This document shows, piece after piece, positions 1-64,000 of a stretch of DNA of 64,000 bases; positions within the stretch are counted from its first letter, which is position 1, and each line of letters opens with the position of its first letter. The stretch lies in assembly GCF_014764505.1 (NCBI RefSeq), contig NZ_JACXWX010000004.1, positions 62,001-126,000 on the forward strand, in the 5' to 3' direction. This DNA is from Phormidium tenue FACHB-886. GTDB taxonomy: Bacteria; Cyanobacteriota; Cyanobacteriia; Elainellales; Elainellaceae. The position numbers were made by a program, and so were the translations under genes. The notes beneath the pieces are model-generated. The model had not been told where the DNA came from and did not search any database. It saw nothing but the letters and a program-made list of their open reading frames with translations.

Positions 1-9
1 TTCGTTTGC

Positions 10-3000
10 ATGGCAATTCTTCATGGCAGCTGGGTTCTTCAGCCTCAAAGTCAAAGTCAATCTTCCGGTTTAACTCCTCCCCAATCTGAGGCGAATGACG
101 ATCGTGCTTATTTCTTTGTTTGGGGCGAAGTTTGGCGGCGAGTAGAGCCGATCGAGACCCAAAACACTGACAGCAGCAACGTGCTGCAGCCGGCTGTTCC
201 CCTTCATCCTTTCACGATGTCCGCTGAAGAGCTGCGCGATCTGCTGCGATCGCTCCACGGTTCGCAGCAAATCAACTGGACAGCAGCAGATTTTCCGTTA
301 GATGTGCCAACCGCCTCTCGTGCCAAATCTACTAAGGCAGAAGCGACAACGCCCAAACGCAGCGCTACTCAAACGTTAGAAGCTGTGCCATCCCGCTGGC
401 AGTCGATCGCCCTGTCTGCTCCAACTTATCGTATAGAGCAGTCGAATAGGGTGGCATTGCTGCCACAGCATTCTGGGACGCAGCCTTCCCCCACGGCAGG
501 GGATTCTGATAGCAACAGCACTACAGGTGATTCGGCGGTAATCTTCTGTCCTTGGCAAATCCAGGGCATTTGCCTTACTGCCCCAGAAGCCTTGCAGCTC
601 CTGCATTCTCTGCCGCTTAGCTCAGTCCAAGATGACGAATTTGGCTGGCTGGGAGCAGATCTGCGCTTCTGGTCTCACATTGCTCGCTGGCGGCTTGACT
701 TACTCGCTCGTGCCAAATTTCTGCCGGTTCTGGAGAAGCAAACCGATGCTGATGCGATCGCTCATTGGCAAATCTTGCTCGATAGTGCCACCGACCAGGC
801 TCGACTAGAGCAATTTGTCCGGCGGATGCCCGGTCTATGCCGTGCTTATGGCACAGAATCAACGCTCCAGTCTGCCCCATCCCTGCTGCTGTCTTTCTTG
901 AACCAAACGATCGACACAGCCGCGCGATCGCAGCTTGCTACACAGCCGCTGCCTGCCGTGCCGCTGCCCAAAGACGTTCCTCTGCGCGAATGGCTCCATG
1001 CTCTCGGTAATTCTGCGGTACTAACGGCAGAGTCAGGTAAGCTCGATCGCCTCTTTGCAGCGCTTACTGCTTGGACGGCTCCGATTCAGGCGCAGCTCAG
1101 CCAGAAGATCGCTTCGTTTCGGACGTGCTTCTACCTGCAGCCGCCTGCTAGCGGGCGCGATTGGACGTTGGAATATTATCTGCAGGCAGTCAACGATCCA
1201 GCCTTCCTGGTTGGGGCACGGATCATTTGGAGTCAGCCCGTAGAGCGACTGGAGTACATGGGACGGACGATCGACCAGCCGCAAGAAACGCTGCTGGCAG
1301 GGTTAGGGTTGGCATCGCGGCTGTATCCGGTGATCGAACCTAGCTTGCAGGCACAGCAGCCGCAGTTTTGCCAGCTCAATCCGCTTCAGGTGTATGAGTT
1401 CATCAAGTCGGTTGCCTGGCGGCTACAAGACAGTGGCTTTGGCGTCGTGCTGCCACCCAGCCTCTCCAGCCAGGAGGGTTGGGCAAACCGGCTGGGTTTG
1501 CGGGTGCAGGCAGATGCGCCCAAGCTGGGCAAAAACCAGCGTTTGGGGTTGCAAAGCCTGCTCAATTTCAAATGGGAGCTGACGATCGGCGGACAGCGGC
1601 TCTCCAAGGCAGAGTTCGATCGGCTCGTTACTCTCAATATGCCCTTGGTGGAGGTGAACGGCGAATGGGTGGAGCTGCGCCCCCAAGATATCAAAGCGGC
1701 TCAATCTTTCTTTGAAAGCCGCAAAGACCAGATGGCGCTGTCACTGGAAGATGCCCTCCGCATCAGCACAGGGGATACGCAAATGCTGGAGAAGCTGCCG
1801 ATCGTCGGCTTTGAGGCATCAGGCACTCTGCAAGAGCTAATCAACGCCCTTACAACCGGCAATCAAAGCATTGAACCCCTTCCCCCGCCCAAACAGTTCA
1901 AAGGTGAACTGCGCCCTTACCAGGTGCGGGGGGCGTCTTGGCTGGCATTCCTAGAGCGCTGGGGGTTGGGTGCTTGTCTAGCAGATGATATGGGATTGGG
2001 CAAGACGATCCAGCTAATCGCCATGCTGCTGCATCTCCAGGAACAAGACGCACTAGAACATCCAACGCTGCTGGTTTGTCCGACTTCGGTACTGGGCAAC
2101 TGGGAGCGGGAAGTCAAGCGGTTTGCGCCCACGCTCAAGCTTCTAGTGCATCACGGGGACAAACGATCGCAGGGCAAAGCCTTTGCCAAAGCAGTCAAAG
2201 ACAAGCAGCTTGTGATCACCAGCTATTCCCTCGTCCACCGCGACCTCAAGGATTTGCAAACGGTTTCCTGGCAGGGCATCGTTTTGGATGAGGCGCAGAA
2301 TATCAAAAACGCTGATTCTAAACAATCTCAGTCAGTTCGCCAGCTCGACTGTCAGTTCCGCATTGCCCTCACCGGCACTCCCGTCGAAAACCGATTGGCA
2401 GAACTCTGGTCAATTCTAGATTTTCTCAATCCAGGCTATTTAGGACCCAAAAACTTCTTTCAGCGCCGCTTTGCCATTCCCATCGAACGCTACGGCGACA
2501 CCGCCTCCCTCAAAACCCTCCGATCGCTCGTCCAGCCCTTCATCCTCCGCCGCCTCAAGACCGATCGCTCCATCATCCAAGACCTGCCCGAAAAGCAGGA
2601 AATGACTGTTTTCTGTGGTCTCTCCAATGAGCAAGCCGAGCTGTATCAAAGCCTGGTTGAGCGATCGCTGGTTGAAATTGAATCCGCTGATGGCATCCAG
2701 CGCAAAGGCATGATTTTGGCGTTGCTCGTGCGGCTGAAACAGCTCTGCAACCACCCCGCCCTCTTCAAAGAGGAAGGACAGAAGAATGAAAAAAAACCTT
2801 CTCTCATTCCCCATCCCGCTGCTTTCCAGTCCCTCTCCGGTAAGCTTCAACGCCTAGAAGCTATGCTAGACGAGGTGCTGGCTGAGGGCGATCGCGCACT
2901 CATCTTTACTCAATTTGCCGAGTGGGGAAAACTGCTGCAAGCCTATCTACAGCAGCGGTTTAACCGTGAAGTGCTGTTCCTCTACGGCGGTAGCTCCAAG

Positions 3001-3384
3001 AAGCAGCGTGAGGAGATGGTCGATCGGTTTCAAAATGACCCGCAGGCTCCCCGAATTTTCATCCTGTCGCTGAAGGCGGGCGGCGTCGGACTAAACCTGA
3101 CCCGCGCCAATCATGTTTTTCACTTCGATCGCTGGTGGAACCCGGCCGTTGAAAATCAGGCAACCGATCGGGTTTTCCGCATTGGGCAAACGCGCAATGT
3201 CCAGGTTCACAAGTTCGTCTGCACGGGCACACTCGAAGAACGGATTCACGAACTGATCGAGAGCAAGAAAGCCCTGTCTGAACAAGTAGTCGGCGCAGGC
3301 GAAAACTGGCTAACTGAGCTGGATACAAACGCACTGCGGGATCTGCTGCTGTTGGATCGATCGGCGGTGATGGATGAAGATTAG
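10..3384 (+). CDS. SNF2/Swi2-family DEAD/DEAH helicase (HepA-like)
   Basis: This 1124-residue protein is a superfamily 2 double-stranded DNA translocase. The N-terminal half, about residues 1-630, is the poorly characterised region usual in bacterial SNF2 proteins. The ATPase core begins near residue 640 with the Walker A loop DMGLGKT at about 660-667. The Walker B box DEAQ lies near 760, followed by LTGTPVENR. The C-terminal helicase lobe carries GGVGLNL and the QxxDRxxRIGQ motif. Family members remodel protein-DNA or RNA polymerase-DNA complexes, but the specific target here is unknown. The ATG at position 10 fits the common start of cyanobacterial homologues (MAILHGSW), although the frame is open to the window edge. 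The gene converges on a small membrane-protein gene with only 11 bases between stops. Confidence 0.93.
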   Translation: MAILHGSWVLQPQSQSQSSGLTPPQSEANDDRAYFFVWGEVWRRVEPIETQNTDSSNVLQPAVPLHPFTMSAEELRDLLRSLHGSQQINWTAADFPLDVPTASRAKSTKAEATTPKRSATQTLEAVPSRWQSIALSAPTYRIEQSNRVALLPQHSGTQPSPTAGDSDSNSTTGDSAVIFCPWQIQGICLTAPEALQLLHSLPLSSVQDDEFGWLGADLRFWSHIARWRLDLLARAKFLPVLEKQTDADAIAHWQILLDSATDQARLEQFVRRMPGLCRAYGTESTLQSAPSLLLSFLNQTIDTAARSQLATQPLPAVPLPKDVPLREWLHALGNSAVLTAESGKLDRLFAALTAWTAPIQAQLSQKIASFRTCFYLQPPASGRDWTLEYYLQAVNDPAFLVGARIIWSQPVERLEYMGRTIDQPQETLLAGLGLASRLYPVIEPSLQAQQPQFCQLNPLQVYEFIKSVAWRLQDSGFGVVLPPSLSSQEGWANRLGLRVQADAPKLGKNQRLGLQSLLNFKWELTIGGQRLSKAEFDRLVTLNMPLVEVNGEWVELRPQDIKAAQSFFESRKDQMALSLEDALRISTGDTQMLEKLPIVGFEASGTLQELINALTTGNQSIEPLPPPKQFKGELRPYQVRGASWLAFLERWGLGACLADDMGLGKTIQLIAMLLHLQEQDALEHPTLLVCPTSVLGNWEREVKRFAPTLKLLVHHGDKRSQGKAFAKAVKDKQLVITSYSLVHRDLKDLQTVSWQGIVLDEAQNIKNADSKQSQSVRQLDCQFRIALTGTPVENRLAELWSILDFLNPGYLGPKNFFQRRFAIPIERYGDTASLKTLRSLVQPFILRRLKTDRSIIQDLPEKQEMTVFCGLSNEQAELYQSLVERSLVEIESADGIQRKGMILALLVRLKQLCNHPALFKEEGQKNEKKPSLIPHPAAFQSLSGKLQRLEAMLDEVLAEGDRALIFTQFAEWGKLLQAYLQQRFNREVLFLYGGSSKKQREEMVDRFQNDPQAPRIFILSLKAGGVGLNLTRANHVFHFDRWWNPAVENQATDRVFRIGQTRNVQVHKFVCTGTLEERIHELIESKKALSEQVVGAGENWLTELDTNALRDLLLLDRSAVMDED

Positions 3385-3395
3385 AGCACAATGCA

Positions 3396-3815
3396 CTACC
3401 GTCGCCAATAAGGTTTGCCCTTAATGAAAATGCCGAGAATCATGCTGATCAGCTGTCCCTCATCTAAACTCACCAAGCTAGCGGGCAGCGGCAGCAGGTT
3501 CTTAATCACAATCCCCAATAGCAAACAAGGCACAAGCGCCCACAGCACGCCTGCGTTAATAATTACGTTTGGATAGACAATCTCTAACAGATAAACTGCC
3601 AGTGCCCCAACGCAGACAGCGATCGCCAGTATGGTGATCAACCCCAGTGGTGGCGACAGCAGCAAACTCAAGGAACTGTTAATCAAGGGCGATCGCATTG
3701 CCCCAAACCATAGAAAAAACTCCAGGACAAACACCCAAATGTTTGTCAAAACTGCCGTAATCAGCAGCGGTATCCAGGGAAGTCTTGCAAGTCGCTGAAG
3801 CGGATTAGCCATCAC
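3396..3815 (-). CDS. Small multi-pass membrane protein
   Basis: I do not recognise a named family. The 139-residue product has three or four hydrophobic stretches, roughly at residues 14-38, 47-75 and 88-108, and a basic C-terminus ending KPYWRR, so it is probably an inner-membrane or thylakoid protein. Two ATG codons stand at the 5' end, and the second (MANPLQRL) is equally possible. It reads in the same direction as the HerA-type ATPase gene upstream, about 90 bases away, and faces the SNF2 gene. No function is proposed. Confidence 0.6.
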   Translation of the reverse strand: MMANPLQRLARLPWIPLLITAVLTNIWVFVLEFFLWFGAMRSPLINSSLSLLLSPPLGLITILAIAVCVGALAVYLLEIVYPNVIINAGVLWALVPCLLLGIVIKNLLPLPASLVSLDEGQLISMILGIFIKGKPYWRR

Positions 3816-3908
3816 CCCAATCGTCTAAATTTAAATTGATCTTAGCTTGGCAACAGAGGATTCCCTCGCGGAAGTTTTTTGTGGTTGAGCAGTTCGAGAG
3901 CAACGCGC

Positions 3909-5603
3909 TCAATCAATGCTGACTCCACGAAACGTCTTAGAGCGCGATCGCCCCACCAGCGGTGCTTCTTCGATCTTCCTTGCCTCGACTCGGTGGGACT
4001 GGAAATATTGCTGCCACAAGTCGGGCGCATTCAGCGTTTCGCCACCGTGTGCTGTAATCCGCTGCCGCACCTGACAGAGCACAGGTGTATTGACACAGGC
4101 TCCAGAGATGATCACCTGTCCTTTCGTCAAGGAAGGCAGTTCTTTCAGCAAATCGCGTCCGGCTGCCTCCACCCCATACTTAAGGCTATCCTGATCAACC
4201 GGGTTAACGATCCGCATAATGAACTGACTCATACACTGCGACAGCACATCCGAGTCCAGCTTGCCGGGTCGCTGTGTAATCAGCCCCACGCCCAAGCCAA
4301 ACTTGCGTCCCTCACTGAGGATCGTCCGGATCACTGCTTTACAGCGCGATGGCTCATGGGCAGGGGCGAAGCGGTGTGCCTCTTCCAGTAAAATAAACAC
4401 TGGATAAGGCAAAAAGTTTTCATCACCCGGCTGAATCAGCTCTTTCATCGTATTCATGCGGGCATGGTTTGCCTGCCGCAGTGTTGCCGCACAAATCACC
4501 TGCTGCTCATCCTGGCTGACTTCATTCATTTGCAGCACGGTCACCTGTCCCGGTTCAAACAGATCTTTAGGGGCAAGGTGTTCAAAGGCGTGGAAGTACG
4601 GCGATCGCGCCAGCTTATCCAGCTTCCATTCCAGCGCTGGAGCCGAAGTGCCCACTTTCATCTCGCCGTCTTCCGACTCCTGGCTGTCCACCTCATACAC
4701 TGCCCGAATCAAGTCCTGCACATCCCAGCGATAGTCGCCCTTCTTGTGCTTCCGCATCAGGTCAAAGGCTTTGCTGAGGATCGACTGCTGCCGATCGCTC
4801 ATCTCTGGCAGCAGGCTCAAGATGTCATAGTAGTCCAGCGAAGAAACCCGAATCTTCACATCTTCAGGCGTGAGTACTTTCACCTTCGGGGCATAACCAT
4901 CTTCTGCTTCAAAGGCAGGATGCCCACGCATTTCTGCCAAAGTGCCATATTCGCCGTGTGGGTCAAAAATTAGCACGGCTGCCCGGTTGTGAGGCAACAG
5001 CAGCTCTTCCACCAGCACCCCCGCCGTATAGGATTTGCCTGAACCAGTGCCCGCCAAAATCGCCATGTGCGTACTGACTAGCTCCTTGACATCTAGGGTG
5101 ACCGGTACTGCTCCAGCATCACGTAGCAGCAACGACCCCACATGCGCCGCCCCAATCTGTTTAGGCTGCTTACGGCTCAAAACTTGCTTCAGCCCTTCGT
5201 CACTTGCCAGAAACACTTTCGCCCCCGGATCAGGCGTGATGCGCGGGTTCATAAAGCCCAATGCCGGATGGAAGTAGCCAATCACCTCCACGGTCACCTC
5301 GTAGATCTCCGGATTGGGGTGGGCAAACCCCACCAGCGCCGCGATCGCCTCTGGACTGATCTCAGTGTCGGCAAAAATCCGATCGGGCAAATGGTCAATT
5401 AAGCAGCGAGCCGAAATCTTGCCCAGGATTTGCAGCAGCGCTTGCGGATAAACAGATTGGCGAACTTCGTAATAAACAAACTCACCAATCCGGACATGAC
5501 CATTGTCTGTTGTGATAAACACATACTGGTTGCCTGTTTCGCCAGGTCCTTTAACTGTACCAATGGAGTAAGGAGAGGTAAGCGGAATTTGGGCTGAGGT
5601 CAT
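3909..5603 (-). CDS. HerA-type ATP-binding protein (DUF87)
   Basis: This 564-residue protein belongs to the HerA/FtsK superfamily of hexameric DNA-pumping ATPases. An N-terminal beta-barrel (HAS-barrel-like) region covers about residues 1-120. The Walker A loop GTGSGKSYT is near residue 190, followed by the characteristic IFDPHGEYG. A Walker B-like FILLEEAHRFAP segment is near 410, and an EGRKFGLG segment typical of HerA follows. Archaeal and bacterial HerA usually works with the NurA nuclease in end resection, or in defence pairs such as Sir2-HerA. Neither partner is adjacent here: the neighbours are a small membrane protein and, divergently, a sensor kinase. Cyanobacterial homologues commonly stand alone, so function is inferred only at the level of DNA translocation. 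Confidence 0.85.
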   Translation of the reverse strand: MTSAQIPLTSPYSIGTVKGPGETGNQYVFITTDNGHVRIGEFVYYEVRQSVYPQALLQILGKISARCLIDHLPDRIFADTEISPEAIAALVGFAHPNPEIYEVTVEVIGYFHPALGFMNPRITPDPGAKVFLASDEGLKQVLSRKQPKQIGAAHVGSLLLRDAGAVPVTLDVKELVSTHMAILAGTGSGKSYTAGVLVEELLLPHNRAAVLIFDPHGEYGTLAEMRGHPAFEAEDGYAPKVKVLTPEDVKIRVSSLDYYDILSLLPEMSDRQQSILSKAFDLMRKHKKGDYRWDVQDLIRAVYEVDSQESEDGEMKVGTSAPALEWKLDKLARSPYFHAFEHLAPKDLFEPGQVTVLQMNEVSQDEQQVICAATLRQANHARMNTMKELIQPGDENFLPYPVFILLEEAHRFAPAHEPSRCKAVIRTILSEGRKFGLGVGLITQRPGKLDSDVLSQCMSQFIMRIVNPVDQDSLKYGVEAAGRDLLKELPSLTKGQVIISGACVNTPVLCQVRQRITAHGGETLNAPDLWQQYFQSHRVEARKIEEAPLVGRSRSKTFRGVSID

Positions 5604-6183
5604 AGCGAAAGAGGAAGCGACAAAACAAGGCGATTTGAATCAGCTAGGGGCACTGCATGAGAACCCGCAACCCCGAGCGAAGCTCCTTAGCAAACGTAGG
5701 GAATTCACGGATTCTGTCATCGTTCTGTGACGTGTAACCTGGAGTCAGTTGAGTAGACCGGAGCAGAACGAATGCACTAATCCCATCATCATAAGGACTA
5801 AACTCCAATTTGGTGAAACAGATTTGTCAAAGTTCTCATTTTTGGGAAAGCGATCACCCTAGAAGATTCAAACCTTCCGCTTCCCAGCTCAACCCTGGTT
5901 TTATCTTCAGGGTGCTGACTCAAGTTAAAACAGGGCTCTTGCATCTTGTGGGGTAGGGGAAACCTACCCCACAAAAACTAGAACCTCAATGGAAGCTTGT
6001 GGTGGTTTGGTTGGAAAGTCTCCATTGAATCTAAAGCCTTTGTGCTCCATCCGCTAAGTCGTCTACCTGTCCTCATGTCCTGCAACAGTAGAGCGAATCG
6101 GCAAACTCGACTTGCTCCAATTTGCCAAAGCCACTCTCCGCTCCCTGAAAATCGTTACACTTCCCGCTTTTCCGGAAACCTCC
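5604..6183. other. Divergent intergenic region, HerA-type gene / sensor kinase
   Basis: This gap separates two divergently read genes and so should hold both promoters. I see no tRNA or convincing small gene. Its clearest content is a perfect 12-bp inverted repeat with a 5-base loop at 5946-5974, annotated separately. Confidence 0.6.
5946..5974. repeat. Perfect 12-bp hairpin between divergent genes
   Basis: TTGTGGGGTAGG at 5946-5957 is exactly complementary to CCTACCCCACAA at 5963-5974, with loop GGAAA. The G-rich arms make a very stable stem. Both flanking genes point away from it, so it is not where a terminator of either gene would sit, and no T-run follows on the + strand. It could be an operator, a 5'-UTR structure of the kinase transcript, or a small palindromic repeat element. 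Confidence 0.75.
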
Positions 6184-8094
6184 ATGCAGCAAAAAGTGGC
6201 TCTCCTTCGCTCTAATCTGGAACAGCGGTTAACTCAGGCAATTCTGATGAGCCAGAGTCCTCAGTCTGCGCCTTTAAAGATTGCCCAATCGATCGCTGAA
6301 ACGTTCCAAGCACAAGGCTGTGTGATTCTGTCACAACCCGGCTCGGTCACGCAAATTAGCAGTTGGTTCAAACCAGAGTTAGCTAGCAGTCGAGTCGTCC
6401 AAAATTTGCTGGTGCAGTGGGTCGCAAATCCTCCAGATTGTTTGACCACGGGAAGTTGGGTAGCAGATTGCGCTCCTGCAGCTTCTACATCTGCTGAAGA
6501 ACCAATCGGCTTGCTGGTGTATTGGGTTCCAACTCAGTTGCAAGGACAGGTGAACGGGGCAATTGGGCTTGTTCGATCGCAGTTTCAAGAATGGGATGAA
6601 TCAGCCGTGCATTTACTTGAATCACTTTCGCCACAGGTGACAATTGCTATTTCTCAAGCACAGTTAGGGCAACAGCTCCAGCAGCAAGCCCAGTATCAAG
6701 TGCTGATTGACCAGCTTACAACTGCAATTCGTAATGCTTGGGATTTGGAAGATATCTTTAATCTGGCAGTAGAGGGAACGGCCAGCTCACTGCAGGTCAA
6801 TCGGGGGCTGCTGCTGCTGTTCAAATATGCTGATCCCCTTCACAAAAGCCGTAACCTAGAAGGCATTCCCAAGGCTCAAGCAACCATTGCTGCCCATTGG
6901 CTAAATTCTGAATCGTCTGCTTCGGTTGCCAATCTAACGTTTTCTGCCTCAGAGTGCTGTATCTGCCAGCAGGTGTTACGAAGTGCAGAACCGATCGTTG
7001 TTCCAGTTGGCGATGTTCTCAATAGCTCCAGTCACTCAACCTCTAGCGAGAGAATGGTGTCTCTCCTCGGCCTTGCGCCGTCTCACGCTGTCCTGCTGAT
7101 GCCTTTGGAAAATCAGGGGACAGTGCTGGGCTGCTTGGTGCTACACCAGGAGCAGTCGCGCCTGTGGTCGGCGGAAGAGCTGTCGTTTGTCAAATTGGTA
7201 GCTGCCCAGCTCAGCACTGCCATTATTCAAACCCGCACTCTGAAGCAGATTCAAGGCGTGGTGCAAGAACGCACTGTTCAACTCCAACGCAGTCTTGAAG
7301 TGCAGGCGAAACTTTATGAAAAAACCCGCCAGCAGGTAGAACAGCTCCGCAAGCTCAACGCAGAACGAGAAGAATTTCTTAGCACTGTCAGCCATGAACT
7401 CCGAACACCATTAACTAGCATGATGCTGGCAATTCGAATGCTGCAGCAGGCTGACCTAGCGCCCGATCGCCAAAAGAAGTATCTCGATATTCTAGAGCAG
7501 CAGTGCATCCAGGAAACCAAGTTGATTAACGACCTACTGGCGCTTCGTAAGTTAGAAACTAATTCAGCCAGCAACCAGCTGCAAAAGATTGATCTGCGGT
7601 ATTTGCTTGAAAGTGCTGCTCAGTCTGTTAAGGCAAGCTGGGCTGAGAAGGGTTTGATATTAACGCTGGCGTTGCCCAGCCATCCTGTTACTCTTTTTAC
7701 CGATCCCGATAGCCTGAATCGCATCCTGCTGGAGCTGCTAGCCAACGCCAGAAAATATGCCAGCTCCGAAAGCACTATAGAACTAGAGTTGAAAGCAAAC
7801 CCACCCCGTAAGCAGGTTTTGATTAGCGTCCGAAACGTAGGTGACGGCATTTTGCCAGAAGAACTGCCGCACATTTTTGAGAAGTTTCGGCGGGGGCAAG
7901 GGGTAACCAAACGAGCAATTCAGGGAACGGGATTAGGGCTAGCACTCGTCAAAGGATTGGTGGAGCACCTCAACGGCACGATCGCTGTTAGCAGTCAGCC
8001 TTGCCCTGTTCCTGACTCAGACTGCTGGGAAACTTGTTTTACGCTGACATTGCCCCAGTGCCCAGAAGGCGCGATCGCGCTGGTATCCTCCTAA
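6184..8094 (+). CDS. GAF-domain sensor histidine kinase
   Basis: This is a cytoplasmic two-component sensor: no membrane segment is visible. One or two GAF-like domains precede a coiled-coil linker rich in Q, E and K. The dimerisation and phosphoacceptor box FLSTVSHELRTPLTS follows, with the phospho-accepting His near residue 404 counted from the ATG at 6184. The ATPase lobe shows the N box LLELLANARKY, the G1 box NVGDGILPEE, IFEKFRRG, and the G2 box GTGLGLALVKGL. A TTG at 6112 would add 24 residues. I prefer the ATG because it gives a more usual N-terminus, but there is no strong ribosome binding site at either. No response regulator is adjacent, so this is an orphan kinase. The GAF ligand cannot be read from sequence. 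Confidence 0.9.
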   Translation: MQQKVALLRSNLEQRLTQAILMSQSPQSAPLKIAQSIAETFQAQGCVILSQPGSVTQISSWFKPELASSRVVQNLLVQWVANPPDCLTTGSWVADCAPAASTSAEEPIGLLVYWVPTQLQGQVNGAIGLVRSQFQEWDESAVHLLESLSPQVTIAISQAQLGQQLQQQAQYQVLIDQLTTAIRNAWDLEDIFNLAVEGTASSLQVNRGLLLLFKYADPLHKSRNLEGIPKAQATIAAHWLNSESSASVANLTFSASECCICQQVLRSAEPIVVPVGDVLNSSSHSTSSERMVSLLGLAPSHAVLLMPLENQGTVLGCLVLHQEQSRLWSAEELSFVKLVAAQLSTAIIQTRTLKQIQGVVQERTVQLQRSLEVQAKLYEKTRQQVEQLRKLNAEREEFLSTVSHELRTPLTSMMLAIRMLQQADLAPDRQKKYLDILEQQCIQETKLINDLLALRKLETNSASNQLQKIDLRYLLESAAQSVKASWAEKGLILTLALPSHPVTLFTDPDSLNRILLELLANARKYASSESTIELELKANPPRKQVLISVRNVGDGILPEELPHIFEKFRRGQGVTKRAIQGTGLGLALVKGLVEHLNGTIAVSSQPCPVPDSDCWETCFTLTLPQCPEGAIALVSS

Positions 8095-8202
8095 CTGGCA
8101 AGGATTAAATAAATGAGCAGAAAGTTTGGTTTTGGAAGGATTCTTCTTAGGTAAGGCTGACATCTTGACTGTCGCGGTTTAACATTTGTAGGCTGAACGA
8201 AC

Positions 8203-8787
8203 ATGAACATTGAATTGGATGTGCAAATGGTGAATGAGCAGAGCGGGATGGAGCCTTTTGAGGGGGCATCTGCTGATTTGATTTTGGCAAATGAACTGGC
8301 TTCAGCAAGCGGTGTGGAAGTGCAAACCGACCGCGCCGAGGGTCGGCAGCGCCAGATTTCTGCCAAAATTTGCATTCCTTATTCAAACGATCAGGTGTGG
8401 CAAATCCTGACGGATTACGACCACCTGGCAGACTTTATTCCTAACCTTGCCAAGAGTCGCCGAATTAGCCATCCGAATAACGGTATCCGCATAGAGCAGA
8501 TTGGCACTCAGTCCTTGTTGAAGCTAAAGTTTTGTGCCCGTGTTGTGCTGGATATGGTGGAGCGTTTTCCACATCGGCTCGATTTTGAAATGGTAGAGGG
8601 CGACTTCAAGAAGTTTTCTGGTAGTTGGCTGCTCCAGCCTATTGAGGATGGAACGGAACTATCCTACGTAGTGTCTGTGCTGCCTCCTTTAGCAATGCCT
8701 GTGGGCATGATTGAAAAACGTCTCAAGGGTGGATTAGTCCTGAATTTGTCTGCCATTCGCAGTCGGGCAGAAGTGCTATATGGGTAG
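8203..8787 (+). CDS. SRPBCC (START/cyclase-like) family protein
   Basis: This 194-residue protein has an N-terminal extension of about 50 residues followed by an SRPBCC/COQ10-like fold. The fold is suggested by IPYSNDQVWQILTDYDHLADFIPNL and later by FSGSWLLQP and the terminal helix region LSAIRSRAEVL. SRPBCC proteins enclose a hydrophobic cavity for lipids, quinones or polyketides. In cyanobacteria and plastids these COQ10-like members are common, but their ligands are mostly unknown. The gene stands between the sensor kinase and the PsiE-type gene on the same strand with gaps of about 110 bases, so co-transcription is possible. Confidence 0.8.
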   Translation: MNIELDVQMVNEQSGMEPFEGASADLILANELASASGVEVQTDRAEGRQRQISAKICIPYSNDQVWQILTDYDHLADFIPNLAKSRRISHPNNGIRIEQIGTQSLLKLKFCARVVLDMVERFPHRLDFEMVEGDFKKFSGSWLLQPIEDGTELSYVVSVLPPLAMPVGMIEKRLKGGLVLNLSAIRSRAEVLYG

Positions 8788-8904
8788 ATGACTTGAAACG
8801 TCTTACAATAACAGCAATCAGCTTTTTTGATAGTTCTGGGGTTTTCTTATAAAGCTTTCTAAAGATAAGCTAAGAAAAATTCAGTTGGCTTTCAGGAGGC
8901 TTTC

Positions 8905-9462
8905 ATGCAACAGATCGATCGCTACGAGTGGCTAAAGCAAAACCGACTAGTCCGGGCTCTTGAAGCTGTGCAGGATCTGATTGTAGTTTCTCTCTGCATC
9001 GGGCTATTTAGCTTTATGCTGATTCAGCTGCGAGAAATGTTTTTATCGCTGCTGCCACCGCTTGATTTTCCTGCTGTGACTGCCGACATTCTGTTTTTGC
9101 TGATTTTGGTCGAATTATTTCGGCTGATGGTGATTTATCTGCAAGAGCATCGGGTATCGATCGGCGTTGCAGTTGAAGTATCTATTGTCTCCATTTTGCG
9201 AGAGGTGATTGTGCGGGGCGTCTTAGAAGCGCCTGCCAGTCAGATTTTGTCTGCCTGTGCTTTGCTGCTGGTGTTGGGCGCACTGCTGTTAATCCGCGTT
9301 TGGTTGCCGCCCACTTTTGAAGGCATTGACCCGGAACACTTGATTTCTCTGCGCCGCCAGAAAGAGCTATCGCAGTCTGAAGTGATTTCTGACTCACTTT
9401 TGAAACCCACCGCCCTCAATCATTCCACTCCGCTTGCCAACAGAGTTAATGCCAATCCCTGA
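8905..9462 (+). CDS. PsiE-family (phosphate-starvation-inducible) membrane protein
   Basis: The 185-residue product has four hydrophobic segments in its first 140 residues and a polar C-terminal tail, matching the PsiE/DUF4389-like layout of small four-helix membrane proteins. The name comes from the E. coli phosphate-starvation gene; the biochemical role is unknown. An exact AGGAGG lies at 8894-8899, five bases before the ATG, which makes this start secure. The last bases run close to the ATG of the flavodiiron gene, which begins 55 bases downstream. Confidence 0.75.
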   Translation: MQQIDRYEWLKQNRLVRALEAVQDLIVVSLCIGLFSFMLIQLREMFLSLLPPLDFPAVTADILFLLILVELFRLMVIYLQEHRVSIGVAVEVSIVSILREVIVRGVLEAPASQILSACALLLVLGALLLIRVWLPPTFEGIDPEHLISLRRQKELSQSEVISDSLLKPTALNHSTPLANRVNANP

Positions 9463-9517
9463 GAGAATGACAGATATAGCAAGGTCGAATTCCTCTCTTT
9501 CCTTATCCCTTTTTCCT

Positions 9518-11245
9518 ATGGCAGACGCTAAACCCCGTGATGTGCAAGTGGCTGAAATTGGCGCAGATACCACTGTTTTGCGATCGCGCACTTGGGATCG
9601 CCTGCGCTTTGAGATTGAATATGCCCGTCAAAAAGGCACGACCGCAAACACATACCTGATCCAAGCTGATAAAACTGCCCTGATCGACCCACCAGGAGAA
9701 TCTTTTACGGAGATCTTTCTAGACGAGCTTTATCAGCACGTCTACCTACAACGGATTAACTACGTCATATTGGGGCATATCAACTCCAACCGGATCGCCA
9801 CGCTCAAGGCGCTGCTGAATCAGGAAGTTGCGCCACAGATTACCTTTGTTTGCACTAGAGCTGCAGAAGTGGCACTGCAAACAGCATTCCCTCAGTGGTC
9901 TCTCCGCATCCTGGTGGTTAATAGCGAAGAAACGATCGATTTGGGGCAGGGACATGTCTTGCAGTTTATTCCTACACCCACGCCCCGCTACCCAGACGGG
10001 CTTTGCACCTATGATCAGGCTACTCGCATCCTTTACACTGATAAGCTGTTTGGGGCCCATGTCTGTGATAAACCGGTCTTTGACGACAAGTGGAAGCTGT
10101 TAGATGACGATCGTCACTATTACTTTGAGTGCATCCACGCGAGCCAGTTTAAGCAGGTTGAGGCAACCTTAGACAAGCTAAGCCCCTTCTCTGCTAAAGC
10201 TAAGATCTACGCCCCAAATCATGGTCCCATGGTGCGCTATAGCGTTAGCCGCTTGACGTTTGACTACCGCTACTGGTGTGAGCAACAGCAAATACAGGAC
10301 CTTAACGTGGCCCTACTATATGCTTCGGCGTATGGCAACACCTCAACACTCGGTCATGCCATTGCCCAGGGCTTAATTCGGGCAGGGGCTTCCGTACAGA
10401 CGGTGAACTGTGAATTGGCGGACCCTGCTGAGATTACGCAAATTTTACAAAGTTGTGATGGCTTTATCTTTGGCACTCCGACGCTAGCAGGTCATGCGCC
10501 AACGCAAATTCAGACAGCGTTGGGAATTGCCCTTTCCAGTGCTGCCCGTACCAAGCTCACAGGTGTATTCGGTTCGTTTGGCTGGAGCGGTGAGGCGATC
10601 GACCTAGTGTACAACAAGCTCCAAGATGCGGGCTACCGGTTTGGCTTTGAGCCAATTCGCGTTAAGTTTAAGCCCACAGAGGATACTCTGCACGAGTGCG
10701 AAACGGCAGGCGTAGAGTTTGTGCAAGCGCTGCGGAAAACCAAAAAATTTCGGGCAGTGCGGCAGCCCCATGTCGAGGCGCAAGCTGGTCGCACCGATCA
10801 AGCTGTTGGGCGAATCGCAGGTTCGCTCTGTGTCGTCACAACCCATCGCTCTGGCAAACATCAGGGTTTGTTAACGTCCTGGGTATCGCAAGCCACTTTT
10901 AATCCACCCGGTTTGACGGTGGCTATCCCTCTGAGTCAGGGAGAAGCGACACTGCCGACGATTGGCAGTGAGTTTGTCTTAAATATCCTTAAAGAAGGCG
11001 GCAATGTGCGGCGGCATTTCCAAAAAGCAGGCAGCGAGGATGGGATGGGCAGCCTAGATACTCACCCCGCTCAAAACGGCTGCCTGATCTTAGATCAAGC
11101 TTTGGCGTATCTGGAATGTACAGTGAAAAGCCGGATGGAGTGTGGCGATCATTGGTTGCTCTATGCCACGGTGGAAAATGGCAAAGTCTTAGAGGCGATC
11201 GGCATGACGGCTGTGCAGCATCGTAAATCAGGGACGCAGTACTAG
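9518..11245 (+). CDS. flv1: Flavodiiron protein, Flv1-type (oxygen photoreduction)
   Basis: This class C flavodiiron protein is about 575 residues long. It has a beta-lactamase-like domain, a flavodoxin domain beginning near VALLYASAYGNT, and a C-terminal flavin-reductase domain beginning near QAVGRIAGSLC. In photosynthetic cells Flv1 works with Flv3 to pass electrons from the photosystem I acceptor side to oxygen. The canonical diiron ligand motif HxExDH is replaced by HINSNR, and the later ligand Asp region reads YTDKLFGAH. Such substitutions are typical of the Flv1/Flv2 type as opposed to Flv3/Flv4. I chose the ATG at 9518 (MADAKPRDVQVAEIG) because it begins the conserved N-terminus; earlier TTG and ATG codons are possible. 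No partner flv gene lies in the window. Confidence 0.88.
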   Translation: MADAKPRDVQVAEIGADTTVLRSRTWDRLRFEIEYARQKGTTANTYLIQADKTALIDPPGESFTEIFLDELYQHVYLQRINYVILGHINSNRIATLKALLNQEVAPQITFVCTRAAEVALQTAFPQWSLRILVVNSEETIDLGQGHVLQFIPTPTPRYPDGLCTYDQATRILYTDKLFGAHVCDKPVFDDKWKLLDDDRHYYFECIHASQFKQVEATLDKLSPFSAKAKIYAPNHGPMVRYSVSRLTFDYRYWCEQQQIQDLNVALLYASAYGNTSTLGHAIAQGLIRAGASVQTVNCELADPAEITQILQSCDGFIFGTPTLAGHAPTQIQTALGIALSSAARTKLTGVFGSFGWSGEAIDLVYNKLQDAGYRFGFEPIRVKFKPTEDTLHECETAGVEFVQALRKTKKFRAVRQPHVEAQAGRTDQAVGRIAGSLCVVTTHRSGKHQGLLTSWVSQATFNPPGLTVAIPLSQGEATLPTIGSEFVLNILKEGGNVRRHFQKAGSEDGMGSLDTHPAQNGCLILDQALAYLECTVKSRMECGDHWLLYATVENGKVLEAIGMTAVQHRKSGTQY

Positions 11246-11259
11246 CAATGCTAAAAGTT

Positions 11260-11292
11260 AAGAGAGGAGACAGATTCGCCGTCTCCTCTCTT
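11260..11292. terminator. Bidirectional terminator-like hairpin
   Basis: AAGAGAGGAGAC at 11260-11271 pairs perfectly with GTCTCCTCTCTT at 11281-11292. It lies between the stops of two convergent genes, flv1 and the DUF3181 gene. On the minus strand the sequence after the stem is AACTTTTAG, giving a short T-run. It probably serves both genes. Confidence 0.7.
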
Positions 11293-11334
11293 ATGGAATA
11301 TAGAGCCTTGTAGAACAGCTTTGTAGAACAAAGC

Positions 11335-11634
11335 TTACAGGTTGCGCTGAAATTCCTCTAGCACATCTAACAGATGTACCTGAGACTGCATTGGCAGCAA
11401 ATCGGTAAGCGGCACTTCTCGCTTACCACCGCCCAGTTTCACAGAGATTCCTTGAAGGACTTCTGTAACCTGGGACTCAGAAATGTTACCTTTTTCCAGC
11501 ATGGGGTAGAACCGTTCGGCAAGTGGGGTATGGAGATGGGCATCATTGAGGTATAGATGCCACTTGGCAATATCAATGTAAACCTGATCGCCAATTGCTG
11601 CCGCCAGTTTTTCGATCGCTTCGGAAGTTGCCAT
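11335..11634 (-). CDS. DUF3181 family protein
   Basis: This 99-residue soluble acidic protein matches the cyanobacterial DUF3181 family in length and in features such as YIDIAKWHLYLNDAHLH near residues 18-35. The function is unknown. A strong AGGAGG stands about 9 bases before the ATG and fixes the start. The gene converges on flv1, with the shared hairpin between them. Confidence 0.8.
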   Translation of the reverse strand: MATSEAIEKLAAAIGDQVYIDIAKWHLYLNDAHLHTPLAERFYPMLEKGNISESQVTEVLQGISVKLGGGKREVPLTDLLPMQSQVHLLDVLEEFQRNL

Positions 11635-11744
11635 GTCAATTGCCTCCTAATCTAGTTTTATAGCGCTTTGCGCTTGATAAACCGGTTACCCCCTGGAGCT
11701 GCATATAGCATCCAGAAAACAGCAGTGATCCCGGGCAAAACTAA

Positions 11745-12008
11745 TCAGCTCTGTGGTGGGGAAGATGTTGTGGGAGAGTAATCTGCGATTGCAAAGATAT
11801 AAACCGCATGGACAACCAATACCAGCAGCCAAGCGCCAGTCAGCCAGGTTGTCCAAGTCCAGTCAGCATTCTGTACCTGCCGAGCAAACCAGGCTCCAGA
11901 GTTGATGCAGGCAAAAATCGCCACATGAACGGCAAAGTTCATCCGATCGTCTAGCTTGCGGTAGTCGGGGTCATTGCGATCGGGTTTTCGAGACCAACGG
12001 GGAGGCAT
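11745..12008 (-). CDS. 2TM domain-containing small membrane protein
   Basis: The 87-residue product has a charged N-terminus (PPRWSRKPDRNDPDYRKLDDR) followed by two hydrophobic segments at about residues 25-42 and 52-74. This is the arrangement of the bacterial 2TM domain family, whose function is unknown. It lies upstream of the DUF3181 gene on the same strand, with about 110 bases between. Confidence 0.7.
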   Translation of the reverse strand: MPPRWSRKPDRNDPDYRKLDDRMNFAVHVAIFACINSGAWFARQVQNADWTWTTWLTGAWLLVLVVHAVYIFAIADYSPTTSSPPQS

Positions 12009-12098
12009 AAGTTGAGATGCGATGGAATTAGGGTTAAGGGTGAAGCAACGGAGTCAGGCATCACCCTCTTCTATTGTAAGGTTTGTTGCCTGGGAGGT

Positions 12099-12608
12099 TT
12101 AGGCTTGTTCTGTGGTGTAGTCTCCAGATTTACCGCCTGATTTGTGCAGTAGGCAAATGGCTTCAATCTGAATGGATTTTTCTAACGCCTTTGCCATGTC
12201 GTATAGCGTCAGGGCAGCGATCGATACGGCAGTTAGTGCTTCCATCTCCACCCCAGTTTCGCCTTTGGTCTTTACCTCAGCCTGGATTTGGTAACCTGGC
12301 AGGGTGGGATCTGGCTCAATTTGAACTGAGACTTTTTGGAGGGGGAGTGGGTGACAAAGGGGAATTAAGTTTGCCGTTTGTTTGGCTGCCATAATGCCGG
12401 CAAGGCGAGCTGTGCCTAAGACGTCGCCTTTGGGCAGGTTGCCAGATTGAATTGCTGCAAATGTTTCGGGCTGCATTCGTACTCGTCCTGAGGCGATCGC
12501 CACGCGCACCGTTTGGGTTTTGGCAGAGACATCTACCATCTGCGCCTGCCCTTTAGCATCTAGATGCGTTAAGGAAGCAACAGCAGAATCTAAAGAACCG
12601 TTTGACAT
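12099..12608 (-). CDS. moaC: Cyclic pyranopterin monophosphate synthase MoaC
   Basis: MoaC converts the GTP-derived intermediate made by MoaA into cyclic pyranopterin monophosphate, the first stable intermediate of molybdenum cofactor synthesis. The sequence shows [15 protein letters not shown] at the N-terminus, the [10 protein letters not shown] signature near residue 72, and [23 protein letters not shown], all hallmarks of the family. The ATG at 12608 gives a normal 169-residue protein. A longer frame beginning at 12653 would reach almost to the divergent tRNA gene and is unlikely. No other moa gene is in the window. Confidence 0.93.
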
Positions 12609-12653
12609 GATGATTTCTGTGCTAAGATAATTACTCGTGAAAGCTGATGACAA

Positions 12654-12727
12654 GGGCGTGTAGCTCAGTGGACTAGAGCACGTGGCTACGGACCACGGTG
12701 TCGGGGGTTCGAATCCCTCCTCGCCCG
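12654..12727 (+). tRNA. tRNA-Arg (anticodon ACG)
   Basis: The 74-base sequence folds as a full cloverleaf: acceptor GGGCGTG with CTCGCCC, D stem GCTC/GAGC, anticodon stem CGTGG/CCACG around loop CTACGGA, a 5-base variable loop, and T stem GGGGG/CCCTC around TTCGAAT. The anticodon ACG (A34 presumably edited to inosine) decodes CGU, CGC and CGA. The acceptor stem has a U-U mismatch at positions 6-67. The discriminator is G and CCA is not encoded. It begins 45 bases from the divergent moaC start. Confidence 0.96.
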
Positions 12728-12742
12728 TTTAAGTTATAGGAT

Positions 12743-12779
12743 AAAAGCCTCATTGCTTCTTTGGATAGTGAGGCTTTTT
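12743..12779 (+). terminator. Terminator of tRNA-Arg
   Basis: AAAAGCCTCA at 12743-12752 pairs with TGAGGCTTTT at 12769-12778, and the T-run reaches 12779. It begins 15 bases after the tRNA 3' end, a typical intrinsic terminator. Confidence 0.85.
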
Positions 12780-12813
12780 CATTTGCGTTAAGTGAAACGA
12801 TTGCAAATGAAAA

Positions 12814-12837
12814 GCGGCGGAGCAAATGCTCCGCCGC
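12814..12837 (-). terminator. Terminator of rplU-rpmA
   Basis: GCGGCGGAGC at 12814-12823 pairs with GCTCCGCCGC at 12828-12837 around AAAT. Read on the minus strand the stem is followed by TTTTCATTT. It lies 23 bases past the rpmA stop. Confidence 0.85.
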
Positions 12838-12860
12838 CTACAGTTTTTCAACTGATTTGT

Positions 12861-13127
12861 TTAAGCAGTTTGTGTCACTGGATAAACGCTGACCTTCTTG
12901 CGCCCTTTACCTCTACGTTCAAAGGTCACTGCACCATCCACTAGTGCAAACAGCGTATCATCGCTGCCCCGCCCAACGTTATTACCGGGGTGAATCTTTG
13001 TCCCCCGCTGTCGGACTAGAATATTGCCAGCTTTGACAACTTGACCACCGTAGCGCTTAACACCCAGGCGTTGGGCATTAGAGTCGCGACCGTTGCGGGT
13101 GCTACCCGTTCCTTTCTTGTGAGCCAT
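12861..13127 (-). CDS. rpmA: 50S ribosomal protein L27
   Basis: This 88-residue basic protein sits near the peptidyl-transferase centre of the large subunit. It begins [17 protein letters not shown], the invariant L27 N-terminus, with [18 protein letters not shown] following. There is no N-terminal extension of the Firmicutes cleaved type. It follows rplU by about 35 bases and is clearly co-transcribed with it. Confidence 0.98.
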
Positions 13128-13162
13128 CGTAAACTCCTACTTTGTGTAATGAGCTAATGTTA

Positions 13163-13567
13163 CTATTCTGCTTCTGCCTCAGTCGCAGCAGGTGCAGGAG
13201 CCACCTCAGTGACAGGCTTAGTATCTTCAGCTGTACTGCCGATCGCCTTGCCGTCTAAATTGATCGAGTTGACCATCAGGCGGGTAAGCTCTTGACGATG
13301 ACCCTGCTTCTTGCGTGTCTTCTTCTTCGGTCTCATCTTGTAAACGATGATCTTGCGACCGCGCAGATGGCGTAGCACGGTAGCTTCAACCGTTGCACCT
13401 GCCACCAAGGGCTGACCTATAGAAGCTTCGCCATCGTTGTCGACAAACAGCACTTTGTCGATCGTCACAGCAGCATCTGCCTCAACTGCCAGCCGCTCCA
13501 CATCATAGAAGCGACCCGGCTCTACCCGCAGCTGCTTTCCACCGGTTTCAATAATTGCGTAAACCAT
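13163..13567 (-). CDS. rplU: 50S ribosomal protein L21
   Basis: The ATG at 13567 begins [15 protein letters not shown], the standard L21 start; an open frame reaching 13627 adds 20 residues not found in the family. The core ends with [17 protein letters not shown], the basic rRNA-binding segment. An extra C-terminal tail of about 25 residues, rich in A, E and P, extends beyond the usual end. The gene heads the rplU-rpmA operon. Confidence 0.97.
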
Positions 13568-13711
13568 GAATATTCCTCGTTGTTTGCCGTACAGGTAGCC
13601 GTAAACCAGCATGAGCAGTTTCAGCATTTACTAAAGTGAAAACCTGATCCGAGCAAAATAGACAATCAGCATACTATTCTGACGAAGCAAGGGCAGTTGT
13701 GTCAAGTCTTC

Positions 13712-14152
13712 CTAAATTACGAAGCTGGTGGCTTCACCTTGGGAGGCTTGCCAGCTGCGGGCATCGTAATAGAGGTCTTCGAGGGTAATTCCGTAAAGGG
13801 CTTCCTTAAGTTTTTGGTGGAGTCGCTGCCAGAGCGATCGCGTCACCCAGTCTTCGGCTTCATCGCTAGGGGCACGGCGAGACAGGGGTTCAACCGTTTC
13901 ACCCACGACTTCTAAAATATGCCCCAGCGAAATTTGGGCGGGCGAGCGCGCCAGTCGATAGCCACCCTGTGCCCCTCGAATAGACTCAACTAAGCCAGCA
14001 CGCCGAAGCTCAATCAGCAATTTTTCTAGATAAGGGGCAGGGATATCTTGGCGCTGAGCGATCGCTTTTACAGAAGTAGGCTGATGTTGGGGTTGGAGGC
14101 TTAAATCAAGCAAGGCTTTCACACTGTAGTGCCCACGTGTCGTAAGTTTCAT
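13712..14152 (-). CDS. Rrf2-family transcriptional regulator without cysteines
   Basis: This 146-residue protein has the Rrf2 winged-helix DNA-binding domain: MKLTTRGHYSVKALLDL at the start, SVKAIAQRQDIPAPYLEKLL as the helix-turn-helix, and RGAQGGYRLAR as the wing. IscR, NsrR and RsrR coordinate an iron-sulfur cluster through three cysteines after residue 90. The whole protein here contains no cysteine, so it cannot bind a cluster in that way. It must sense something else or act through protein contacts. It is a single-gene unit facing a gap of nearly 1 kb shared with the cyAbrB gene. Confidence 0.88.
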   Translation of the reverse strand: MKLTTRGHYSVKALLDLSLQPQHQPTSVKAIAQRQDIPAPYLEKLLIELRRAGLVESIRGAQGGYRLARSPAQISLGHILEVVGETVEPLSRRAPSDEAEDWVTRSLWQRLHQKLKEALYGITLEDLYYDARSWQASQGEATSFVI

Positions 14153-15116
14153 CTGATGCTCTACTGAGTTGAACTGGTTTAATGCCGTTGCCTTAAAGGG
14201 CGCACCTTGAATAGATATGTCCTCTAAAAGTGATGCAGTTTCATAAGGGATTAGGATATGTTGGGTTTGAACAGTTTTGATTAGGATTGCAGATGCGGTT
14301 TGTCTGCTTCAGTTCTTTCTTAGAAAGACTAGATCAAACTCTCTTTTAAGTCAGATCTATAGCGCTTCAGGCTCACAAGAAAAGTGTGCCTTGTGTGTAG
14401 ACTACAGGCAGTGCGCATCCCTGTAAGAAATGGTGCTTGCATAATTGAGACTAGCTGAATTCCTGACCGATCTACTGAAGAATTCAGATAGTTCAGTTTG
14501 TAATCACTGAATTTTGATGCTTCCTTTTGTAGAGTGGTGTTACAAAAAGTCCAGATTCAAACAGGTACATTGCAGATAATGCAATTTGAGTTGAGGACAA
14601 TGGTATCGTTTTGAGCAAAATGCTAAATACACCTCTAGTGGTTTTTGGATTTTTCTAGAGGGTTTTCTTTAGGCTAAGAGACTGCGCTTCCTGCTATTGG
14701 AGGAAGCGCTTGTACTTCGATCTATGAACACTTATTCATTAGTGTGTGATCGCTGAATCCCTCTCTAGTTTTATTGCTGACTTTCAATAGGTAGTTTCGC
14801 CTGTACAAAACCCAGATGCTCTAGGTCTGAAGTCTATGAGACAGGTCGCGATTGTCTTTTGGTGAAATGGTTTCAATTGCTGTGATAAGAAATCAGTCGA
14901 TTTATTCCAACTGTTTGTTTCAACAGCATAAATGCTGAATTAAGCCTGCTGATTTTTCTGAATCTTTAATAGAAATAGGATTGAAAATTGCCGTAATCAG
15001 AGTAACATGGTGTCATCGACTAAAGGTAAAGCGAGTAAATAGAATTCTATTGATGTCAGTTGCCCTTATAGGGTGATATGACATCAACTCCTTGTCATCG
15101 ACCTAGATTCAGGCTA
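14153..15116. other. Long gene-poor divergent region upstream of cyAbrB
   Basis: No convincing gene is seen in these 964 bases. They are AT-rich and contain a TATAGCGCTTC repeat at 14358-14368, a 9-bp hairpin at 14684-14709 and the perfect palindrome AATAGAATTCTATT at 15038-15051. The length suggests a long 5' leader for cyAbrB or an unannotated RNA. Confidence 0.55.
14684..14709. repeat. 9-bp perfect hairpin in cyAbrB upstream region
   Basis: GCGCTTCCT at 14684-14692 pairs with AGGAAGCGC at 14701-14709 around an 8-base loop. The bases after it (TTGTACTT) give only a weak T-run. It is a possible terminator of a small RNA from the + strand, or a leader structure. Confidence 0.55.
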
Positions 15117-15509
15117 ATGAGTAAGAAGAGAAAAAATGAACCCTTGACCGGTGAAGCACTCCTTACAAAAGTTAAGGAGTTGGAGCATCTGACTAAAGAA
15201 GAAAAAGCCAAAGAATGCGGTTACTACACCATCACAAAGAATGGCGTAGAGCGCGTTAACATGATGAAGTTCTACAACGCCCTCTTGGAAGCCAATAAAA
15301 TTGAGCTAGATGGACGGCAGATTAGCAATGGGCGAGGTGGACGGAGTGCTAGCTACCGCATTACGGTGCAGGCAAACGGTAATCTGCTGATTGGTGCAGC
15401 CTACACAAAGCAGATGGATTTGAAGCCTGGGGATGAGTTTGAAATTTCTCTAGGACGCAAACACATCCGTTTGAAACAGCTTGATTCGGATGAATCTTTT
15501 GAAGAATAA
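15117..15509 (+). CDS. cyAbrB-family transcriptional regulator
   Basis: This 130-residue protein matches the cyanobacterial AbrB-like regulators. It has an N-terminal basic and helical part (PLTGEALLTKVKELEHLTKEEKAKECGYYT), then GRGGRSASYRITVQANGNLLIGAAYTKQM and a C-terminal DNA-binding swapped-hairpin part with LKPGDEFEISLGRKHIRL. In cyanobacteria the AbrB domain is C-terminal, unlike Bacillus. cyAbrB proteins are abundant nucleoid-associated regulators of carbon and nitrogen genes. The ATG at 15117 begins MSKKRKNEP, the family start; the open frame continues upstream to 15078 but that addition has no family support. A perfect 14-bp palindrome lies about 65 bases upstream and could be an autoregulatory site. 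Confidence 0.92.
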   Translation: MSKKRKNEPLTGEALLTKVKELEHLTKEEKAKECGYYTITKNGVERVNMMKFYNALLEANKIELDGRQISNGRGGRSASYRITVQANGNLLIGAAYTKQMDLKPGDEFEISLGRKHIRLKQLDSDESFEE

Positions 15510-16269
15510 GTTGAGTGATTGAGCAAGCTCTTAAAGCATATCTCTCGATGTTTTTAACTGCTTTGTTTAGCTCAACTCATTAGGCTGTCAAACGGAAATG
15601 CTTTGCTTAAATCAAAGGAGTAGCAATTGAGATTGAAGCTGCTCCTTTAATTCGTTTAAAGGACTGTGGAGTCATCCCGATCGCCCAATCAACCCAAACC
15701 TTTGTCTTTCTGGTTCTAATTTAGGTTGTGATGGTTGCGTTGGCAGAATGTTGAATAGATCGCAAGATCGGAAATATCTAATTTAGGAACAACAGCTGTT
15801 TTCTTGAAAAATCGGTAAATCTATTTAGTTTCCTGCTGAACTATAGCGATTCACAATTGTGTAAGGTACTGTTTTTTTACCGTGAGGCTCGTGGAGCGCG
15901 GCACAGAGCAAAACCACCCTTCATCCAAGTGTGAAGCGCTATAAGCTCCTTTTAGCCTTTGTAAAAACAGTATTATATTTTTGTTAGTTTAATCGGTCTT
16001 TGCAGCTGGACAGATTTACAGGGTTGGTATGAGTTGATAAATACCAGTCCACGTTTTTTAGATGCTCTTTGTGCCGCTAGCCTGCTTTGCAAAAACCGAC
16101 TGTCTGCTTTGTCCGCGCCATCTGCACAAGCAACTATTCTTCCAACTGCTGACACTCAATGCAGATGCCAAATCTCTGATCCCCTGTAGATTCATTCTTT
16201 GGGGGCGTTAACTCTATCAAAATCACTCTGATAATAGAGAAAGCTTCTGGCAGAAGAGGGTCAAGCAGA
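15510..16269. other. Gene-poor region between cyAbrB and mgtE
   Basis: No gene is supported. It holds a terminator-like hairpin just after cyAbrB (15614-15648) and an inverted pair of TATAGCG(C/A)TTCAC elements at 15842-15854 and 15931-15943. Further out is a loose inverted repeat TACTGTTTTTTTAC (15867-15880) / GTAAAAACAGTA (15961-15972). The last 80 bases should contain the mgtE promoter. Confidence 0.5.
15614..15648 (+). terminator. Terminator-like hairpin after cyAbrB
   Basis: AAAGGAGTAGC at 15614-15624 pairs with GCTGCTCCTTT at 15638-15648 with one G-U pair. A weak AATTCGTTT follows. It lies about 105 bases after the cyAbrB stop. Confidence 0.55.
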
Positions 16270-17676
16270 TTGGTAATTAATGAGGAACTTTTGGTGTCTA
16301 CTTCTTCTCAGGCTGTGTCGCGTCAAGAATTGCGGGAGCTAGTCCGCTCGCAGCTTCGGATGCTTTTAGAAGAAAATAATCTGCAAGGTGCCAAGGTATT
16401 GCTGGTTCCAGTCCAGCCTGCCGATATTGCTGATGCAATCGAAGGTTTACCAGAGCCAATGCAGGCGATCGCCTTCCGGCTGCTCTCTAAGGCAGAAGCG
16501 ATCGAAGTGTATGAGTATCTTGATTCTGCTGTACAGCAATCGCTGATTGAGGAGTTTAAGCGGCAAGACGTTTTGGATGTGGTGGATAAGATGTCACCTG
16601 ACGATCGCGTCCGCCTGTTTGATGAACTACCTGCTAAGGTGGTGACCCGTCTGCTAGCGCAACTTAGCCCAGAAGAACGGCGTGCGACTGCTGTGATGCT
16701 GGGTTATGAAGCAGACACAGCAGGACGGATCATGACGCCAGAGTATATCTCTCTTAAAGAGAATTGGACGGTGGCGCAGGCGCTCGATCGCATCCGCAAG
16801 TTAGCTAACGTCAGCGAAACAATCTACTACCTATATGTGACCGATGCTGCCCGTAGGCTGTTGGGCATCCTCTCGCTGCGTGCATTGGTGATTGCCCAGC
16901 CAGAGCAGACGATCGGTGAAATTTTGGTGCGAGATGTGGTGTATGTGCACACAGATACCGATCAGGAAGAGGTGGCGCGGCTGATTCAGCGCTATGACTT
17001 TCTGGCAGTTCCCGTGGTCGACACCGAGAAGCGCTTGGTTGGCATTATCACGGTAGATGATGTGATCGACATCCTGGAAGAAGAAGCGACTGAAGATATC
17101 TACACGTTGGGCGGGGTTCAATCCGGCACAGATAGCTATTTCCAAACAAATTTGTTGACGGTGGCACGGCGGCGGGTGGTATGGCTGTTCGTTTTACTGC
17201 TTACCAACACGGTGACATCTGCGGTGATTCGCAGCCAACAGGAAGTGCTGCAGCAGGTGGTCGCATTGGCGGCGTTTATTCCGCTGCTGATCGGGACGGG
17301 CGGCAATGTGGGGGCGCAATCCTCAACGGTAGTGATTCGCGGCTTGAATACCGATGAGATTAATAAAAGCGCAGCTCTGCGCATTATTAAACGTGAGGCG
17401 ATCGCAGGGGCATTTTTAGGGCTGATGCTGGGTGCAGTTGTGCTGCTGTGGGCATTTTTGCTCCAGGGCAGTTGGACAGTGTCGATCGCAGTTGGCGTCA
17501 GTTTGCTTGCCATTTCCATCCTGGCTTCCATTTCTGGCTCTGCGCTGCCGTTTGTATTTCAGACCTTTGGGCTTGACCCAGCGCTAATGTCAGCTCCCTT
17601 CATTACTACCGCTGTTGATGTTTTAGGCGTTTTAATTTATTTGAATGTAGCTCGCCTGATTCTGCAAATTCGCTAG
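16270..17676 (+). CDS. mgtE: Magnesium transporter MgtE
   Basis: MgtE is a magnesium-gated magnesium channel. The 468-residue sequence has the N-terminal helical superhelix domain (about 30-135) and a pair of CBS domains (about 140-265, with GRIMTPEYISL and VPVVDTEKRLVGIITVDDVID). Five transmembrane helices follow (about 300-465), including the pore segment PLLIGTGGNVGAQSSTVVIRGL. The CBS and N domains close the pore when magnesium is bound. The TTG at 16270 is one start. A GTG at 16294, preceded by GAGGA with good spacing, is a serious alternative eight codons in. The gene is monocistronic, ending at a hairpin shared with the convergent CTDH gene. Confidence 0.93.
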   Translation: MVINEELLVSTSSQAVSRQELRELVRSQLRMLLEENNLQGAKVLLVPVQPADIADAIEGLPEPMQAIAFRLLSKAEAIEVYEYLDSAVQQSLIEEFKRQDVLDVVDKMSPDDRVRLFDELPAKVVTRLLAQLSPEERRATAVMLGYEADTAGRIMTPEYISLKENWTVAQALDRIRKLANVSETIYYLYVTDAARRLLGILSLRALVIAQPEQTIGEILVRDVVYVHTDTDQEEVARLIQRYDFLAVPVVDTEKRLVGIITVDDVIDILEEEATEDIYTLGGVQSGTDSYFQTNLLTVARRRVVWLFVLLLTNTVTSAVIRSQQEVLQQVVALAAFIPLLIGTGGNVGAQSSTVVIRGLNTDEINKSAALRIIKREAIAGAFLGLMLGAVVLLWAFLLQGSWTVSIAVGVSLLAISILASISGSALPFVFQTFGLDPALMSAPFITTAVDVLGVLIYLNVARLILQIR

Positions 17677-17699
17677 CCTTTGCAGCCTCCACAAACCAA

Positions 17700-17725
17700 A
17701 AGGGACCGCCTGTGAGCAGTCCCTT
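17700..17725. terminator. Hairpin between mgtE and CTDH stops
   Basis: AAGGGAC at 17700-17706 pairs with GTCCCTT at 17719-17725. It sits between two convergent stops, 23 bases past mgtE and 23 bases past the end of the minus-strand gene, so it probably terminates both. Confidence 0.65.
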
Positions 17726-17748
17726 AATACATTTCTGTGCAGGTCCAG

Positions 17749-18195
17749 CTATCGCTTCAGGCTCAACAGTTCCTCCAGCGCGGCCAGCAGCTTAATTCTG
17801 AGAGAAAGAATTTTTGATTCAGGATCAAGTACAAACTGCCAAGCTACGTTGACTCCAAACATTGCCGTTAATACTTTACCCCCTACTTTGTATTCAGTGT
17901 TGCCATTATCAAGAACCTGAAATGTTTCTTGCTGAGGTAACGCTTTCATCCCCTTTGCTTCCTTCTGCAGGTAACCTGCGATTGCCTCACACCCCACGAG
18001 GGCATCCTCAAAGGGGGGATATAAAGCTCCTTCGGCTGCAAATAGACTGGCAGTAGCCTGAAAGTTTTGATCGTTAAAAGTTTCAAAATAACGCCGAATC
18101 ACTGGCTCAGAAACTGTTAGCTCAGAGCGCTCAACGCTTGCGCTCGAATCGAGCTGAAGTTCTTCTAAATTCTTGCTGGCTGTTGAATAATTCAT
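17749..18195 (-). CDS. OCP C-terminal domain homologue (CTDH), NTF2-like carotenoid carrier
   Basis: This NTF2-fold protein of about 148 residues aligns with the regulatory C-terminal domain of the orange carotenoid protein. RRYFETFNDQNF matches the OCP segment with the carotenoid-contacting Tyr, GALYPPFEDALVG matches GALQPPFQRPIVG, and NVAWQFVLDPESKI matches the segment with the contacting Trp. The OCP N-terminal helical domain is absent. Such CTDHs bind ketocarotenoid as homodimers and pass it to apo-OCP or helical carotenoid proteins. A single Cys follows the conserved VG (residue 69 from 18195); some CTDHs use a cysteine for redox-linked dimerisation. Starts at 18195 (MNYS), 18204 (MQSM) or further upstream are possible. 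No OCP or HCP gene lies in the window. Confidence 0.85.
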   Translation of the reverse strand: MNYSTASKNLEELQLDSSASVERSELTVSEPVIRRYFETFNDQNFQATASLFAAEGALYPPFEDALVGCEAIAGYLQKEAKGMKALPQQETFQVLDNGNTEYKVGGKVLTAMFGVNVAWQFVLDPESKILSLRIKLLAALEELLSLKR

Positions 18196-18573
18196 ACTTT
18201 GCATCTCTGATTTTATGTGGCGACGAGTAGCTAAAATTTTGTCTATTGCAGGCAAGATAACAATTGCAGCGTTACAGTTCATGCACCTGTGGGAGGAGAT
18301 GAGCTTAGCCAGGAAGTTGCGATCGGCGGTGCTTTTACTGAACCCTGGGACCTCAGCTGAAATCGGTCATCTGCTTACTAATTTGGGCACACTAGCGGTA
18401 TTCGGATAGGGGACTTGCCTTCTGGCAGTTGTCAGGAGGCTTTCATTATTTTGTTGCGTTGGAGTTAGCAACTTTGCACCTCAAAGCCGTGTAAAAAAAC
18501 CTCCCTGTCGAGAACACCAGCTTTTATAATGAGGGACTGTACTGCAAAAACTCTCCAACTCCCCCTGTAGACA
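18196..18573. other. Divergent intergenic region, CTDH / miaB
   Basis: No gene is supported. A TATAAT at 18535-18540 lies about 34 bases before the miaB ATG and is a plausible -10 element, without a good -35 at the usual distance. The promoter of the CTDH gene should be in the left part. Confidence 0.45.
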
Positions 18574-19932
18574 ATGACTGACCCTCGCCGCTATCACATC
18601 ACCACTTTCGGCTGTCAGATGAACAAAGCCGACTCCGAGCGCATGGCGGGGATTTTGGAAGACATGGGACTTGAATGGACAGAAGACCCCGATCAGGCAA
18701 ATGTTCTGCTGTACAACACCTGCACTATTCGCGACAACGCTGAGCAAAAAGTTTATTCCTATTTGGGCAAGCAAGCCAAGCGCAAGCATTATCAGCCTGA
18801 CCTAACGCTGATTGTGGCGGGATGCGTTGCCCAGCAGGAAGGCGAAAGCCTGCTGCGGCGGGTGCCCGAACTCGATCTTGTGATGGGTCCGCAGCACGCA
18901 AACCGTTTGCAGGACTTGCTGGAGCAAGTGTTTAATGGCAATCAGATCGTTGCCACGGAGCCAATTCACATTGTTGAAGATATCACCAGGCCGCGCCGTG
19001 ATAGCACCGTCACTGCGTGGGTTAACGTGATCTATGGCTGCAATGAGCGCTGCACTTACTGCGTTGTGCCAGGAGTCCGGGGGGTTGAGCAATCCCGCAC
19101 TCCTGATGCAATTCGGGCTGAAATGCTAGAGCTGGGACAGCAGGGCTTTAAGGAAGTGACTCTGCTGGGGCAAAACATCGATGCTTATGGGCGGGACTTG
19201 CCTGGTGCAACGGCAGATGGTCGGCATCAGCATACGCTTACCGAGCTGCTGTATTTTGTGCATGATGTTCCTGGCGTTGAGCGTATCCGCTTTGCCACTA
19301 GCCACCCCCGCTATTTTACTGAGCGGCTGATTCGTGCCTGCAATGAGCTACCCAAGGTCTGTGAGCATTTCCATATTCCGTTCCAGTCGGGCGATAACGA
19401 AGTCCTAAAGGCAATGAGTCGCGGCTATACCCACGAAAAGTATCGTCGCATCATCGACACGATCCGCCGCTACATGCCGGATGCTGCAATCAGCGCAGAT
19501 GCGATCGTCGGTTTTCCTGGCGAAACTGAAGCGCAGTTTCAAAACACCCTTAAGCTGGTAGAAGAGATCGGCTTTGATCAGCTGAATACGGCAGCCTATT
19601 CACCTCGCCCTGGAACACCCGCTGCTCTATGGCAAAACCAGCTCAGCGAAGCTGAAAAGAGCGATCGGCTCCAGCGTTTGAATCACCTGGTATCTATCAA
19701 AGCAGCCGAGCGATCGCTACGCTATCAGGGGCGAATTGAAGAAGTGCTGGTTGAAGACCAAAACCCTAAAGATCCCACACAGGTCATGGGGCGCACGCGC
19801 GGCAATCGGCTCACCTTCTTCACAGGTGACTTTAAGCAGCTCAAAGGCAACCTGGTGAAGGTAAAAATCACTACGGCACGAGCGTTTAGCTTGACGGGTG
19901 AGGCAGTACTGCCTGTAGCCTGTTCGGTATAG
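18574..19932 (+). CDS. miaB: tRNA-2-methylthio-N6-dimethylallyladenosine synthase MiaB
   Basis: MiaB is a radical-SAM methylthiotransferase that adds the 2-methylthio group to i6A37 of tRNAs reading UNN codons. The 452 residues contain the MTTase domain with Cys14, Cys50 and Cys84 holding one 4Fe-4S cluster, and the radical-SAM motif [10 protein letters not shown] with Cys156, Cys160 and Cys163. A C-terminal TRAM domain starts near residue 375. The ATG at 18574 gives the standard start. It is followed about 200 bases later by a DUF6464 gene on the same strand. Confidence 0.95.
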
Positions 19933-20128
19933 CTGCTGTGGCTGCGGTGATAGACAAGCCATTTCAGCCTCCGCCCTATCCGGTCTGCTGATGGCAATGC
20001 TATTCTTCATGCTAAGGTCGCGCAATCGACTGTATTGCTCGGTTTCCTGTCTATGCGGTTGGCAACAGTAGAAGCAGATTGCAATTCTCGTTGCTGCTTG
20101 TTTGGTTACTTGGGTCAGGTTACTTGTG

Positions 20129-20422
20129 ATGGTAACGCTGCTTATTCTCTTACTAGGTTTCACCCCCTTTTTGTTTTCCGTCTGGTTCATGCGGCAGGCA
20201 AACGCCAGAGCGCAAGCCCGTTTGCAGTTGGCGATCGAATCGGTTTCTACCAGAAGGCTTTCTACCTTTCGGCTCCCTCCCGAGCATCAATATGTCGAGG
20301 GAATTGGTTTCATGATTGGCGACTTGACCTGTCGGTTTAATGCTCGATCGAGCTACATTCGCTGCGCTGTGAACCCAATTGGTCCCTGCCAGACCTGTTC
20401 GCACTACCAGCCCAAAGAATAA
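20129..20422 (+). CDS. DUF6464-type small membrane-anchored protein
   Basis: The product of about 97 residues has one N-terminal hydrophobic helix (MVTLLILLLGFTPFLFSVWF) followed by a basic helix and a cysteine-rich C-terminus. The latter reads LTCRFNARSSYIRCAVNPIGPC with a final CxxC and HYQ. The CxFNA...RCAVNP pattern with four cysteines resembles the cyanobacterial DUF6464 family, of unknown function; this assignment is from memory. The cysteines could bind a metal. The start is uncertain: a TTG at 20102 would add nine residues. Confidence 0.68.
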   Translation: MVTLLILLLGFTPFLFSVWFMRQANARAQARLQLAIESVSTRRLSTFRLPPEHQYVEGIGFMIGDLTCRFNARSSYIRCAVNPIGPCQTCSHYQPKE

Positions 20423-20447
20423 AATTGGCTTACCCAAATCAGCACAA

Positions 20448-20472
20448 AGCGGCACGGCTCGGTCGTGCCGCT
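20448..20472. terminator. Hairpin between convergent genes
   Basis: AGCGGCACG at 20448-20456 pairs perfectly with CGTGCCGCT at 20464-20472. It stands between the stops of the DUF6464 gene and the convergent NTF2-like gene. There is no clear T-run, so termination strength is uncertain. Confidence 0.6.
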
Positions 20473-20511
20473 ATAGCAATTTAACCGCCAGTAGCAACTC
20501 AACAGCTCTCT

Positions 20512-21486
20512 TTAGCGGTTGGGGGGAGTGCTGCTTTGAGGAGCACCAGAAGGCGAAACCTGTAGCCGCTGCGTAATGGCAGTGATGCCATCATCTCGGA
20601 CAACGACAGCAGATACCCAGCGGCTATCCGGCGTCATAGGGGCACGCCCAACTTTGAAGATGCCGCCTGCCGAAAGCGGCTCCAGATTGACTGTGGTGGC
20701 GTTGAGGTAGCCGCTGGTGCGAATGGGTTCTTCTAGGGCCGCGCCTAACAGCAGCCGATCGCCCAAGGGTTCTCTGACAACAGCATCAAAATCAAACGCT
20801 TGTCCCGTTCTAATTTCCTGTGGCAGGCTGATATCGAGCGTAGGGGGATTGTCGCCAGACGTGAGCTGAGTGCGCTCGCTCAAAATTTCCTGCTGCACGA
20901 TCTTCTCACTTTCAAAACGCTGCCGTGAAGTGATCGTGGAAGCCAATGAAAAAGTTCTGCTGGGGGCAGCTTCCGCAGCTGGAGTTTGGCTAAGTTGGCT
21001 AGGTTGAGCTAGTTGAGGACTAGATTGCGATGCTGGCTGAACAGGTGTGGCGGCAGAGGTAATAGTCGTGGTGGTTTCAACGACGATCGCATCGCCGTCT
21101 TCCTGCCAAGAATTAATCCGGGTGCTATAGCTCAGGTTAGGGTATCGTTCCCACAAAGCTCTGAGGGCAGCCTCCATATCACGGAGCGTCAAGCCATCGG
21201 TGCTGGTGAAGGTGGGCGCATAGAAGCTCAGCAGTGCTGCTAAATCTTGCTGATTTGCAGCCGCATCAATTTGGGTGAGAGCTTGCGTAATCTGTGGCGG
21301 GGCAGCGGGAGCTGCCTGTGACGTAGATTGGGGGGCTGCCTGCGGAGCAGACTGGGCTTGGGCTTGCCCTGCTCCGCCTAGCGTTAGACCTAGCAGCAGC
21401 AGGGGTAAGCCCAGATGGCAGAGGACTAACCCAGAGCGTGAGGAAGTGGGGGCGATCGATCGCGGGGCAGAAAACCAGATACGCAT
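20512..21486 (-). CDS. Exported NTF2-like protein
   Basis: This 324-residue protein starts with a basic N-terminus and a hydrophobic signal sequence ending near AGQAQAQS (about residue 46). A Q/A/P-rich linker follows, then an NTF2/SnoaL-like domain (about 80-150, with LLSFYAPTFTSTDGLTL and LWERYPNLSY). The C-terminal half has beta-rich segments with no family I recognise. It is probably periplasmic or a lumenal or cell-envelope protein. It is transcribed divergently from murG with about 100 bases between. The function is unknown. Confidence 0.72.
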   Translation of the reverse strand: MRIWFSAPRSIAPTSSRSGLVLCHLGLPLLLLGLTLGGAGQAQAQSAPQAAPQSTSQAAPAAPPQITQALTQIDAAANQQDLAALLSFYAPTFTSTDGLTLRDMEAALRALWERYPNLSYSTRINSWQEDGDAIVVETTTTITSAATPVQPASQSSPQLAQPSQLSQTPAAEAAPSRTFSLASTITSRQRFESEKIVQQEILSERTQLTSGDNPPTLDISLPQEIRTGQAFDFDAVVREPLGDRLLLGAALEEPIRTSGYLNATTVNLEPLSAGGIFKVGRAPMTPDSRWVSAVVVRDDGITAITQRLQVSPSGAPQSSTPPNR

Positions 21487-21600
21487 AACAAAAGGTGAAC
21501 TAGAAGTGAGCTAGGCTAGTTTGTCCTCTATCGTAGTCCAAAGTTCAAACACTACAGGATAAAATCAGTGAACTTCTGCGGGAAAGTTGTGCTTAAATCA

Positions 21601-21630
21601 ATGCCTAGCCGTCCAATGCCTAGCCGTCGA
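21601..21630 (+). repeat. Two tandem 15-bp copies just before murG
   Basis: ATGCCTAGCCGTCCA at 21601-21615 is followed directly by ATGCCTAGCCGTCGA at 21616-21630, differing at one base. The copies end ten bases before the GTG chosen as the murG start. Confidence 0.9.
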
Positions 21631-21640
21631 GGAACAGCCA

Positions 21641-22729
21641 GTGAACGCATCTAACGTTTCTACATCATCAGCAAAACTGCTGATAGCTGCCAGCGGCACA
21701 GGTGGGCATCTGTTTCCAGCGTTGGCAACTGCCGAACAGCTTGCAGAGTATCAGATCGAATGGCTCGGCGTTCCTAATCGGCTGGAGACACAGCTTGTCG
21801 ATCGCTATCCGCTCCATACGATTGCGGTTGAGGGCTTTCAGCAGCGGTTCGGTATTGGGACGCTCAAAATTTTTAGCAGGCTAGCGCTGGCAACGCTGAA
21901 GGTGCGTCAGCTATTGCAGCAGGGTCAGTTTCAAGCCGTGCTGACTACGGGTGGCTACATTGCCGCACCTAGCATTTTGGCAGCGCGATCGCTCGGTTTG
22001 CCTGTGATTTTGCACGAATCGAATGTGTTGCCAGGAAAGGTGACACGCTGGCTAAGTCCATTCTGCACAGTGGTGGCGTTGGGCTTTGAGGCATCTGCAA
22101 AGTATTTGCCTAAGGCTAAGAAAACTGTGGCTGTAGGAACACCTGTGCGATCGCAGTTTCGATCGGCACTCGCAGCTCAGCCACCGCTGGATTTACCTGT
22201 TCCAGCAAATGTGCCGTTGATCGTGGTGTTTGGCGGCAGTCAGGGCGCAGTGGCGGTGAATAAGCTGGTGCGGGAGTGTGCCCCAGCTTGGCTAGAGGCA
22301 GGAGCTTGGATCGTGCATCTCACGGGTGAGAGCGATCCGGATGCCCATTGCTTTACCCACCCGCAGTATCTCAGCCTGCCGTTCTTCAACGATATGGCGG
22401 CGTTGCTCCATCGGGCTGATTTAGCCATCAGCAGAGCTGGGGCAGGTAGCCTTACAGAGCTAGCGATCGCCCAAACGCCAGCAGTCCTGATCCCCTATCC
22501 TTATGCTGCTGAAGACCACCAAACTTACAATGCTGAGATTTTCCGGGCAGCAGGGGCAGCTTTGCTGTTCCAGCAGGCAGACCTGACACCAGAGCTGCTA
22601 CAGGATAAGGTGCTATATCTGCTGCGATCGTCTGAACAGCGTGATCGAATGGCGACAGCGATGGGGCGATTGGCGGTTGCAGATAGCGCCGAGCAGTTAG
22701 CGACGCTGGTGAGAAGCGTCATCAAGTAA
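21641..22729 (+). CDS. murG: Undecaprenyldiphospho-muramoylpentapeptide beta-N-acetylglucosaminyltransferase MurG
   Basis: MurG adds GlcNAc from UDP-GlcNAc to lipid I to make lipid II on the cytoplasmic face of the membrane. Visible motifs are ASGTGGHLFPALATA near the N-terminus, TTGGYIAAP, HESNVLPGK, FGGSQGAVAVN and the UDP-GlcNAc-binding SRAGAGSLTELAIA with PYPYAAEDHQTYNA. I chose the GTG at 21641, since GAGGA lies about seven bases upstream and it places the first Rossmann strand near residue 12. An in-frame start at 21587 would have to read through a tandem repeat and adds non-family residues. It is separate from other mur genes. Confidence 0.93.
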   Translation: MNASNVSTSSAKLLIAASGTGGHLFPALATAEQLAEYQIEWLGVPNRLETQLVDRYPLHTIAVEGFQQRFGIGTLKIFSRLALATLKVRQLLQQGQFQAVLTTGGYIAAPSILAARSLGLPVILHESNVLPGKVTRWLSPFCTVVALGFEASAKYLPKAKKTVAVGTPVRSQFRSALAAQPPLDLPVPANVPLIVVFGGSQGAVAVNKLVRECAPAWLEAGAWIVHLTGESDPDAHCFTHPQYLSLPFFNDMAALLHRADLAISRAGAGSLTELAIAQTPAVLIPYPYAAEDHQTYNAEIFRAAGAALLFQQADLTPELLQDKVLYLLRSSEQRDRMATAMGRLAVADSAEQLATLVRSVIK

Positions 22730-23189
22730 ATGGCTTAACTGCTGGGATGCCGCTGCTGAGATGCCGCTATAACGCTTCGCGCTTATAGAGCGCGCTCACA
22801 GAAGGTGTTTTTATTGTGTGTCACACTCCAGCGGGTATACAACAAAAAGACCATACTTTGCGCGATTGGAAATCGCTATATCTTCGATTTGCCGTTGGAA
22901 TGCTGTTGGCAAATCGAGTTTGGCAATTTGACAACTTGCATAGGCGCAGCAGAAGTTCTGAGTCTTAAGGGTTTGCAGAAGGTTCCGCTAGACTTACTGC
23001 CCATAGCAGATTTAAGGTTAATTAGCTCTACATATAGCGCTTCTCGTCACTACAAGCTGCCATAGATATTACACAGTATTTTCCAGTTAGCTCAGCCCTT
23101 GGGCTGTAGATCTTTTTGTCCCCGATCGGATTAACAAAACCCGATGCAGCGGGATCTTGTTGTCGCAAGGTGAGGATAAGCAGGGATCT
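22730..23189. other. Gene-poor region after murG
   Basis: No gene is supported. It holds two TATA(G/A)CGCTTC-type elements at 22768-22780 and 23033-23050. A small hairpin CAGCCC-TT-GGGCTG at 23093-23106 is followed by TAGATCTTTTT and could end a transcript on the + strand. Confidence 0.5.
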
Positions 23190-23555
23190 ATGGTTCAGTA
23201 TCCATATCTAGAGATTAAGTACAAGAAGATGTTGCCCATTCTTCTGTTGGTTGCTAGTGTTTTCAACCTGGGTCTCTCCCTCGTTGCTGGGCTAGGTCTC
23301 AATACAGTTACAGGTTTTGTTCTTTTGGTGGTTGGGATTCTGATGCTGAAGCGCCCCGTCATTGTTATTACACCAAGCGAAATCCATATGAGAAACCTAC
23401 TTGGAACGACGGGAAAGAAACACTCCTATACGCTTGATCAAATCTCACTTAGGAGTGGCAGTCTCTACGTTAACAATAAAAAAATTTTTACAACCTGGTG
23501 GGTGGATATCACCACCAACCAGCTCAGAGCATTTTTTGCACAAGACGTTGGTTAG
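23190..23555 (+). CDS. Small membrane protein with PH-like C-terminal part
   Basis: The 121-residue product has two hydrophobic helices (about residues 14-36 and 39-56). Behind them is a soluble stretch VIVITPSEIHMRNLLGTTGKKHSYTLDQI that looks like the first strands of a bacterial PH (bPH/YdbT-like) domain. I do not recognise a named family. The ATG at 23190 is preferred over an upstream start at 23157. It ends before a strong hairpin shared with cphB. Confidence 0.6.
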   Translation: MVQYPYLEIKYKKMLPILLLVASVFNLGLSLVAGLGLNTVTGFVLLVVGILMLKRPVIVITPSEIHMRNLLGTTGKKHSYTLDQISLRSGSLYVNNKKIFTTWWVDITTNQLRAFFAQDVG

Positions 23556-23582
23556 CGCAATGACAGCTGTCTTTGTTTAATT

Positions 23583-23617
23583 GGATAGTGGAGCGAATCT
23601 TGTTCGCGCCACTATCC
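23583..23617. terminator. Bidirectional terminator-like hairpin
   Basis: GGATAGTGG at 23583-23591 pairs with CCACTATCC at 23609-23617, and the stem continues inward with GCGAA/TTCGC after one mismatch. It lies between two convergent genes. Confidence 0.65.
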
Positions 23618-23677
23618 CAGCGACGCTTTTTCAGCAGCGCTTAGCCATTACTCTGTTCTGTTTAGCTTAAATGCTGG

Positions 23678-24484
23678 CTAGTTGATGATTGGCTCGCGCG
23701 TTTTTAAGTTAAATCGATAGCCCTGTGGCAGGATGTGCAGCTTTACGCCGCAGACCGCCAGCGCTTCATCTTTAAGAACACCATCGAGATTTGTGTGGGT
23801 GCTGTGTGATTCGTCTACCACAGTCACAGCTCCTTGCCCAATTACCTCTAGCTCGTCTCCGTTGACGATCACGGCAGTGTCCTCATCGATGCCAAAGCCC
23901 AAGACGGCGGGCTGTTGAACTAGGGCGGCGATCAACCGCCCTAGCCGACCCCGTTGAGCAAAGTGCTGATCGACAACCACGCCTGGTAAAAAGCCCATGC
24001 CGGGTCCCATTTCCACCACATCTGCTCGCGGATTAGTTTCAGATACACCTTCCACGATCATTACATCTGGCATCATGGCAGCGCCAGCACTTGTACCGCC
24101 TACCACTGCACCTTCTGCATACCGCTTGTGAATAGTGACATCCAATCGCGTTCCTTTAATCAATTCAATGATGCGTGCCTGATCGCCCCCTGTGAAGAAA
24201 ATACCGCTCGCCTCTTCCACGTCTTTAATTGCCGTAGGCTCATCCGCATCTTCGCGTCGCTCGGTGTCAACCACGCGTACACTTGCCACTCCCAGCCGTT
24301 CAAAGACTTTAATATAGTTGTCACCTACTTCTCTGGGCACGCTGGTTGCAGCCGTCAGCACTACAATTTTTGCTTGAGTGCCGCCCGCCCTACGCACAAA
24401 CTCTCGGAGGACGGTGCAGTCGTTTTCTCTATCCTCCGCGCCACCGATGATGACGAGTTGTCCCTGTGAATGCGTCGCTGTCAT
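23678..24484 (-). CDS. cphB: Cyanophycinase
   Basis: Cyanophycinase is a serine-type exopeptidase that cuts the storage polymer cyanophycin into beta-Asp-Arg dipeptides. The nucleophile motif GGTSAGAAMM is clear: counted from the ATG at 24484 the Ser is residue 132, the number reported for the Synechocystis enzyme. LVIIGGAEDR, FTGGDQ and GFGIDEDTAVIV are also typical. A TTG two codons upstream is a less likely start. cphA, often next to cphB, is not adjacent here, so the synthetase must be elsewhere. Confidence 0.95.
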   Translation of the reverse strand: MTATHSQGQLVIIGGAEDRENDCTVLREFVRRAGGTQAKIVVLTAATSVPREVGDNYIKVFERLGVASVRVVDTERREDADEPTAIKDVEEASGIFFTGGDQARIIELIKGTRLDVTIHKRYAEGAVVGGTSAGAAMMPDVMIVEGVSETNPRADVVEMGPGMGFLPGVVVDQHFAQRGRLGRLIAALVQQPAVLGFGIDEDTAVIVNGDELEVIGQGAVTVVDESHSTHTNLDGVLKDEALAVCGVKLHILPQGYRFNLKTREPIIN

Positions 24485-24715
24485 AACCAAAAACTTTCCT
24501 TTGTAGTGAGCCTGTTGTGAGCGTGGCTTGTTTCAGAAAGAGAATCAGCTTTAGATGCATCGCTGTCTAAGCTAATCACCCTCCCTAAAACATCACTGTA
24601 GAGGCGATCGGCTATTTCCAGGATTCACCCAAAGAATTAAATCTGAAAAGAACTAACTTTCGTAATGGATGTTACTGAAATTAGCTTCAAGGATTCGCTC
24701 GTCTCGTACAGCAGA

Positions 24716-24793
24716 ATGAAAAAGGCAGCGCTCACAGCAGTACTTGCAACAGTGGTACTTACAACAGCAGTATTTACAGAAGGACTCACTTAA
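24716..24793 (+). CDS. Possible 25-residue hydrophobic small ORF with internal repeats
   Basis: An ATG at 24716 opens MKKAALTAVLATVVLTTAVF and ends EGLT-stop. It looks like a signal sequence or a very small membrane peptide. The coding stretch is made largely of a 15-base unit repeated about three times at 24739-24783. I see no good ribosome binding site, and its end overlaps the stop of the opposite Rad52-like gene. It may be chance or a remnant. Confidence 0.25.
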   Translation: MKKAALTAVLATVVLTTAVFTEGLT

Positions 24794-25386
24794 CCCACCT
24801 GCTGCCGTTTGGCTTCCCACTCCTCCCGGCTGATTTCCCGGTTACGCTTGAGGGGCTGCCCGAAGGGTTTAGTTTGGGCCTTTGGGGAAGCAGAATTGCC
24901 ATTCGAGCTGCTGCGCGGTAGATTGCCCTGATTGCGGTGATAGAAATCGGCAGCGCGTCCGTTGCCGGCATGCTGCATATAGCGCACAAAGTCAGCTTTG
25001 GTTTTGGGGTCAGTTTGCTCATCGAGATAGCGGGCAACTCCCCAGGCTTCTGCCGCATTTTTGAAGGCATCAGCTGTTGCACGTTCAATGGGTGTACCCC
25101 TTGCCATATTCTTGCCGCTGCTGCTGAGCAGCATTATTTCGGCATTACCAACGCCTTGTTTGGAGATGCCACCGATCGTGATGGTGCAGGTAATCGTGCA
25201 GTAGTCACCAAGATAGGCAGGCGTTGAGTATGCCACTTCCCAATCCGGACAGACTTCATCAAACCGTTCGCGGATGAGCTGCCAGGGAATATAGAACCAT
25301 TTGCCCCCTCCTGGCAGCTCTCGTTCGGAATGGGCGTCTGCCGGGAACCAGGCTTTGAGTTGATCAATAATGTCTTGAATATCCAT
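24790..25386 (-). CDS. Rad52/Rad22-like DNA repair protein
   Basis: The 198-residue product resembles the single-strand annealing Rad52/Sak family: RELPGGGKWFYIPWQLIRERFDEVCPDW, then GVGNAEIM and ATADAFKNAAEAWGVARYL, where the helix after the beta sheet binds DNA in Rad52. The C-terminal 60 residues are polar and disordered. Family members anneal complementary single strands and can act in RecA-independent recombination; cyanobacteria often carry such a chromosomal copy. An in-frame ATG at 25473 would add 29 residues, and neither start has a clear ribosome binding site. It is divergent from the DUF2157 gene, with a perfect 23-bp hairpin between them. Confidence 0.75.
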   Translation of the reverse strand: MDIQDIIDQLKAWFPADAHSERELPGGGKWFYIPWQLIRERFDEVCPDWEVAYSTPAYLGDYCTITCTITIGGISKQGVGNAEIMLLSSSGKNMARGTPIERATADAFKNAAEAWGVARYLDEQTDPKTKADFVRYMQHAGNGRAADFYHRNQGNLPRSSSNGNSASPKAQTKPFGQPLKRNREISREEWEAKRQQVG

Positions 25387-25502
25387 AACGCTGTCCAGAT
25401 ATGCGCTGCTAGAAGAATCGGCTTCGCTAAACGGCAACAGGCGATCGCCGTCTCGATAAGTTGAAACCAGCATGTTTAGAGAAGAGGGATTAAGTGCTGA
25501 GT

Positions 25503-25554
25503 GACGATCGGTTGAATTGACGGATAGCTTGATCCGTCAATTCAACCGATCGTC
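25503..25554. repeat. Perfect 23-bp inverted repeat with 6-base loop
   Basis: The 23 bases at 25503-25525 (beginning GACGATCGGTTG) are exactly complementary to those at 25532-25554 (ending CAACCGATCGTC), with loop AGCTTG. There is no T-run on either side that would mark a terminator, and both flanking genes point away. It lies 30 bases upstream of the outer ATG of the Rad52-like gene. Confidence 0.95.
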
Positions 25555-25784
25555 CTGACGCAGTCAAATTTTTATGCAGTTTCGACTATCGCCAGCCAAT
25601 GATACGGTAGCTATTTTCTATTATAGTACAAACGAACTAAATCGGTAGTTCATAGCTCGCCACATCGCCGAATTTCAGTCAGATCTCACTCAAGTACCAA
25701 TCTGGGGAACTGTCCCAGCGTTGTGCTCCAGCATCGGGCTAGCTGAACTATTTTGGATCTACAGAGATCTCGCTTCAGCACGCC

Positions 25785-27191
25785 ATGGTCACAGAAAAAT
25801 TTCGTCGCCAGCTCCGCCAAGAGTCCGAGCAATGGTGGGCTGAAGGGCTAATTGATGCTGAACTTTATCAACACCTCAGCGATCGCTACCAGTTCAGCCG
25901 CTTAGAGGCTGATGCTAGCAACCGCTTTATTGTCACTCTGATGGGGTTAGGCAGCGTTTTGCTGGGCTTAGCTGCTATCACGTTTGTAGCTGCCAACTGG
26001 CAGGCTTGGTCGCGCGACTTCAAGCTGCTGCTGCTCATTAGCTTGTTTATTGGCATTAATGCAGTTGGCTTTTATATGTGGCGTTTGCCCTCCCAGCGCG
26101 GCTACCAAAAGCTAGGGCATAGTTTGCTGCTGCTAGGTGCACTTGTTCTAGGAGCCAATCTGGGTTTGACATCGCAGATGTTCCATCACAGCGGCAGTTT
26201 TGCCGAGCTGCTATTGGTGTGGGGGTTGGGCGTTTTGGCAATGGCACACAGTTTGCGACTAGTATCGTTGGGTATTCTGTCGCTGATTCTGGTTAGCCTG
26301 GGCTATGCAATCAGCTGGGTCGATGGGTCCTTTAGCCAAGTACAAAGCAGTTGGCTGCAGCAGGCAGTCGAACATTTGCCGCTGCTGGTTAGCCTGCTTT
26401 ACATTCCGCTGGCACATCGCTGTCGCTCCCGCTCTATCTTTGGTCTTAGCGCTGTACTCATTGCGATTTCGCTGCCGTTCAGCTTAGCGATGGTGCGGGG
26501 GGTTAACCCGTGGGGAACTGGCGTATTGGCGGCAATCGCTCTTACTCTACCCGCTTCCCTGCTTTGGGTCTACCGCTTCAACTTCTGGTCTGCTCCCCGC
26601 GATCCTAACCCCGCCAGCGATTTGTTCCAGCCCATCTCCCAAGCGCTCGCGCTTTGTGGACTTGGATTTCTCTTTTCTGTAGCTGCCTTTCGTGGCTTTT
26701 GGGAGTCCTCTCTTAGCAGTAGTGCGACAGCGAGCATCCTGCCGCTGCATTGGTTGCCGCTCATTGATGCTGCTGTTCTGCTGGGCGTGGCCGGACTGGG
26801 ATGGTTTCAGCTCAGTCGGCAAAGACATCAAGCTGCAGCACAAGTGCTAAACAGCAGCGTAGTCGCAGGACTGATTGCGATCGCCACCGTGACTTTCGCA
26901 ATTCACGCTGAGATTACATCTATTTCCCTACCTGCCACAATTATCTTCAACGGATTATTGTTTGGACTGGCGATCGGCTTGATTCGAGATGGGTTAGCGC
27001 TGGGTGAGCGGCGACCTTTCTGGGGAGGCATGCTGCTGCTGGTGCTGGGAATTATCTGCCGGATGCTGGAATACGATACAGGCTTGCTGCTGAAGTCGGT
27101 TATTTTTGCGCTCTGCGGCATTGGGGTGATGGCAGCAGGGCTGTGGTTCGAGCAAAAAATTAAGCCCCGCCACCCCTCAGCTCAGAGCTAA
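25785..27191 (+). CDS. DUF2157 multi-pass membrane protein
   Basis: The 468-residue protein starts with a short cytoplasmic part containing the DUF2157 features SEQWWAEGLIDAELYQHLSDRY. It continues with about twelve hydrophobic helices, beginning with FIVTLMGLGSVLLGLAAITFVAANW near residue 48. The family is widespread and of unknown function. It is regularly followed by a GDYXXLXY-domain gene, as here with 22 bases between, so the two products probably act together in the membrane. Confidence 0.82.
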   Translation: MVTEKFRRQLRQESEQWWAEGLIDAELYQHLSDRYQFSRLEADASNRFIVTLMGLGSVLLGLAAITFVAANWQAWSRDFKLLLLISLFIGINAVGFYMWRLPSQRGYQKLGHSLLLLGALVLGANLGLTSQMFHHSGSFAELLLVWGLGVLAMAHSLRLVSLGILSLILVSLGYAISWVDGSFSQVQSSWLQQAVEHLPLLVSLLYIPLAHRCRSRSIFGLSAVLIAISLPFSLAMVRGVNPWGTGVLAAIALTLPASLLWVYRFNFWSAPRDPNPASDLFQPISQALALCGLGFLFSVAAFRGFWESSLSSSATASILPLHWLPLIDAAVLLGVAGLGWFQLSRQRHQAAAQVLNSSVVAGLIAIATVTFAIHAEITSISLPATIIFNGLLFGLAIGLIRDGLALGERRPFWGGMLLLVLGIICRMLEYDTGLLLKSVIFALCGIGVMAAGLWFEQKIKPRHPSAQS

Positions 27192-27213
27192 CCCCCATTC
27201 ACAGGAGACTCTC

Positions 27214-27873
27214 ATGACCCATTCTCTACCGCCCGAACTGCCGCCTCAGTCTAAAGTTTTAGCACCAGCCAATCGCGCTCCTCATCCTGCTACGCCAAAG
27301 CTTCCGGGCTGGCGGCTATGGCTACCGCTAGCACTTCAGACCGCGTTGATTTTGGCAATACCGACTCAGGCTGCCTATACGCTTTTTACGGGCAAAACGG
27401 TGACTTTGCAAACCCTGCCGATCGACCCCTATGACCTAGTGCGTGGCTACTCGCAGACGCTAAACTACGACATCTCCAGCCGCGCTACGCTGGAAACTCT
27501 GCCGGGCGGAGACTGGTTTACACAGCATGAGCTGCGAACCCCTGCCCGCTTCTATGTGATTTTGGCAGCGCCTACCCAAACTGCTACACCCCCCCAACCC
27601 TGGAAACCCGTTCGCATCAGCGGCGATCGTCCTACCCAGCTACCTGCCAACCAAATTGCTCTACAGGGGCAGTTCAACCGCAGCGGCATCACCTACGGGC
27701 TAGAAACGTACTATATGCCCGAAGACCAGCGGCAGCAAATTAATACTGAAATTAATCAAATTCAGCGGCAGGCAGCGAGGACACAATCTTTTGTGGTGGA
27801 TGTAAAGGTAGATGGAAACGGCAATGCGGTTCCGGTGAGTTTGTGGCTGCGCGATCGCAACTATCAGTTTTAA
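27214..27873 (+). CDS. GDYXXLXY-domain protein
   Basis: This 219-residue protein has one hydrophobic helix near residues 33-52 and then an extracytoplasmic domain. The segment TLPIDPYDLVRGYSQTLNYDIS contains a variant of the GDYxxLxY signature: the Gly-Asp of the motif reads Gly-Tyr-Ser here. A clear AGGAGA lies seven bases before the ATG. It is the second gene of the DUF2157 pair. The function is unknown. Confidence 0.78.
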   Translation: MTHSLPPELPPQSKVLAPANRAPHPATPKLPGWRLWLPLALQTALILAIPTQAAYTLFTGKTVTLQTLPIDPYDLVRGYSQTLNYDISSRATLETLPGGDWFTQHELRTPARFYVILAAPTQTATPPQPWKPVRISGDRPTQLPANQIALQGQFNRSGITYGLETYYMPEDQRQQINTEINQIQRQAARTQSFVVDVKVDGNGNAVPVSLWLRDRNYQF

Positions 27874-27889
27874 CCCAGGCGCTAGAGGA

Positions 27890-28387
27890 CTAGAAATCTT
27901 CTAGTAGGGGAGCCAACCGATCCAAAAGCGGATCGACTACTTCCTTTTCCTTCACTTCGGGTTCAGGCTTTGGTGAGGGCTGAGCTGGGCTATCATTGGG
28001 AGTTTCCAGCCGCATTAGCCGATCGGTTAGCTGCCGCACCTGCTGCTCCAGATATTCCTTGCGCTCCAAGCTAGCAAGGCGATCGCCCAGTTCTTTTACC
28101 TGCTGCTCTAGCCGCCGCAGGGCATAGCGCTGGCGAGCTTCTTCTTTGCCTTCGAGCCGAGCCATCTGCACTTGCAAATCGAGGATTTGCTGTTGTAGTG
28201 CAGCCGTTGGGGGGGCAAGCGCTGGCTCAGGCGGCTGCAAAAACTGCTGGAGGGCCTGCTTGCAGAAGTCGCTAAAGCCGATCGACTGCTCAGCCAACTT
28301 TTGCTCAACTGCGTTCAGCAGAATCTGGTCTGCCTCAGTAGCGGCAAACTTCACCATACGGCTAGTATCCTTGCGATCGCTCACCAT
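27890..28387 (-). CDS. ParR-like DNA-binding adaptor with coiled coil
   Basis: The 165-residue product begins MVSDRKDTSRMVKFAATEADQ, a likely ribbon-helix-helix strand. Helices follow (ILLNAVEQKLAEQSIGFSDFCKQALQQFL), the pattern of small ParR/RHH-type proteins. Residues 62-130 form a coiled coil rich in Q, L, E and R, and the end is acidic (LLDRLAPLLEDF). It lies 56 bases downstream of the ParM-like gene on the same strand, the same order as parM-parR in plasmid R1-type cassettes. A role as a DNA-to-filament adaptor is inferred from this context and not proven. Confidence 0.7.
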   Translation of the reverse strand: MVSDRKDTSRMVKFAATEADQILLNAVEQKLAEQSIGFSDFCKQALQQFLQPPEPALAPPTAALQQQILDLQVQMARLEGKEEARQRYALRRLEQQVKELGDRLASLERKEYLEQQVRQLTDRLMRLETPNDSPAQPSPKPEPEVKEKEVVDPLLDRLAPLLEDF

Positions 28388-28443
28388 TTGCTTGATTTGC
28401 TGAGAACGGAACAGGGCACAAACTCACAAATTGCAGGCTCGCT

Positions 28444-29508
28444 TTATGCTGTGGTGAGTTTATTCATCAATGCCACTAGCTGCGCCTCCCCATAGATGTG
28501 CTGACCTAGCGCGTTTGCTTGGCGGGAGGGTTTGGCAAGATGACCCTTGAGCCGGGCTTCTCGCAGCAGCGGGCGGAAATCATTCCAGAAGAATTCGCCA
28601 CCGCCGCCGCTAACGATGACATCAGTGACCCGCTCTGGCAACCAGGTGATAAGGCGATCGCTCAGCTCCCGTGCAAAGCTCTTGCGCAGGCTGGGCAGAA
28701 TGTCGTCTAAGTTAGTCGGCTTTGTTTCGCCACGGGGACGGTAGAAGCGCTCGCCCTCTGGCCGGTGAACTGTTTCGATCAGCGATAGGGATTGGCTGTC
28801 GGCTCCGGAAATTTGGGAAGCGACCTGTTCATAAAACTGGCTCATGGCAAAGGGTTCACTCTTGGATGCGCCTCTGGCAAACCGAAAGCGATCGATCATT
28901 AGGAAATCGGTGGTTTGGTGCCCGATGTCTACCACTGCCACAGAGAGATTGGGAAAATCAGGGCTAGCGGCTTTCTTTTCTTGCGCTTCGCACCAAATCA
29001 GGCTGCCAAAGCCTTCAGGCATCACCCAAACATTCTTAATTTCTACGGCGGCAAAATCGCCCCGGTAGCTCATCACATGAGGCGATCGCACCAGGCTAAT
29101 GATTTGCTCTTTTTCCCGGTCAAACTGCTCCTGCGAGTAGTAGGGCAAACCAACCACCAGCGAAGTTTCACCTTTGATCCCAAAGTAGCCCGCGCAGGCA
29201 AGCACTTTCACCAGCGCATCTTCTACTTTCGACTGCCCAACCCCCAAATTTGCACCAAAGTCAGCCGCGAGCTGCCCAATGGCAAACCCACGCCCCTGAA
29301 ACTCTAGCCAAATATCCATCAGCGGGTCAGTAGGCTGAGATTCAAAGCCGCCGCGCCGGACTTGCTCGACGGTTAGATGTGCCACGTTTGCCGGAATCAG
29401 CACAACCTTCTCTGGGTCGCGGCTAACACAGGCTTTGGTGGAAGTCCGCCCTAGATCGACACTGAGGATATTGAGCGGCAATGAATTAGCAGAAGATTTG
29501 CCAGCCAT
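28444..29508 (-). CDS. ParM/StbA-family actin-like ATPase
   Basis: The 354-residue protein has the actin-fold ATPase motifs in order: phosphate-1 loop LSVDLGRTSTKACVS near residue 14, phosphate-2 loop VVDIGHQTTDFLMID near 195, and adenosine motif VIVSGGGGEFFW near 300. The length is normal for ParM/Alp proteins. ParM filaments push plasmid copies apart when capped by ParR bound to the parC repeats. Here the gene lies among chromosomal housekeeping genes. It is read divergently from ftsH across 619 bases, and this gap contains clustered inverted and direct motifs (29674-29725). Confidence 0.87.
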   Translation of the reverse strand: MAGKSSANSLPLNILSVDLGRTSTKACVSRDPEKVVLIPANVAHLTVEQVRRGGFESQPTDPLMDIWLEFQGRGFAIGQLAADFGANLGVGQSKVEDALVKVLACAGYFGIKGETSLVVGLPYYSQEQFDREKEQIISLVRSPHVMSYRGDFAAVEIKNVWVMPEGFGSLIWCEAQEKKAASPDFPNLSVAVVDIGHQTTDFLMIDRFRFARGASKSEPFAMSQFYEQVASQISGADSQSLSLIETVHRPEGERFYRPRGETKPTNLDDILPSLRKSFARELSDRLITWLPERVTDVIVSGGGGEFFWNDFRPLLREARLKGHLAKPSRQANALGQHIYGEAQLVALMNKLTTA

Positions 29509-30127
29509 GATTTCTATACCTTCTTGAATAGGGGAACGTCAGACAGGAAGTTTAGTTATTGAGCAGGCGATCGACCCGGAGTAATCCTGGGTTACAGCTT
29601 TATAAGATCGATTTGATCAACAAGACTATACCTTAGACCCTGATTTTGCCAAAGTCCGATCAATCCACCTGTGTTGTACCACACGATTGGTTTAAGGTAG
29701 TACAAATGTTTAAGTGACTTTAAACTTCGTCAGAATGAAAGTTATTCAGGACAGCGGTAATAATGAGGGGGAGGCTTGAGCTTGGCTTGCTCTATGTGGG
29801 CTGGTTGCTCGAAATCCTGAAATTAAGTTAAATTTAGTTAAGATTCATTCTCAGCTTAGTAAAACTGTAGGCTCGGTTCACGCCTTCTACCGAAGGCTAG
29901 ATAAGAGTTAGGTGGATTAACTAGTTACTAAAAAATGAGAAGAGGATGCTGAGCAACCTGCGTAAAGCAAATTGCTCGGTGAATAAGCCCCTTCTTGAAA
30001 GTGAGTTTGATATTGGTTACAGCTTTAGCAGTTCTCCTTCTCTACTAATTCTCTTTTAAAGTTAGTAAGAACGGGTGAGCTGAATTTTAGATCGCTACTG
30101 TATCGGGTTTTAGGGGCGAATGGCGCT
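29509..30127. other. Divergent intergenic region, ParM-like gene / ftsH
   Basis: No gene is supported in 619 bases. It contains TTGTAC/GTACAA inverted half-sites (29674-29679, 29700-29705). GTTTAAG occurs at 29690-29696 and 29708-29714, with the opposite-sense CTTTAAAC at 29718-29725. An AT-rich stretch with TTAAGTTA and TTTAGTTAAG lies near 29822-29846. Promoters for both genes must lie here. Confidence 0.55.
29674..29725. promoter_or_regulatory. Candidate operator or centromere-like motif cluster upstream of ParM-like gene
   Basis: Within 52 bases lie TTGTAC and GTACAA as an inverted pair, two direct GTTTAAG copies 18 bases apart, and an opposite CTTTAAAC. Plasmid parC sites are arrays of short repeats next to parM bound by ParR, which also autoregulates. 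The match in position, about 165 bases upstream of the ParM-like start, is suggestive only. Confidence 0.4.
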
Positions 30128-32014
30128 ATGAAACTTTCCTGGAGAGTGGTTCTTCTTTGGACGTTGCCGATTTTGGTCGTCGGCTTTTTCTTTTGGCAGG
30201 GGGCGTTTTCTAGCGCTCCTGCCAGCACGGGCAGCAATACTGCCAGCACCCGCATGACCTACGGGCGGTTCTTAGACTATCTAGATCAACACCGCATCGT
30301 TAGTGTGGACTTGTTTGAAGGCGGACGGACGGCGATCGTCGAAGCGACCGATCCGGAGCTAGACAACCGGGTACAGCGGCTGCGAGTTGACCTGCCGGGT
30401 AACGCACCTGAGCTAATTACTCGTCTCCGGCAAGATAACATCAGCTTTGATGTCCATCCGCCCCGCAACGATGGCGCGATTTGGGGATTGCTAGGCAATT
30501 TGATCTTCCCAATTTTGTTGATTGGCGGCTTGTTCTTTTTGTTCCGTCGCTCCAACAATGTGCCGGGTGGTCCGGGTCAAGCAATGAATTTTGGCAAATC
30601 CAGGGCACGTTTCATGATGGAAGCCAAAACGGGCGTTCTGTTTGACGACGTGGCAGGGGTTGAAGAAGCCAAGGAAGAGCTGCAAGAAGTGGTCACCTTC
30701 CTCAAAAAGCCAGAGCGCTTCACCGCAGTCGGCGCTAAGATTCCCAAGGGCGTTCTGCTCGTCGGTCCCCCTGGAACCGGCAAAACCCTCCTGGCAAAAG
30801 CGATCGCCGGAGAAGCAGGTGTGCCATTCTTTAGCATCTCTGGCTCTGAGTTTGTAGAGATGTTTGTGGGCGTGGGAGCCTCGCGGGTGCGCGATCTATT
30901 CAAGAAGGCGAAGGAGAATGCCCCCTGCATCATCTTTATCGATGAAATTGATGCCGTGGGTCGGCAACGCGGCGCGGGCATCGGCGGTGGCAACGACGAG
31001 CGAGAGCAGACGCTGAACCAGCTCTTGACGGAGATGGACGGATTTGAGGGGAACACGGGCATCATCATCATCGCGGCGACGAACCGACCAGATGTGCTCG
31101 ACTCTGCCCTGCTGCGTCCGGGCCGCTTCGATCGCCAGGTCACCGTTGATGCGCCTGATATCAAAGGACGGCTGGAAGTCCTACAGGTCCATGCCCGCAA
31201 CAAAAAACTAGCTCCAGACATTTCGCTGGAGGCGATCGCCCGCCGTACTCCGGGCTTCACAGGCGCTGATTTGGCAAACCTGCTAAACGAAGCCGCTATT
31301 CTCACCGCTCGTCGGCGCAAAGAAGCGGTCACAATGCTAGAGATTGACGATGCCGTCGATCGCGTGGTGGCTGGCATGGAAGGTACACCGCTGGTAGATA
31401 GCAAGAGCAAGCGACTGATCGCCTATCACGAAATTGGCCATGCGATTGTCGGAACGCTGGTAAAAGACCATGACCCCGTTCAAAAAGTGACGCTGGTTCC
31501 TAGAGGACAGGCGCAGGGTCTTACCTGGTTTACGCCTAGTGAGGATCAGGGTTTGATCTCGCGTGCTCAGCTTTTAGCAAGAATTTCGGGCGCTTTGGGC
31601 GGTCGGGCGGCTGAACAAGAAATTTTTGGCGATGCCGAGGTAACAACTGGGGCAGGCGGCGACTTGCAGCAGGTCAGCGGCATGGCGCGGCAGATGGTGA
31701 CTCGCTTCGGCATGTCTGATTTGGGTCCGCTGTCGCTGGAGAGCCAGCAGGGTGAGGTCTTCTTGGGACGCGACTGGACAACCCGTTCAGAATATTCCGA
31801 AGAAATCTCCTCACGCATCGATGCTCAAGTCCGCTCGATTGTGGAACACTGCTACAACGTGTCGCTGAAGATTGTCCGCGACAACCGGGAAGTGATCGAT
31901 CGCTTGGTCGACCTGCTGATCGAGAAGGAAACGATCGACGGGGAAGAGTTCCGTCAGATCGTGGCAGAGTACACAGTCGTTCCTGAAAAAGAGCAATTTG
32001 TACCAAAAATCTAA
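30128..32014 (+). CDS. ftsH: ATP-dependent zinc metalloprotease FtsH (FtsH2-type)
   Basis: This 628-residue membrane protease has two N-terminal transmembrane helices (about 7-23 and 120-139) flanking a lumenal domain. The AAA domain has Walker A GPPGTGKT at 213-220 and Walker B FIDEID around 270-275. The zinc protease domain carries HEIGH at 434-438; the usual sequence is HExxH. The N-terminus [25 protein letters not shown] and the C-terminus resemble Synechocystis FtsH2 (slr0228), which with FtsH3 degrades damaged photosystem II D1 protein in the thylakoid. The paralogue assignment is by recollection. A terminator follows the stop. Confidence 0.95.
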
Positions 32015-32038
32015 TTGAAGTCAGTAGCTAATACAGAA

Positions 32039-32067
32039 GGGCTAAGCTGTCGACTTAGCTCTTTTTT
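32039..32067 (+). terminator. Terminator of ftsH
   Basis: GGGCTAAG at 32039-32046 pairs with CTTAGCTC at 32054-32061 (one G-U), followed by six T. It lies 25 bases after the ftsH stop. Confidence 0.88.
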
Positions 32068-32231
32068 GTGTCTTACAGGTTAGTGCTTTCCATAATCAAT
32101 TTGTCTTGTCTTTATGTGATGCACCCTCACAAAACTCTCAATCTTCATCGTCAGATCAAGATACTGTAAGAACTTTTTCCTAACTTTGGCGGTCTGACAT
32201 AATTTCAGGTAAACCCCCAAAACTTTCCTCA

Positions 32232-32762
32232 ATGAAATTTGAATTTCAAGCCAAGTTTTTGCAGCATCTGCTCCGGCGCAAACAGGCTGAGCCGCTCAGC
32301 GATGAGCAAGGCTTTACGTTGATCGAGCTGCTGGTCGTGATCATCATTATTGGCATTCTGGCAGCGATCGCCCTGCCCTCTTTTCTGAGTCAGGCAGCAA
32401 AAGCGAAGCAGTCTGAAGCAAAAATTTATGTGGGTTCAGTGAACCGCGCTCAGCAGGCTTACCGGATCGAAAAGCCTCAGTTTGCAGCAACGGTTGAACA
32501 GCTACAGATTGGCATCCCAACTGAAACGACTGACTATAAATACGAGATCTTCCTGTCCACCCCAGCGCAAACCAAGTTTGATGCAATTCCCAAGGATCCG
32601 ACCACGTTAAGAGCCTATACAGGCGGCGTTATGGTGGTGACTACCACGGGTCAGTTTTCTACGGGCGCTTGCCAAACCACCCGTCCATCGGCTGCTACTC
32701 CCGCTATCACCTTCAGCCCAACCGAGGTCAAATGTGCTGACGTAGACCAGGTGATGCGCTAG
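32232..32762 (+). CDS. Type IV pilin-like protein
   Basis: The 176-residue product has a long basic leader ending DEQG, then the class III prepilin cleavage site G|FTLIELLVVIIIIGILAAIALPSFL with Glu at mature position 5. A globular domain follows, with two cysteines near the C-terminus (ACQTTR and VKCADVD) that could close the usual disulfide loop. It would be processed by PilD and assembled into type IV pili, which drive motility and DNA uptake in cyanobacteria. It may be the major pilin PilA or a minor pilin; no other pil gene is nearby to decide. Confidence 0.9.
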   Translation: MKFEFQAKFLQHLLRRKQAEPLSDEQGFTLIELLVVIIIIGILAAIALPSFLSQAAKAKQSEAKIYVGSVNRAQQAYRIEKPQFAATVEQLQIGIPTETTDYKYEIFLSTPAQTKFDAIPKDPTTLRAYTGGVMVVTTTGQFSTGACQTTRPSAATPAITFSPTEVKCADVDQVMR

Positions 32763-32793
32763 CGCGACGTAATGAAGGAATCTAAGAAGGCAT

Positions 32794-33012
32794 ATGGAAC
32801 CATCCGACCGCGAAGCCCCAAGCAGCTATCCTTGCCCAATCTGTGGAGCACAAAACTTTGGCTGGGGGCGGACTGTGTTTGAAGCAAACGATTGGCTGTA
32901 CTTTCACCCGGAAGCAGGGATGTGGGGGGATGGCGAGAAGCTTTTTGCTCGCAAATGCGAAAGCTGCCACAATGTCCAGCTTTTTACTCAACCCTACATG
33001 CCATCCTCCTGA
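32794..33012 (+). CDS. Small zinc-ribbon protein
   Basis: The 72-residue acidic product has CPICGAQNFGWGR near the N-terminus and CESCHNVQLF near the C-terminus, two CxxC knuckles that would bind one zinc. The ATG is preceded by AAGAAGG at good spacing. It is unlike any enzyme I know. It sits between the pilin gene and dusB on the same strand, ending about 40 bases before dusB, so it may be co-transcribed with dusB. Confidence 0.7.
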   Translation: MEPSDREAPSSYPCPICGAQNFGWGRTVFEANDWLYFHPEAGMWGDGEKLFARKCESCHNVQLFTQPYMPSS

Positions 33013-33053
33013 TCGGCTACGATCAGAAATGCTGCACTTTAACCGATCGCCCG

Positions 33054-34106
33054 ATGGCTACGCTGTCTCCTACCCTCCAAGCTAGACTCTCTACACCGCT
33101 GAAAATCGGCAACTTTGAGGTGAAAAGCCGCGTGCTACAGTCGCCGCTCTCGGGGGTGACCGATCTGGTATTTCGGCGGCTGGTGCGGCGGTATGCGCCC
33201 GACTCGATGATGTACACCGAGATGGTTAACGCGACGGGGTTGCACTACGTCAAGCAGTTGCCCAAAATTATGGAGATCGACCCCAGCGAACGCCCGATCA
33301 GCATTCAGCTATTCGATTGCCGCCCTGATTTTTTGGCAGAAGCGGCACAGATGGCAGTCGCTGAGGGAGCTGATACGATCGATATCAATATGGGGTGTCC
33401 CGTTAATAAAATTACCAAAAATGGCGGTGGCTCTTCGCTGTTGCGCCAGCCAGAAGTGGCAGAGGCGATCGTGCGATCGGTCGTGGCGGCGGTAGGTGTG
33501 CCGGTCACTGTCAAAACCCGCATTGGTTGGTCAGACAAAGAAATTAATGCCGTTGAATTTGCCCGCCGCATGGAAGATGCCGGAGCGCAGATGCTCACCC
33601 TGCATGGACGGACTCGCGCCCAAGGCTACAACGGCGCAGCTCGCTGGGAGTGGATTGCCAAAGTTAAAGAGGTTCTGTCAATCCCGCTGATTGCTAACGG
33701 GGATATCTTTTCGGTGGAGGCAGCCGTTCGCTGCCTAGAGCTAACCGGCGCTGATGGAATCATGTGTTCTCGCGGCACGTTAGGCTATCCCTTTTTGGTG
33801 GGCGAGGTAGATCACTTCCTGAAAACAGGCGAACTACGCCAACCCCCAACTCCGATCGAGCGCCTCCAGTGCGCCAAAGACCACCTGCTGATGCTGTGGG
33901 AGTACAAAGGCGATCGTGGCATCCGCCAGGCCCGCAAGCACATGACCTGGTATGCCAAAGGTTTTACAAATGCCGCCGATCTCAGAGGTCAGCTTGCCGT
34001 GATCGAAACAGCTGATCAGGGTGTAGTCTTGATTGAGCAGGCGATCGAGCGGCTGGCGCAAGAAGGCTGGCAGGCTGAAGAGATACTACAGCTGGTAGAA
34101 GTTTAG
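33054..34106 (+). CDS. dusB: tRNA-dihydrouridine synthase DusB-type
   Basis: The 350-residue flavoenzyme reduces specific uridines in the tRNA D loop with NADPH. It shows SPLSGVTDLVFRRLV near the N-terminus, IDINMGCPVNKITKNGGGSSLL with the catalytic Cys that protonates the uracil, TVKTRIGW, LTLHGRTRAQGY and PLIANGDI at the end of the barrel strands, and a C-terminal helical tRNA-binding domain. The ATG at 33054 gives the family-like start; the open frame upstream overlaps the zinc-ribbon gene in another frame and is not coding. Assignment to DusB over DusA or DusC is from the NMGCPVxK form. Confidence 0.92.
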   Translation: MATLSPTLQARLSTPLKIGNFEVKSRVLQSPLSGVTDLVFRRLVRRYAPDSMMYTEMVNATGLHYVKQLPKIMEIDPSERPISIQLFDCRPDFLAEAAQMAVAEGADTIDINMGCPVNKITKNGGGSSLLRQPEVAEAIVRSVVAAVGVPVTVKTRIGWSDKEINAVEFARRMEDAGAQMLTLHGRTRAQGYNGAARWEWIAKVKEVLSIPLIANGDIFSVEAAVRCLELTGADGIMCSRGTLGYPFLVGEVDHFLKTGELRQPPTPIERLQCAKDHLLMLWEYKGDRGIRQARKHMTWYAKGFTNAADLRGQLAVIETADQGVVLIEQAIERLAQEGWQAEEILQLVEV

Positions 34107-34171
34107 GAAACTCCCAGCGTTACAATTCAACATGTGGAAGTCGTTAAGCGCTGAGAATTACGGTTTGTTGC

Positions 34172-34816
34172 TCAATCTGGGATATCAATTCCCAGGCGGG
34201 CATAGCGAATTCTTAAGTAGATACCGAGCGTGAGCTGCTTCACCAGCCAGTAGAAAACAGTCAGGATCAGGAACGTGATGATGATGATCAAAATGGGCTG
34301 TCTGCTGGTTAGCGTGTTCACGGTAGTCGTTAGCACGTCTCGCGGCTCCACCACCAGATCCCAGCTATTAAACCGGATAAATCTGCCCAAATAAATGCCG
34401 ATCGCACAGAGCATATGAGCAAATAACTCTGACCACAGCACAAACTGCCCTGCGCCCTGTCGCTTCAAATAGTTACCCTGATTAATCAGAGAAATCACAT
34501 ACGCCTCAAAACCAGTCAAGATCGCCAGGATGTGCAGCGGGATGAAAACGAGCGCAATTACCCAAATCGAGTAGCCTGCACGAGTTCCTCGAATCAGGTG
34601 AATAATGTCTGTTAGCACATAGGGCGCATTAGGCAGGAAGGCAACAAAGACGACAAACACCACCCACCAGAGAGCCGATCGCGTCTTCAGCTGCTTCCGA
34701 CGAAACAGCCAAAAGCTCAGCACCATTGGAATCAATGCCAGAAATAAATTCCAGAGAATCCAGCCGCTGTAAATGCCAGAAAATGCGCCTAATGCTTCAA
34801 AGACCTTATCCTTCAT
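34172..34816 (-). CDS. DUF1361 membrane protein
   Basis: The 214-residue product has six predicted hydrophobic helices, with the family features LPNAPYVLTDIIHL near residue 62 and FIRFNSWDLVVEP near 146. DUF1361 proteins are inner-membrane proteins of unknown function. It converges on dusB with about 65 bases between and shows no obvious operon partner. Confidence 0.82.
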   Translation of the reverse strand: MKDKVFEALGAFSGIYSGWILWNLFLALIPMVLSFWLFRRKQLKTRSALWWVVFVVFVAFLPNAPYVLTDIIHLIRGTRAGYSIWVIALVFIPLHILAILTGFEAYVISLINQGNYLKRQGAGQFVLWSELFAHMLCAIGIYLGRFIRFNSWDLVVEPRDVLTTTVNTLTSRQPILIIIITFLILTVFYWLVKQLTLGIYLRIRYARLGIDIPD

Positions 34817-34962
34817 ACCCGTCCTGTTCTGGTCGAACGTTCTTTTTAAGATGCTCTAAGATGCACCGGGCAGCAGCTTTATTAAGCAGCGCGTTGCATT
34901 TCCCCCTAGCTTAACCTCTCAACTGTGAAGCTTTGGTAAAGCGTAGCGTAGTAAACCTGCAC

Positions 34963-36741
34963 CTACTCTAATTCCTGTCCTTTTAGCAGCGCTACTAGTT
35001 TGTACTTGCGCCCGTGGTCTAGCAGTAGCCGATCGCGGTAGGCTAACCATTGCAAGCGCTGACCTGTTTCCAGATGCGCAGCACGGGCATACTTCAGCCA
35101 GCCGATCGCTTCATGATAGCGAGCAGATTTAGAACTGTCCATAATGGCTTCCGCGTGGTAGCGAGCCTGCTGGATCACCCAGTCCGGATGAGTGACGATC
35201 GCTGCTGCCATAACGTGCTGGATAAGATGAGGCTGTGGATAGTGCAGTTCGCTCACGGCGGCGATCGCATCTGCCACATATCCCTCATGTAGAAATACAT
35301 CAACTTTAGCAGGAATCATTTGCCAACCAGACTGCTGGCGTAGGTTTTGCAGCAGATCGGCTTTAACAGTAGAGCTGTCTTCGTCTGCCAGCTCTGCCGC
35401 CTTGCAGTAGTCTGCTAGAGAAGGATTTGCTTTGAAGGCAGCGATCCGGGCAGTTAGGGCAAGGGAACGATTGCCCAGCCCTTCTGCTAGATCACTTGTC
35501 CAGAGGGCAAGCTGGTGCTGTGAGTGTCCGGGCAGCGCTAAACCAAGCTGAGCAACTTCTAGAGCTTGGTCGATCGCACCTTGCTGCCGCAGCGTTTGGG
35601 CAAGCGCAAAGGCAGATTCGAGCGAATCAAGCTGGCTATGCACTAGCGCCATCGCTTCATCAATTCGCCCTAAGCGCGTCAGCATTGTGAGATAGAGATG
35701 GTGTTGCCCTTCGGCTTCTGCCAGATAGAGATATTCGGAGTAACGCTCTTGCCGCTCAAGAACTTGCAGGCGAATTTGGGCCAGCTCATCGGCAAAATCG
35801 GGTGGTGTCCCTTCCCAAGCGCCCAGCTCCGGAATTTTGCCGCCCAAAATCTGCTGCAGTTTTGGATGCTCCCAGCCCTGCTGCAATGCCGCCAGGCTCA
35901 TAGAAAAATTGCCGTTTAGCTCGTCCTGCCAGGTTTCTAGGTTAATTTGCCAATCCACCTTTTCCTCCGCAGTGAGATCGGCGTTGAGAATGGCGTCGGT
36001 GAAGGCAGCATCTAGCTCCTCGGTCAGCGGCTCGGTGCTGATGCCATAATCTTCCAAGTCGTTCCAGTTGCTAATGCAGGTGGTGGCGATCGCCTCTAGA
36101 ATCACCAAAGCGCTATAGCCATCTCCCTGCTGCGAAAAGTTCTGTGCCTGCTGAACAATCTCCAACAGCGCATCGGTCACCGGGTCTTCCTCCAGATAGA
36201 CATCCTCAAGCTCGCGGCGGGCATCGTACAAGAGGCGCTGCACTTGACGGCGGAACGGAGCCGGATCAATCGCAGTGCGGCGGGGGGATTTTTGCTGAGG
36301 AGCAGCTTTAGCAGGCGGGGTGGTCAGACCTTGGGTGAGCCGATCGATCGCGTCGATGAGCTGGGGATGTTCTTCAACCAGAGATTGCACCAGCCGCTGA
36401 GTTTGGATCAGATTAAGGCGATCGAGGAGCTGATTGAGGGAAGGACGTTCTTCGATTTGCTGGGGCTGGTGGGTGCATACAAGCGCAGCAGCAACGAGAT
36501 GTTTACACCAACCGTCAAAGTCGTAGGGACAGGTGCAGTGGGTAGAGGTCACCTCTCCCTGATCAAACTGGAAGGTGACGCGATAGGAGTCGGCTTGGTT
36601 GCCTTCAACCTCGCCTTGGAGCTGGTTGCCGCGCCGCGTCAGCGAGCTCACTGCGCCTGCCTGAAAGTAGGCTTCACCTCGCTGAAAGGATTTGTCATTT
36701 GCGTAGCGGCGAATTGTGGCTTCGCTGATGGAAATAGACAT
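34963..36741 (-). CDS. SWIM zinc-finger domain protein
   Basis: The 592-residue protein has the SWIM motif CxCx7CxH (CTCPYDFDGWCKH) near residue 64, preceded by the strands typical of the domain (RGEAYFQAGAVSSL). SWIM domains bind zinc and mediate DNA or protein contacts; a similar one occurs at the start of some SNF2 proteins. The rest is mostly helical and TPR-like, with repeated leucine- and alanine-rich helices. The ATG at 36741 begins MSISISEATIRRYA, the expected start; six upstream codons are unlikely. It has no helicase domain of its own. Confidence 0.82.
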   Translation of the reverse strand: MSISISEATIRRYANDKSFQRGEAYFQAGAVSSLTRRGNQLQGEVEGNQADSYRVTFQFDQGEVTSTHCTCPYDFDGWCKHLVAAALVCTHQPQQIEERPSLNQLLDRLNLIQTQRLVQSLVEEHPQLIDAIDRLTQGLTTPPAKAAPQQKSPRRTAIDPAPFRRQVQRLLYDARRELEDVYLEEDPVTDALLEIVQQAQNFSQQGDGYSALVILEAIATTCISNWNDLEDYGISTEPLTEELDAAFTDAILNADLTAEEKVDWQINLETWQDELNGNFSMSLAALQQGWEHPKLQQILGGKIPELGAWEGTPPDFADELAQIRLQVLERQERYSEYLYLAEAEGQHHLYLTMLTRLGRIDEAMALVHSQLDSLESAFALAQTLRQQGAIDQALEVAQLGLALPGHSQHQLALWTSDLAEGLGNRSLALTARIAAFKANPSLADYCKAAELADEDSSTVKADLLQNLRQQSGWQMIPAKVDVFLHEGYVADAIAAVSELHYPQPHLIQHVMAAAIVTHPDWVIQQARYHAEAIMDSSKSARYHEAIGWLKYARAAHLETGQRLQWLAYRDRLLLDHGRKYKLVALLKGQELE

Positions 36742-36795
36742 GGGGCAATCATTAAGCACCTCTTTGTCTATTGTGCTTTAGTTCACTAAGACTGA

Positions 36796-37482
36796 ATAAT
36801 CTTGGCTGAGACGTGCGTAAAGCGTAATAAAAATGATGGATATGGCAAAAGATTGAACGATAAACTGGCGGGCGAGCAGCTAAGGGTATTTGGTGAGTTC
36901 TTCAAAAAATCCTGGCGAGCAAACGATGTTCTTTGGGGCAACCTGGATGGCGTTAATCGGATTGTGGATGCGCTGGTCACGTCCCAATCGCTGAAGCATC
37001 TACCGAAATTTCTGGCTCGTCAGGGTGAGCCGCCCGAACAATCTTTGAAAAAGCTGATTACTGAAACCTTACCCGCTGCTACCAAGGCAGAAAAAACCGG
37101 AGATTTTTGCCAACTTGCTGAAATTTGTTAACCCTGATGCAATACAGCGCTTACCGAAAAACAGCTAAAGCAAATCGTTTATAACCTGCAGTAACAATTA
37201 GTTCAGGTAGAGCATCGTGCCATTCTGTGTGCTGAATCAGGCAGCGTTTTGGAAGATGCGATCGCCGATCAGACGAATTGGAATGAACAAAAAGTCGTCT
37301 CTCGCGATCGACAGGGTCTTAGAAAGGCTTTGGAACGGCTCAGCTACCAGCCCGTTTTCATTTTTCCGAACGCTTCAGATCGACTTTTGGTGACTCAAAT
37401 GCCGACGCTGGTATTAGTTGCCGCCGTTTCTGTGATGGTCTTGGCGTTGCTCTACATCATTCGCAGCAAGCTGTTTGGATAA
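36796..37482 (+). pseudogene. 3' remnant of a patatin-like (DUF3376) gene
   Basis: One reading frame runs through this region with at least three in-frame stops (37129-37131, 37135-37137 and about 37192). The conceptual product contains YGKRLNDKLAGEQLRVFGEFFKKSWRANDVLWGNLDGVNRIVDAL, which resembles the DUF3376 part of patatin-related proteins (FxxSWRxNDxxWGRLDG). It then has QLVQVEHRAILCAE and a C-terminal hydrophobic helix ending RSKLFG. The N-terminal lipase part is absent: a stop lies just upstream and the SWIM gene begins within 60 bases. The reading frame is kept through the stops, so decay by point mutation is likelier than frameshift. Confidence 0.72.
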
Positions 37483-37492
37483 TCTCTTTGGA

Positions 37493-37512
37493 GTGGCGCA
37501 GAGCTGCGCCAC
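37493..37512. terminator. Hairpin between patatin remnant and purF
   Basis: GTGGCGCA at 37493-37500 pairs with TGCGCCAC at 37505-37512. It lies 15 bases past the purF stop on the minus strand and just after the remnant's end. T-runs are weak, so it is called on position and stem strength. Confidence 0.6.
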
Positions 37513-37527
37513 CCCGCCCTTAATACC

Positions 37528-39063
37528 CTACACAGAAGGTGCGATCGCTGCTTTCTCTAAGATCAGCTTCGATCGCTTCACCCGCTCCGGCACAGGGATG
37601 GGATAATCTCCTGTGAAGCAGGCAGAGCAGAACGAATTGGTATCTTCTCGAGTCGCCTCCAACATACCTTCCCAGCTCAAATAAGCCAGCGAATCTACGC
37701 CGATCTGCTGCCCGATCTCCTCAACGGATTTCGTAGCGCCAATTAGCTGATCCTGGGTGTCGGTGTCGATGCCATAGAAGCAGGGATGTGTCACGGGTGG
37801 CGAAGAAATCCGCATGTGGACCTCTAACGCTCCGGCATCGCGCAAAGCCTTGACGATTTTGCGGCTGGTTGTGCCCCGGACGATCGAATCGTCCACAATT
37901 AAGACGCGCTTGCCTGCCAGCACATCCTTCAGCGGATTCAGCTTCATGCGAATGCCCGACTCCCGCATAGACTGGGTAGGCTGAATAAAAGTCCGCCCTA
38001 CATAGCGGTTTTTGATCAACCCTTCTGCGTAAGGAATGCCCGACTGCTGTGAAAAGCCGATCGCTGCCGGAATGCCTGAGTCCGGCACTGCCATGATCAA
38101 ATCGACATCAATCGTCGACTCAACTGCCAGCTGCCGACCCAGCCGTAGCCGATAGCTATACAAACTCTCGTCATGCATGACGCTATCTGGACGAGCAAAG
38201 TAAATCATCTCAAAAATGCAGAGCTTCCGCTTCGCATGCGGTGCCCAATGGAACGATGCCAGCCCCTGCTCCGTAATCCAAACCAGCTCGCCCGGCTCGA
38301 CGTCGCGGACATACTCTGCCCCAATGATGTCAAGCGCACAAGTCTCTGAAGCGATCGCATAGCGCTGGGGAGCCGCTGGGTCTTCATTCTGCAGTAGCCC
38401 GATCACCAGCGGACGTACGCCATTGGGGTCTCGCACTCCCATAATGCCTGTAGGTGTTGCAATGGCTAGGCTAAACGCCCCTTGGCAGCGGTGCAAAGCG
38501 CTAATGGTTCCTTCTAGCCAGCCTTTGCCTGCATTGATTTCTTGAGCAATGGCGATCGCAATTAGCTCTGAGTCGGTTGTAGTTAAAAGCTGTGTGTCTG
38601 TAGCTTGCAGCAGCTCTTCCCGGAGTGCTGCCGTATTCACCAAATTACCGTTGTGCGCCAGCCCCAGCGCCCCTAGCTGCGTTTCTACCAGCGCTGGCTG
38701 AGCATTAACCACACGGCTCGATCCGGTGGTGGAGTAGCGAGTATGACCGATGGCTAAGTCACCCGGTAGCTCCTCCAAAATCTGCTCATTAAAGACTTGA
38801 GCGACCAAGCCCATCTCTTTGTAGAGGTGGACATGATCGCCTGTGAAAGTGGCAATGCCTGCCGATTCTTGCCCCCGGTGCTGTAAAGCAAACAGCCCAA
38901 AGTAGGTGAGCTTGGCGACGTCTTCACCCGGTGCATAAACACCAAATACGCCGCAAGCTTCTTCGGGCTTATCGGGACGAGCGAGCGGATCAGCGTGGCT
39001 CGAAGCATCAGACTGATCAGGATCAGCGGAATCGGTAGACTGGTAATCAGAATTCGGCATCAT
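37528..39063 (-). CDS. purF: Amidophosphoribosyltransferase PurF
   Basis: PurF makes phosphoribosylamine from PRPP and glutamine, the first committed step of purine synthesis. The protein has a 36-residue leader followed by CGVFG with the N-terminal nucleophile Cys37, so the leader is probably a cleaved propeptide. It then has FGLFALQHRGQESAGI, the glutaminase domain, and the PRPP-binding VLIVDDSIVRGTTSRKIV. CSACFTGDYP near the end suggests the 4Fe-4S cluster cysteines of the Bacillus-type enzyme. Two ATG codons open the frame. It follows purL on the same strand with 400 bases between. Confidence 0.95.
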   Translation of the reverse strand: MMPNSDYQSTDSADPDQSDASSHADPLARPDKPEEACGVFGVYAPGEDVAKLTYFGLFALQHRGQESAGIATFTGDHVHLYKEMGLVAQVFNEQILEELPGDLAIGHTRYSTTGSSRVVNAQPALVETQLGALGLAHNGNLVNTAALREELLQATDTQLLTTTDSELIAIAIAQEINAGKGWLEGTISALHRCQGAFSLAIATPTGIMGVRDPNGVRPLVIGLLQNEDPAAPQRYAIASETCALDIIGAEYVRDVEPGELVWITEQGLASFHWAPHAKRKLCIFEMIYFARPDSVMHDESLYSYRLRLGRQLAVESTIDVDLIMAVPDSGIPAAIGFSQQSGIPYAEGLIKNRYVGRTFIQPTQSMRESGIRMKLNPLKDVLAGKRVLIVDDSIVRGTTSRKIVKALRDAGALEVHMRISSPPVTHPCFYGIDTDTQDQLIGATKSVEEIGQQIGVDSLAYLSWEGMLEATREDTNSFCSACFTGDYPIPVPERVKRSKLILEKAAIAPSV

Positions 39064-39463
39064 GGATAGGCTGCGTTCCTAAGAATGATGAAAAGAAAGG
39101 ACAAAACGAAAAACACATTAGGCGATGAGAGTGGGAAGCGATCGATGCCTATGCAGTTACTAGCGTAGACGAAATACATTTCTTTACAATCGCCGATTGG
39201 GTGCCGCAGTAGGGATCGACAGCTGCCGATTGACCTTTACTTCCCGTTAACTGTCCCAGCTCTAGCAATCGCTAAGGCAGGCGGGACAAGTCTTCTTGAA
39301 GGGTTGCGCCCCCAAAATTAACCCTGATTTAGCAAAATGGCTATCGCTAAACTTTAATTCTTTCTTAACAAAGGCACTTCATAACAGTAGCGCAATCATT
39401 CCGATCTCCGCTAGGGCGAAACCCGCAATGATTGCTAGACGAATTTCTTGAAAGGCGCTCAAT
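39064..39463. other. Intergenic region purL-purF
   Basis: No clear gene is seen in 400 bases. GTCCC near 39250 and GGGAC near 39280 could pair across about 25 bases. A 27-codon reading frame at 39379-39462 on the minus strand overlaps the purL stop and is listed as a finding only. The length suggests purF has its own promoter or a leader. Confidence 0.4.
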
Positions 39464-41818
39464 TCAAGCCTGAAGCCGCTGTTCAATTGCCGTTGCCCAG
39501 CGCTCGTGCATTAGATTAACTTCTACATTGATTAACGATTGATTATCAGTTGTTGAAAGGTGCAACCGGTCGCCGCCCACTTGTCCCAACTGCTGCCACC
39601 CATCTGCTAAGTGTGCTGCTAGGTGAGCTTCCCAGATCTCAGCCTGCTCAGGCGCAACAGACACGATAATGCGAGCGCCTCCCTCCGCAAACAGCAACTC
39701 ATCCCAACGAAATTCATCTTCGGGCACACGAACCGGCTTCTCAAACTGCACTGTCGCCCCTTGCTGTCCGCTAATGCAGCACTCTGCTAAGGCAACTGCC
39801 AGACCTCCCTCAGCTGCATCATGTGCCGATCGAATCCAGCCCTGCCGAATCCCTTCCCGGCAGACTGCTTGGACTCGCCGCTCCATCTCGAAATCTACCG
39901 AAGGCGGCATTCCGGCGATCGTTTGGTGAATCACCGCAAGATACTCAGAGCCACCCAGTGTGATACGGCTAGTCTCTGCAGCAGGCAGACCCAGCAGATA
40001 GATCAGGTCGCCGGGCGATCGCCAGCCCTGTCCACAAACCTGATTAATATCTGGCACCAGCCCAACCATTCCCACCACGGGTGTGGGATAAATTGCCTGC
40101 GGCTTGCCCTCAGCATCCAGCGTTTCGTTATAAAGCGAGACATTGCCGCCCGTAACAGGCGTAGCAAATTCGCGGCAGGCTTCTGCCAAACCTCGGCAGG
40201 CTTCCGCGAGCTGCCAGTAGCCCGTCGGCTTCTCAGGACTGCCAAAGTTGAGGTTATCAGTGACTGCCAGCGGCTCCGCCCCTACACAGCTCAAGTTTCG
40301 TGCCGCTTCTGCCACTGCCATTTTTGCGCCTTCGTAGGGATGCAGATAGACATAGCGAGCATTGCAATCAACCGTTGCCGCCACTCCTTTGATGCTGGAA
40401 TTTCCCTTGCCCTCCTGGGGACGCAGCCGAACCACGGCAGCATCTGCGCCACCCGGCAGCAGTACAGTGTTGTTTTGCACCTGGTGATCGTACTGGCGGT
40501 AAACCCAGCGTTTTGAGGCGATCGTCGGGCTATCTAGCAAGTTCAGCAGCACGTCATCCCAGGTGATCAAGCTTCCCTGAACCTCTATTCCTGCGGTGGT
40601 GCAGTTTGGCAACGTTTGCGCTGTCCATGCCCAGGCCGCTTGAGCATAAGCAGGCGGTTCTGCCGGTAACTCGCGGTGGTAAATCGGCGTGTTATCTGCC
40701 AGTGCCGTGGCTGGAATTTCGGCGGCGATCGTTCCCTGGAACAAAATCCGGACGATCGGCTGTTCGATCACCGTTCCGGCAACCGCTGCATTTAGCCCCC
40801 AGCGCTCAAAGATGTCGATTAGCTCTTGCTCTCGTCCGGCTTGTGCCACAAACAGCATCCGTTCTTGCGACTCAGATAGCAGGTATTCGTAAGGAACCAT
40901 GCCCGCTTCCCGCACAGGAATTTTGTCTAAGTCCAGCTCAATGCCAACCCCGCCTTTCGCTGCCATCTCAGCGGTAGAGCAGGTAATCCCAGCAGCGCCC
41001 ATATCTTGCGCTGCCACGACCGCCCCCGTCTTGAAGGCTTCCAGGCAGGCTTCGATCAACGATTTTTCCAGAAACGGATCGCCAACCTGCACCGCGGGCC
41101 GATCGTCTAACGACTCATCACTGAGTTCGGCGCTGGCAAAGCTAGCACCACCCATGCCGTCTCGCCCGGTTGTAGAGCCCACATACAGCACCGGATTGCC
41201 AATTCCCTGCGCCCCAGATTTCACGATCTCTGGGGTTTCCATTAAGCCAATTGCCATCGCGTTTACCAGCGGGTTGCCGGAGTAGGCAGGATCAAAATAA
41301 ACCTCACCGCCCACAGTTGCCACCCCGACACAGTTGCCGTAGTGCGAAATTCCAGACACAACCCCGCCGAACAGCCGCTTTGTTCGGGCATCTTCCAGAT
41401 TGCCAAACCGCAGCGAGTTGAGAATGGCGATCGGACGTGCCCCCATCGTGAAGATATCGCGCAGAATTCCACCGACGCCCGTTGCGGCTCCCTGAAATGG
41501 CTCCACGGCAGAAGGGTGATTGTGCGACTCAATTTTGAATGCTAGATGCAAGCCGTCGCCCATATCTACCACGCCCGCATTCTCGCCCGGCCCGACCAAA
41601 ATTCGATCGCCTGTGGTGGGAAATTGCTTCAGCAGGGGGCGCGAGTTCTTGTAGCAGCAGTGTTCTGACCACATGACCCCGAACATGCCTAGTTCGGCTT
41701 TGTTGGGATGCCGACCGAGCCGATGCACAATTTCGGCATACTCATCGGGCTTGATGCCTTCGGAGGCAATCTCTGCAGGGGTAAAGGGTGCATCAGAGAG
41801 GGCAGATTCAGGACTCAT
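39464..41818 (-). CDS. purL: Phosphoribosylformylglycinamidine synthase subunit PurL
   Basis: The 784-residue protein is the small-type PurL that works with separate PurQ and PurS to convert FGAR to FGAM in purine synthesis. It contains [19 protein letters not shown] near residue 45, [39 protein letters not shown], and two AIRS-like halves with GGxxSxxxND-like regions ([27 protein letters not shown]). The order purL-purF on one strand is common in cyanobacteria. purQ and purS are outside the window. Confidence 0.96.
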
Positions 41819-41893
41819 AGGATTTCGCAGGCGATCGACAAATTCGACAAGCTCAATTCTACCGATTTGCTTGTGATTTATCTGGGTTGCCCC

Positions 41894-43039
41894 CTAGCCT
41901 CGATCAATTCTCACCCAGACCACCAGCGCTCTGCTGGGCACAGGCTGCCCTTGGGCTGTAGCAGGCTGAAAGCTCCATTGTTCCACCAGGCAAACGGCTA
42001 GCTGGTCGTAGGCTGGGTTCTGGCTGGGCTGTAAAACGGCTGTCTCTACAACTTGACCCGCTGCATCTGTGCCGACCTGCACTGCCACCTGTGCGCCAGA
42101 GCCGATCGCCGGAATTGAAGCTACGTCTGGAATACAAGCTGAAGCCTGCGGATCGGACACAAAAGACCGGCGGCTGATGCCATCTACCACATCTCCGGGC
42201 TGGGCGATCGTGTCGGGTGGGGGGGTCTCAAGCTGTTCTGGGGGAACATCGGCTGCCTGCAGGCTAGCTACCAAGGTGATGGGCTGTGCCTCCCGATCGG
42301 TATTGACCTGAGCCAGCGGTGTGGGAGGCGTCGGGTCGATCGGCAGAGTTTCAGAAACATCCGGGACAGCTCGATCGATCCGCTCAGTCACAATCAAGGG
42401 TGCAGCGGGCTGGGGTTCAGTGGGTAATGTGGAGGGTTGGGCGGCTGCAGTCGGCTGAGGTTCGGGAGACTGCGTTTCAGCAGGCGGCGTTTCGGTCGGT
42501 TGGGTTGCAGCGGACTGGGGTTCGGTTGGTTGGGGTTCGGGAGGCTGTGTTTCAGCAGGCGGCATCGGCTCCGTGGGAGCTGGGCTTTCGGGGGCTGGGC
42601 TTTCGGGGGTTGGGCTTTCGGGGGTTGGGCTTTCGGGGGCTGGTGATGCAACCGCTGATGCTGGGGCATTTGGCTCCGGCGGTGCTGGATCGATAGCAGG
42701 CGGCGTAGAGGGCAACACAACGCTAATATCACTGGGTGCTACTTCCGTAGGCGGTGCTGCCTGCGTTGGTGGTGGAGCCGTTGTTGGGGCAGGCTCAACT
42801 GGCTTGGCAACGGTTTCAACAGGGGCAGGATTAGCTGGTAGCTCTACAAAGTCAACAGGTGCGGCATCAATCGCTGCTTCTCTGGGGGCAGCTCGACCCA
42901 CAAATGGCAAAATCAGCGCAACTGCCAGCAGGTGAGCAGCAACCGAACCGCCAACCAGCAAGAACCAAAGCCAGCCAGGTTCAGCAGGGCGTCTTGTCGA
43001 TCGCGTCGCTTGAGTTTTTTGGGTGGTTAGCTGTGCCAT
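41894..43039 (-). CDS. TonB-like energy transducer with long proline linker
   Basis: The protein of about 381 residues has an N-terminal cytoplasmic part and a single hydrophobic helix (PGWLWFLLVGGSVAAHLLAVALI). A proline-, glutamate- and threonine-rich periplasmic linker of about 200 residues includes the pentapeptide repeat PESPT/PESPA, and a C-terminal TonB-like domain contains VAVQVGTDAAGQVVETAVLQPSQNPAYDQLA. TonB links the inner membrane ExbB-ExbD motor to outer-membrane receptors. exbB, exbD and receptor genes are not adjacent. The ATG at 43039 is preferred; 43048 is possible. Confidence 0.78.
   Translation of the reverse strand: MAQLTTQKTQATRSTRRPAEPGWLWFLLVGGSVAAHLLAVALILPFVGRAAPREAAIDAAPVDFVELPANPAPVETVAKPVEPAPTTAPPPTQAAPPTEVAPSDISVVLPSTPPAIDPAPPEPNAPASAVASPAPESPTPESPTPESPAPESPAPTEPMPPAETQPPEPQPTEPQSAATQPTETPPAETQSPEPQPTAAAQPSTLPTEPQPAAPLIVTERIDRAVPDVSETLPIDPTPPTPLAQVNTDREAQPITLVASLQAADVPPEQLETPPPDTIAQPGDVVDGISRRSFVSDPQASACIPDVASIPAIGSGAQVAVQVGTDAAGQVVETAVLQPSQNPAYDQLAVCLVEQWSFQPATAQGQPVPSRALVVWVRIDRG
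42581..42640. repeat. Four 15-bp tandem repeats coding PESPx in TonB-like gene
   Basis: Four copies of TGGGCTTTCGGGGGc/t lie end to end at 42581-42595, 42596-42610, 42611-42625 and 42626-42640. On the minus strand they encode the pentapeptide PESP(A/T). They keep the frame, so copy-number change would only alter linker length. Confidence 0.95.
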
Positions 43040-43223
43040 TCTCCTCATTCGACTATGGACGCATCCCCGTGACGATCATAACGGGCGATCGGATGATATC
43101 AAGAAGTTTCTATAAAGCAGCCCCAAGAGAACTTGCCATCGATCGACTTTTACCTCTGGGGAACTGCCAGAGTGAGTACCTCTGAATGCACAGCCCTCTA
43201 AGGATTTACAGCCAAAAATTTAG

Positions 43224-43271
43224 ACGCAGAGACTTGAAAAAAGTCCCTCAACTTTCTTCAAGTCTCTGCGT
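43224..43271 (-). terminator. 15-bp hairpin overlapping the end of mscS
   Basis: ACGCAGAGACTTGAA at 43224-43238 pairs perfectly with TTCAAGTCTCTGCGT at 43257-43271. Read on the minus strand it is followed by CTAAATTTTTGG. Its upstream arm includes the last coding bases of the MscS gene. Confidence 0.75.
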
Positions 43272-44151
43272 TCATACCTTGGCTTTCTGGACTGAACACC
43301 AAGCTCGGCTGCTGAGGGTCTTGCCATTGTAAAGTGCGGATAGGGAAGGGAATCTTGATCTCAGCCCGATCGCACGCCTGCTTAAGGGCGACTATGACTC
43401 GCGTCCGAGTCCGCAAAACCTCTGCCATGGTGGGTCTTGTCCAATAGCGCACGACGAGCTCAATTGAGCTGTCGCCAAAGCCAGCTACATCAACAAGTGG
43501 AGCTGGATCTGCCAGAACACCCTCAACCCCGATGACACCGGTTTTCAGCACCTCGATCGCCTGTGGTAGAGGAGTGCTGTAATCCACGCCAATTGGTAAA
43601 TCAGTACGGCGATGCGGAAAAGCGGTGAAAACCTGAATTTCGCTGGTGAAGATAGTTGCGTTAGGGATGACAATACGCTCGCCCTGATAAGTCCGAATTT
43701 GGGTAGAGCGGATGGCGATATCTTCGACTGTCCCTTCATACTCGCCAACTTGAATTTGGTCACCCAATCGAAAGGGTTCGTTCAGGAGCAGCAGAACGCC
43801 TGCCAAGAAGTTTTTGAATATGTCTTGAAACGCAAAGCCAACCGCCACAGAACTCAATCCTAATAAGCCCACAATATCGCCCAAGCGCAAGCTGGGAAAC
43901 ACCATTGTAGAAGCGACTAAGACGCCGATAACCCAGATTGCTACATAGCTCGTCTGCACAAACAGCGATTGCAACGAAGGTCTTTTGACCGTGCGTACCA
44001 CTGCCAACCCCACTAAGCGCCGCAGCGATCGAGCAAGATAGCGAGTCAATAGCAAAATTGCCAGCGCAATCAGGAGCGAAATGGCTACTCCAACGCCCTG
44101 ACCCAGCAGTAAGCCCAGACTTTCTTCAGCAGCTTGAATCAATCTTTCCAT
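43258..44151 (-). CDS. MscS-family mechanosensitive channel
   Basis: This 297-residue protein has three transmembrane helices at about residues 16-35, 63-83 and 90-120. The pore-lining third helix contains GLLGLSSVAVGFAFQDIFKNFLAGVLLLL. The beta domain with GEYEGTVEDIAIRSTQIRTYQGERIVIPNATI follows, and the C-terminal domain has DYSTPLPQAIEVL. Such channels open under membrane tension to release solutes on osmotic downshift. It stands downstream of a 745-base gap. Confidence 0.9.
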   Translation of the reverse strand: MERLIQAAEESLGLLLGQGVGVAISLLIALAILLLTRYLARSLRRLVGLAVVRTVKRPSLQSLFVQTSYVAIWVIGVLVASTMVFPSLRLGDIVGLLGLSSVAVGFAFQDIFKNFLAGVLLLLNEPFRLGDQIQVGEYEGTVEDIAIRSTQIRTYQGERIVIPNATIFTSEIQVFTAFPHRRTDLPIGVDYSTPLPQAIEVLKTGVIGVEGVLADPAPLVDVAGFGDSSIELVVRYWTRPTMAEVLRTRTRVIVALKQACDRAEIKIPFPIRTLQWQDPQQPSLVFSPESQGMNAET

Positions 44152-44897
44152 GGGTGCAGTTTCGCAAAATTATACAGACTTACGGACTCTAAGTTAGCGT
44201 GAATCTGGTGAACAAGCTTCTTAGAGTGGGATCAGAACTTACACCTTCTGTGGATGAGGCTCAGGCTGTATTTATCTCTCATCCATAAGACGCATTAGAT
44301 ATCTAAATTCGCATTCTTTTTTGAATGCGTTCTGCCTTTGGCAGGATGTACCAAAGAAAGTGAATGTGGAACGATTTAGTGAAGCAGTTATGACATGGCA
44401 TGCTTATAGTAGAAGCTGCTGTGGCTGGTGAGTTGTGTAGATATATCGGGGGCTAGATCGCACGATGGCAACGAATTTGTAGAATGCTTGGAGTTGGGCG
44501 ATCGTTCTTCTTGTCGGCAAGTGCGAAAAATGTAAAGCTTCTTTGCGAAATCAGTTTCTCCTTAGGCTGTGAAAGCGGCTACATTATGCCAACTATTTTT
44601 TGAAAGGTACAGTTCAGGCGCGGTTCCAAAAATGTAATTAATTTCTTAAGCGGTATTGCCCAAACTGCTTCGTAAACTTTGTTTTCCAGCAAAACCAGAA
44701 TAGGATTCACCTCTGCTAGTTTCTATAAACAAGGATTTTTTACGGTTCTAGCTTGATGATTGATTCCGCGCAGATTGCTTTTGGAGCAATTGCTCTGTAG
44801 TCATATAGCTCCGCTCGGTCTCACAGCTCTGCTCAGTCACAGTTCGCTTTTTTCGATCGCATTGCTTGTGCTTTTGTTCAACCGTCAATTTTGTCTT
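44152..44897. other. Gene-poor divergent region upstream of mscS and a small membrane-protein gene
   Basis: No gene is supported in about 745 bases. Three small stems cluster at 44250-44345: TGGATGAG/CTCATCCA, CGCATTC-TTTTTT-GAATGCG, and CTGCC-TTT-GGCAG. The rest is AT-rich. Confidence 0.5.
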
Positions 44898-45215
44898 ATG
44901 AATCACTATTGCTTCGCCTGGGTCGAAAATTGGTGCATGGAGAATGGCTGGAGCGAGCCGTTCCTGCAGAAGCGTAATGAGTATTGGGCATTTCCACCGA
45001 ATGGCGTGATGCCGTTGCCCATTCCAAGTCAGGCGCTCCGCCTCATGAAGCAGCAGTATGGGCTGACTGGAAACGAGAAAAATTGGTGTCTGGTAGCGGT
45101 ATCTTCTACGATTGCCGCAGTAGTCTCAACGTACCTGCTGCAATCACCTATGCCGCTAATCGGCGCTTTCGCCTTTTGTGCAACGATCGTGGCAGGGCTG
45201 GAAGTCGAAGACTAA
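44898..45215 (+). CDS. Conserved small membrane protein
   Basis: The 105-residue product begins MNHYCFAWVENWCMENGWSEPFLQKRNEYWAFPPN and ends in a hydrophobic pair of short helices (LVAVSSTIAAVVSTYLL and PLIGAFAFCATIVAGL). The N-terminal part, with aromatic and cysteine residues, looks conserved in type, but I do not recognise a named family. I chose the ATG at 44898 because residues upstream of it are not protein-like. It converges on pntB with hairpins between. Confidence 0.6.
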   Translation: MNHYCFAWVENWCMENGWSEPFLQKRNEYWAFPPNGVMPLPIPSQALRLMKQQYGLTGNEKNWCLVAVSSTIAAVVSTYLLQSPMPLIGAFAFCATIVAGLEVED

Positions 45216-45256
45216 GTGGAATTCATTTTTGGCTCAGGAGTTTTTGACTTAGTAGC

Positions 45257-45291
45257 AGAGAGGGCTTTGGCAAATTGCCAGAGCCCTCTCT
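45257..45291. terminator. Bidirectional hairpin between convergent genes
   Basis: AGAGAGGGCT at 45257-45266 pairs with AGCCCTCTCT at 45282-45291, with TGGC/GCCA extending the stem inside after one mismatch. On the + strand GCTTGTTCTGTTTG follows, a weak T-run. Confidence 0.7.
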
Positions 45292-45310
45292 GCTTGTTCT
45301 GTTTGTATGG

Positions 45311-45348
45311 CGCTACGCGCAGATGAAGAATCTCTCATGCGCGTAGCG
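45311..45348. repeat. 11-bp inverted repeat CGCTACGCGCA
   Basis: CGCTACGCGCA at 45311-45321 is exactly inverted at 45338-45348 (TGCGCGTAGCG), just beyond the pntB stop. It resembles the small GC-rich palindromic elements scattered in cyanobacterial genomes. Confidence 0.7.
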
Positions 45349-45356
45349 TTGTGAAA

Positions 45357-46796
45357 CTACCGTGAGCCAACGAGCGTTTTCTCCGAGGCACCTGCCTGAT
45401 CGCGTAGCTGACTCAGAATCAAATCTACGTTTTTCTTGGCATCGCCAAACAACATCCGGGCGTTGTCCTTGTAAAACAGCGGATTTTCTACGCCTGCATA
45501 CCCGCTTGCCATGCTGCGCTTCATCACCACAACAGTTTTGGCTTTCCAAACCTCCAGGACTGGCATCCCAGCGATCGGGCTGCCAGGATCTTCGATGGCG
45601 CTGGGGTTAACGGTGTCGTTTGCACCAATAACCAGCACTACGTCGGTTTCAGGAAAATCTTCGTTAATTTCGTCCATTTCCAAAACGATGTCATATGGCA
45701 CATTGGCTTCTGCCAGCAGCACGTTCATATGCCCTGGTAGGCGGCCTGCAACCGGATGGATGCCAAACCGAACCTGTACCCCTCGACTCCGCAGCAGCTT
45801 GGTAATCTCTGAAACAGAGTGCTGCGCTTGAGCAACTGCCATGCCGTATCCCGGCGTGATGATCACACTTTGGGCATCGCCCAGCAGCTCAACCGTTCCA
45901 TCCACGTTGACTGTTTTCGCTTCTCCTTCGATCGCTGCTGCCTGCGAGGGATTCGCACCTGCCCCAGCCCCAAAGCCGCCCAAAATCACGCTGACAAACG
46001 ATCGATTCATGGCTTTGCACATAATGTAGCTGAGGATCGCCCCGCTGCTGCCCACCAGCGCCCCGGTAATGATCAACAGGTCGTTGGAGAGCATAAAGCC
46101 TGCTGCGGCAGCGGCCCAGCCAGAGTAGCTGTTCAGCATTGAAATGACCACCGGCATGTCTGCCCCGCCGATCGCCATCACCAGATGCACCCCCAGCAGG
46201 GCAGCGATCCCAGTCATAATCAGCAGCGGGGTCAGCCCGCTTGTCTCTGGGGCTTGCATAAACAAAGCGCCTAACCCGATCGTTGCTCCCAGCAGCGTCA
46301 AATTGAGTAGATGCCGTCCGGGTAGCAAGAGTGGCTTGCTCTTAATGATTGTCCGCAGCTTGCCAAAGGCAATAATCGAACCCGTGAACGTGATCGCACC
46401 AATAAATACGCCGATGTAGATTTCGAGCTTGTGGATCGATTCTTCTGCACCCGTAAGGGTTTGACCCGCCTGTAGATAGTTGGCAATGCCGACCAGCACG
46501 GCAGCCATTCCCACAAAGCTGTGCAAAATTGCCACTAACTCTGGCATTGAGGTCATAGCAACCCGTGCTGCCACGATCGCTCCAATCACTACACCCGGCA
46601 CAACGGCCGCCAGCAAAACACCATAGCCCGCTCCACCAACGCTGCTTAGGGCAGTAGCAACCACGGCGATCGCCATGCCAGCAATTCCATAGAGATTTCC
46701 CTTGCGAGCTGTTTCCTGGTTAGACAGGCCACCCAAGCTGAGGATAAACAAAGCGCTGGCTGCAATATAAGCAACCGTCAAAAGGTTATGAGACAT
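45357..46796 (-). CDS. pntB: NAD(P) transhydrogenase subunit beta
   Basis: PntB forms, with PntA, the proton-driven transhydrogenase that reduces NADP with NADH. The 479 residues contain about eight transmembrane helices in the first 260 and then the NADP-binding domain with [18 protein letters not shown] (the GYGxAVxxA fingerprint) and the [17 protein letters not shown] loop. It is co-transcribed with pntA, with about 110 bases between that contain a hairpin and tandem repeats. In cyanobacteria this enzyme adjusts NADPH supply under mixotrophic and low-light growth. Confidence 0.96.
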
Positions 46797-46822
46797 GAGT
46801 TAAAAAGATGAAAAGAACTGTG

Positions 46823-46844
46823 GGGCGAGAGGACTGCCTCGCCC
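46823..46844. repeat. Hairpin between pntA and pntB
   Basis: GGGCGAG at 46823-46829 pairs with CTCGCCC at 46838-46844. Without a T-run it may be an mRNA processing or stability site between the two genes. Confidence 0.6.
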
Positions 46845-46845
46845 A

Positions 46846-46881
46846 GTGCAAACTGCAGCACAAGTACAAACTGCAGTACAA
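46846..46881. repeat. Two tandem 18-bp repeats between pntA and pntB
   Basis: GTGCAAACTGCAGCACAA at 46846-46863 is followed at once by GTACAAACTGCAGTACAA at 46864-46881. The two copies differ at two positions that pair with each other in each copy (GTGC/GCAC and GTAC/GTAC), so each unit keeps its own palindrome. Confidence 0.9.
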
Positions 46882-46909
46882 AATTCAGCGAACCAGATCG
46901 CTCAAGCGC

Positions 46910-48511
46910 CTATTTCTGAAACATCTTCAGCATCCGCTGCGTCACCAGAAAGCCACCTGCAATATTAATCGTGCCAATCAGAATGGCGATCGCCCCTAGT
47001 ATGGTAGTTGCCGATCCCAGCGAATCAGAAATTTGCAGCATCCCACCGATGATGATGATGCCGCTAATTGCATTGGTAACGCTCATCAAGGGCGTGTGCA
47101 GGGCAGGCTTGACGTTCCAAATCACCTGCCAGCCCACAAAGCAAGCCAGCACAAACACCGTAAAGTGGGAGAGAAAAGAAGGCGGAGCACTGATGCCAAT
47201 GCCAATCAGAGCAATTCCTAGCAGCAACGGCAGCAAGAAGGGCGATTGGCTCTTGGCAGGCTGAGCCGAGGCAGCAGCGGCTGGGGCAGGCTGGGGTTTG
47301 GGTGCTGCTGGAGGAGGGGTAGCTGGCTTTGGCGGTGGGTAGGTGATTGCGCCTTGATGCAATACCAATGCCCCACGCACTGCTTCGTTTTCCAGATCGA
47401 CCTTAAAGTTCTCATTGCCGCCCATTTCGGTGAGTAGATGGCAGAGGTTCGTGCCATAGAGCTGGCTAGACTGCGTTGCCATGCGGCTGGGCAGATCGGT
47501 AAGTCCAATAATAGTGACGCCGTTGTAGCAGTAGACTTCACCGGGTCGAGTAACTTCGCAGTTACCGCCTTGTTCTGCTGCCATGTCTACAACGACAGAG
47601 CCGGGCTTCATGCTCTCCACCATTTCTCGCGTAATCAACACGGGCGCTTTTTTGCCCGGAATCAACGCTGTGGTGATGATGATATCGACTTCTTTTGCCT
47701 GTTCTGCAAACAGCGCCATCTCTGCTTGGATAAATTCATCGCTCATCGTTTTGGCATAGCCGCCTTCCCCAGAGCCATCTTCAGCAAAGCTAAGTTCTAA
47801 AAACTCTGCGCCCAAGCTCTGCACCTGCTCTTTGACAACCAACCGCGTGTCAAACGATCGCACAATCGCCCCTAAACCTTTGGCTGCCCCAATTGCCGCT
47901 AGCCCTGCCACGCCTGCGCCAATGATTAACACTTTGGCAGGCGGCACTTTTCCTGCGGCTGTGATCTGCCCCGTAAAGAAGCGACCAAAGTTGTTTGCTG
48001 CTTCAATTACCGCCCGATAGCCCGCGATGTTTGCCATTGAGCTGAGCGCATCCATCTTTTGGGCACGGCTGATACGGGGGACAGCATCCATCGCCAGCAC
48101 GGTAGCTTTCTGTGCGGCTAGCTTTTGCAACAGCTCGGCATTCTGCGCTGGATAAACGAAGCTAATTAGCGTTTGGCCTTCATGCAGCAATTCAGCCTCA
48201 TGCCGATCGAGCGCAGAATGAAACTGAGGCGATCGCACTTTCAACACTATGTCGGCAGTTTCCCAGAGGGCAAGCAAGTCTGCAACAGTTTGCCCACCCG
48301 CTTCTTGATAGGCTCGGTCGGAAAAGCTAGCGGCTTCGCCTGCGCCAGATTCAATCAGCACGTCAAAGCCAAGTTTCCGTAATGTTTTGACGGTCTCCGG
48401 AGTGGCAGCAACGCGACATTCACCGGGATAAATTTCTTTAGGTACAGCAATCTTTAAGCGGTTCTTCGGCAGGTTGGTGAGGGGCGATTCTGGCTGAATT
48501 GCGATCGTCAT
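46910..48511 (-). CDS. pntA: NAD(P) transhydrogenase subunit alpha
   Basis: The 533-residue protein joins the NAD(H)-binding domain I to the C-terminal membrane part in one chain. Domain I shows [22 protein letters not shown] at the start, [24 protein letters not shown] as the nucleotide fold, and [18 protein letters not shown] Pro/Ala-rich linker near residues 385-420 separates it from transmembrane helices (about 425-525). Some bacteria have these as pntAA and pntAB; here they are fused. GGAGA stands close before the ATG. It precedes pntB. Confidence 0.96.
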
Positions 48512-48810
48512 GAACTCTCCTTAAGCATTCAATGGCTTGATGTCGATCTGCGGGCAAAGGATAGTGAGGGAAGTGTATCGGGTTCAGTGTGTTTCAGTAT
48601 GGCAATTTCGTCAGAGGAATTCCGTTTCTTGCACTGGTTCAATAGCATTACAAAACGCTACAAAGCGAAGGATTTATCCTCCTTCTTGGCAGCCTGCAGA
48701 ATTTAATCGCTGGTGAAACTTAATCAAACGCAAAGGCTTCTGGTTAACTTCTAAAATCAGTCGCAGCTTTCAGAAGCTTAGTGCGCTAGTTAACTACGTC
48801 TTTTCTTTAC

Positions 48811-48834
48811 TTGTACCTTTTCTTTTAGGTACAA
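48811..48834. promoter_or_regulatory. 8-bp inverted repeat TTGTACCT-N8-AGGTACAA
   Basis: TTGTACCT at 48811-48818 is exactly inverted at 48827-48834, with a pyrimidine-rich loop. It may be an operator; GTA and TAC half-sites are 14 bases apart, not the 8 of an NtcA site. Confidence 0.5.
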
Positions 48835-48897
48835 ATCTCTGATCCCACAAACCTTATCTGACAAAAAGTGTCCCCTTCTAGATATATAGACTCAAAA

Positions 48898-48938
48898 CAG
48901 CGCGAGCCAAATCCAATTCGATCGCGCTGAATCTTTTT
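48898..48938 (+). terminator. Orphan intrinsic terminator-like structure
   Basis: CAGCGCGA at 48898-48905 pairs with TCGCGCTG at 48922-48929, and five T follow at 48934-48938. No + strand gene ends nearby. Confidence 0.6.
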
Positions 48939-49234
48939 GCATCCTAAAGGAATCTCTAAATTTAAATTTGGTTCTTTAACTTGTCTTAGGAATTCCTATT
49001 TTTTACGCCACATTTATTTGTTTAGTTTTATTCAAATTTTCAACGTTTGTTTGAGCATATTTTATGGAGGAATCGCTCGGTATTTCTTAATATGAATCTA
49101 AACACAGCCATTCTGGTTGACTGATAGGGTGAGGTTGTCTATGTGCCGAGTGCCAACTTAAATGACTACAAATGGCTACAGCTCAAATGGCTAGAGCATT
49201 AGGACTGAACGATTGGATAGATTGCTGTAGGGCT

Positions 49235-49281
49235 TGCCTTTGGTTAAGCTGATTTGGCTTCTAGAGCTTAAGGCACTTTTT
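49235..49281 (+). terminator. Second orphan terminator-like structure
   Basis: TGCCTTTGGTTAAGC at 49235-49249 pairs with GCTTAAGGCA at 49266-49275 with a bulge in the left arm, and a five-T run follows at 49277-49281. No gene lies upstream on this strand. Confidence 0.45.
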
Positions 49282-49416
49282 GTCTGTCTTCCCGTCTAAA
49301 CAAATCAGCCTTACCCGCCGATAAATGATAATTTTGGTAAAGTCATTAGGTGTAAAATTCACGACTGTCGGGTTCGGGTCGCGCTGTTTGAGTCACGCTG
49401 TGAGAGTGTACCGCTT

Positions 49417-49956
49417 ATGTTTAAGAAATCTTCTGTGCTTGGTTTGTTCTCCGTTTTAGCGATCGTCGCGTCCTTTACGGTTGGGCTATCTACAATGGTC
49501 AAAGCCCAAGGAACGTCAGGATTCACCATCTTTAGCGGCGTTGAGCGCGAGAATCAGCTGGGCTACGCCCTTGACTACGATGGGCGGTTGGGTGCGCGCG
49601 ATCGCTATCATTTGCGAATTCCGGCTCGTAAGCTAGAGTTTGCAATCTCTAAGCTGGCAATCAGCTATCCAGATACCTACGAAGGCAGATTTGATGCAGA
49701 CTCCGTCCGCGTTGAAGCCGCAGACAAGGAGATCGTGCTGGATGAAGTTACCTGGGATCAGGAAAACCGTGTTATTGAAATTTATCCCCAGGAGCCGATT
49801 CCGGCAGATACTCGCCTAGAAATTGTTTTGTCTAACGTCCGCAACCCCACGCGAGTTGGCACTCACTATTTCAATGCTTCCGTTCAGTCTCCTGGCGATC
49901 TGCCGTTGATGCGCTACGTCGGCACCTGGATTCTTAGCATTGGCAACGACGACTAG
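49417..49956 (+). CDS. DUF2808 exported protein
   Basis: The 179-residue product has an N-terminal signal sequence (KKSSVLGLFSVLAIVASFTVGLSTMVKA, cut probably after KAQ) and a single DUF2808 domain. The domain contains YHLRIPARKLEFAISKLAISYP and IEIYPQEPIPADTRLEIVLSNVRNPTRVGTHYF. DUF2808 is a cyanobacterial family of beta-rich envelope proteins with unknown function. An inverted repeat stands just behind the stop. Confidence 0.85.
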   Translation: MFKKSSVLGLFSVLAIVASFTVGLSTMVKAQGTSGFTIFSGVERENQLGYALDYDGRLGARDRYHLRIPARKLEFAISKLAISYPDTYEGRFDADSVRVEAADKEIVLDEVTWDQENRVIEIYPQEPIPADTRLEIVLSNVRNPTRVGTHYFNASVQSPGDLPLMRYVGTWILSIGNDD

Positions 49957-50259
49957 CGCTAACGGGAGTTTCGTCTCAGCAGCGATCAGAACTGACGAGC
50001 AGCAACAGGAAAGTGCGGGCGAAGGTCACGCTGTCCTGTTGCTGCTCATTTCTTGCCTAGAGAACTTGGGGCTGAAGGATAGGTGCTGTCATGAGCGATG
50101 AGTGCTGGCGCAAAGCTGCTTCCCTTCTTTAGAGATGCTTTTACGGAAGCGGGTTCCTTGAGAAATCCATTGCGCCTGGATGCTACAGTTGACCCGCCAC
50201 AATGCTATTATCATAGACTGTGACTTTTTATATTTATTCAGCATTGGAGCTAAGCGTCC
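49957..50259. other. Intergenic region DUF2808 gene / rpmH
   Basis: It holds the 14-bp hairpin at 49997-50047. An AT-rich stretch near 50204-50240 (GCTATTATCATAGACTG) probably contains the promoter of the rpmH run. Confidence 0.5.
49997..50047 (+). terminator. Terminator-like 14-bp stem after DUF2808 gene
   Basis: GAGCAGCAACAGGA at 49997-50010 pairs perfectly with TCCTGTTGCTGCTC at 50034-50047 around a 23-base loop, followed by ATTTCTTG. It starts 40 bases past the stop. Confidence 0.7.
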
Positions 50260-50403
50260 ATGACTAAGCGCACTTTAGAAGGAACAAGCCGTAAGCGCAG
50301 AAGAACCTCTGGCTTTCGGGCACGGATGCGGACTGCAACCGGTAGACGAGTGATTCGGGCACGGCGTCAGAAAGGGCGGGCCCGGCTGTCGGTTTCTGGC
50401 TGA
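50260..50403 (+). CDS. rpmH: 50S ribosomal protein L34
   Basis: This 47-codon gene was found directly in the sequence. It encodes a very basic protein beginning [20 protein letters not shown], with [19 protein letters not shown] following, the conserved L34 core. The rpmH-rnpA order is one of the most conserved in bacteria and supports the call. It ends 11 bases before rnpA. Confidence 0.97.
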
Positions 50404-50414
50404 TCGGCTGCTGA

Positions 50415-50846
50415 ATGGCACTGCCGAAACAGCATCGACTTAGGAAACGACAAGACTTCAGTGCAGTATATCAAGCGGGGCTGCGTCGCTCATCTGCACA
50501 CCTGATTTTGAGAGCTTTGCGGATTAAGTCCACCAAGCTCCAGAAAGAGCAATTTGAAAAAGAGCAGCCTGAAACAGGTCAACTCAACACTAATCAGCCG
50601 CCTACGCCCAGCCAGCCTACGCAAATCGGCGTTTCGATTAGTCAAAAAGTCAGTAAGCGTGCCGTGGTCCGCAACCGGATTAAGCGGCGAATTCGTGCTG
50701 CAGCCCATCAGCTGCTGCCGCTGCTGGCTGGCAATTGGCAAATCGTGATTGTGGTAAAGCCTAACGCCGCGCAGTGCGGTTATGAACAAATTCTGCAAGA
50801 ATTAAAGCAGTTATTCATTAATGCTGAGGTGATGGATGGGCATTAA
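50415..50846 (+). CDS. rnpA: Ribonuclease P protein component
   Basis: RnpA binds the RNase P RNA and helps cut the 5' leader from pre-tRNAs. The protein begins LPKQHRLRKRQDFSAVYQAG and carries the RNR box KRAVVRNRIKRRIRAAAH near residue 77. Between these, at about residues 38-62, it has a polar Q/E/T/P-rich insertion that makes it 143 residues, longer than the usual 110-125. The stop overlaps the start of the next gene by 11 bases. Confidence 0.95.
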   Translation: MALPKQHRLRKRQDFSAVYQAGLRRSSAHLILRALRIKSTKLQKEQFEKEQPETGQLNTNQPPTPSQPTQIGVSISQKVSKRAVVRNRIKRRIRAAAHQLLPLLAGNWQIVIVVKPNAAQCGYEQILQELKQLFINAEVMDGH

Positions 50847-51228
50847 AGAGGAGGTCTATTTTGAGGGCGGTCCTCACGTAGGCGATCTAATTATCAATAT
50901 TCTGCTAGGGTTCACGGTGATCTGCCTGCCGCTGACGATTGGCGCACTCGTTCGTGCCCTCTGGCTGCGCTACCGCATCACCGACCGCCGCATTTCCATC
51001 ACGGGTGGATGGATGGGGCGCGATCGCTCAGACATTATCTATTCCGAAATCGCTAAAGTTGTCACCGTGCCTAGAGGATTGGGGGCTTGGGGCGATATGG
51101 TGATTACTCTCAAAGATGGGAGCCGCCTAGAGCTAAGAGCTGTCCCGCAGTTCCGCGATCTTTACAGCTACATCACCAGCAAGCTTCCCGCGAGGGCGCA
51201 GCAGGCTAGCGGAGCGATTGGTCAGTAG
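50836..51228 (+). CDS. Bacterial PH domain membrane protein
   Basis: The 130-residue product has one or two hydrophobic helices (about residues 17-42) and a bPH (DUF304-like) domain, RYRITDRRISITGGWMGRDRSDIIYSEIAKV. The ATG overlaps the rnpA end by 11 bases in another frame, which implies translational coupling. The position between rnpA and yidC is a known cyanobacterial arrangement; in other bacteria yidD takes this place. The function is unknown. Confidence 0.85.
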   Translation: MGIKEEVYFEGGPHVGDLIINILLGFTVICLPLTIGALVRALWLRYRITDRRISITGGWMGRDRSDIIYSEIAKVVTVPRGLGAWGDMVITLKDGSRLELRAVPQFRDLYSYITSKLPARAQQASGAIGQ

Positions 51229-51349
51229 GGAACTCAAGTTGGAAACTTGCAGAAAACTGAGTAGGGTATTCCGTACCCAAACCCAGACTGGAATTTAGTT
51301 AGAGTTAAACAGATTTAAAGATTTAGCGAGACGCAGGTAGAGACAACGC

Positions 51350-52630
51350 ATGGATTTTGGCGTCGGATTTCTCTCGAATAATGTAATGTTGCCGATCCTG
51401 GACTTCTTCTATGGGATCGTGCCGAGCTACGGATTGGCGATCGTTGCCCTGACGCTGGTTATCCGTTTTGCACTGTATCCCTTGAGCGCAGGCTCCATCC
51501 GCAATATGCGACGGATGAAGGTGACACAGCCAGTCATGCAAAAGCGGGTCAAAGAAATCCAGGAGCAGTACAAGAACGACCCAGCCAAGCAGCAAGAGGA
51601 GATGGGCAAAGTCTACAAAGAGTTTGGCAATCCCTTAGCAGGCTGCTTGCCGGTCGTGCTGCAGATGCCAATCCTGTTTGCCCTATTTGCGACGCTGCGA
51701 GGATCACCATTTTCGGATGTTCCTTACAATATCAATCTGCAGATTGTGCCCCGTGAGCAGATCGAGCAAATCCAGCCGCAAGCCTACGCTACCAATCCCC
51801 AAAACATTTACGTGTCGGAAGGGGTGCATGTGCCAGTAGCAGCGATCGTTCCCAGCGGTAATCGTTTAGCTGTGGGCGAGAAGACTAGCGTTGAGTTTCA
51901 AACCACTAGCGGCAAGCCGCTTGGTGAAGTTTTAGAGGAATACCCCGAAACTGAAATCATTCCTGCTTGGTCGATCACCAAGGGCAATGACCTAGTCCGG
52001 TTTGATAAGAATGGTAATCTGGAAGCGCTCGCACCTGGCGATGTGACGCTGCAGGGAAAAGTTCCCGGTCTAGCTTCTAATAAAGGCTTTTTGTTCATTA
52101 AGGCATTAGGTCGAGTTGGCGCATTTGATCAAGCAACTGGCGCAATCAACTGGGACATCCTGGGCATGGTGCTGTTCTTCGGTGTCAGCCTTTATGTCAA
52201 CCAGCTGCTTTCGGGGCAGGCCTCCAACGATAATTCTCAGCAAGCAACGGTAAACCGGATCACGCCAATTATTTTTTCTGGCATGTTCCTGTTCTTCCCG
52301 CTTCCAGCAGGGGTGCTGATGTACATGACGCTTGCTAACGTTTTTCAAACCCTTCAAACCTACATTTTGTCGAGAGAGCCTCTGCCCGAAAACCTGCAGA
52401 AGTTGGTAGATGCCGAAGCAAAGCAGAGTGAAACTCGCGCAGCGCTACCCTTCGAGCCCGGCAAATCCAAGAAAGAGGAAGAGCCGAAGAAGGACACTAA
52501 AGGCGTGGCAGCAAAGGAAACTAAGGCAACTACAACAAAGGAAACTAAAACCACTACGCCTGCTAAAGCCAGCGGGACTGCTAAGGGAGCAGATACCACA
52601 AAATCTTCTGGACGAAAGAAGAAAGGCTGA
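51350..52630 (+). CDS. yidC: Membrane protein insertase YidC/Oxa1
   Basis: YidC inserts proteins into the plasma and thylakoid membranes, alone or with Sec. The 426 residues show the Oxa1 core: helix 1 near [22 protein letters not shown] with the conserved Arg in the groove, the cytoplasmic helical loop ([31 protein letters not shown]), [20 protein letters not shown], and late helices near 265-285 and 305-335. An extracytoplasmic insertion at about 145-255 contains a segment like a bacterial Ig-like (Big2) domain. The C-terminus is a long K/T-rich basic tail suited to ribosome binding. Confidence 0.95.
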
Positions 52631-52659
52631 GGTGAGGGTTGAGGTAAAGGGTTAACGCT

Positions 52660-53157
52660 ATGGACGAACACTCGGTTCAACGAGGACAGCAGTGGTTGAC
52701 AGAGCTCTTGCAGAAGGCAGGATTTTCAACTCAGGTAAGCGCTGACGCAAGCAAGCTGGACTCGGAGGGCAGCTACTGGCTGGTGATTGATGAAAGTCCA
52801 TTTACCGCCGAGCAAACTGATGTTTTGATCGGCAAAGGCGGTTCCGTGCTGGATGCCATCCAGTACCTTGCAAATACCACGCTGAATCTGGGACAAGACG
52901 AAGGAACTCAAACTGCTTACACGATTGAACTGGCTGGCTACCGGGTTCGCCGCCAAGCAGAGCTGCAAGCCTTGGCAGATGAAGCAGCGCAGCAAGTCCG
53001 AGAGACAGGTCAAGAGTTTGAGATGGCGGCGCTGTCTTCAGCAGAACGACGGCAGGTGCATACCTACTTGAAGACCTTTGATGATTTAGAAACCGAAAGC
53101 CGAGGACGAGAACCCGATCGCCGCCTTGTCGTCCGGTTGGTTTCAGATGAAAACTAG
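52660..53157 (+). CDS. jag: Jag/KhpB-type KH-R3H RNA-binding protein
   Basis: This 165-residue protein has a KH domain with the GxxG loop in LIGKGGSVLDAIQYLANTTLN near residue 57, and a C-terminal R3H domain (MAALSSAERRQVHTYLK ending with the RxxxH motif, then SRGREPDRRLVV). An N-terminal Jag-N domain is lacking, as is usual in cyanobacteria. Homologues bind RNA and affect cell elongation. It lies 29 bases after yidC, an association seen across bacteria, and is followed by a terminator-like hairpin. Confidence 0.88.
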   Translation: MDEHSVQRGQQWLTELLQKAGFSTQVSADASKLDSEGSYWLVIDESPFTAEQTDVLIGKGGSVLDAIQYLANTTLNLGQDEGTQTAYTIELAGYRVRRQAELQALADEAAQQVRETGQEFEMAALSSAERRQVHTYLKTFDDLETESRGREPDRRLVVRLVSDEN

Positions 53158-53166
53158 TAGAGAGTT

Positions 53167-53197
53167 AAAATTGTGTGCTTTTTGGGCACACAATTTT
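53167..53197 (+). terminator. Terminator after jag
   Basis: AAAATTGTGTGC at 53167-53178 pairs perfectly with GCACACAATTTT at 53186-53197. It begins 10 bases past the jag stop and ends 22 bases before the ATG of the next gene, so the yceD-ycf46 pair probably has its own promoter or depends on readthrough. Confidence 0.8.
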
Positions 53198-53219
53198 CTT
53201 AAGTCGGGAGAACGCTGTT

Positions 53220-53726
53220 ATGGATGCTATTTACATCCCCCAACTCACCAGGGCACCGGAGCAAACCGAAACGATTGAGGTGCAAAACTATTTGCCCGAT
53301 CTAGAAACGCTGACCCCTGTGCAAGGGCAAATGCGTGTCATCCATCGGGGCACCTATTTAGAAGTTTCTGCCAGAGCCGAGACGATCATGACGCTAACCT
53401 GCGACCGCTGCCTGCAGCAGTACAATCAGCGCATTACGGTAGATACCTCTGAGCTAATCTGGTTACAAGAGCCACCAGAAGAGCCGGAGGAAGAAGGCAT
53501 TGAGCGAGAAGTAGCGCTGGATGACCTGGTGGAAACACTGCCCCCACAGGGCTATTTTTACCCTGCCCAGTGGCTCTATGAGCAGTTTTGCCTAGAAATT
53601 CCTCATCGCAAGATTTGTAATGCTGACTGCCGTGGCATTCAGGTGCAAAAACCTGGGGCAGCTAAGCCAGCCGCCGATCGCCGTTGGGCATCGCTGGAAG
53701 CCTTTAGAGAAAACTTATCTAATTAG
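53220..53726 (+). CDS. YceD/DUF177 family protein
   Basis: The 168-residue product has the DUF177 features LTCDRCLQQYNQRITVDTSELIW near residue 60 and, downstream, PHRKICNADCRGIQV with two more cysteines, giving a CxxC...CxxxC pattern. In other bacteria yceD precedes rpmF (L32) and affects 23S rRNA; plants need it for chloroplast rRNA. Here it is followed by the ycf46 gene. The ATG at 53220 is preferred since the open frame upstream runs through the hairpin after jag. Confidence 0.85.
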   Translation: MDAIYIPQLTRAPEQTETIEVQNYLPDLETLTPVQGQMRVIHRGTYLEVSARAETIMTLTCDRCLQQYNQRITVDTSELIWLQEPPEEPEEEGIEREVALDDLVETLPPQGYFYPAQWLYEQFCLEIPHRKICNADCRGIQVQKPGAAKPAADRRWASLEAFRENLSN

Positions 53727-53780
53727 AAGTAATTAGAAGTGAATTGCATCTGCCCAGCCCCTCTGAATCTGTAAGCCTCT

Positions 53781-55286
53781 ATGAGCTTCAATGACGAATT
53801 TGAGCTGTTACTACGCGCCCGTTATCCGCTGGTCTACATTCCGACTCGCGAAGAAGAACGGGTGGAAGTGGCAATTGCGCAGGTTGCTAAGCAGCTAAGC
53901 AGCCGCAGCGTTTATATCTGGGATTTTGTAGACGGCTATCAGGGCAATCCTAACGATATAGGCTTTGGGCGGCGCAACCCGCTGCAGGCGTTAGAGTTTG
54001 TGGAAAAGCTGCCGGCAACGGCAGCGGCAGTTTTCATTTTGCGAGATTTCCACCGTTTCTTGGAGGATGTCTCAGTGGCGCGGAAGCTGCGAAATCTGTC
54101 GAGGTTACTGCGATCGCAGCCCAAAAATATTGTCCTCCTGTCGCCGCAGGTTGCCATCCCCGATGACCTCAGCGAAGTTCTGACGGTTTTGGAATTTCCC
54201 CTGCCGCACCTGCCCGAAATTCGCGTTGAGATCGAGCGGTTGATGTCCGCCACAGAGCAAACGCTGGAGCCACGCATTCTGGATGACTTAGTGCGCTCCT
54301 GTCAGGGGCTCTCTATGGAGCGAATTCGGCGGGTTTTGGCGAAGGCGATCGCCACCCACGGCAGCCTGCAGCCGGATGATGTAGACCTGATTCTGGAAGA
54401 AAAGCGACAGACGATTCGCCAAACCCAGATTCTTGACTTTTACCCTGCTACCGAGAGAATTTCAGATATTGGCGGCTTGGATAATCTCAAAGACTGGCTG
54501 CTCAGACGGGGCGGTGCTTTTTCGGAGCGGGCGCGGCAGTATGGCTTGCCTCATCCCAGAGGGTTGCTGCTAGTTGGGATTCAGGGAACAGGCAAATCTT
54601 TGACGGCAAAAGCGATCGCTCACCATTGGCATCTGCCGCTGCTGCGGTTGGATGTAGGTCGTTTGTTTGCGGGGCTGGTCGGCGAATCGGAGTCGCGCAC
54701 TCGTCAAATGATTCAGCTGGCGGAAGCGTTAGCGCCTTGCGTGCTGTGGATCGATGAAATTGACAAAGCGTTTGCAGGTAGTGATGGACGGGGTGACTCT
54801 GGAACCACGAGCCGCGTATTTGGTACCTTCATTACCTGGCTGTCTGAAAAAACTTCGCCTGTTTTCGTGGTTGCTACTGCCAACAACATTCAAGCGCTAC
54901 CGCCAGAAATGCTGCGGCGAGGTCGGTTTGATGAAATCTTTTTTGTGGGACTACCTACCCAAGAAGAGCGCAAAGCGATATTTGCAGTGCATCTGTCGCG
55001 GCTGCGTCCTCATAATTTAGCTACCTACGACCTCGATCGCCTTGCTTACGAAACGCCGGATTTTTCCGGAGCCGAGATCGAGCAAATCCTAGTAGAGGCG
55101 ATGCACATCGGCTTTAGCCAAACGCGCGACTTCACCAGCGAAGACATCCTGGAAGCCGCTAGCCAAATGATTCCGCTTGCCCGCACTGCCCAAGACCAAA
55201 TTGAACTCCTGCAAAATTGGGCAGCCACGGGCAGAGTGCGGCTTGCTTCTCGCCAAGCCAACCTTAGCAGCCGCGTCCAGTTCTGA
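53781..55286 (+). CDS. Ycf46-type AAA ATPase
   Basis: The 501-residue protein is the cyanobacterial and algal-plastid Ycf46 AAA protein. The N-terminal domain (about 1-210) begins [20 protein letters not shown]. The AAA module shows Walker A GIQGTGKS near residue 275, [18 protein letters not shown], Walker [11 protein letters not shown] near 327, and the arginine-finger stretch [12 protein letters not shown]. Ycf46 has been linked to the response to low inorganic carbon in cyanobacteria. It is the last gene of the run that starts at rpmH. Confidence 0.92.
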
Positions 55287-55374
55287 AGGTAAACATTGCA
55301 GGTTCCGGCTTGCCGATCGGCAATCGCCGATTACAATAAAGAGTCGTTTCTTTTGCTTCAGTGGACTATCCCCC

Positions 55375-55818
55375 ATGAGTCTAGTTGGAGTCTCGAAGTT
55401 TGTTTTGGGAGTTTTGCTGGCGATCGCACTGCTGGCAATTGCCGGGATGGGCGCAACGCGCTATTTGCTAAGTCAAATTGCCACACCGCCGCCTAAACCA
55501 ATTTATGCCAATGATCCTTCTCCTCAGCCTGCCGCTGCCGCACCTGCTGCAACGCCCGCGGCACCTGCCGCCAGCCCTACCCCTGCTGCCGCTGCTCCCA
55601 GCCCGGTTGCCGAGGGCTATCCTGCACGCGTCACTCAGCCGATCGGCTTGATTTTGCGACAGGACCCGGGCACCGATGCGGTACAGGTCGGCGGTGTTGA
55701 GTTCAATCAAGAACTAACCGTTTTAGAAGATGCGCCAGATGGTGCATGGCAACGAGTCCGGCTGGCGAATGGCGCTGAGGGATGGGTAAAAGGTGGCAAC
55801 ACCGAGCGCCTGAATTGA
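55375..55818 (+). CDS. SH3-domain membrane-anchored protein
   Basis: The 147-residue product has one N-terminal transmembrane helix (VGVSKFVLGVLLAIALLAIAGM), an A/P-rich extracytoplasmic linker, and an SH3b-like domain (ARVTQPIGLILRQDPGTDAVQVGGVE...GAWQRVRLANGAEGWV). Bacterial SH3 domains often bind cell-wall peptides. The ATG at 55375 was chosen because upstream codons overlap the ycf46 end and lack family character. A strong hairpin after it also separates it from bcsA. Confidence 0.8.
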   Translation: MSLVGVSKFVLGVLLAIALLAIAGMGATRYLLSQIATPPPKPIYANDPSPQPAAAAPAATPAAPAASPTPAAAAPSPVAEGYPARVTQPIGLILRQDPGTDAVQVGGVEFNQELTVLEDAPDGAWQRVRLANGAEGWVKGGNTERLN

Positions 55819-55839
55819 AATAATTAAAGTGCGCTTAGT

Positions 55840-55870
55840 GTGGAAAGCCCCGCTTCGCGGGGCTTTCCAC
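55840..55870. terminator. Bidirectional 13-bp terminator
   Basis: GTGGAAAGCCCCG at 55840-55852 pairs with CGGGGCTTTCCAC at 55858-55870 around CTTCG, with AATTATTTTC beyond on the + strand. It lies between the SH3 gene and the bcsA stop, and is the strongest stem in this part. Confidence 0.9.
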
Positions 55871-55915
55871 AATTATTTTCTTAGGGGATGTGCCTAGCAA
55901 ACAGGCGAAAGCATC

Positions 55916-58483
55916 TTATGCCAGGCTCCGCAACAAGCGACGAATGGTGTGGGTTTGCTCTGGCTCCAGGTTCTTAGGAAATGAGAGCTGGAGGGCGATC
56001 GAGCCACTGCGGCTCAAGCGATCGGCTGGAGCTAGCGGAAGCCCATTAGGCGAGGAGAGTTTCTCGACCTGGGCGAGGAGCCGCGCTGCAGTGGGGTCGT
56101 TTTGCTCTTGGCTTAGCAATACGCCGATCGGCTGCTGGGCCTGCACTAGTGCCTCAGGGTCGGGCAGGGTACGTGGATCTAGCTCAACCTGTAACGACCG
56201 CGAATTCATTGCCGTAGCAACGCCGGGATAGAGATTGCCGTTCCAATAGAGCTGAGCGGCTGCCCGGATCTGCTTGCGGACTTCGGTTGGGGTCGCTGGT
56301 TCAGGTTCGCGGAATGCCCGAAAGAGACCTGTTGTCAGGAATTTCAGCGAACCTAACGGTTTGTCTACGCTGTTGCGAGAGTGGGTTTGCCATTCTGCTA
56401 CGTCAGAGTACAGAACCAGCACTAGATCGTCAAACTGGCTGGGCGTCATATCCATGAAGTCAACAACGATCAGCGTTTGGTTTTCGCTGGGGCGAGCGAT
56501 CCGGGTAATTTTTCCCTCTAGCTGCACCCGCTTGCCATAGTCGCCCACCAGTTCTAGCTCCACCCAGTCGGGCAAATTAGTATAGGTTTCCAGCAGGATA
56601 CGAGCACCGCTTTCGCTGACATCCAGCGTTCTACCCTGAACCACCGGGTTAACGCTGTGGATGTAGGTGGTTAGCTGGCGATTCAACCGGTGCGTGCGGC
56701 GAAGCTGTGGCTGCTCTAGCGCCACCAGAATTGCCGTCACGAGCAGCACCAGGTTAAACAAAGCCCAAAGCGCGTTGATGACGACGGCCTCACGGTTTTC
56801 TGGACGCAGCACCAGCCAGAAAGGGACAGCTAGCAGCGAAACAATTAGCAGAATCGTCAGGAAAAGCGGCACTCGCGACGATCGCCAATCGAAGCTGCGA
56901 TCGCTGACCGACAGCCCCTTCGCCGTCACATTAAACTTGCCCAAACGAGGATTGAGGACTGCCATCATCGTCACCAAACCATCCTGGAATGCCATCGCGT
57001 ATTCAAATACTTCATTCCAGAAGGAAAAGCGAACGGTTTTATTTGTGATGTAGTTAGCATTCATCCCCAGAATGATGTGAGGCAGCGCATAGGCAAGTGT
57101 TTCTACCCCCAATCCCCGCACCAAGTTAATACCAAACACCAGATATAAGATCGGCGCAAGGGCATACATGAGACGGGGAAAGCCAAAGAAAAAATGAAAG
57201 GTGGCAGAGAAGTAACAGAGCCGCTGTTCTACGGTTAGATGCAGCCGGCGGTTGAATAGAGGATTTTCTAGCCGCAAAATCTGCGCCATGCCACGTGCCC
57301 ACCGCACCTGCTGCCCGATATAGGCAGAAAATTGCTCTGGGGCAAGTCCTGCCACCATGATTTTGTCGTAGTACACCGAGTCATAGCCACGCGAGTGCAG
57401 CCGCAGGGAAGTATGACAATCTTCTGTGACCGTCTCTACCGCGATGCCGCCCACTTCCAAAACAGCAGCCTTGCGAACCACTGCCGCCGAGCCACAGAAA
57501 AAGGCAGAGTTCCAAAAGTCGTTGCCCTTCTGAATGACTTTGTAAAACAGCTCGTTGTGAACCGGCACCCGCCCTTGAGTCAGCAAGTTGCGCTCAAAGG
57601 GGTCGGGGTTATAGAACCAGTGCGGGGTTTGCACTAGCGCCACTTTGGGGTTGTAAAAAAAGCCAACGGTTTCTTGCAGAAAAGAACGTGCTGGAATATG
57701 GTCGCAGTCAAGAATTAAAATTAAGTCGCCCCCGGTGCGATGCATGGCGCTGTTGATGTTGCCCGCTTTGGCGTGGTCGTTGTTGTCGCGGGTCATCAAG
57801 GTACAGCCCAGTTCATCGCACATCTGCCGGAGCTGTTCCCGCCGTTCTGGGAATTTGCGACCGTCATCTAAGACATAAACTTGCTTCTTGTTGGCAGGGT
57901 AATCGATCGCCATTGCCGCTATCGCTGTTTTGCGGACGAGCGCTACATCTTCGTTATAGGTCGGGATGTAAATGTCTACCCAATACCACTCATCCTGAGG
58001 GATCGTCGCAAGGCTAACAGGGTGACGATCGCGCAGCTTCAGCGTTTGGAAGTAAGACAGCAGCAGGGTGGCGATCGCATACAGCTCTGCCGCTAGCAGC
58101 AGCAAGCTAAAAAATCCGCTGAGCCAGCTATCCAGATTCAGCGTGTAGCTGAGCCGGTAATACAAATAGCGCAGCGTTGAGACAATGCTGAGCCATGCCA
58201 GCATCAGGTGCATTAGCTCGCTGGCGCGTCGCTGCGGCTGGCGCTGCTCATAGTTCACAATCACCATACTGAATAAAATCAGCGCCAGCGCCACAACCCC
58301 CTGCTGCCAGATAGTTAGGGGGGTGACGATCAGCGGAATGGCTACCACAATCAGCAGGAGGACAATCCAAAAGAGCATCCAGCGGTTTGCCCAAGGCATC
58401 AGCCGCTCAAAGCCATCCGGCAACCGCAGCAGACCGCGAATCCACCAGGGCGATCGAGGGGGGGTGAGAGGGGGACTAGTCAT
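55916..58483 (-). CDS. bcsA: Cellulose synthase catalytic subunit (UDP-forming), BcsA
   Basis: BcsA polymerises UDP-glucose into cellulose and threads it through its membrane channel. Numbered from an open frame beginning at 58546, the GT2 motifs are LDDG at 226-229, DCDH near 280-283, TED at 374-376 and QQVRW at 412-416. About eight membrane helices surround them. The PilZ c-di-GMP site follows as RRTHR at 616-620 and DVSESGARI at 642-650, so the enzyme should need c-di-GMP. I prefer the ATG at 58483 (MTSPPLTPPRS) to a TTG at 58546. It is downstream of bcsB. Confidence 0.95.
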   Translation of the reverse strand: MTSPPLTPPRSPWWIRGLLRLPDGFERLMPWANRWMLFWIVLLLIVVAIPLIVTPLTIWQQGVVALALILFSMVIVNYEQRQPQRRASELMHLMLAWLSIVSTLRYLYYRLSYTLNLDSWLSGFFSLLLLAAELYAIATLLLSYFQTLKLRDRHPVSLATIPQDEWYWVDIYIPTYNEDVALVRKTAIAAMAIDYPANKKQVYVLDDGRKFPERREQLRQMCDELGCTLMTRDNNDHAKAGNINSAMHRTGGDLILILDCDHIPARSFLQETVGFFYNPKVALVQTPHWFYNPDPFERNLLTQGRVPVHNELFYKVIQKGNDFWNSAFFCGSAAVVRKAAVLEVGGIAVETVTEDCHTSLRLHSRGYDSVYYDKIMVAGLAPEQFSAYIGQQVRWARGMAQILRLENPLFNRRLHLTVEQRLCYFSATFHFFFGFPRLMYALAPILYLVFGINLVRGLGVETLAYALPHIILGMNANYITNKTVRFSFWNEVFEYAMAFQDGLVTMMAVLNPRLGKFNVTAKGLSVSDRSFDWRSSRVPLFLTILLIVSLLAVPFWLVLRPENREAVVINALWALFNLVLLVTAILVALEQPQLRRTHRLNRQLTTYIHSVNPVVQGRTLDVSESGARILLETYTNLPDWVELELVGDYGKRVQLEGKITRIARPSENQTLIVVDFMDMTPSQFDDLVLVLYSDVAEWQTHSRNSVDKPLGSLKFLTTGLFRAFREPEPATPTEVRKQIRAAAQLYWNGNLYPGVATAMNSRSLQVELDPRTLPDPEALVQAQQPIGVLLSQEQNDPTAARLLAQVEKLSSPNGLPLAPADRLSRSGSIALQLSFPKNLEPEQTHTIRRLLRSLA

Positions 58484-58570
58484 GGTGGGGAAAAGATGAG
58501 GGACATAGCTTGCTTCTAAAGCAGGGGATGAGCTTCCAAAAAGCAAGGGATAAACAAGATGGGGGTTGCC

Positions 58571-61072
58571 TTACTCGGCAACGCGATTGAGGAAAAGCTG
58601 CGACATGCTGTAGAGCAGCAGGGCAATTGCCACAATTCCGACTGGAATCAAGAACCAATTGTCTTGCAGGAAGAGCTGGAGGCGAGTCAGCCAGTCGGTG
58701 TTTTCGAGACGACTTTGCGAAGTCTGCTGAAGCGATCGCAGCGTATAGCCGCTGGAATCGTACGGGACAGGCTGCGCCGTGTTGCGGCTAACCAGCATCG
58801 TGTCGCCTTGAATCCGGGAGAACAAGGGGTTCAACCGAAACAGGTCTTGCACGTCTCGCAAGCCTTGATCGGTTTGCCCGGTGAGGGCAATCAGCAGGTG
58901 ATCGCGGTTCCAGGGGGAGATCACTTCCTTCACCATGCCATCGGTATCGGGTTGGGCTTGGGCTTGGCTGCCGTTAAAGAGACGAACGAGGTTGTCCTGC
59001 AGGCTCAGCCCTGCAGTTTGAAACACTTCTGGAAAGGGGAAGCGCTCGCGGGTGCCAATGCCAACCAGGTTTTGCTGCGTCTTGGCGCTTTGCGGCAAAT
59101 CTTTTGCCAGGTAAGTTTGCAGCTTGACTGCATCGTAGCGAGTCAACCGTCCCATCCGTTCGCTGAATGCCAGCAAGGTCGCTAGATCGGCATTCGTAGG
59201 GCTGTCCGGCAGGGCTATCACGGTGGCAGACAGGTCTTGGGGAGCCGTCACTGGATAGCCGACCTGCAACAGTTTCAGATCGGGGAGCCGCACGACGTTA
59301 TCTCGACGCAAGTCAAAGCTGGTGTCGGCGTGTAAGGTGCTCCAAAGCTGCTGTTCGGCCTCTAAACCGCATCTGCCTGCTTCAGTAGGTCGCAAAATAA
59401 ATTGCACACCCAGTTTTGAATCAGGGGTAACTAAGTCTGGCGGCAATTCCACCGTAAAGGATTCGCGTCCGCCATTGGAGGAAGTCAGCGCCTTAGAGGC
59501 GATCGTCTTCTCGTCTAGCTTGACTTCGACTGCCGAGGTGCGGGGATTGACCTGGGGACTGTAGCTATAGTTGAGCTTCACGGTGCTGCCGCGCACGAAG
59601 CGATCGTCTGGCAGCGCGTGGAAGTCAACCCGGATCGGCAATGCGTTTGTGCCGCGCACCGTTATATCCTGGTACGGCTGGCGGTTTGCCATTGCTAGAT
59701 CGCTGAGACGGAATTTGTTCTCTGTTGGCAAAAAACCAATCCAGTTGCGGGGGGCAGGTGTTGCCACTTCAGTCACGCTGCTAACGATGATCGCCTGTCC
59801 TGTGCCGATCTGCGCGTCTTTGGACTGCACCAAGAATTGGACAGCCTTACGAACTCCTGCAGGCGAGTTGCCCGTTGCCACCAAAACGGGCACTGCATTG
59901 CTTTCGGCGGTCGTTAACATGAGAACACCCACATCGTCCGGCAAAGGTGTTTTTTTGCCATCCAGCAGGCGGCTGTTTCGCACCGGGTAGGGTAGTTTCA
60001 GGTTTGCTAGCGCAGGTTGCTCAGCGGGAGTACCGATCATCACTAGTTTTTCACCCGGCTTTACCTGGTCTAGTGCATTTATGGTGCGCGTCTCCAAGGG
60101 GCGATATTCGAGTAGCCGTCCTGCAGAAACCTGATATTGCGATACAGCAGTTAGCCAATCTGTGGTTAGGGTGCGGGGGCGCAGGTAGGTAAGCTGATTA
60201 GCATCCAGGCTCAGCTCGTCGAGAAATGGAAATGGGTAGCGATTGAAGTTGAGCTGTGTGGCTTGGGCGCGGTAATCTAGCTGGACTTTGGAGTCAGGCA
60301 GAATTTCTGTCCACAGAGTAGGATCGGCTGGGTTAGTACAGGTTTCTGAGGTTTGCTGCGAGGCCAGCATCGAGATTTCGTTGTAGTCCTGCAGCAGCTT
60401 AGCGGGGATCTCAAACGTGGCTTCGGCAATTTCAGAATTGGGGCGATCGAGCTTAACGCTGCCGATGCTGGTGTCATTCACGCGCACGGTTAGAGTCGAG
60501 CGATCGCCTAAGAGCGTAGGCGAGTGCTGAAAGCGCAGAATTGTCCTAGCTGAGCCGATTTCCCAGCCACGTGGACGCGTAAAACCAATCCGCGATTCAG
60601 CATAAATCCCTTGTAGGCGCAAGCGATTACCAACCACCGGGCTGCGATTGAAGTCCATGACATAGCGGTTTGTGGGAGCCGCATCACGATCGGTGGGTGA
60701 GCCGCTGATCGTCCGTCTGGGTGAGCCAGCGCTGGGCGTTTCGGTGGGGCTGGGTGGGTCTGTGGCTTGAGCCAAAATTGTGTCAGCATTGCTGGGGTCT
60801 AGTGCAGGAGCAGTGCCTAAAGGCTGGTAGAGGGGCAGGGTTGCGGGAGAGGTCGGTAGCGCAACCTGCGGAGCTGTCTGCGTTTGGGGTTGAGTAGCTA
60901 CAGTCTGAGAATTGCTTTGGGCACTGACCTGGTGCGGGAAGATTGCTAAGCCCAACCCCAGCAGGCAAAACAACCCTAGCAAAGCATATAGCCGCTGAAC
61001 CCGACGAGCACTCAGAGTGCGTAAACGGCGAAAAGCATTGGAAACCCAGGCTAAATAATGCGATGAAAACAT
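58571..61072 (-). CDS. bcsB: BcsB-type periplasmic cellulose synthase subunit
   Basis: BcsB holds the periplasmic end of the BcsA channel through a C-terminal membrane anchor. The 833-residue protein has an N-terminal signal helix (YALLGLFCLLGLGLAIFPHQVSAQ) and a Q/P/T-rich linker. Two carbohydrate-binding and flavodoxin-like repeats follow, with LNFNRYPFPFLDEL and LTYLRPRTL, then VQFLVQSKDAQIGTGQAIIVSS and VRVDFHALPDDRFVRGSTVKLNYSYSP. The C-terminal helix is WFLIPVGIVAIALLLYSMSQL. It lies between the TPR gene and bcsA on one strand. Confidence 0.9.
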   Translation of the reverse strand: MFSSHYLAWVSNAFRRLRTLSARRVQRLYALLGLFCLLGLGLAIFPHQVSAQSNSQTVATQPQTQTAPQVALPTSPATLPLYQPLGTAPALDPSNADTILAQATDPPSPTETPSAGSPRRTISGSPTDRDAAPTNRYVMDFNRSPVVGNRLRLQGIYAESRIGFTRPRGWEIGSARTILRFQHSPTLLGDRSTLTVRVNDTSIGSVKLDRPNSEIAEATFEIPAKLLQDYNEISMLASQQTSETCTNPADPTLWTEILPDSKVQLDYRAQATQLNFNRYPFPFLDELSLDANQLTYLRPRTLTTDWLTAVSQYQVSAGRLLEYRPLETRTINALDQVKPGEKLVMIGTPAEQPALANLKLPYPVRNSRLLDGKKTPLPDDVGVLMLTTAESNAVPVLVATGNSPAGVRKAVQFLVQSKDAQIGTGQAIIVSSVTEVATPAPRNWIGFLPTENKFRLSDLAMANRQPYQDITVRGTNALPIRVDFHALPDDRFVRGSTVKLNYSYSPQVNPRTSAVEVKLDEKTIASKALTSSNGGRESFTVELPPDLVTPDSKLGVQFILRPTEAGRCGLEAEQQLWSTLHADTSFDLRRDNVVRLPDLKLLQVGYPVTAPQDLSATVIALPDSPTNADLATLLAFSERMGRLTRYDAVKLQTYLAKDLPQSAKTQQNLVGIGTRERFPFPEVFQTAGLSLQDNLVRLFNGSQAQAQPDTDGMVKEVISPWNRDHLLIALTGQTDQGLRDVQDLFRLNPLFSRIQGDTMLVSRNTAQPVPYDSSGYTLRSLQQTSQSRLENTDWLTRLQLFLQDNWFLIPVGIVAIALLLYSMSQLFLNRVAE

Positions 61073-61256
61073 ATTAGGATATGAGCCTTAATTCACAGGA
61101 CTGAATGCATAGCCAACAAAGACACGAATAACGGAGCGCGAGCACAGGACAACCAAAAAGCATGCGCAAGTGAATTGAATCAAAACAACCCTTAACCTCG
61201 CTCCCTGATTCTTGAACAAAACCTTATCCTCCTCAAGAATGTGGCTGTCGCCTTCC

Positions 61257-63536
61257 TCAATATCGCTCCCAGGGCGGCTGGAAACCCCGCTGCTGTAAGA
61301 AGCCTTCTTCTATGAGCTGCTGCTGTTGCTGCAGCTCAGGGCTAGGCTGCTGTAGCTGGAGGTTTTCAAGCTGCTGGAGAGCATCTAATCGCCGACCTTG
61401 GGCAGCCGTGAGGCTAATCAAAGCAGTTTGGGCGATCGCATTATCCGGCTCTAATGCCAGCACATCGTTATAAAGACGGGCGGCAGAGTCATAGCGACGC
61501 TGCTGGAAGCGAATACCCCCCAGACCTGCCAGTGCATCGGTATTGTTGGGCTGTTGGTCTAGCACTGCCTCATACGAAGCGCTGGCCAAACTCAAGTTGC
61601 CTCGGCTCTGCGCCACCTCTGCCTGCACGAAGTAAGCCCCGACATTGGCAGGGTCATTAGCGATCAGGCGGCTCACATACGCTTCTGCTTGACTAGGGCT
61701 ACGCTCAGCAAGGATTTGCACATAGCGCAGCTGCAGCGGCACATTGGTAGCGTACTCTTGCAGCAGAGCGGTGTAGAGCGGTTCGCGGCTAGGGTCAGGC
61801 GGCAACGCAGCCACAAGACTGACCAGCTCTGGCGGTGTATTGGTCAGTTCGTGCGTGGCAACCCAGTTATTCAAGATTGTTTCTGCTTCTGCCTGCGAAA
61901 TCAGCCTGGCTTGGTAGGCGAGGCTAGCGCGTCCTAGCGGCTTCGCATCATCTTCAGGGTTAAGCTGCACGAGGCGATCGTAGAGCGCCACCGCTTCTGG
62001 CAAGCGTCCTTGGCTCTGGCGAATTCCGGCTAGTCCCTGCAGGGCGCTGGTCGTTACGCCTGGATCAAGCGAGTCTTGCGACAGAATTGTTTCATAGCGC
62101 TGGGCGCTAGCATCAAGGTTGCCTTCCTGTCGATCGATTTCCGCCAGCAGCAGGCTAGTTTCTGGGGTGCGCTGTCCTTCAGCGGTGCTGCTGTAGGTCG
62201 CCAGCGTTTGCCGAGCAGCGGCAAGTTCGCCCTGCTGAAGCTGAATCTGGGCAATCCGAAAGTACAGCAACGGCACTTCGGTTGGCAGCAACGATTGATA
62301 GAGGGGCAGCAACGCTGGATCGGGAGAGTCCAGCCGAGTCAGGGATTGTGCCAACACCTTTTGCTGATACGGGTCATCGGGGAGTGGCTGAAGTGCAGCT
62401 TGCAGCCGCTGCTGCAGGTCTGCTCTAGAAATATCACCCAGCTCCCGTTCTAGGACTGCCTGCTGAATCTGCAGGCTGCGATCGTTGGGCTGCTGCGCCA
62501 AAAGCTGCCGATAAATTTCCAGCGCATACGGTTTTGTGCTGGGATAGGCGCTCAGTCCATCGGCAATTTCTTGCCCAATGCTGACCGTCAGAAACTGCGG
62601 CGTGCGGGTGAGCACATCTTGAAACAGCGCGATCGCCTCGTTGGTATAGCGAGAATCACCGCTGTAGCGCCCCAGCCCGATCAGCGATCGCGCCAAAATC
62701 ATCCGAGAATCCCCCCGCGATTGCAGCGGCGCTAGCGTTTCTTCGGCTTCGGCAAACTGCCCGAGTGCCCCATAGCCCAGCCCCAGCTCGGCTCTCATGC
62801 GGATCGTCACACCGCTGATGGTTCGCAGGCGAGCGAGCTGGGGTTCCAGCACCTGCACCGCCTGCTGCGGGTTGCCCGTTTCTCTAAGGGCGCGCGCATA
62901 AGCAGTGGCAGCATCACCGTCGATCGAGCCGCCCGTCTGTTGATAGCGATCGAATAAATCCAGGCTGGTTTCGTATTCGCCGCCGTAGGCATAAACCTGC
63001 GCTGCTCCCAGCAGCACATCCGGCGGTGGATTGTTGGGCAGCACTTGTTCATAATCAGCGATTGCTTCGCTAAATCGCCCCTGATAGCCATAAAGCAAGG
63101 CACGCTGCGCTCTGGCTTCGGCGTTGGTTGGCTCTAGATTTAGCAAGGCGTCTAGCGCTTCAATGCCGCGATCTTGCCACTTCTGGTTGTAGCTGCCCAG
63201 CACCCCAATGCTCAGGAGCGCTAAGCGGTTGTTGGCATCCACCGTCAGCACGTCTTCATAGGCTTGCAGTGCTTCGTCATTGCGCCCCGCCCGCCGATAG
63301 GCGATCGCCAGCCCCAGCCGTGCCTCTGCCGATTGGGGATACTGACGGATTGCCGCTCGAAACAGGGGAATCGACTGGTTGACCAGGTTTTGATCCAGCA
63401 GTGAGAAGCCTTCTCGGACGGTAGCAGGGATAGACTGCGCCAGCGCAGGCAGCGGCATGACTTGCATCAGGCTCAGCAGCAGAGCGCTGAATCCCAGCCG
63501 AAAAGAGTGCTGAATCCGCAAAGATTGCTGTCTCAT
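61257..63536 (-). CDS. TPR protein, BcsC-like periplasmic part
   Basis: The 759-residue protein has a signal sequence (LGFSALLLSLMQVMPLPALAQ, cut near residue 34) followed by repeated TPR-like units of about 34 residues from residue 40 to the end. Examples are SAEARLGLAIAYRRAGRNDEALQAYEDVL and ADALAGLGGIRFQQRRYDSAARLYNDVL. BcsC consists of such TPRs plus an outer-membrane beta-barrel, but here no barrel follows the TPRs. Its start overlaps the stop of the preceding gene by 4 bases (ATGA at 63533-63536). It is followed by bcsB, and a role in guiding cellulose across the periplasm is inferred. Confidence 0.85.
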   Translation of the reverse strand: MRQQSLRIQHSFRLGFSALLLSLMQVMPLPALAQSIPATVREGFSLLDQNLVNQSIPLFRAAIRQYPQSAEARLGLAIAYRRAGRNDEALQAYEDVLTVDANNRLALLSIGVLGSYNQKWQDRGIEALDALLNLEPTNAEARAQRALLYGYQGRFSEAIADYEQVLPNNPPPDVLLGAAQVYAYGGEYETSLDLFDRYQQTGGSIDGDAATAYARALRETGNPQQAVQVLEPQLARLRTISGVTIRMRAELGLGYGALGQFAEAEETLAPLQSRGDSRMILARSLIGLGRYSGDSRYTNEAIALFQDVLTRTPQFLTVSIGQEIADGLSAYPSTKPYALEIYRQLLAQQPNDRSLQIQQAVLERELGDISRADLQQRLQAALQPLPDDPYQQKVLAQSLTRLDSPDPALLPLYQSLLPTEVPLLYFRIAQIQLQQGELAAARQTLATYSSTAEGQRTPETSLLLAEIDRQEGNLDASAQRYETILSQDSLDPGVTTSALQGLAGIRQSQGRLPEAVALYDRLVQLNPEDDAKPLGRASLAYQARLISQAEAETILNNWVATHELTNTPPELVSLVAALPPDPSREPLYTALLQEYATNVPLQLRYVQILAERSPSQAEAYVSRLIANDPANVGAYFVQAEVAQSRGNLSLASASYEAVLDQQPNNTDALAGLGGIRFQQRRYDSAARLYNDVLALEPDNAIAQTALISLTAAQGRRLDALQQLENLQLQQPSPELQQQQQLIEEGFLQQRGFQPPWERY

Positions 63537-64000
63537 TGCGATCTCCTCGGTGACAGATCAAAGACCGTCCGGACGCGCACTCCGGCAATTGTTTCGGAAA
63601 AATCATTGAGGGCTTGCACTGTAAAGCCTAGCCGCAAGTTGGGAATTACCTCGAAATCGTAGAAAATCTCGCCTACATCTGAAATGCCATTGCCCAAGTC
63701 TTGCCGCAAGCTATTGCTCGAGAGTTCTCGACCGTAGCCAATCCCCAGGCGATCGGCTGGTAAAAATAAATCCAAAAACGTCACACCCACCACAAACGTA
63801 TCCCCACCCTCATCGATTGCTAAATTTTCATAGCGTCCATAGCGCCCAAAAATGCCCATGCGAATCGCAGGAATAAATAGCTCTGCGTTCACGCCATAAG
63901 CTTCTTCGCGGTCATCCTCCCGCAAGCCTCTGCCGCTGCGGACGCTGAAGATCTCCCGGAAACCGGTATCTGCCCCGCCATCGCGCCCAGTGGCGTAGGT
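63533..64000 (-). CDS. Partial outer-membrane beta-barrel protein, 3' end of gene
   Basis: This frame is open to the right edge of the window, so only the C-terminal part (about 155 residues) is seen. It shows alternating polar and hydrophobic strands with aromatic girdle residues: YGVNAELFIPAIRMGIFGRYGRY, FVVGVTFLDLFLPADRLGIGYGREL, VGEIFYDFEVIPNLRLGFTVQAL, and finally IAGVRVRTVFDLS. This resembles the end of a carbohydrate-selective porin (OprB) or other beta-barrel. The 4-base overlap with the TPR gene makes translational coupling likely. It is the candidate barrel half of BcsC; identity depends on the sequence beyond the window. Confidence 0.62.
   Translation of the reverse strand, partial: TYATGRDGGADTGFREIFSVRSGRGLREDDREEAYGVNAELFIPAIRMGIFGRYGRYENLAIDEGGDTFVVGVTFLDLFLPADRLGIGYGRELSSNSLRQDLGNGISDVGEIFYDFEVIPNLRLGFTVQALNDFSETIAGVRVRTVFDLSPRRSQ

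Follow-up and report, generated by a model that had tools for sequence, protein, structure and literature searches.

The closest described system to the gene pair analyzed here is FcmB-FcmC of Nostoc punctiforme, in which cells deleted for either fcmB or fcmC become wide and round, FcmB filaments encircle the cell at the membrane, and these filaments are cytoplasmic when FcmC is missing (PMC12645912). FcmB and FcmC interact, neither interacts with MreB, MreC, or MreD, and DAPI staining of the deletion strains showed the nucleoid without obvious change (PMC12645912). The FcmB family was derived by the same authors from a plasmid partition actin (PMC12645912). CorM is known from PDB entry 9rmi, "Cryo-EM structure of the CorM filament in the presence of CorR from cyanobacterium Anabaena sp. 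PCC 7120." Here, we report that a cassette in the window (the whole 64,000-nucleotide stretch of DNA analyzed) is very probably a chromosomal FcmBC (CorM/CorR) system, that is, a ParM-ParR pair of plasmid origin that has been domesticated into a cytoskeleton bound to the membrane.

Both open frames lie on the minus strand, with fcmC downstream of fcmB after a gap of 56 bases, which confirms the parM-parR gene order described in the first-pass annotation.

28444..29508, minus strand: fcmB/corM, ParM-derived actin-like ATPase, 354 aa, ATG start (NCBIfam FcmB NF052678; PDB 9rmi)
27890..28387, minus strand: fcmC/corR-type adaptor, ParR-derived, 165 aa, ATG start (NCBIfam FcmC NF052682; adjoins fcmB in nearly all loci)
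29509..30127, no strand: fcmB/ftsH divergent intergenic region, with two-copy chance-level repeats only and a 22-base AT-rich tract

The setting of the pair is chromosomal, and its neighbors are the ordinary chromosomal genes that had been named, with ftsH (gene call at 30128) divergent from fcmB and a DUF2157/GDYXXLXY pair (25785-27873; gene calls and Pfam) on the other flank. In several families, many species have a divergent ftsH adjoining fcmB (46 loci, some genomes counted twice), and this conserved neighborhood marks the site as an old chromosomal one. The two genes stand back to back across one common intergenic region in many species; a shared control region is possible.

The window actin matched NCBIfam NF052678 ("filament morphology actin-like protein FcmB") with 642.8 bits (cutoff, 300), Pfam ALP_N (9e-16) and MreB-like_C (8e-7), and the PHROG "partition protein" (3e-35). 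Among PDB sequences, the only strong match was to 9rmi chain G, "CorM" (E, 5e-156). The structure that AlphaFold2 predicted from 24 orthologs (pLDDT, 87) had a full actin fold and matched 9rmi_A by fold (E, 4e-50; TM, 0.86; 67% identity), followed by Alp7A, pSK41 ParM, and R1 ParM at 14 to 18% identity; ParM, Alp7A, and AlfA were matched at E 1e-11 or better. Passing the FcmB model while matching CorM of 9rmi makes FcmB and CorM two names for one family. The PHROG match and the fold matches to plasmid actins likewise agree with the ParM/ParR-like ancestry proposed earlier. The nucleotide site comprises three motifs.

29434..29457, minus strand: phosphate-1 motif DLGRTSTK, residues 18 to 25 (D18, L19, G20, R21, T22, and K25 invariant in 24 orthologs)
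28906..28929, minus strand: phosphate-2 motif DIGHQTTD, residues 194 to 201 (D194, I195, G196, H197, Q198, T199, and D201 invariant in 24 orthologs)
28597..28608, minus strand: adenosine motif GGGG, residues 301 to 304 (G301 to G303 invariant in 24 orthologs)

These are the motifs by which the protein had first been recognized as an actin-like ATPase; they are nearly all invariant in the aligned orthologs, Pfam and PHROG concur, and the actin nucleotide site of window FcmB reads as intact. The window genome gave a single match to the FcmB model, hence no second ParM of the FcmB kind, and carries a separate mreB (491.6 bits). The closest named holders of FcmB are of the Leptolyngbyales/Oculatellaceae type (Drouetiella, Elainella), and a phage search returned only Bacillus phage G (23%).

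The adaptor passed its own model narrowly (NCBIfam NF052682, 93.9 bits; cutoff, 90), which we counted against the cell-shape reading. Its AlphaFold2 monomer model (mean pLDDT, 81) has helices at residues 18-34, 38-50, 61-128, and 153-162, and the N-terminal strand, read from sequence, is extended in the model.

28238..28363, minus strand: ribbon-helix-helix-like N-terminal region of FcmC, residues 9 to 50 (conserved pattern in 23 orthologs; AlphaFold2 helices 18-34 and 38-50; RHH_1 E 0.0033 in a Gloeomargarita-type ortholog)
28004..28207, minus strand: coiled coil of FcmC, residues 61 to 128 (single AlphaFold2 helix, mean pLDDT mostly >90; length varies between species)
27893..27934, minus strand: C-terminal helix motif DPLLxRLxxLLEDF of FcmC (D152, P153, R157, L158, and F165 invariant in 23 orthologs; AlphaFold2 helix 153-162)

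Across 23 orthologs, FcmC is conserved at both ends, with VxF..ADQxLL...FSxLCKxAL at the N terminus (V12, F14, F38, S39, C42, K43, and L46 invariant) and the DPLLxRLxxLLEDF tail; the coiled coil between them is very variable, and ortholog lengths range from 126 to 447 aa. The strand of a ribbon-helix-helix monomer forms only in the dimer. The element order of FcmC is that of such a monomer, and we predict a ribbon-helix-helix start with moderate confidence. The match to Pfam RHH_1 (CopG-type) came from one Gloeomargarita-type ortholog, slightly below the model's cutoff; Pfam gave no RHH match in window FcmC itself, and a profile of the N-terminal region returned a chance match only among PDB sequences. 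A PDB sequence search for FcmC/CorR found no solved CorR chain. Searching the PDB by Foldseek with the FcmC model turned up nothing useful (best E, 5.5), a null not counted as refutation because a 165-residue monomer made up largely of coiled coil is badly suited to finding an obligate-dimer fold. Structure prediction, proposed in the first-pass annotation for a small protein described as having a likely ribbon-helix-helix start and a coiled coil, bore out the coiled coil (helix 61-128) and gave the two helices that follow the sequence-read strand. Gloeomargarita-type FcmC (L118, 1082-1636, and others) has two strand-helix-helix copies per chain, possibly a single-chain ribbon-helix-helix dimer.

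In R1 ParR, ParM is bound by the C-terminal peptide (PDB 4a62), and by this analogy the C-terminal helix of FcmC probably contacts FcmB. Window FcmC starts without the aromatic-basic residues (MFQW, MLWEKN) common among orthologs of other families, a point against the cell-shape reading as regards the membrane contact of this FcmC.

Operon autoregulation is common among ParR proteins. A dual role, in which the adaptor of a cell-shape cytoskeleton still contacts DNA by way of its ribbon-helix-helix region and might, for instance, regulate its own operon, would fit the conservation of that region with its seven invariant residues and its duplication within one chain in Gloeomargarita-type FcmC. 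We consider it unlikely, however: the ribbon-helix-helix fold serves as a dimerization unit too, and no operator-like repeat array was found upstream in the window.

The cassette had first been annotated as a partition cassette of the ParM/ParR type. That descent stands, and the likely job does not: both proteins pass cell-morphology models, the nearest structure is CorM, no iteron or parC-like array was found within 29400-30140 or 27860-28460, Tandem Repeats Finder over 27500-30200 detected no centromere-like repeat array, and orthologs have a shape phenotype (PMC12645912). A working partition cassette was dropped as the main reading, given both curated models and the lack of iterons in the flanks searched. 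A working ParMRC, with ParR on centromere repeats and ParM filaments pushing apart chromosome copies or a resident element, shares with the pair its plasmid-type ParM descent (the PHROG match and the fold matches to Alp7A, pSK41 ParM, and R1 ParM), the gene order, and a predicted ribbon-helix-helix-like N terminus in the small protein, yet it is very improbable in view of searched flanks without parC-like repeats, two proteins within cell-shape families, orthologs whose loss gives round cells with no visible nucleoid defect, and ordinary chromosomal genes on both sides. Among the cargoes first considered, the one without any relation to DNA fits the likely answer, namely cell shape, with no visible effect on ortholog nucleoids (PMC12645912).

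Under the preferred reading as a membrane-bound cytoskeleton, we infer by analogy that the pair would work in the window organism as in Nostoc punctiforme. FcmB would polymerize with ATP into filaments, and FcmC, as an oligomer combining a ribbon-helix-helix-type N terminus, a coiled coil, and the conserved C-terminal helix, would bind FcmB and recruit its filaments to the cytosolic side of the cytoplasmic membrane. There they would encircle the cell and maintain its rod shape, and they may set cell width by guiding wall synthesis or by constricting.

Conservation of the pair, for which a co-occurrence search had been suggested, was evident among 60 relatives of the window genome: FcmC was present in all 27 with strong FcmB versus 1 of the 33 without (Fisher P, about 3e-16), a pairing far beyond chance. 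Across 390 genomes of the class, 92 exceeded the FcmB cutoff, and a sharp score gap separated intact FcmB (>300 bits) from ordinary ParM relatives (≤73 bits); scores between 73 and 300 bits belonged to truncated or broken fcmB copies. Broken or frameshifted fcmB (L101 [G317:C108], L024/L065, and L027 [G034:C173]) may be pseudogenes or assembly errors.

FcmB was above the cutoff in 8/8 genomes of one small-genome family (f17; 2.1 to 3.2 Mb), each with adjoining FcmC (loci L118, L119, L120, and L122 to L129 in G069, G095, G082, G105, G125, G115, G134, and G051). In G069, urea carboxylase is present and urease absent, a rare combination reported for Gloeomargarita lithophora Alchichica-D10 (PMC6737895), and by this fingerprint the family includes Gloeomargarita lithophora (G069). 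FcmB has been called absent from unicellular strains (PMC12645912); FcmBC in unicellular Gloeomargarita-type genomes, as identified by the fingerprint, goes beyond that published distribution. In the FcmB tree (built quickly, with a very long branch to the outgroup and an uncertain root), G051, of the same genus as G069, branches first, and G105, from the family's other genus, follows slightly later. Gloeomargarita are the closest cyanobacterial relatives of plastids. If Gloeomargarita truly has the pair, the link between FcmBC acquisition and filamentous growth needs revising, and the role of the pair becomes testable in a single-celled rod.

On four elements from Nostocales, of which three are named plasmids, FcmB (56 to 62% identity to the window protein) forms the C-terminal part of a frame of 508 to 633 residues, whose N terminus is a glycine-rich membrane segment followed by a coiled coil. 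The carriers are Nostoc sp. N6 pNPM2, Dolichospermum sp. UHCC 0315A pUHCC0315c, Trichormus variabilis ATCC 29413 plasmid A, and a 142-kb contig of G143.

L084, 3515-5041: FcmB fusion frame
L085, 3146-5047: FcmB fusion frame
L086, 3518-5047: FcmB fusion frame
L100, 3832-5361: FcmB fusion frame

No FcmC was found beside the four fusions, the phosphate-2 motif is changed in two (DIGHQNIN in L084 and DIGYESTN in L086), and the three plasmid records annotate the fusion too short, as ParM/StbA. The tree nests all four inside Nostocales chromosomal FcmB, which makes chromosome-to-plasmid transfer the likelier direction. Plasmid FcmB relatives (56 to 59% identity) as ancestors were dropped as a candidate, the plasmid copies falling within the Nostocales chromosomal clade. 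The membrane/coiled-coil module (L110 to L117; L084, L086, and L100) is also joined to other C-terminal parts, including a dynamin-like GTPase by motif (L111), a zinc-ribbon-like tail (L112), and a longer unrelated tail (L113). In L084, L086, and L100, the gene ahead of the FcmB fusion encodes 336 residues and has a weak HNH-type match. The plasmid fusions are a natural test of whether membrane attachment alone is the adaptor's main job.

The window pair belongs, as an ordinary member, to a family whose description dates from 2025-2026; it adds one more genome to the case of a DNA-sorting machine turned cell-shape cytoskeleton, and the comparison results weigh more than the window. FcmBC is likely older and wider than "filamentous only," with a first-branching copy in unicellular Gloeomargarita and a rod-shape cytoskeleton that may be prefilamentous, and it is likely also back on mobile DNA as anchor-fused FcmB without neighboring FcmC.

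Compared with known systems, the window resembles FcmB-FcmC of Nostoc punctiforme (Npun_R4472/Npun_R4471; PMC12645912) in gene order, family models, chromosomal site, and ATP site, and differs from it in an FcmC that lacks the aromatic-basic N terminus and in nearest named FcmB holders of the Leptolyngbyales/Oculatellaceae type. Against CorM-CorR of Anabaena sp. PCC 7120 (PDB 9rmi), the whole actin agrees at 67% identity and a TM of 0.86. The plasmid systems (ParM-ParR-parC of R1 and pSK41, AlfA, and Alp7A) are alike in actin fold, parM-parR order, and a predicted ribbon-helix-helix-like partner with a C-terminal helix, whereas their actins share 14 to 18% identity with window FcmB, no centromere repeats were found beside the window pair, and the function of the FcmB family is cell shape. 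MreB, like FcmB, is an actin-family cytoskeleton required for rod shape, but it is separate from FcmB, with its own gene in the window genome and a negative two-hybrid result for FcmB-MreB binding (PMC12645912).
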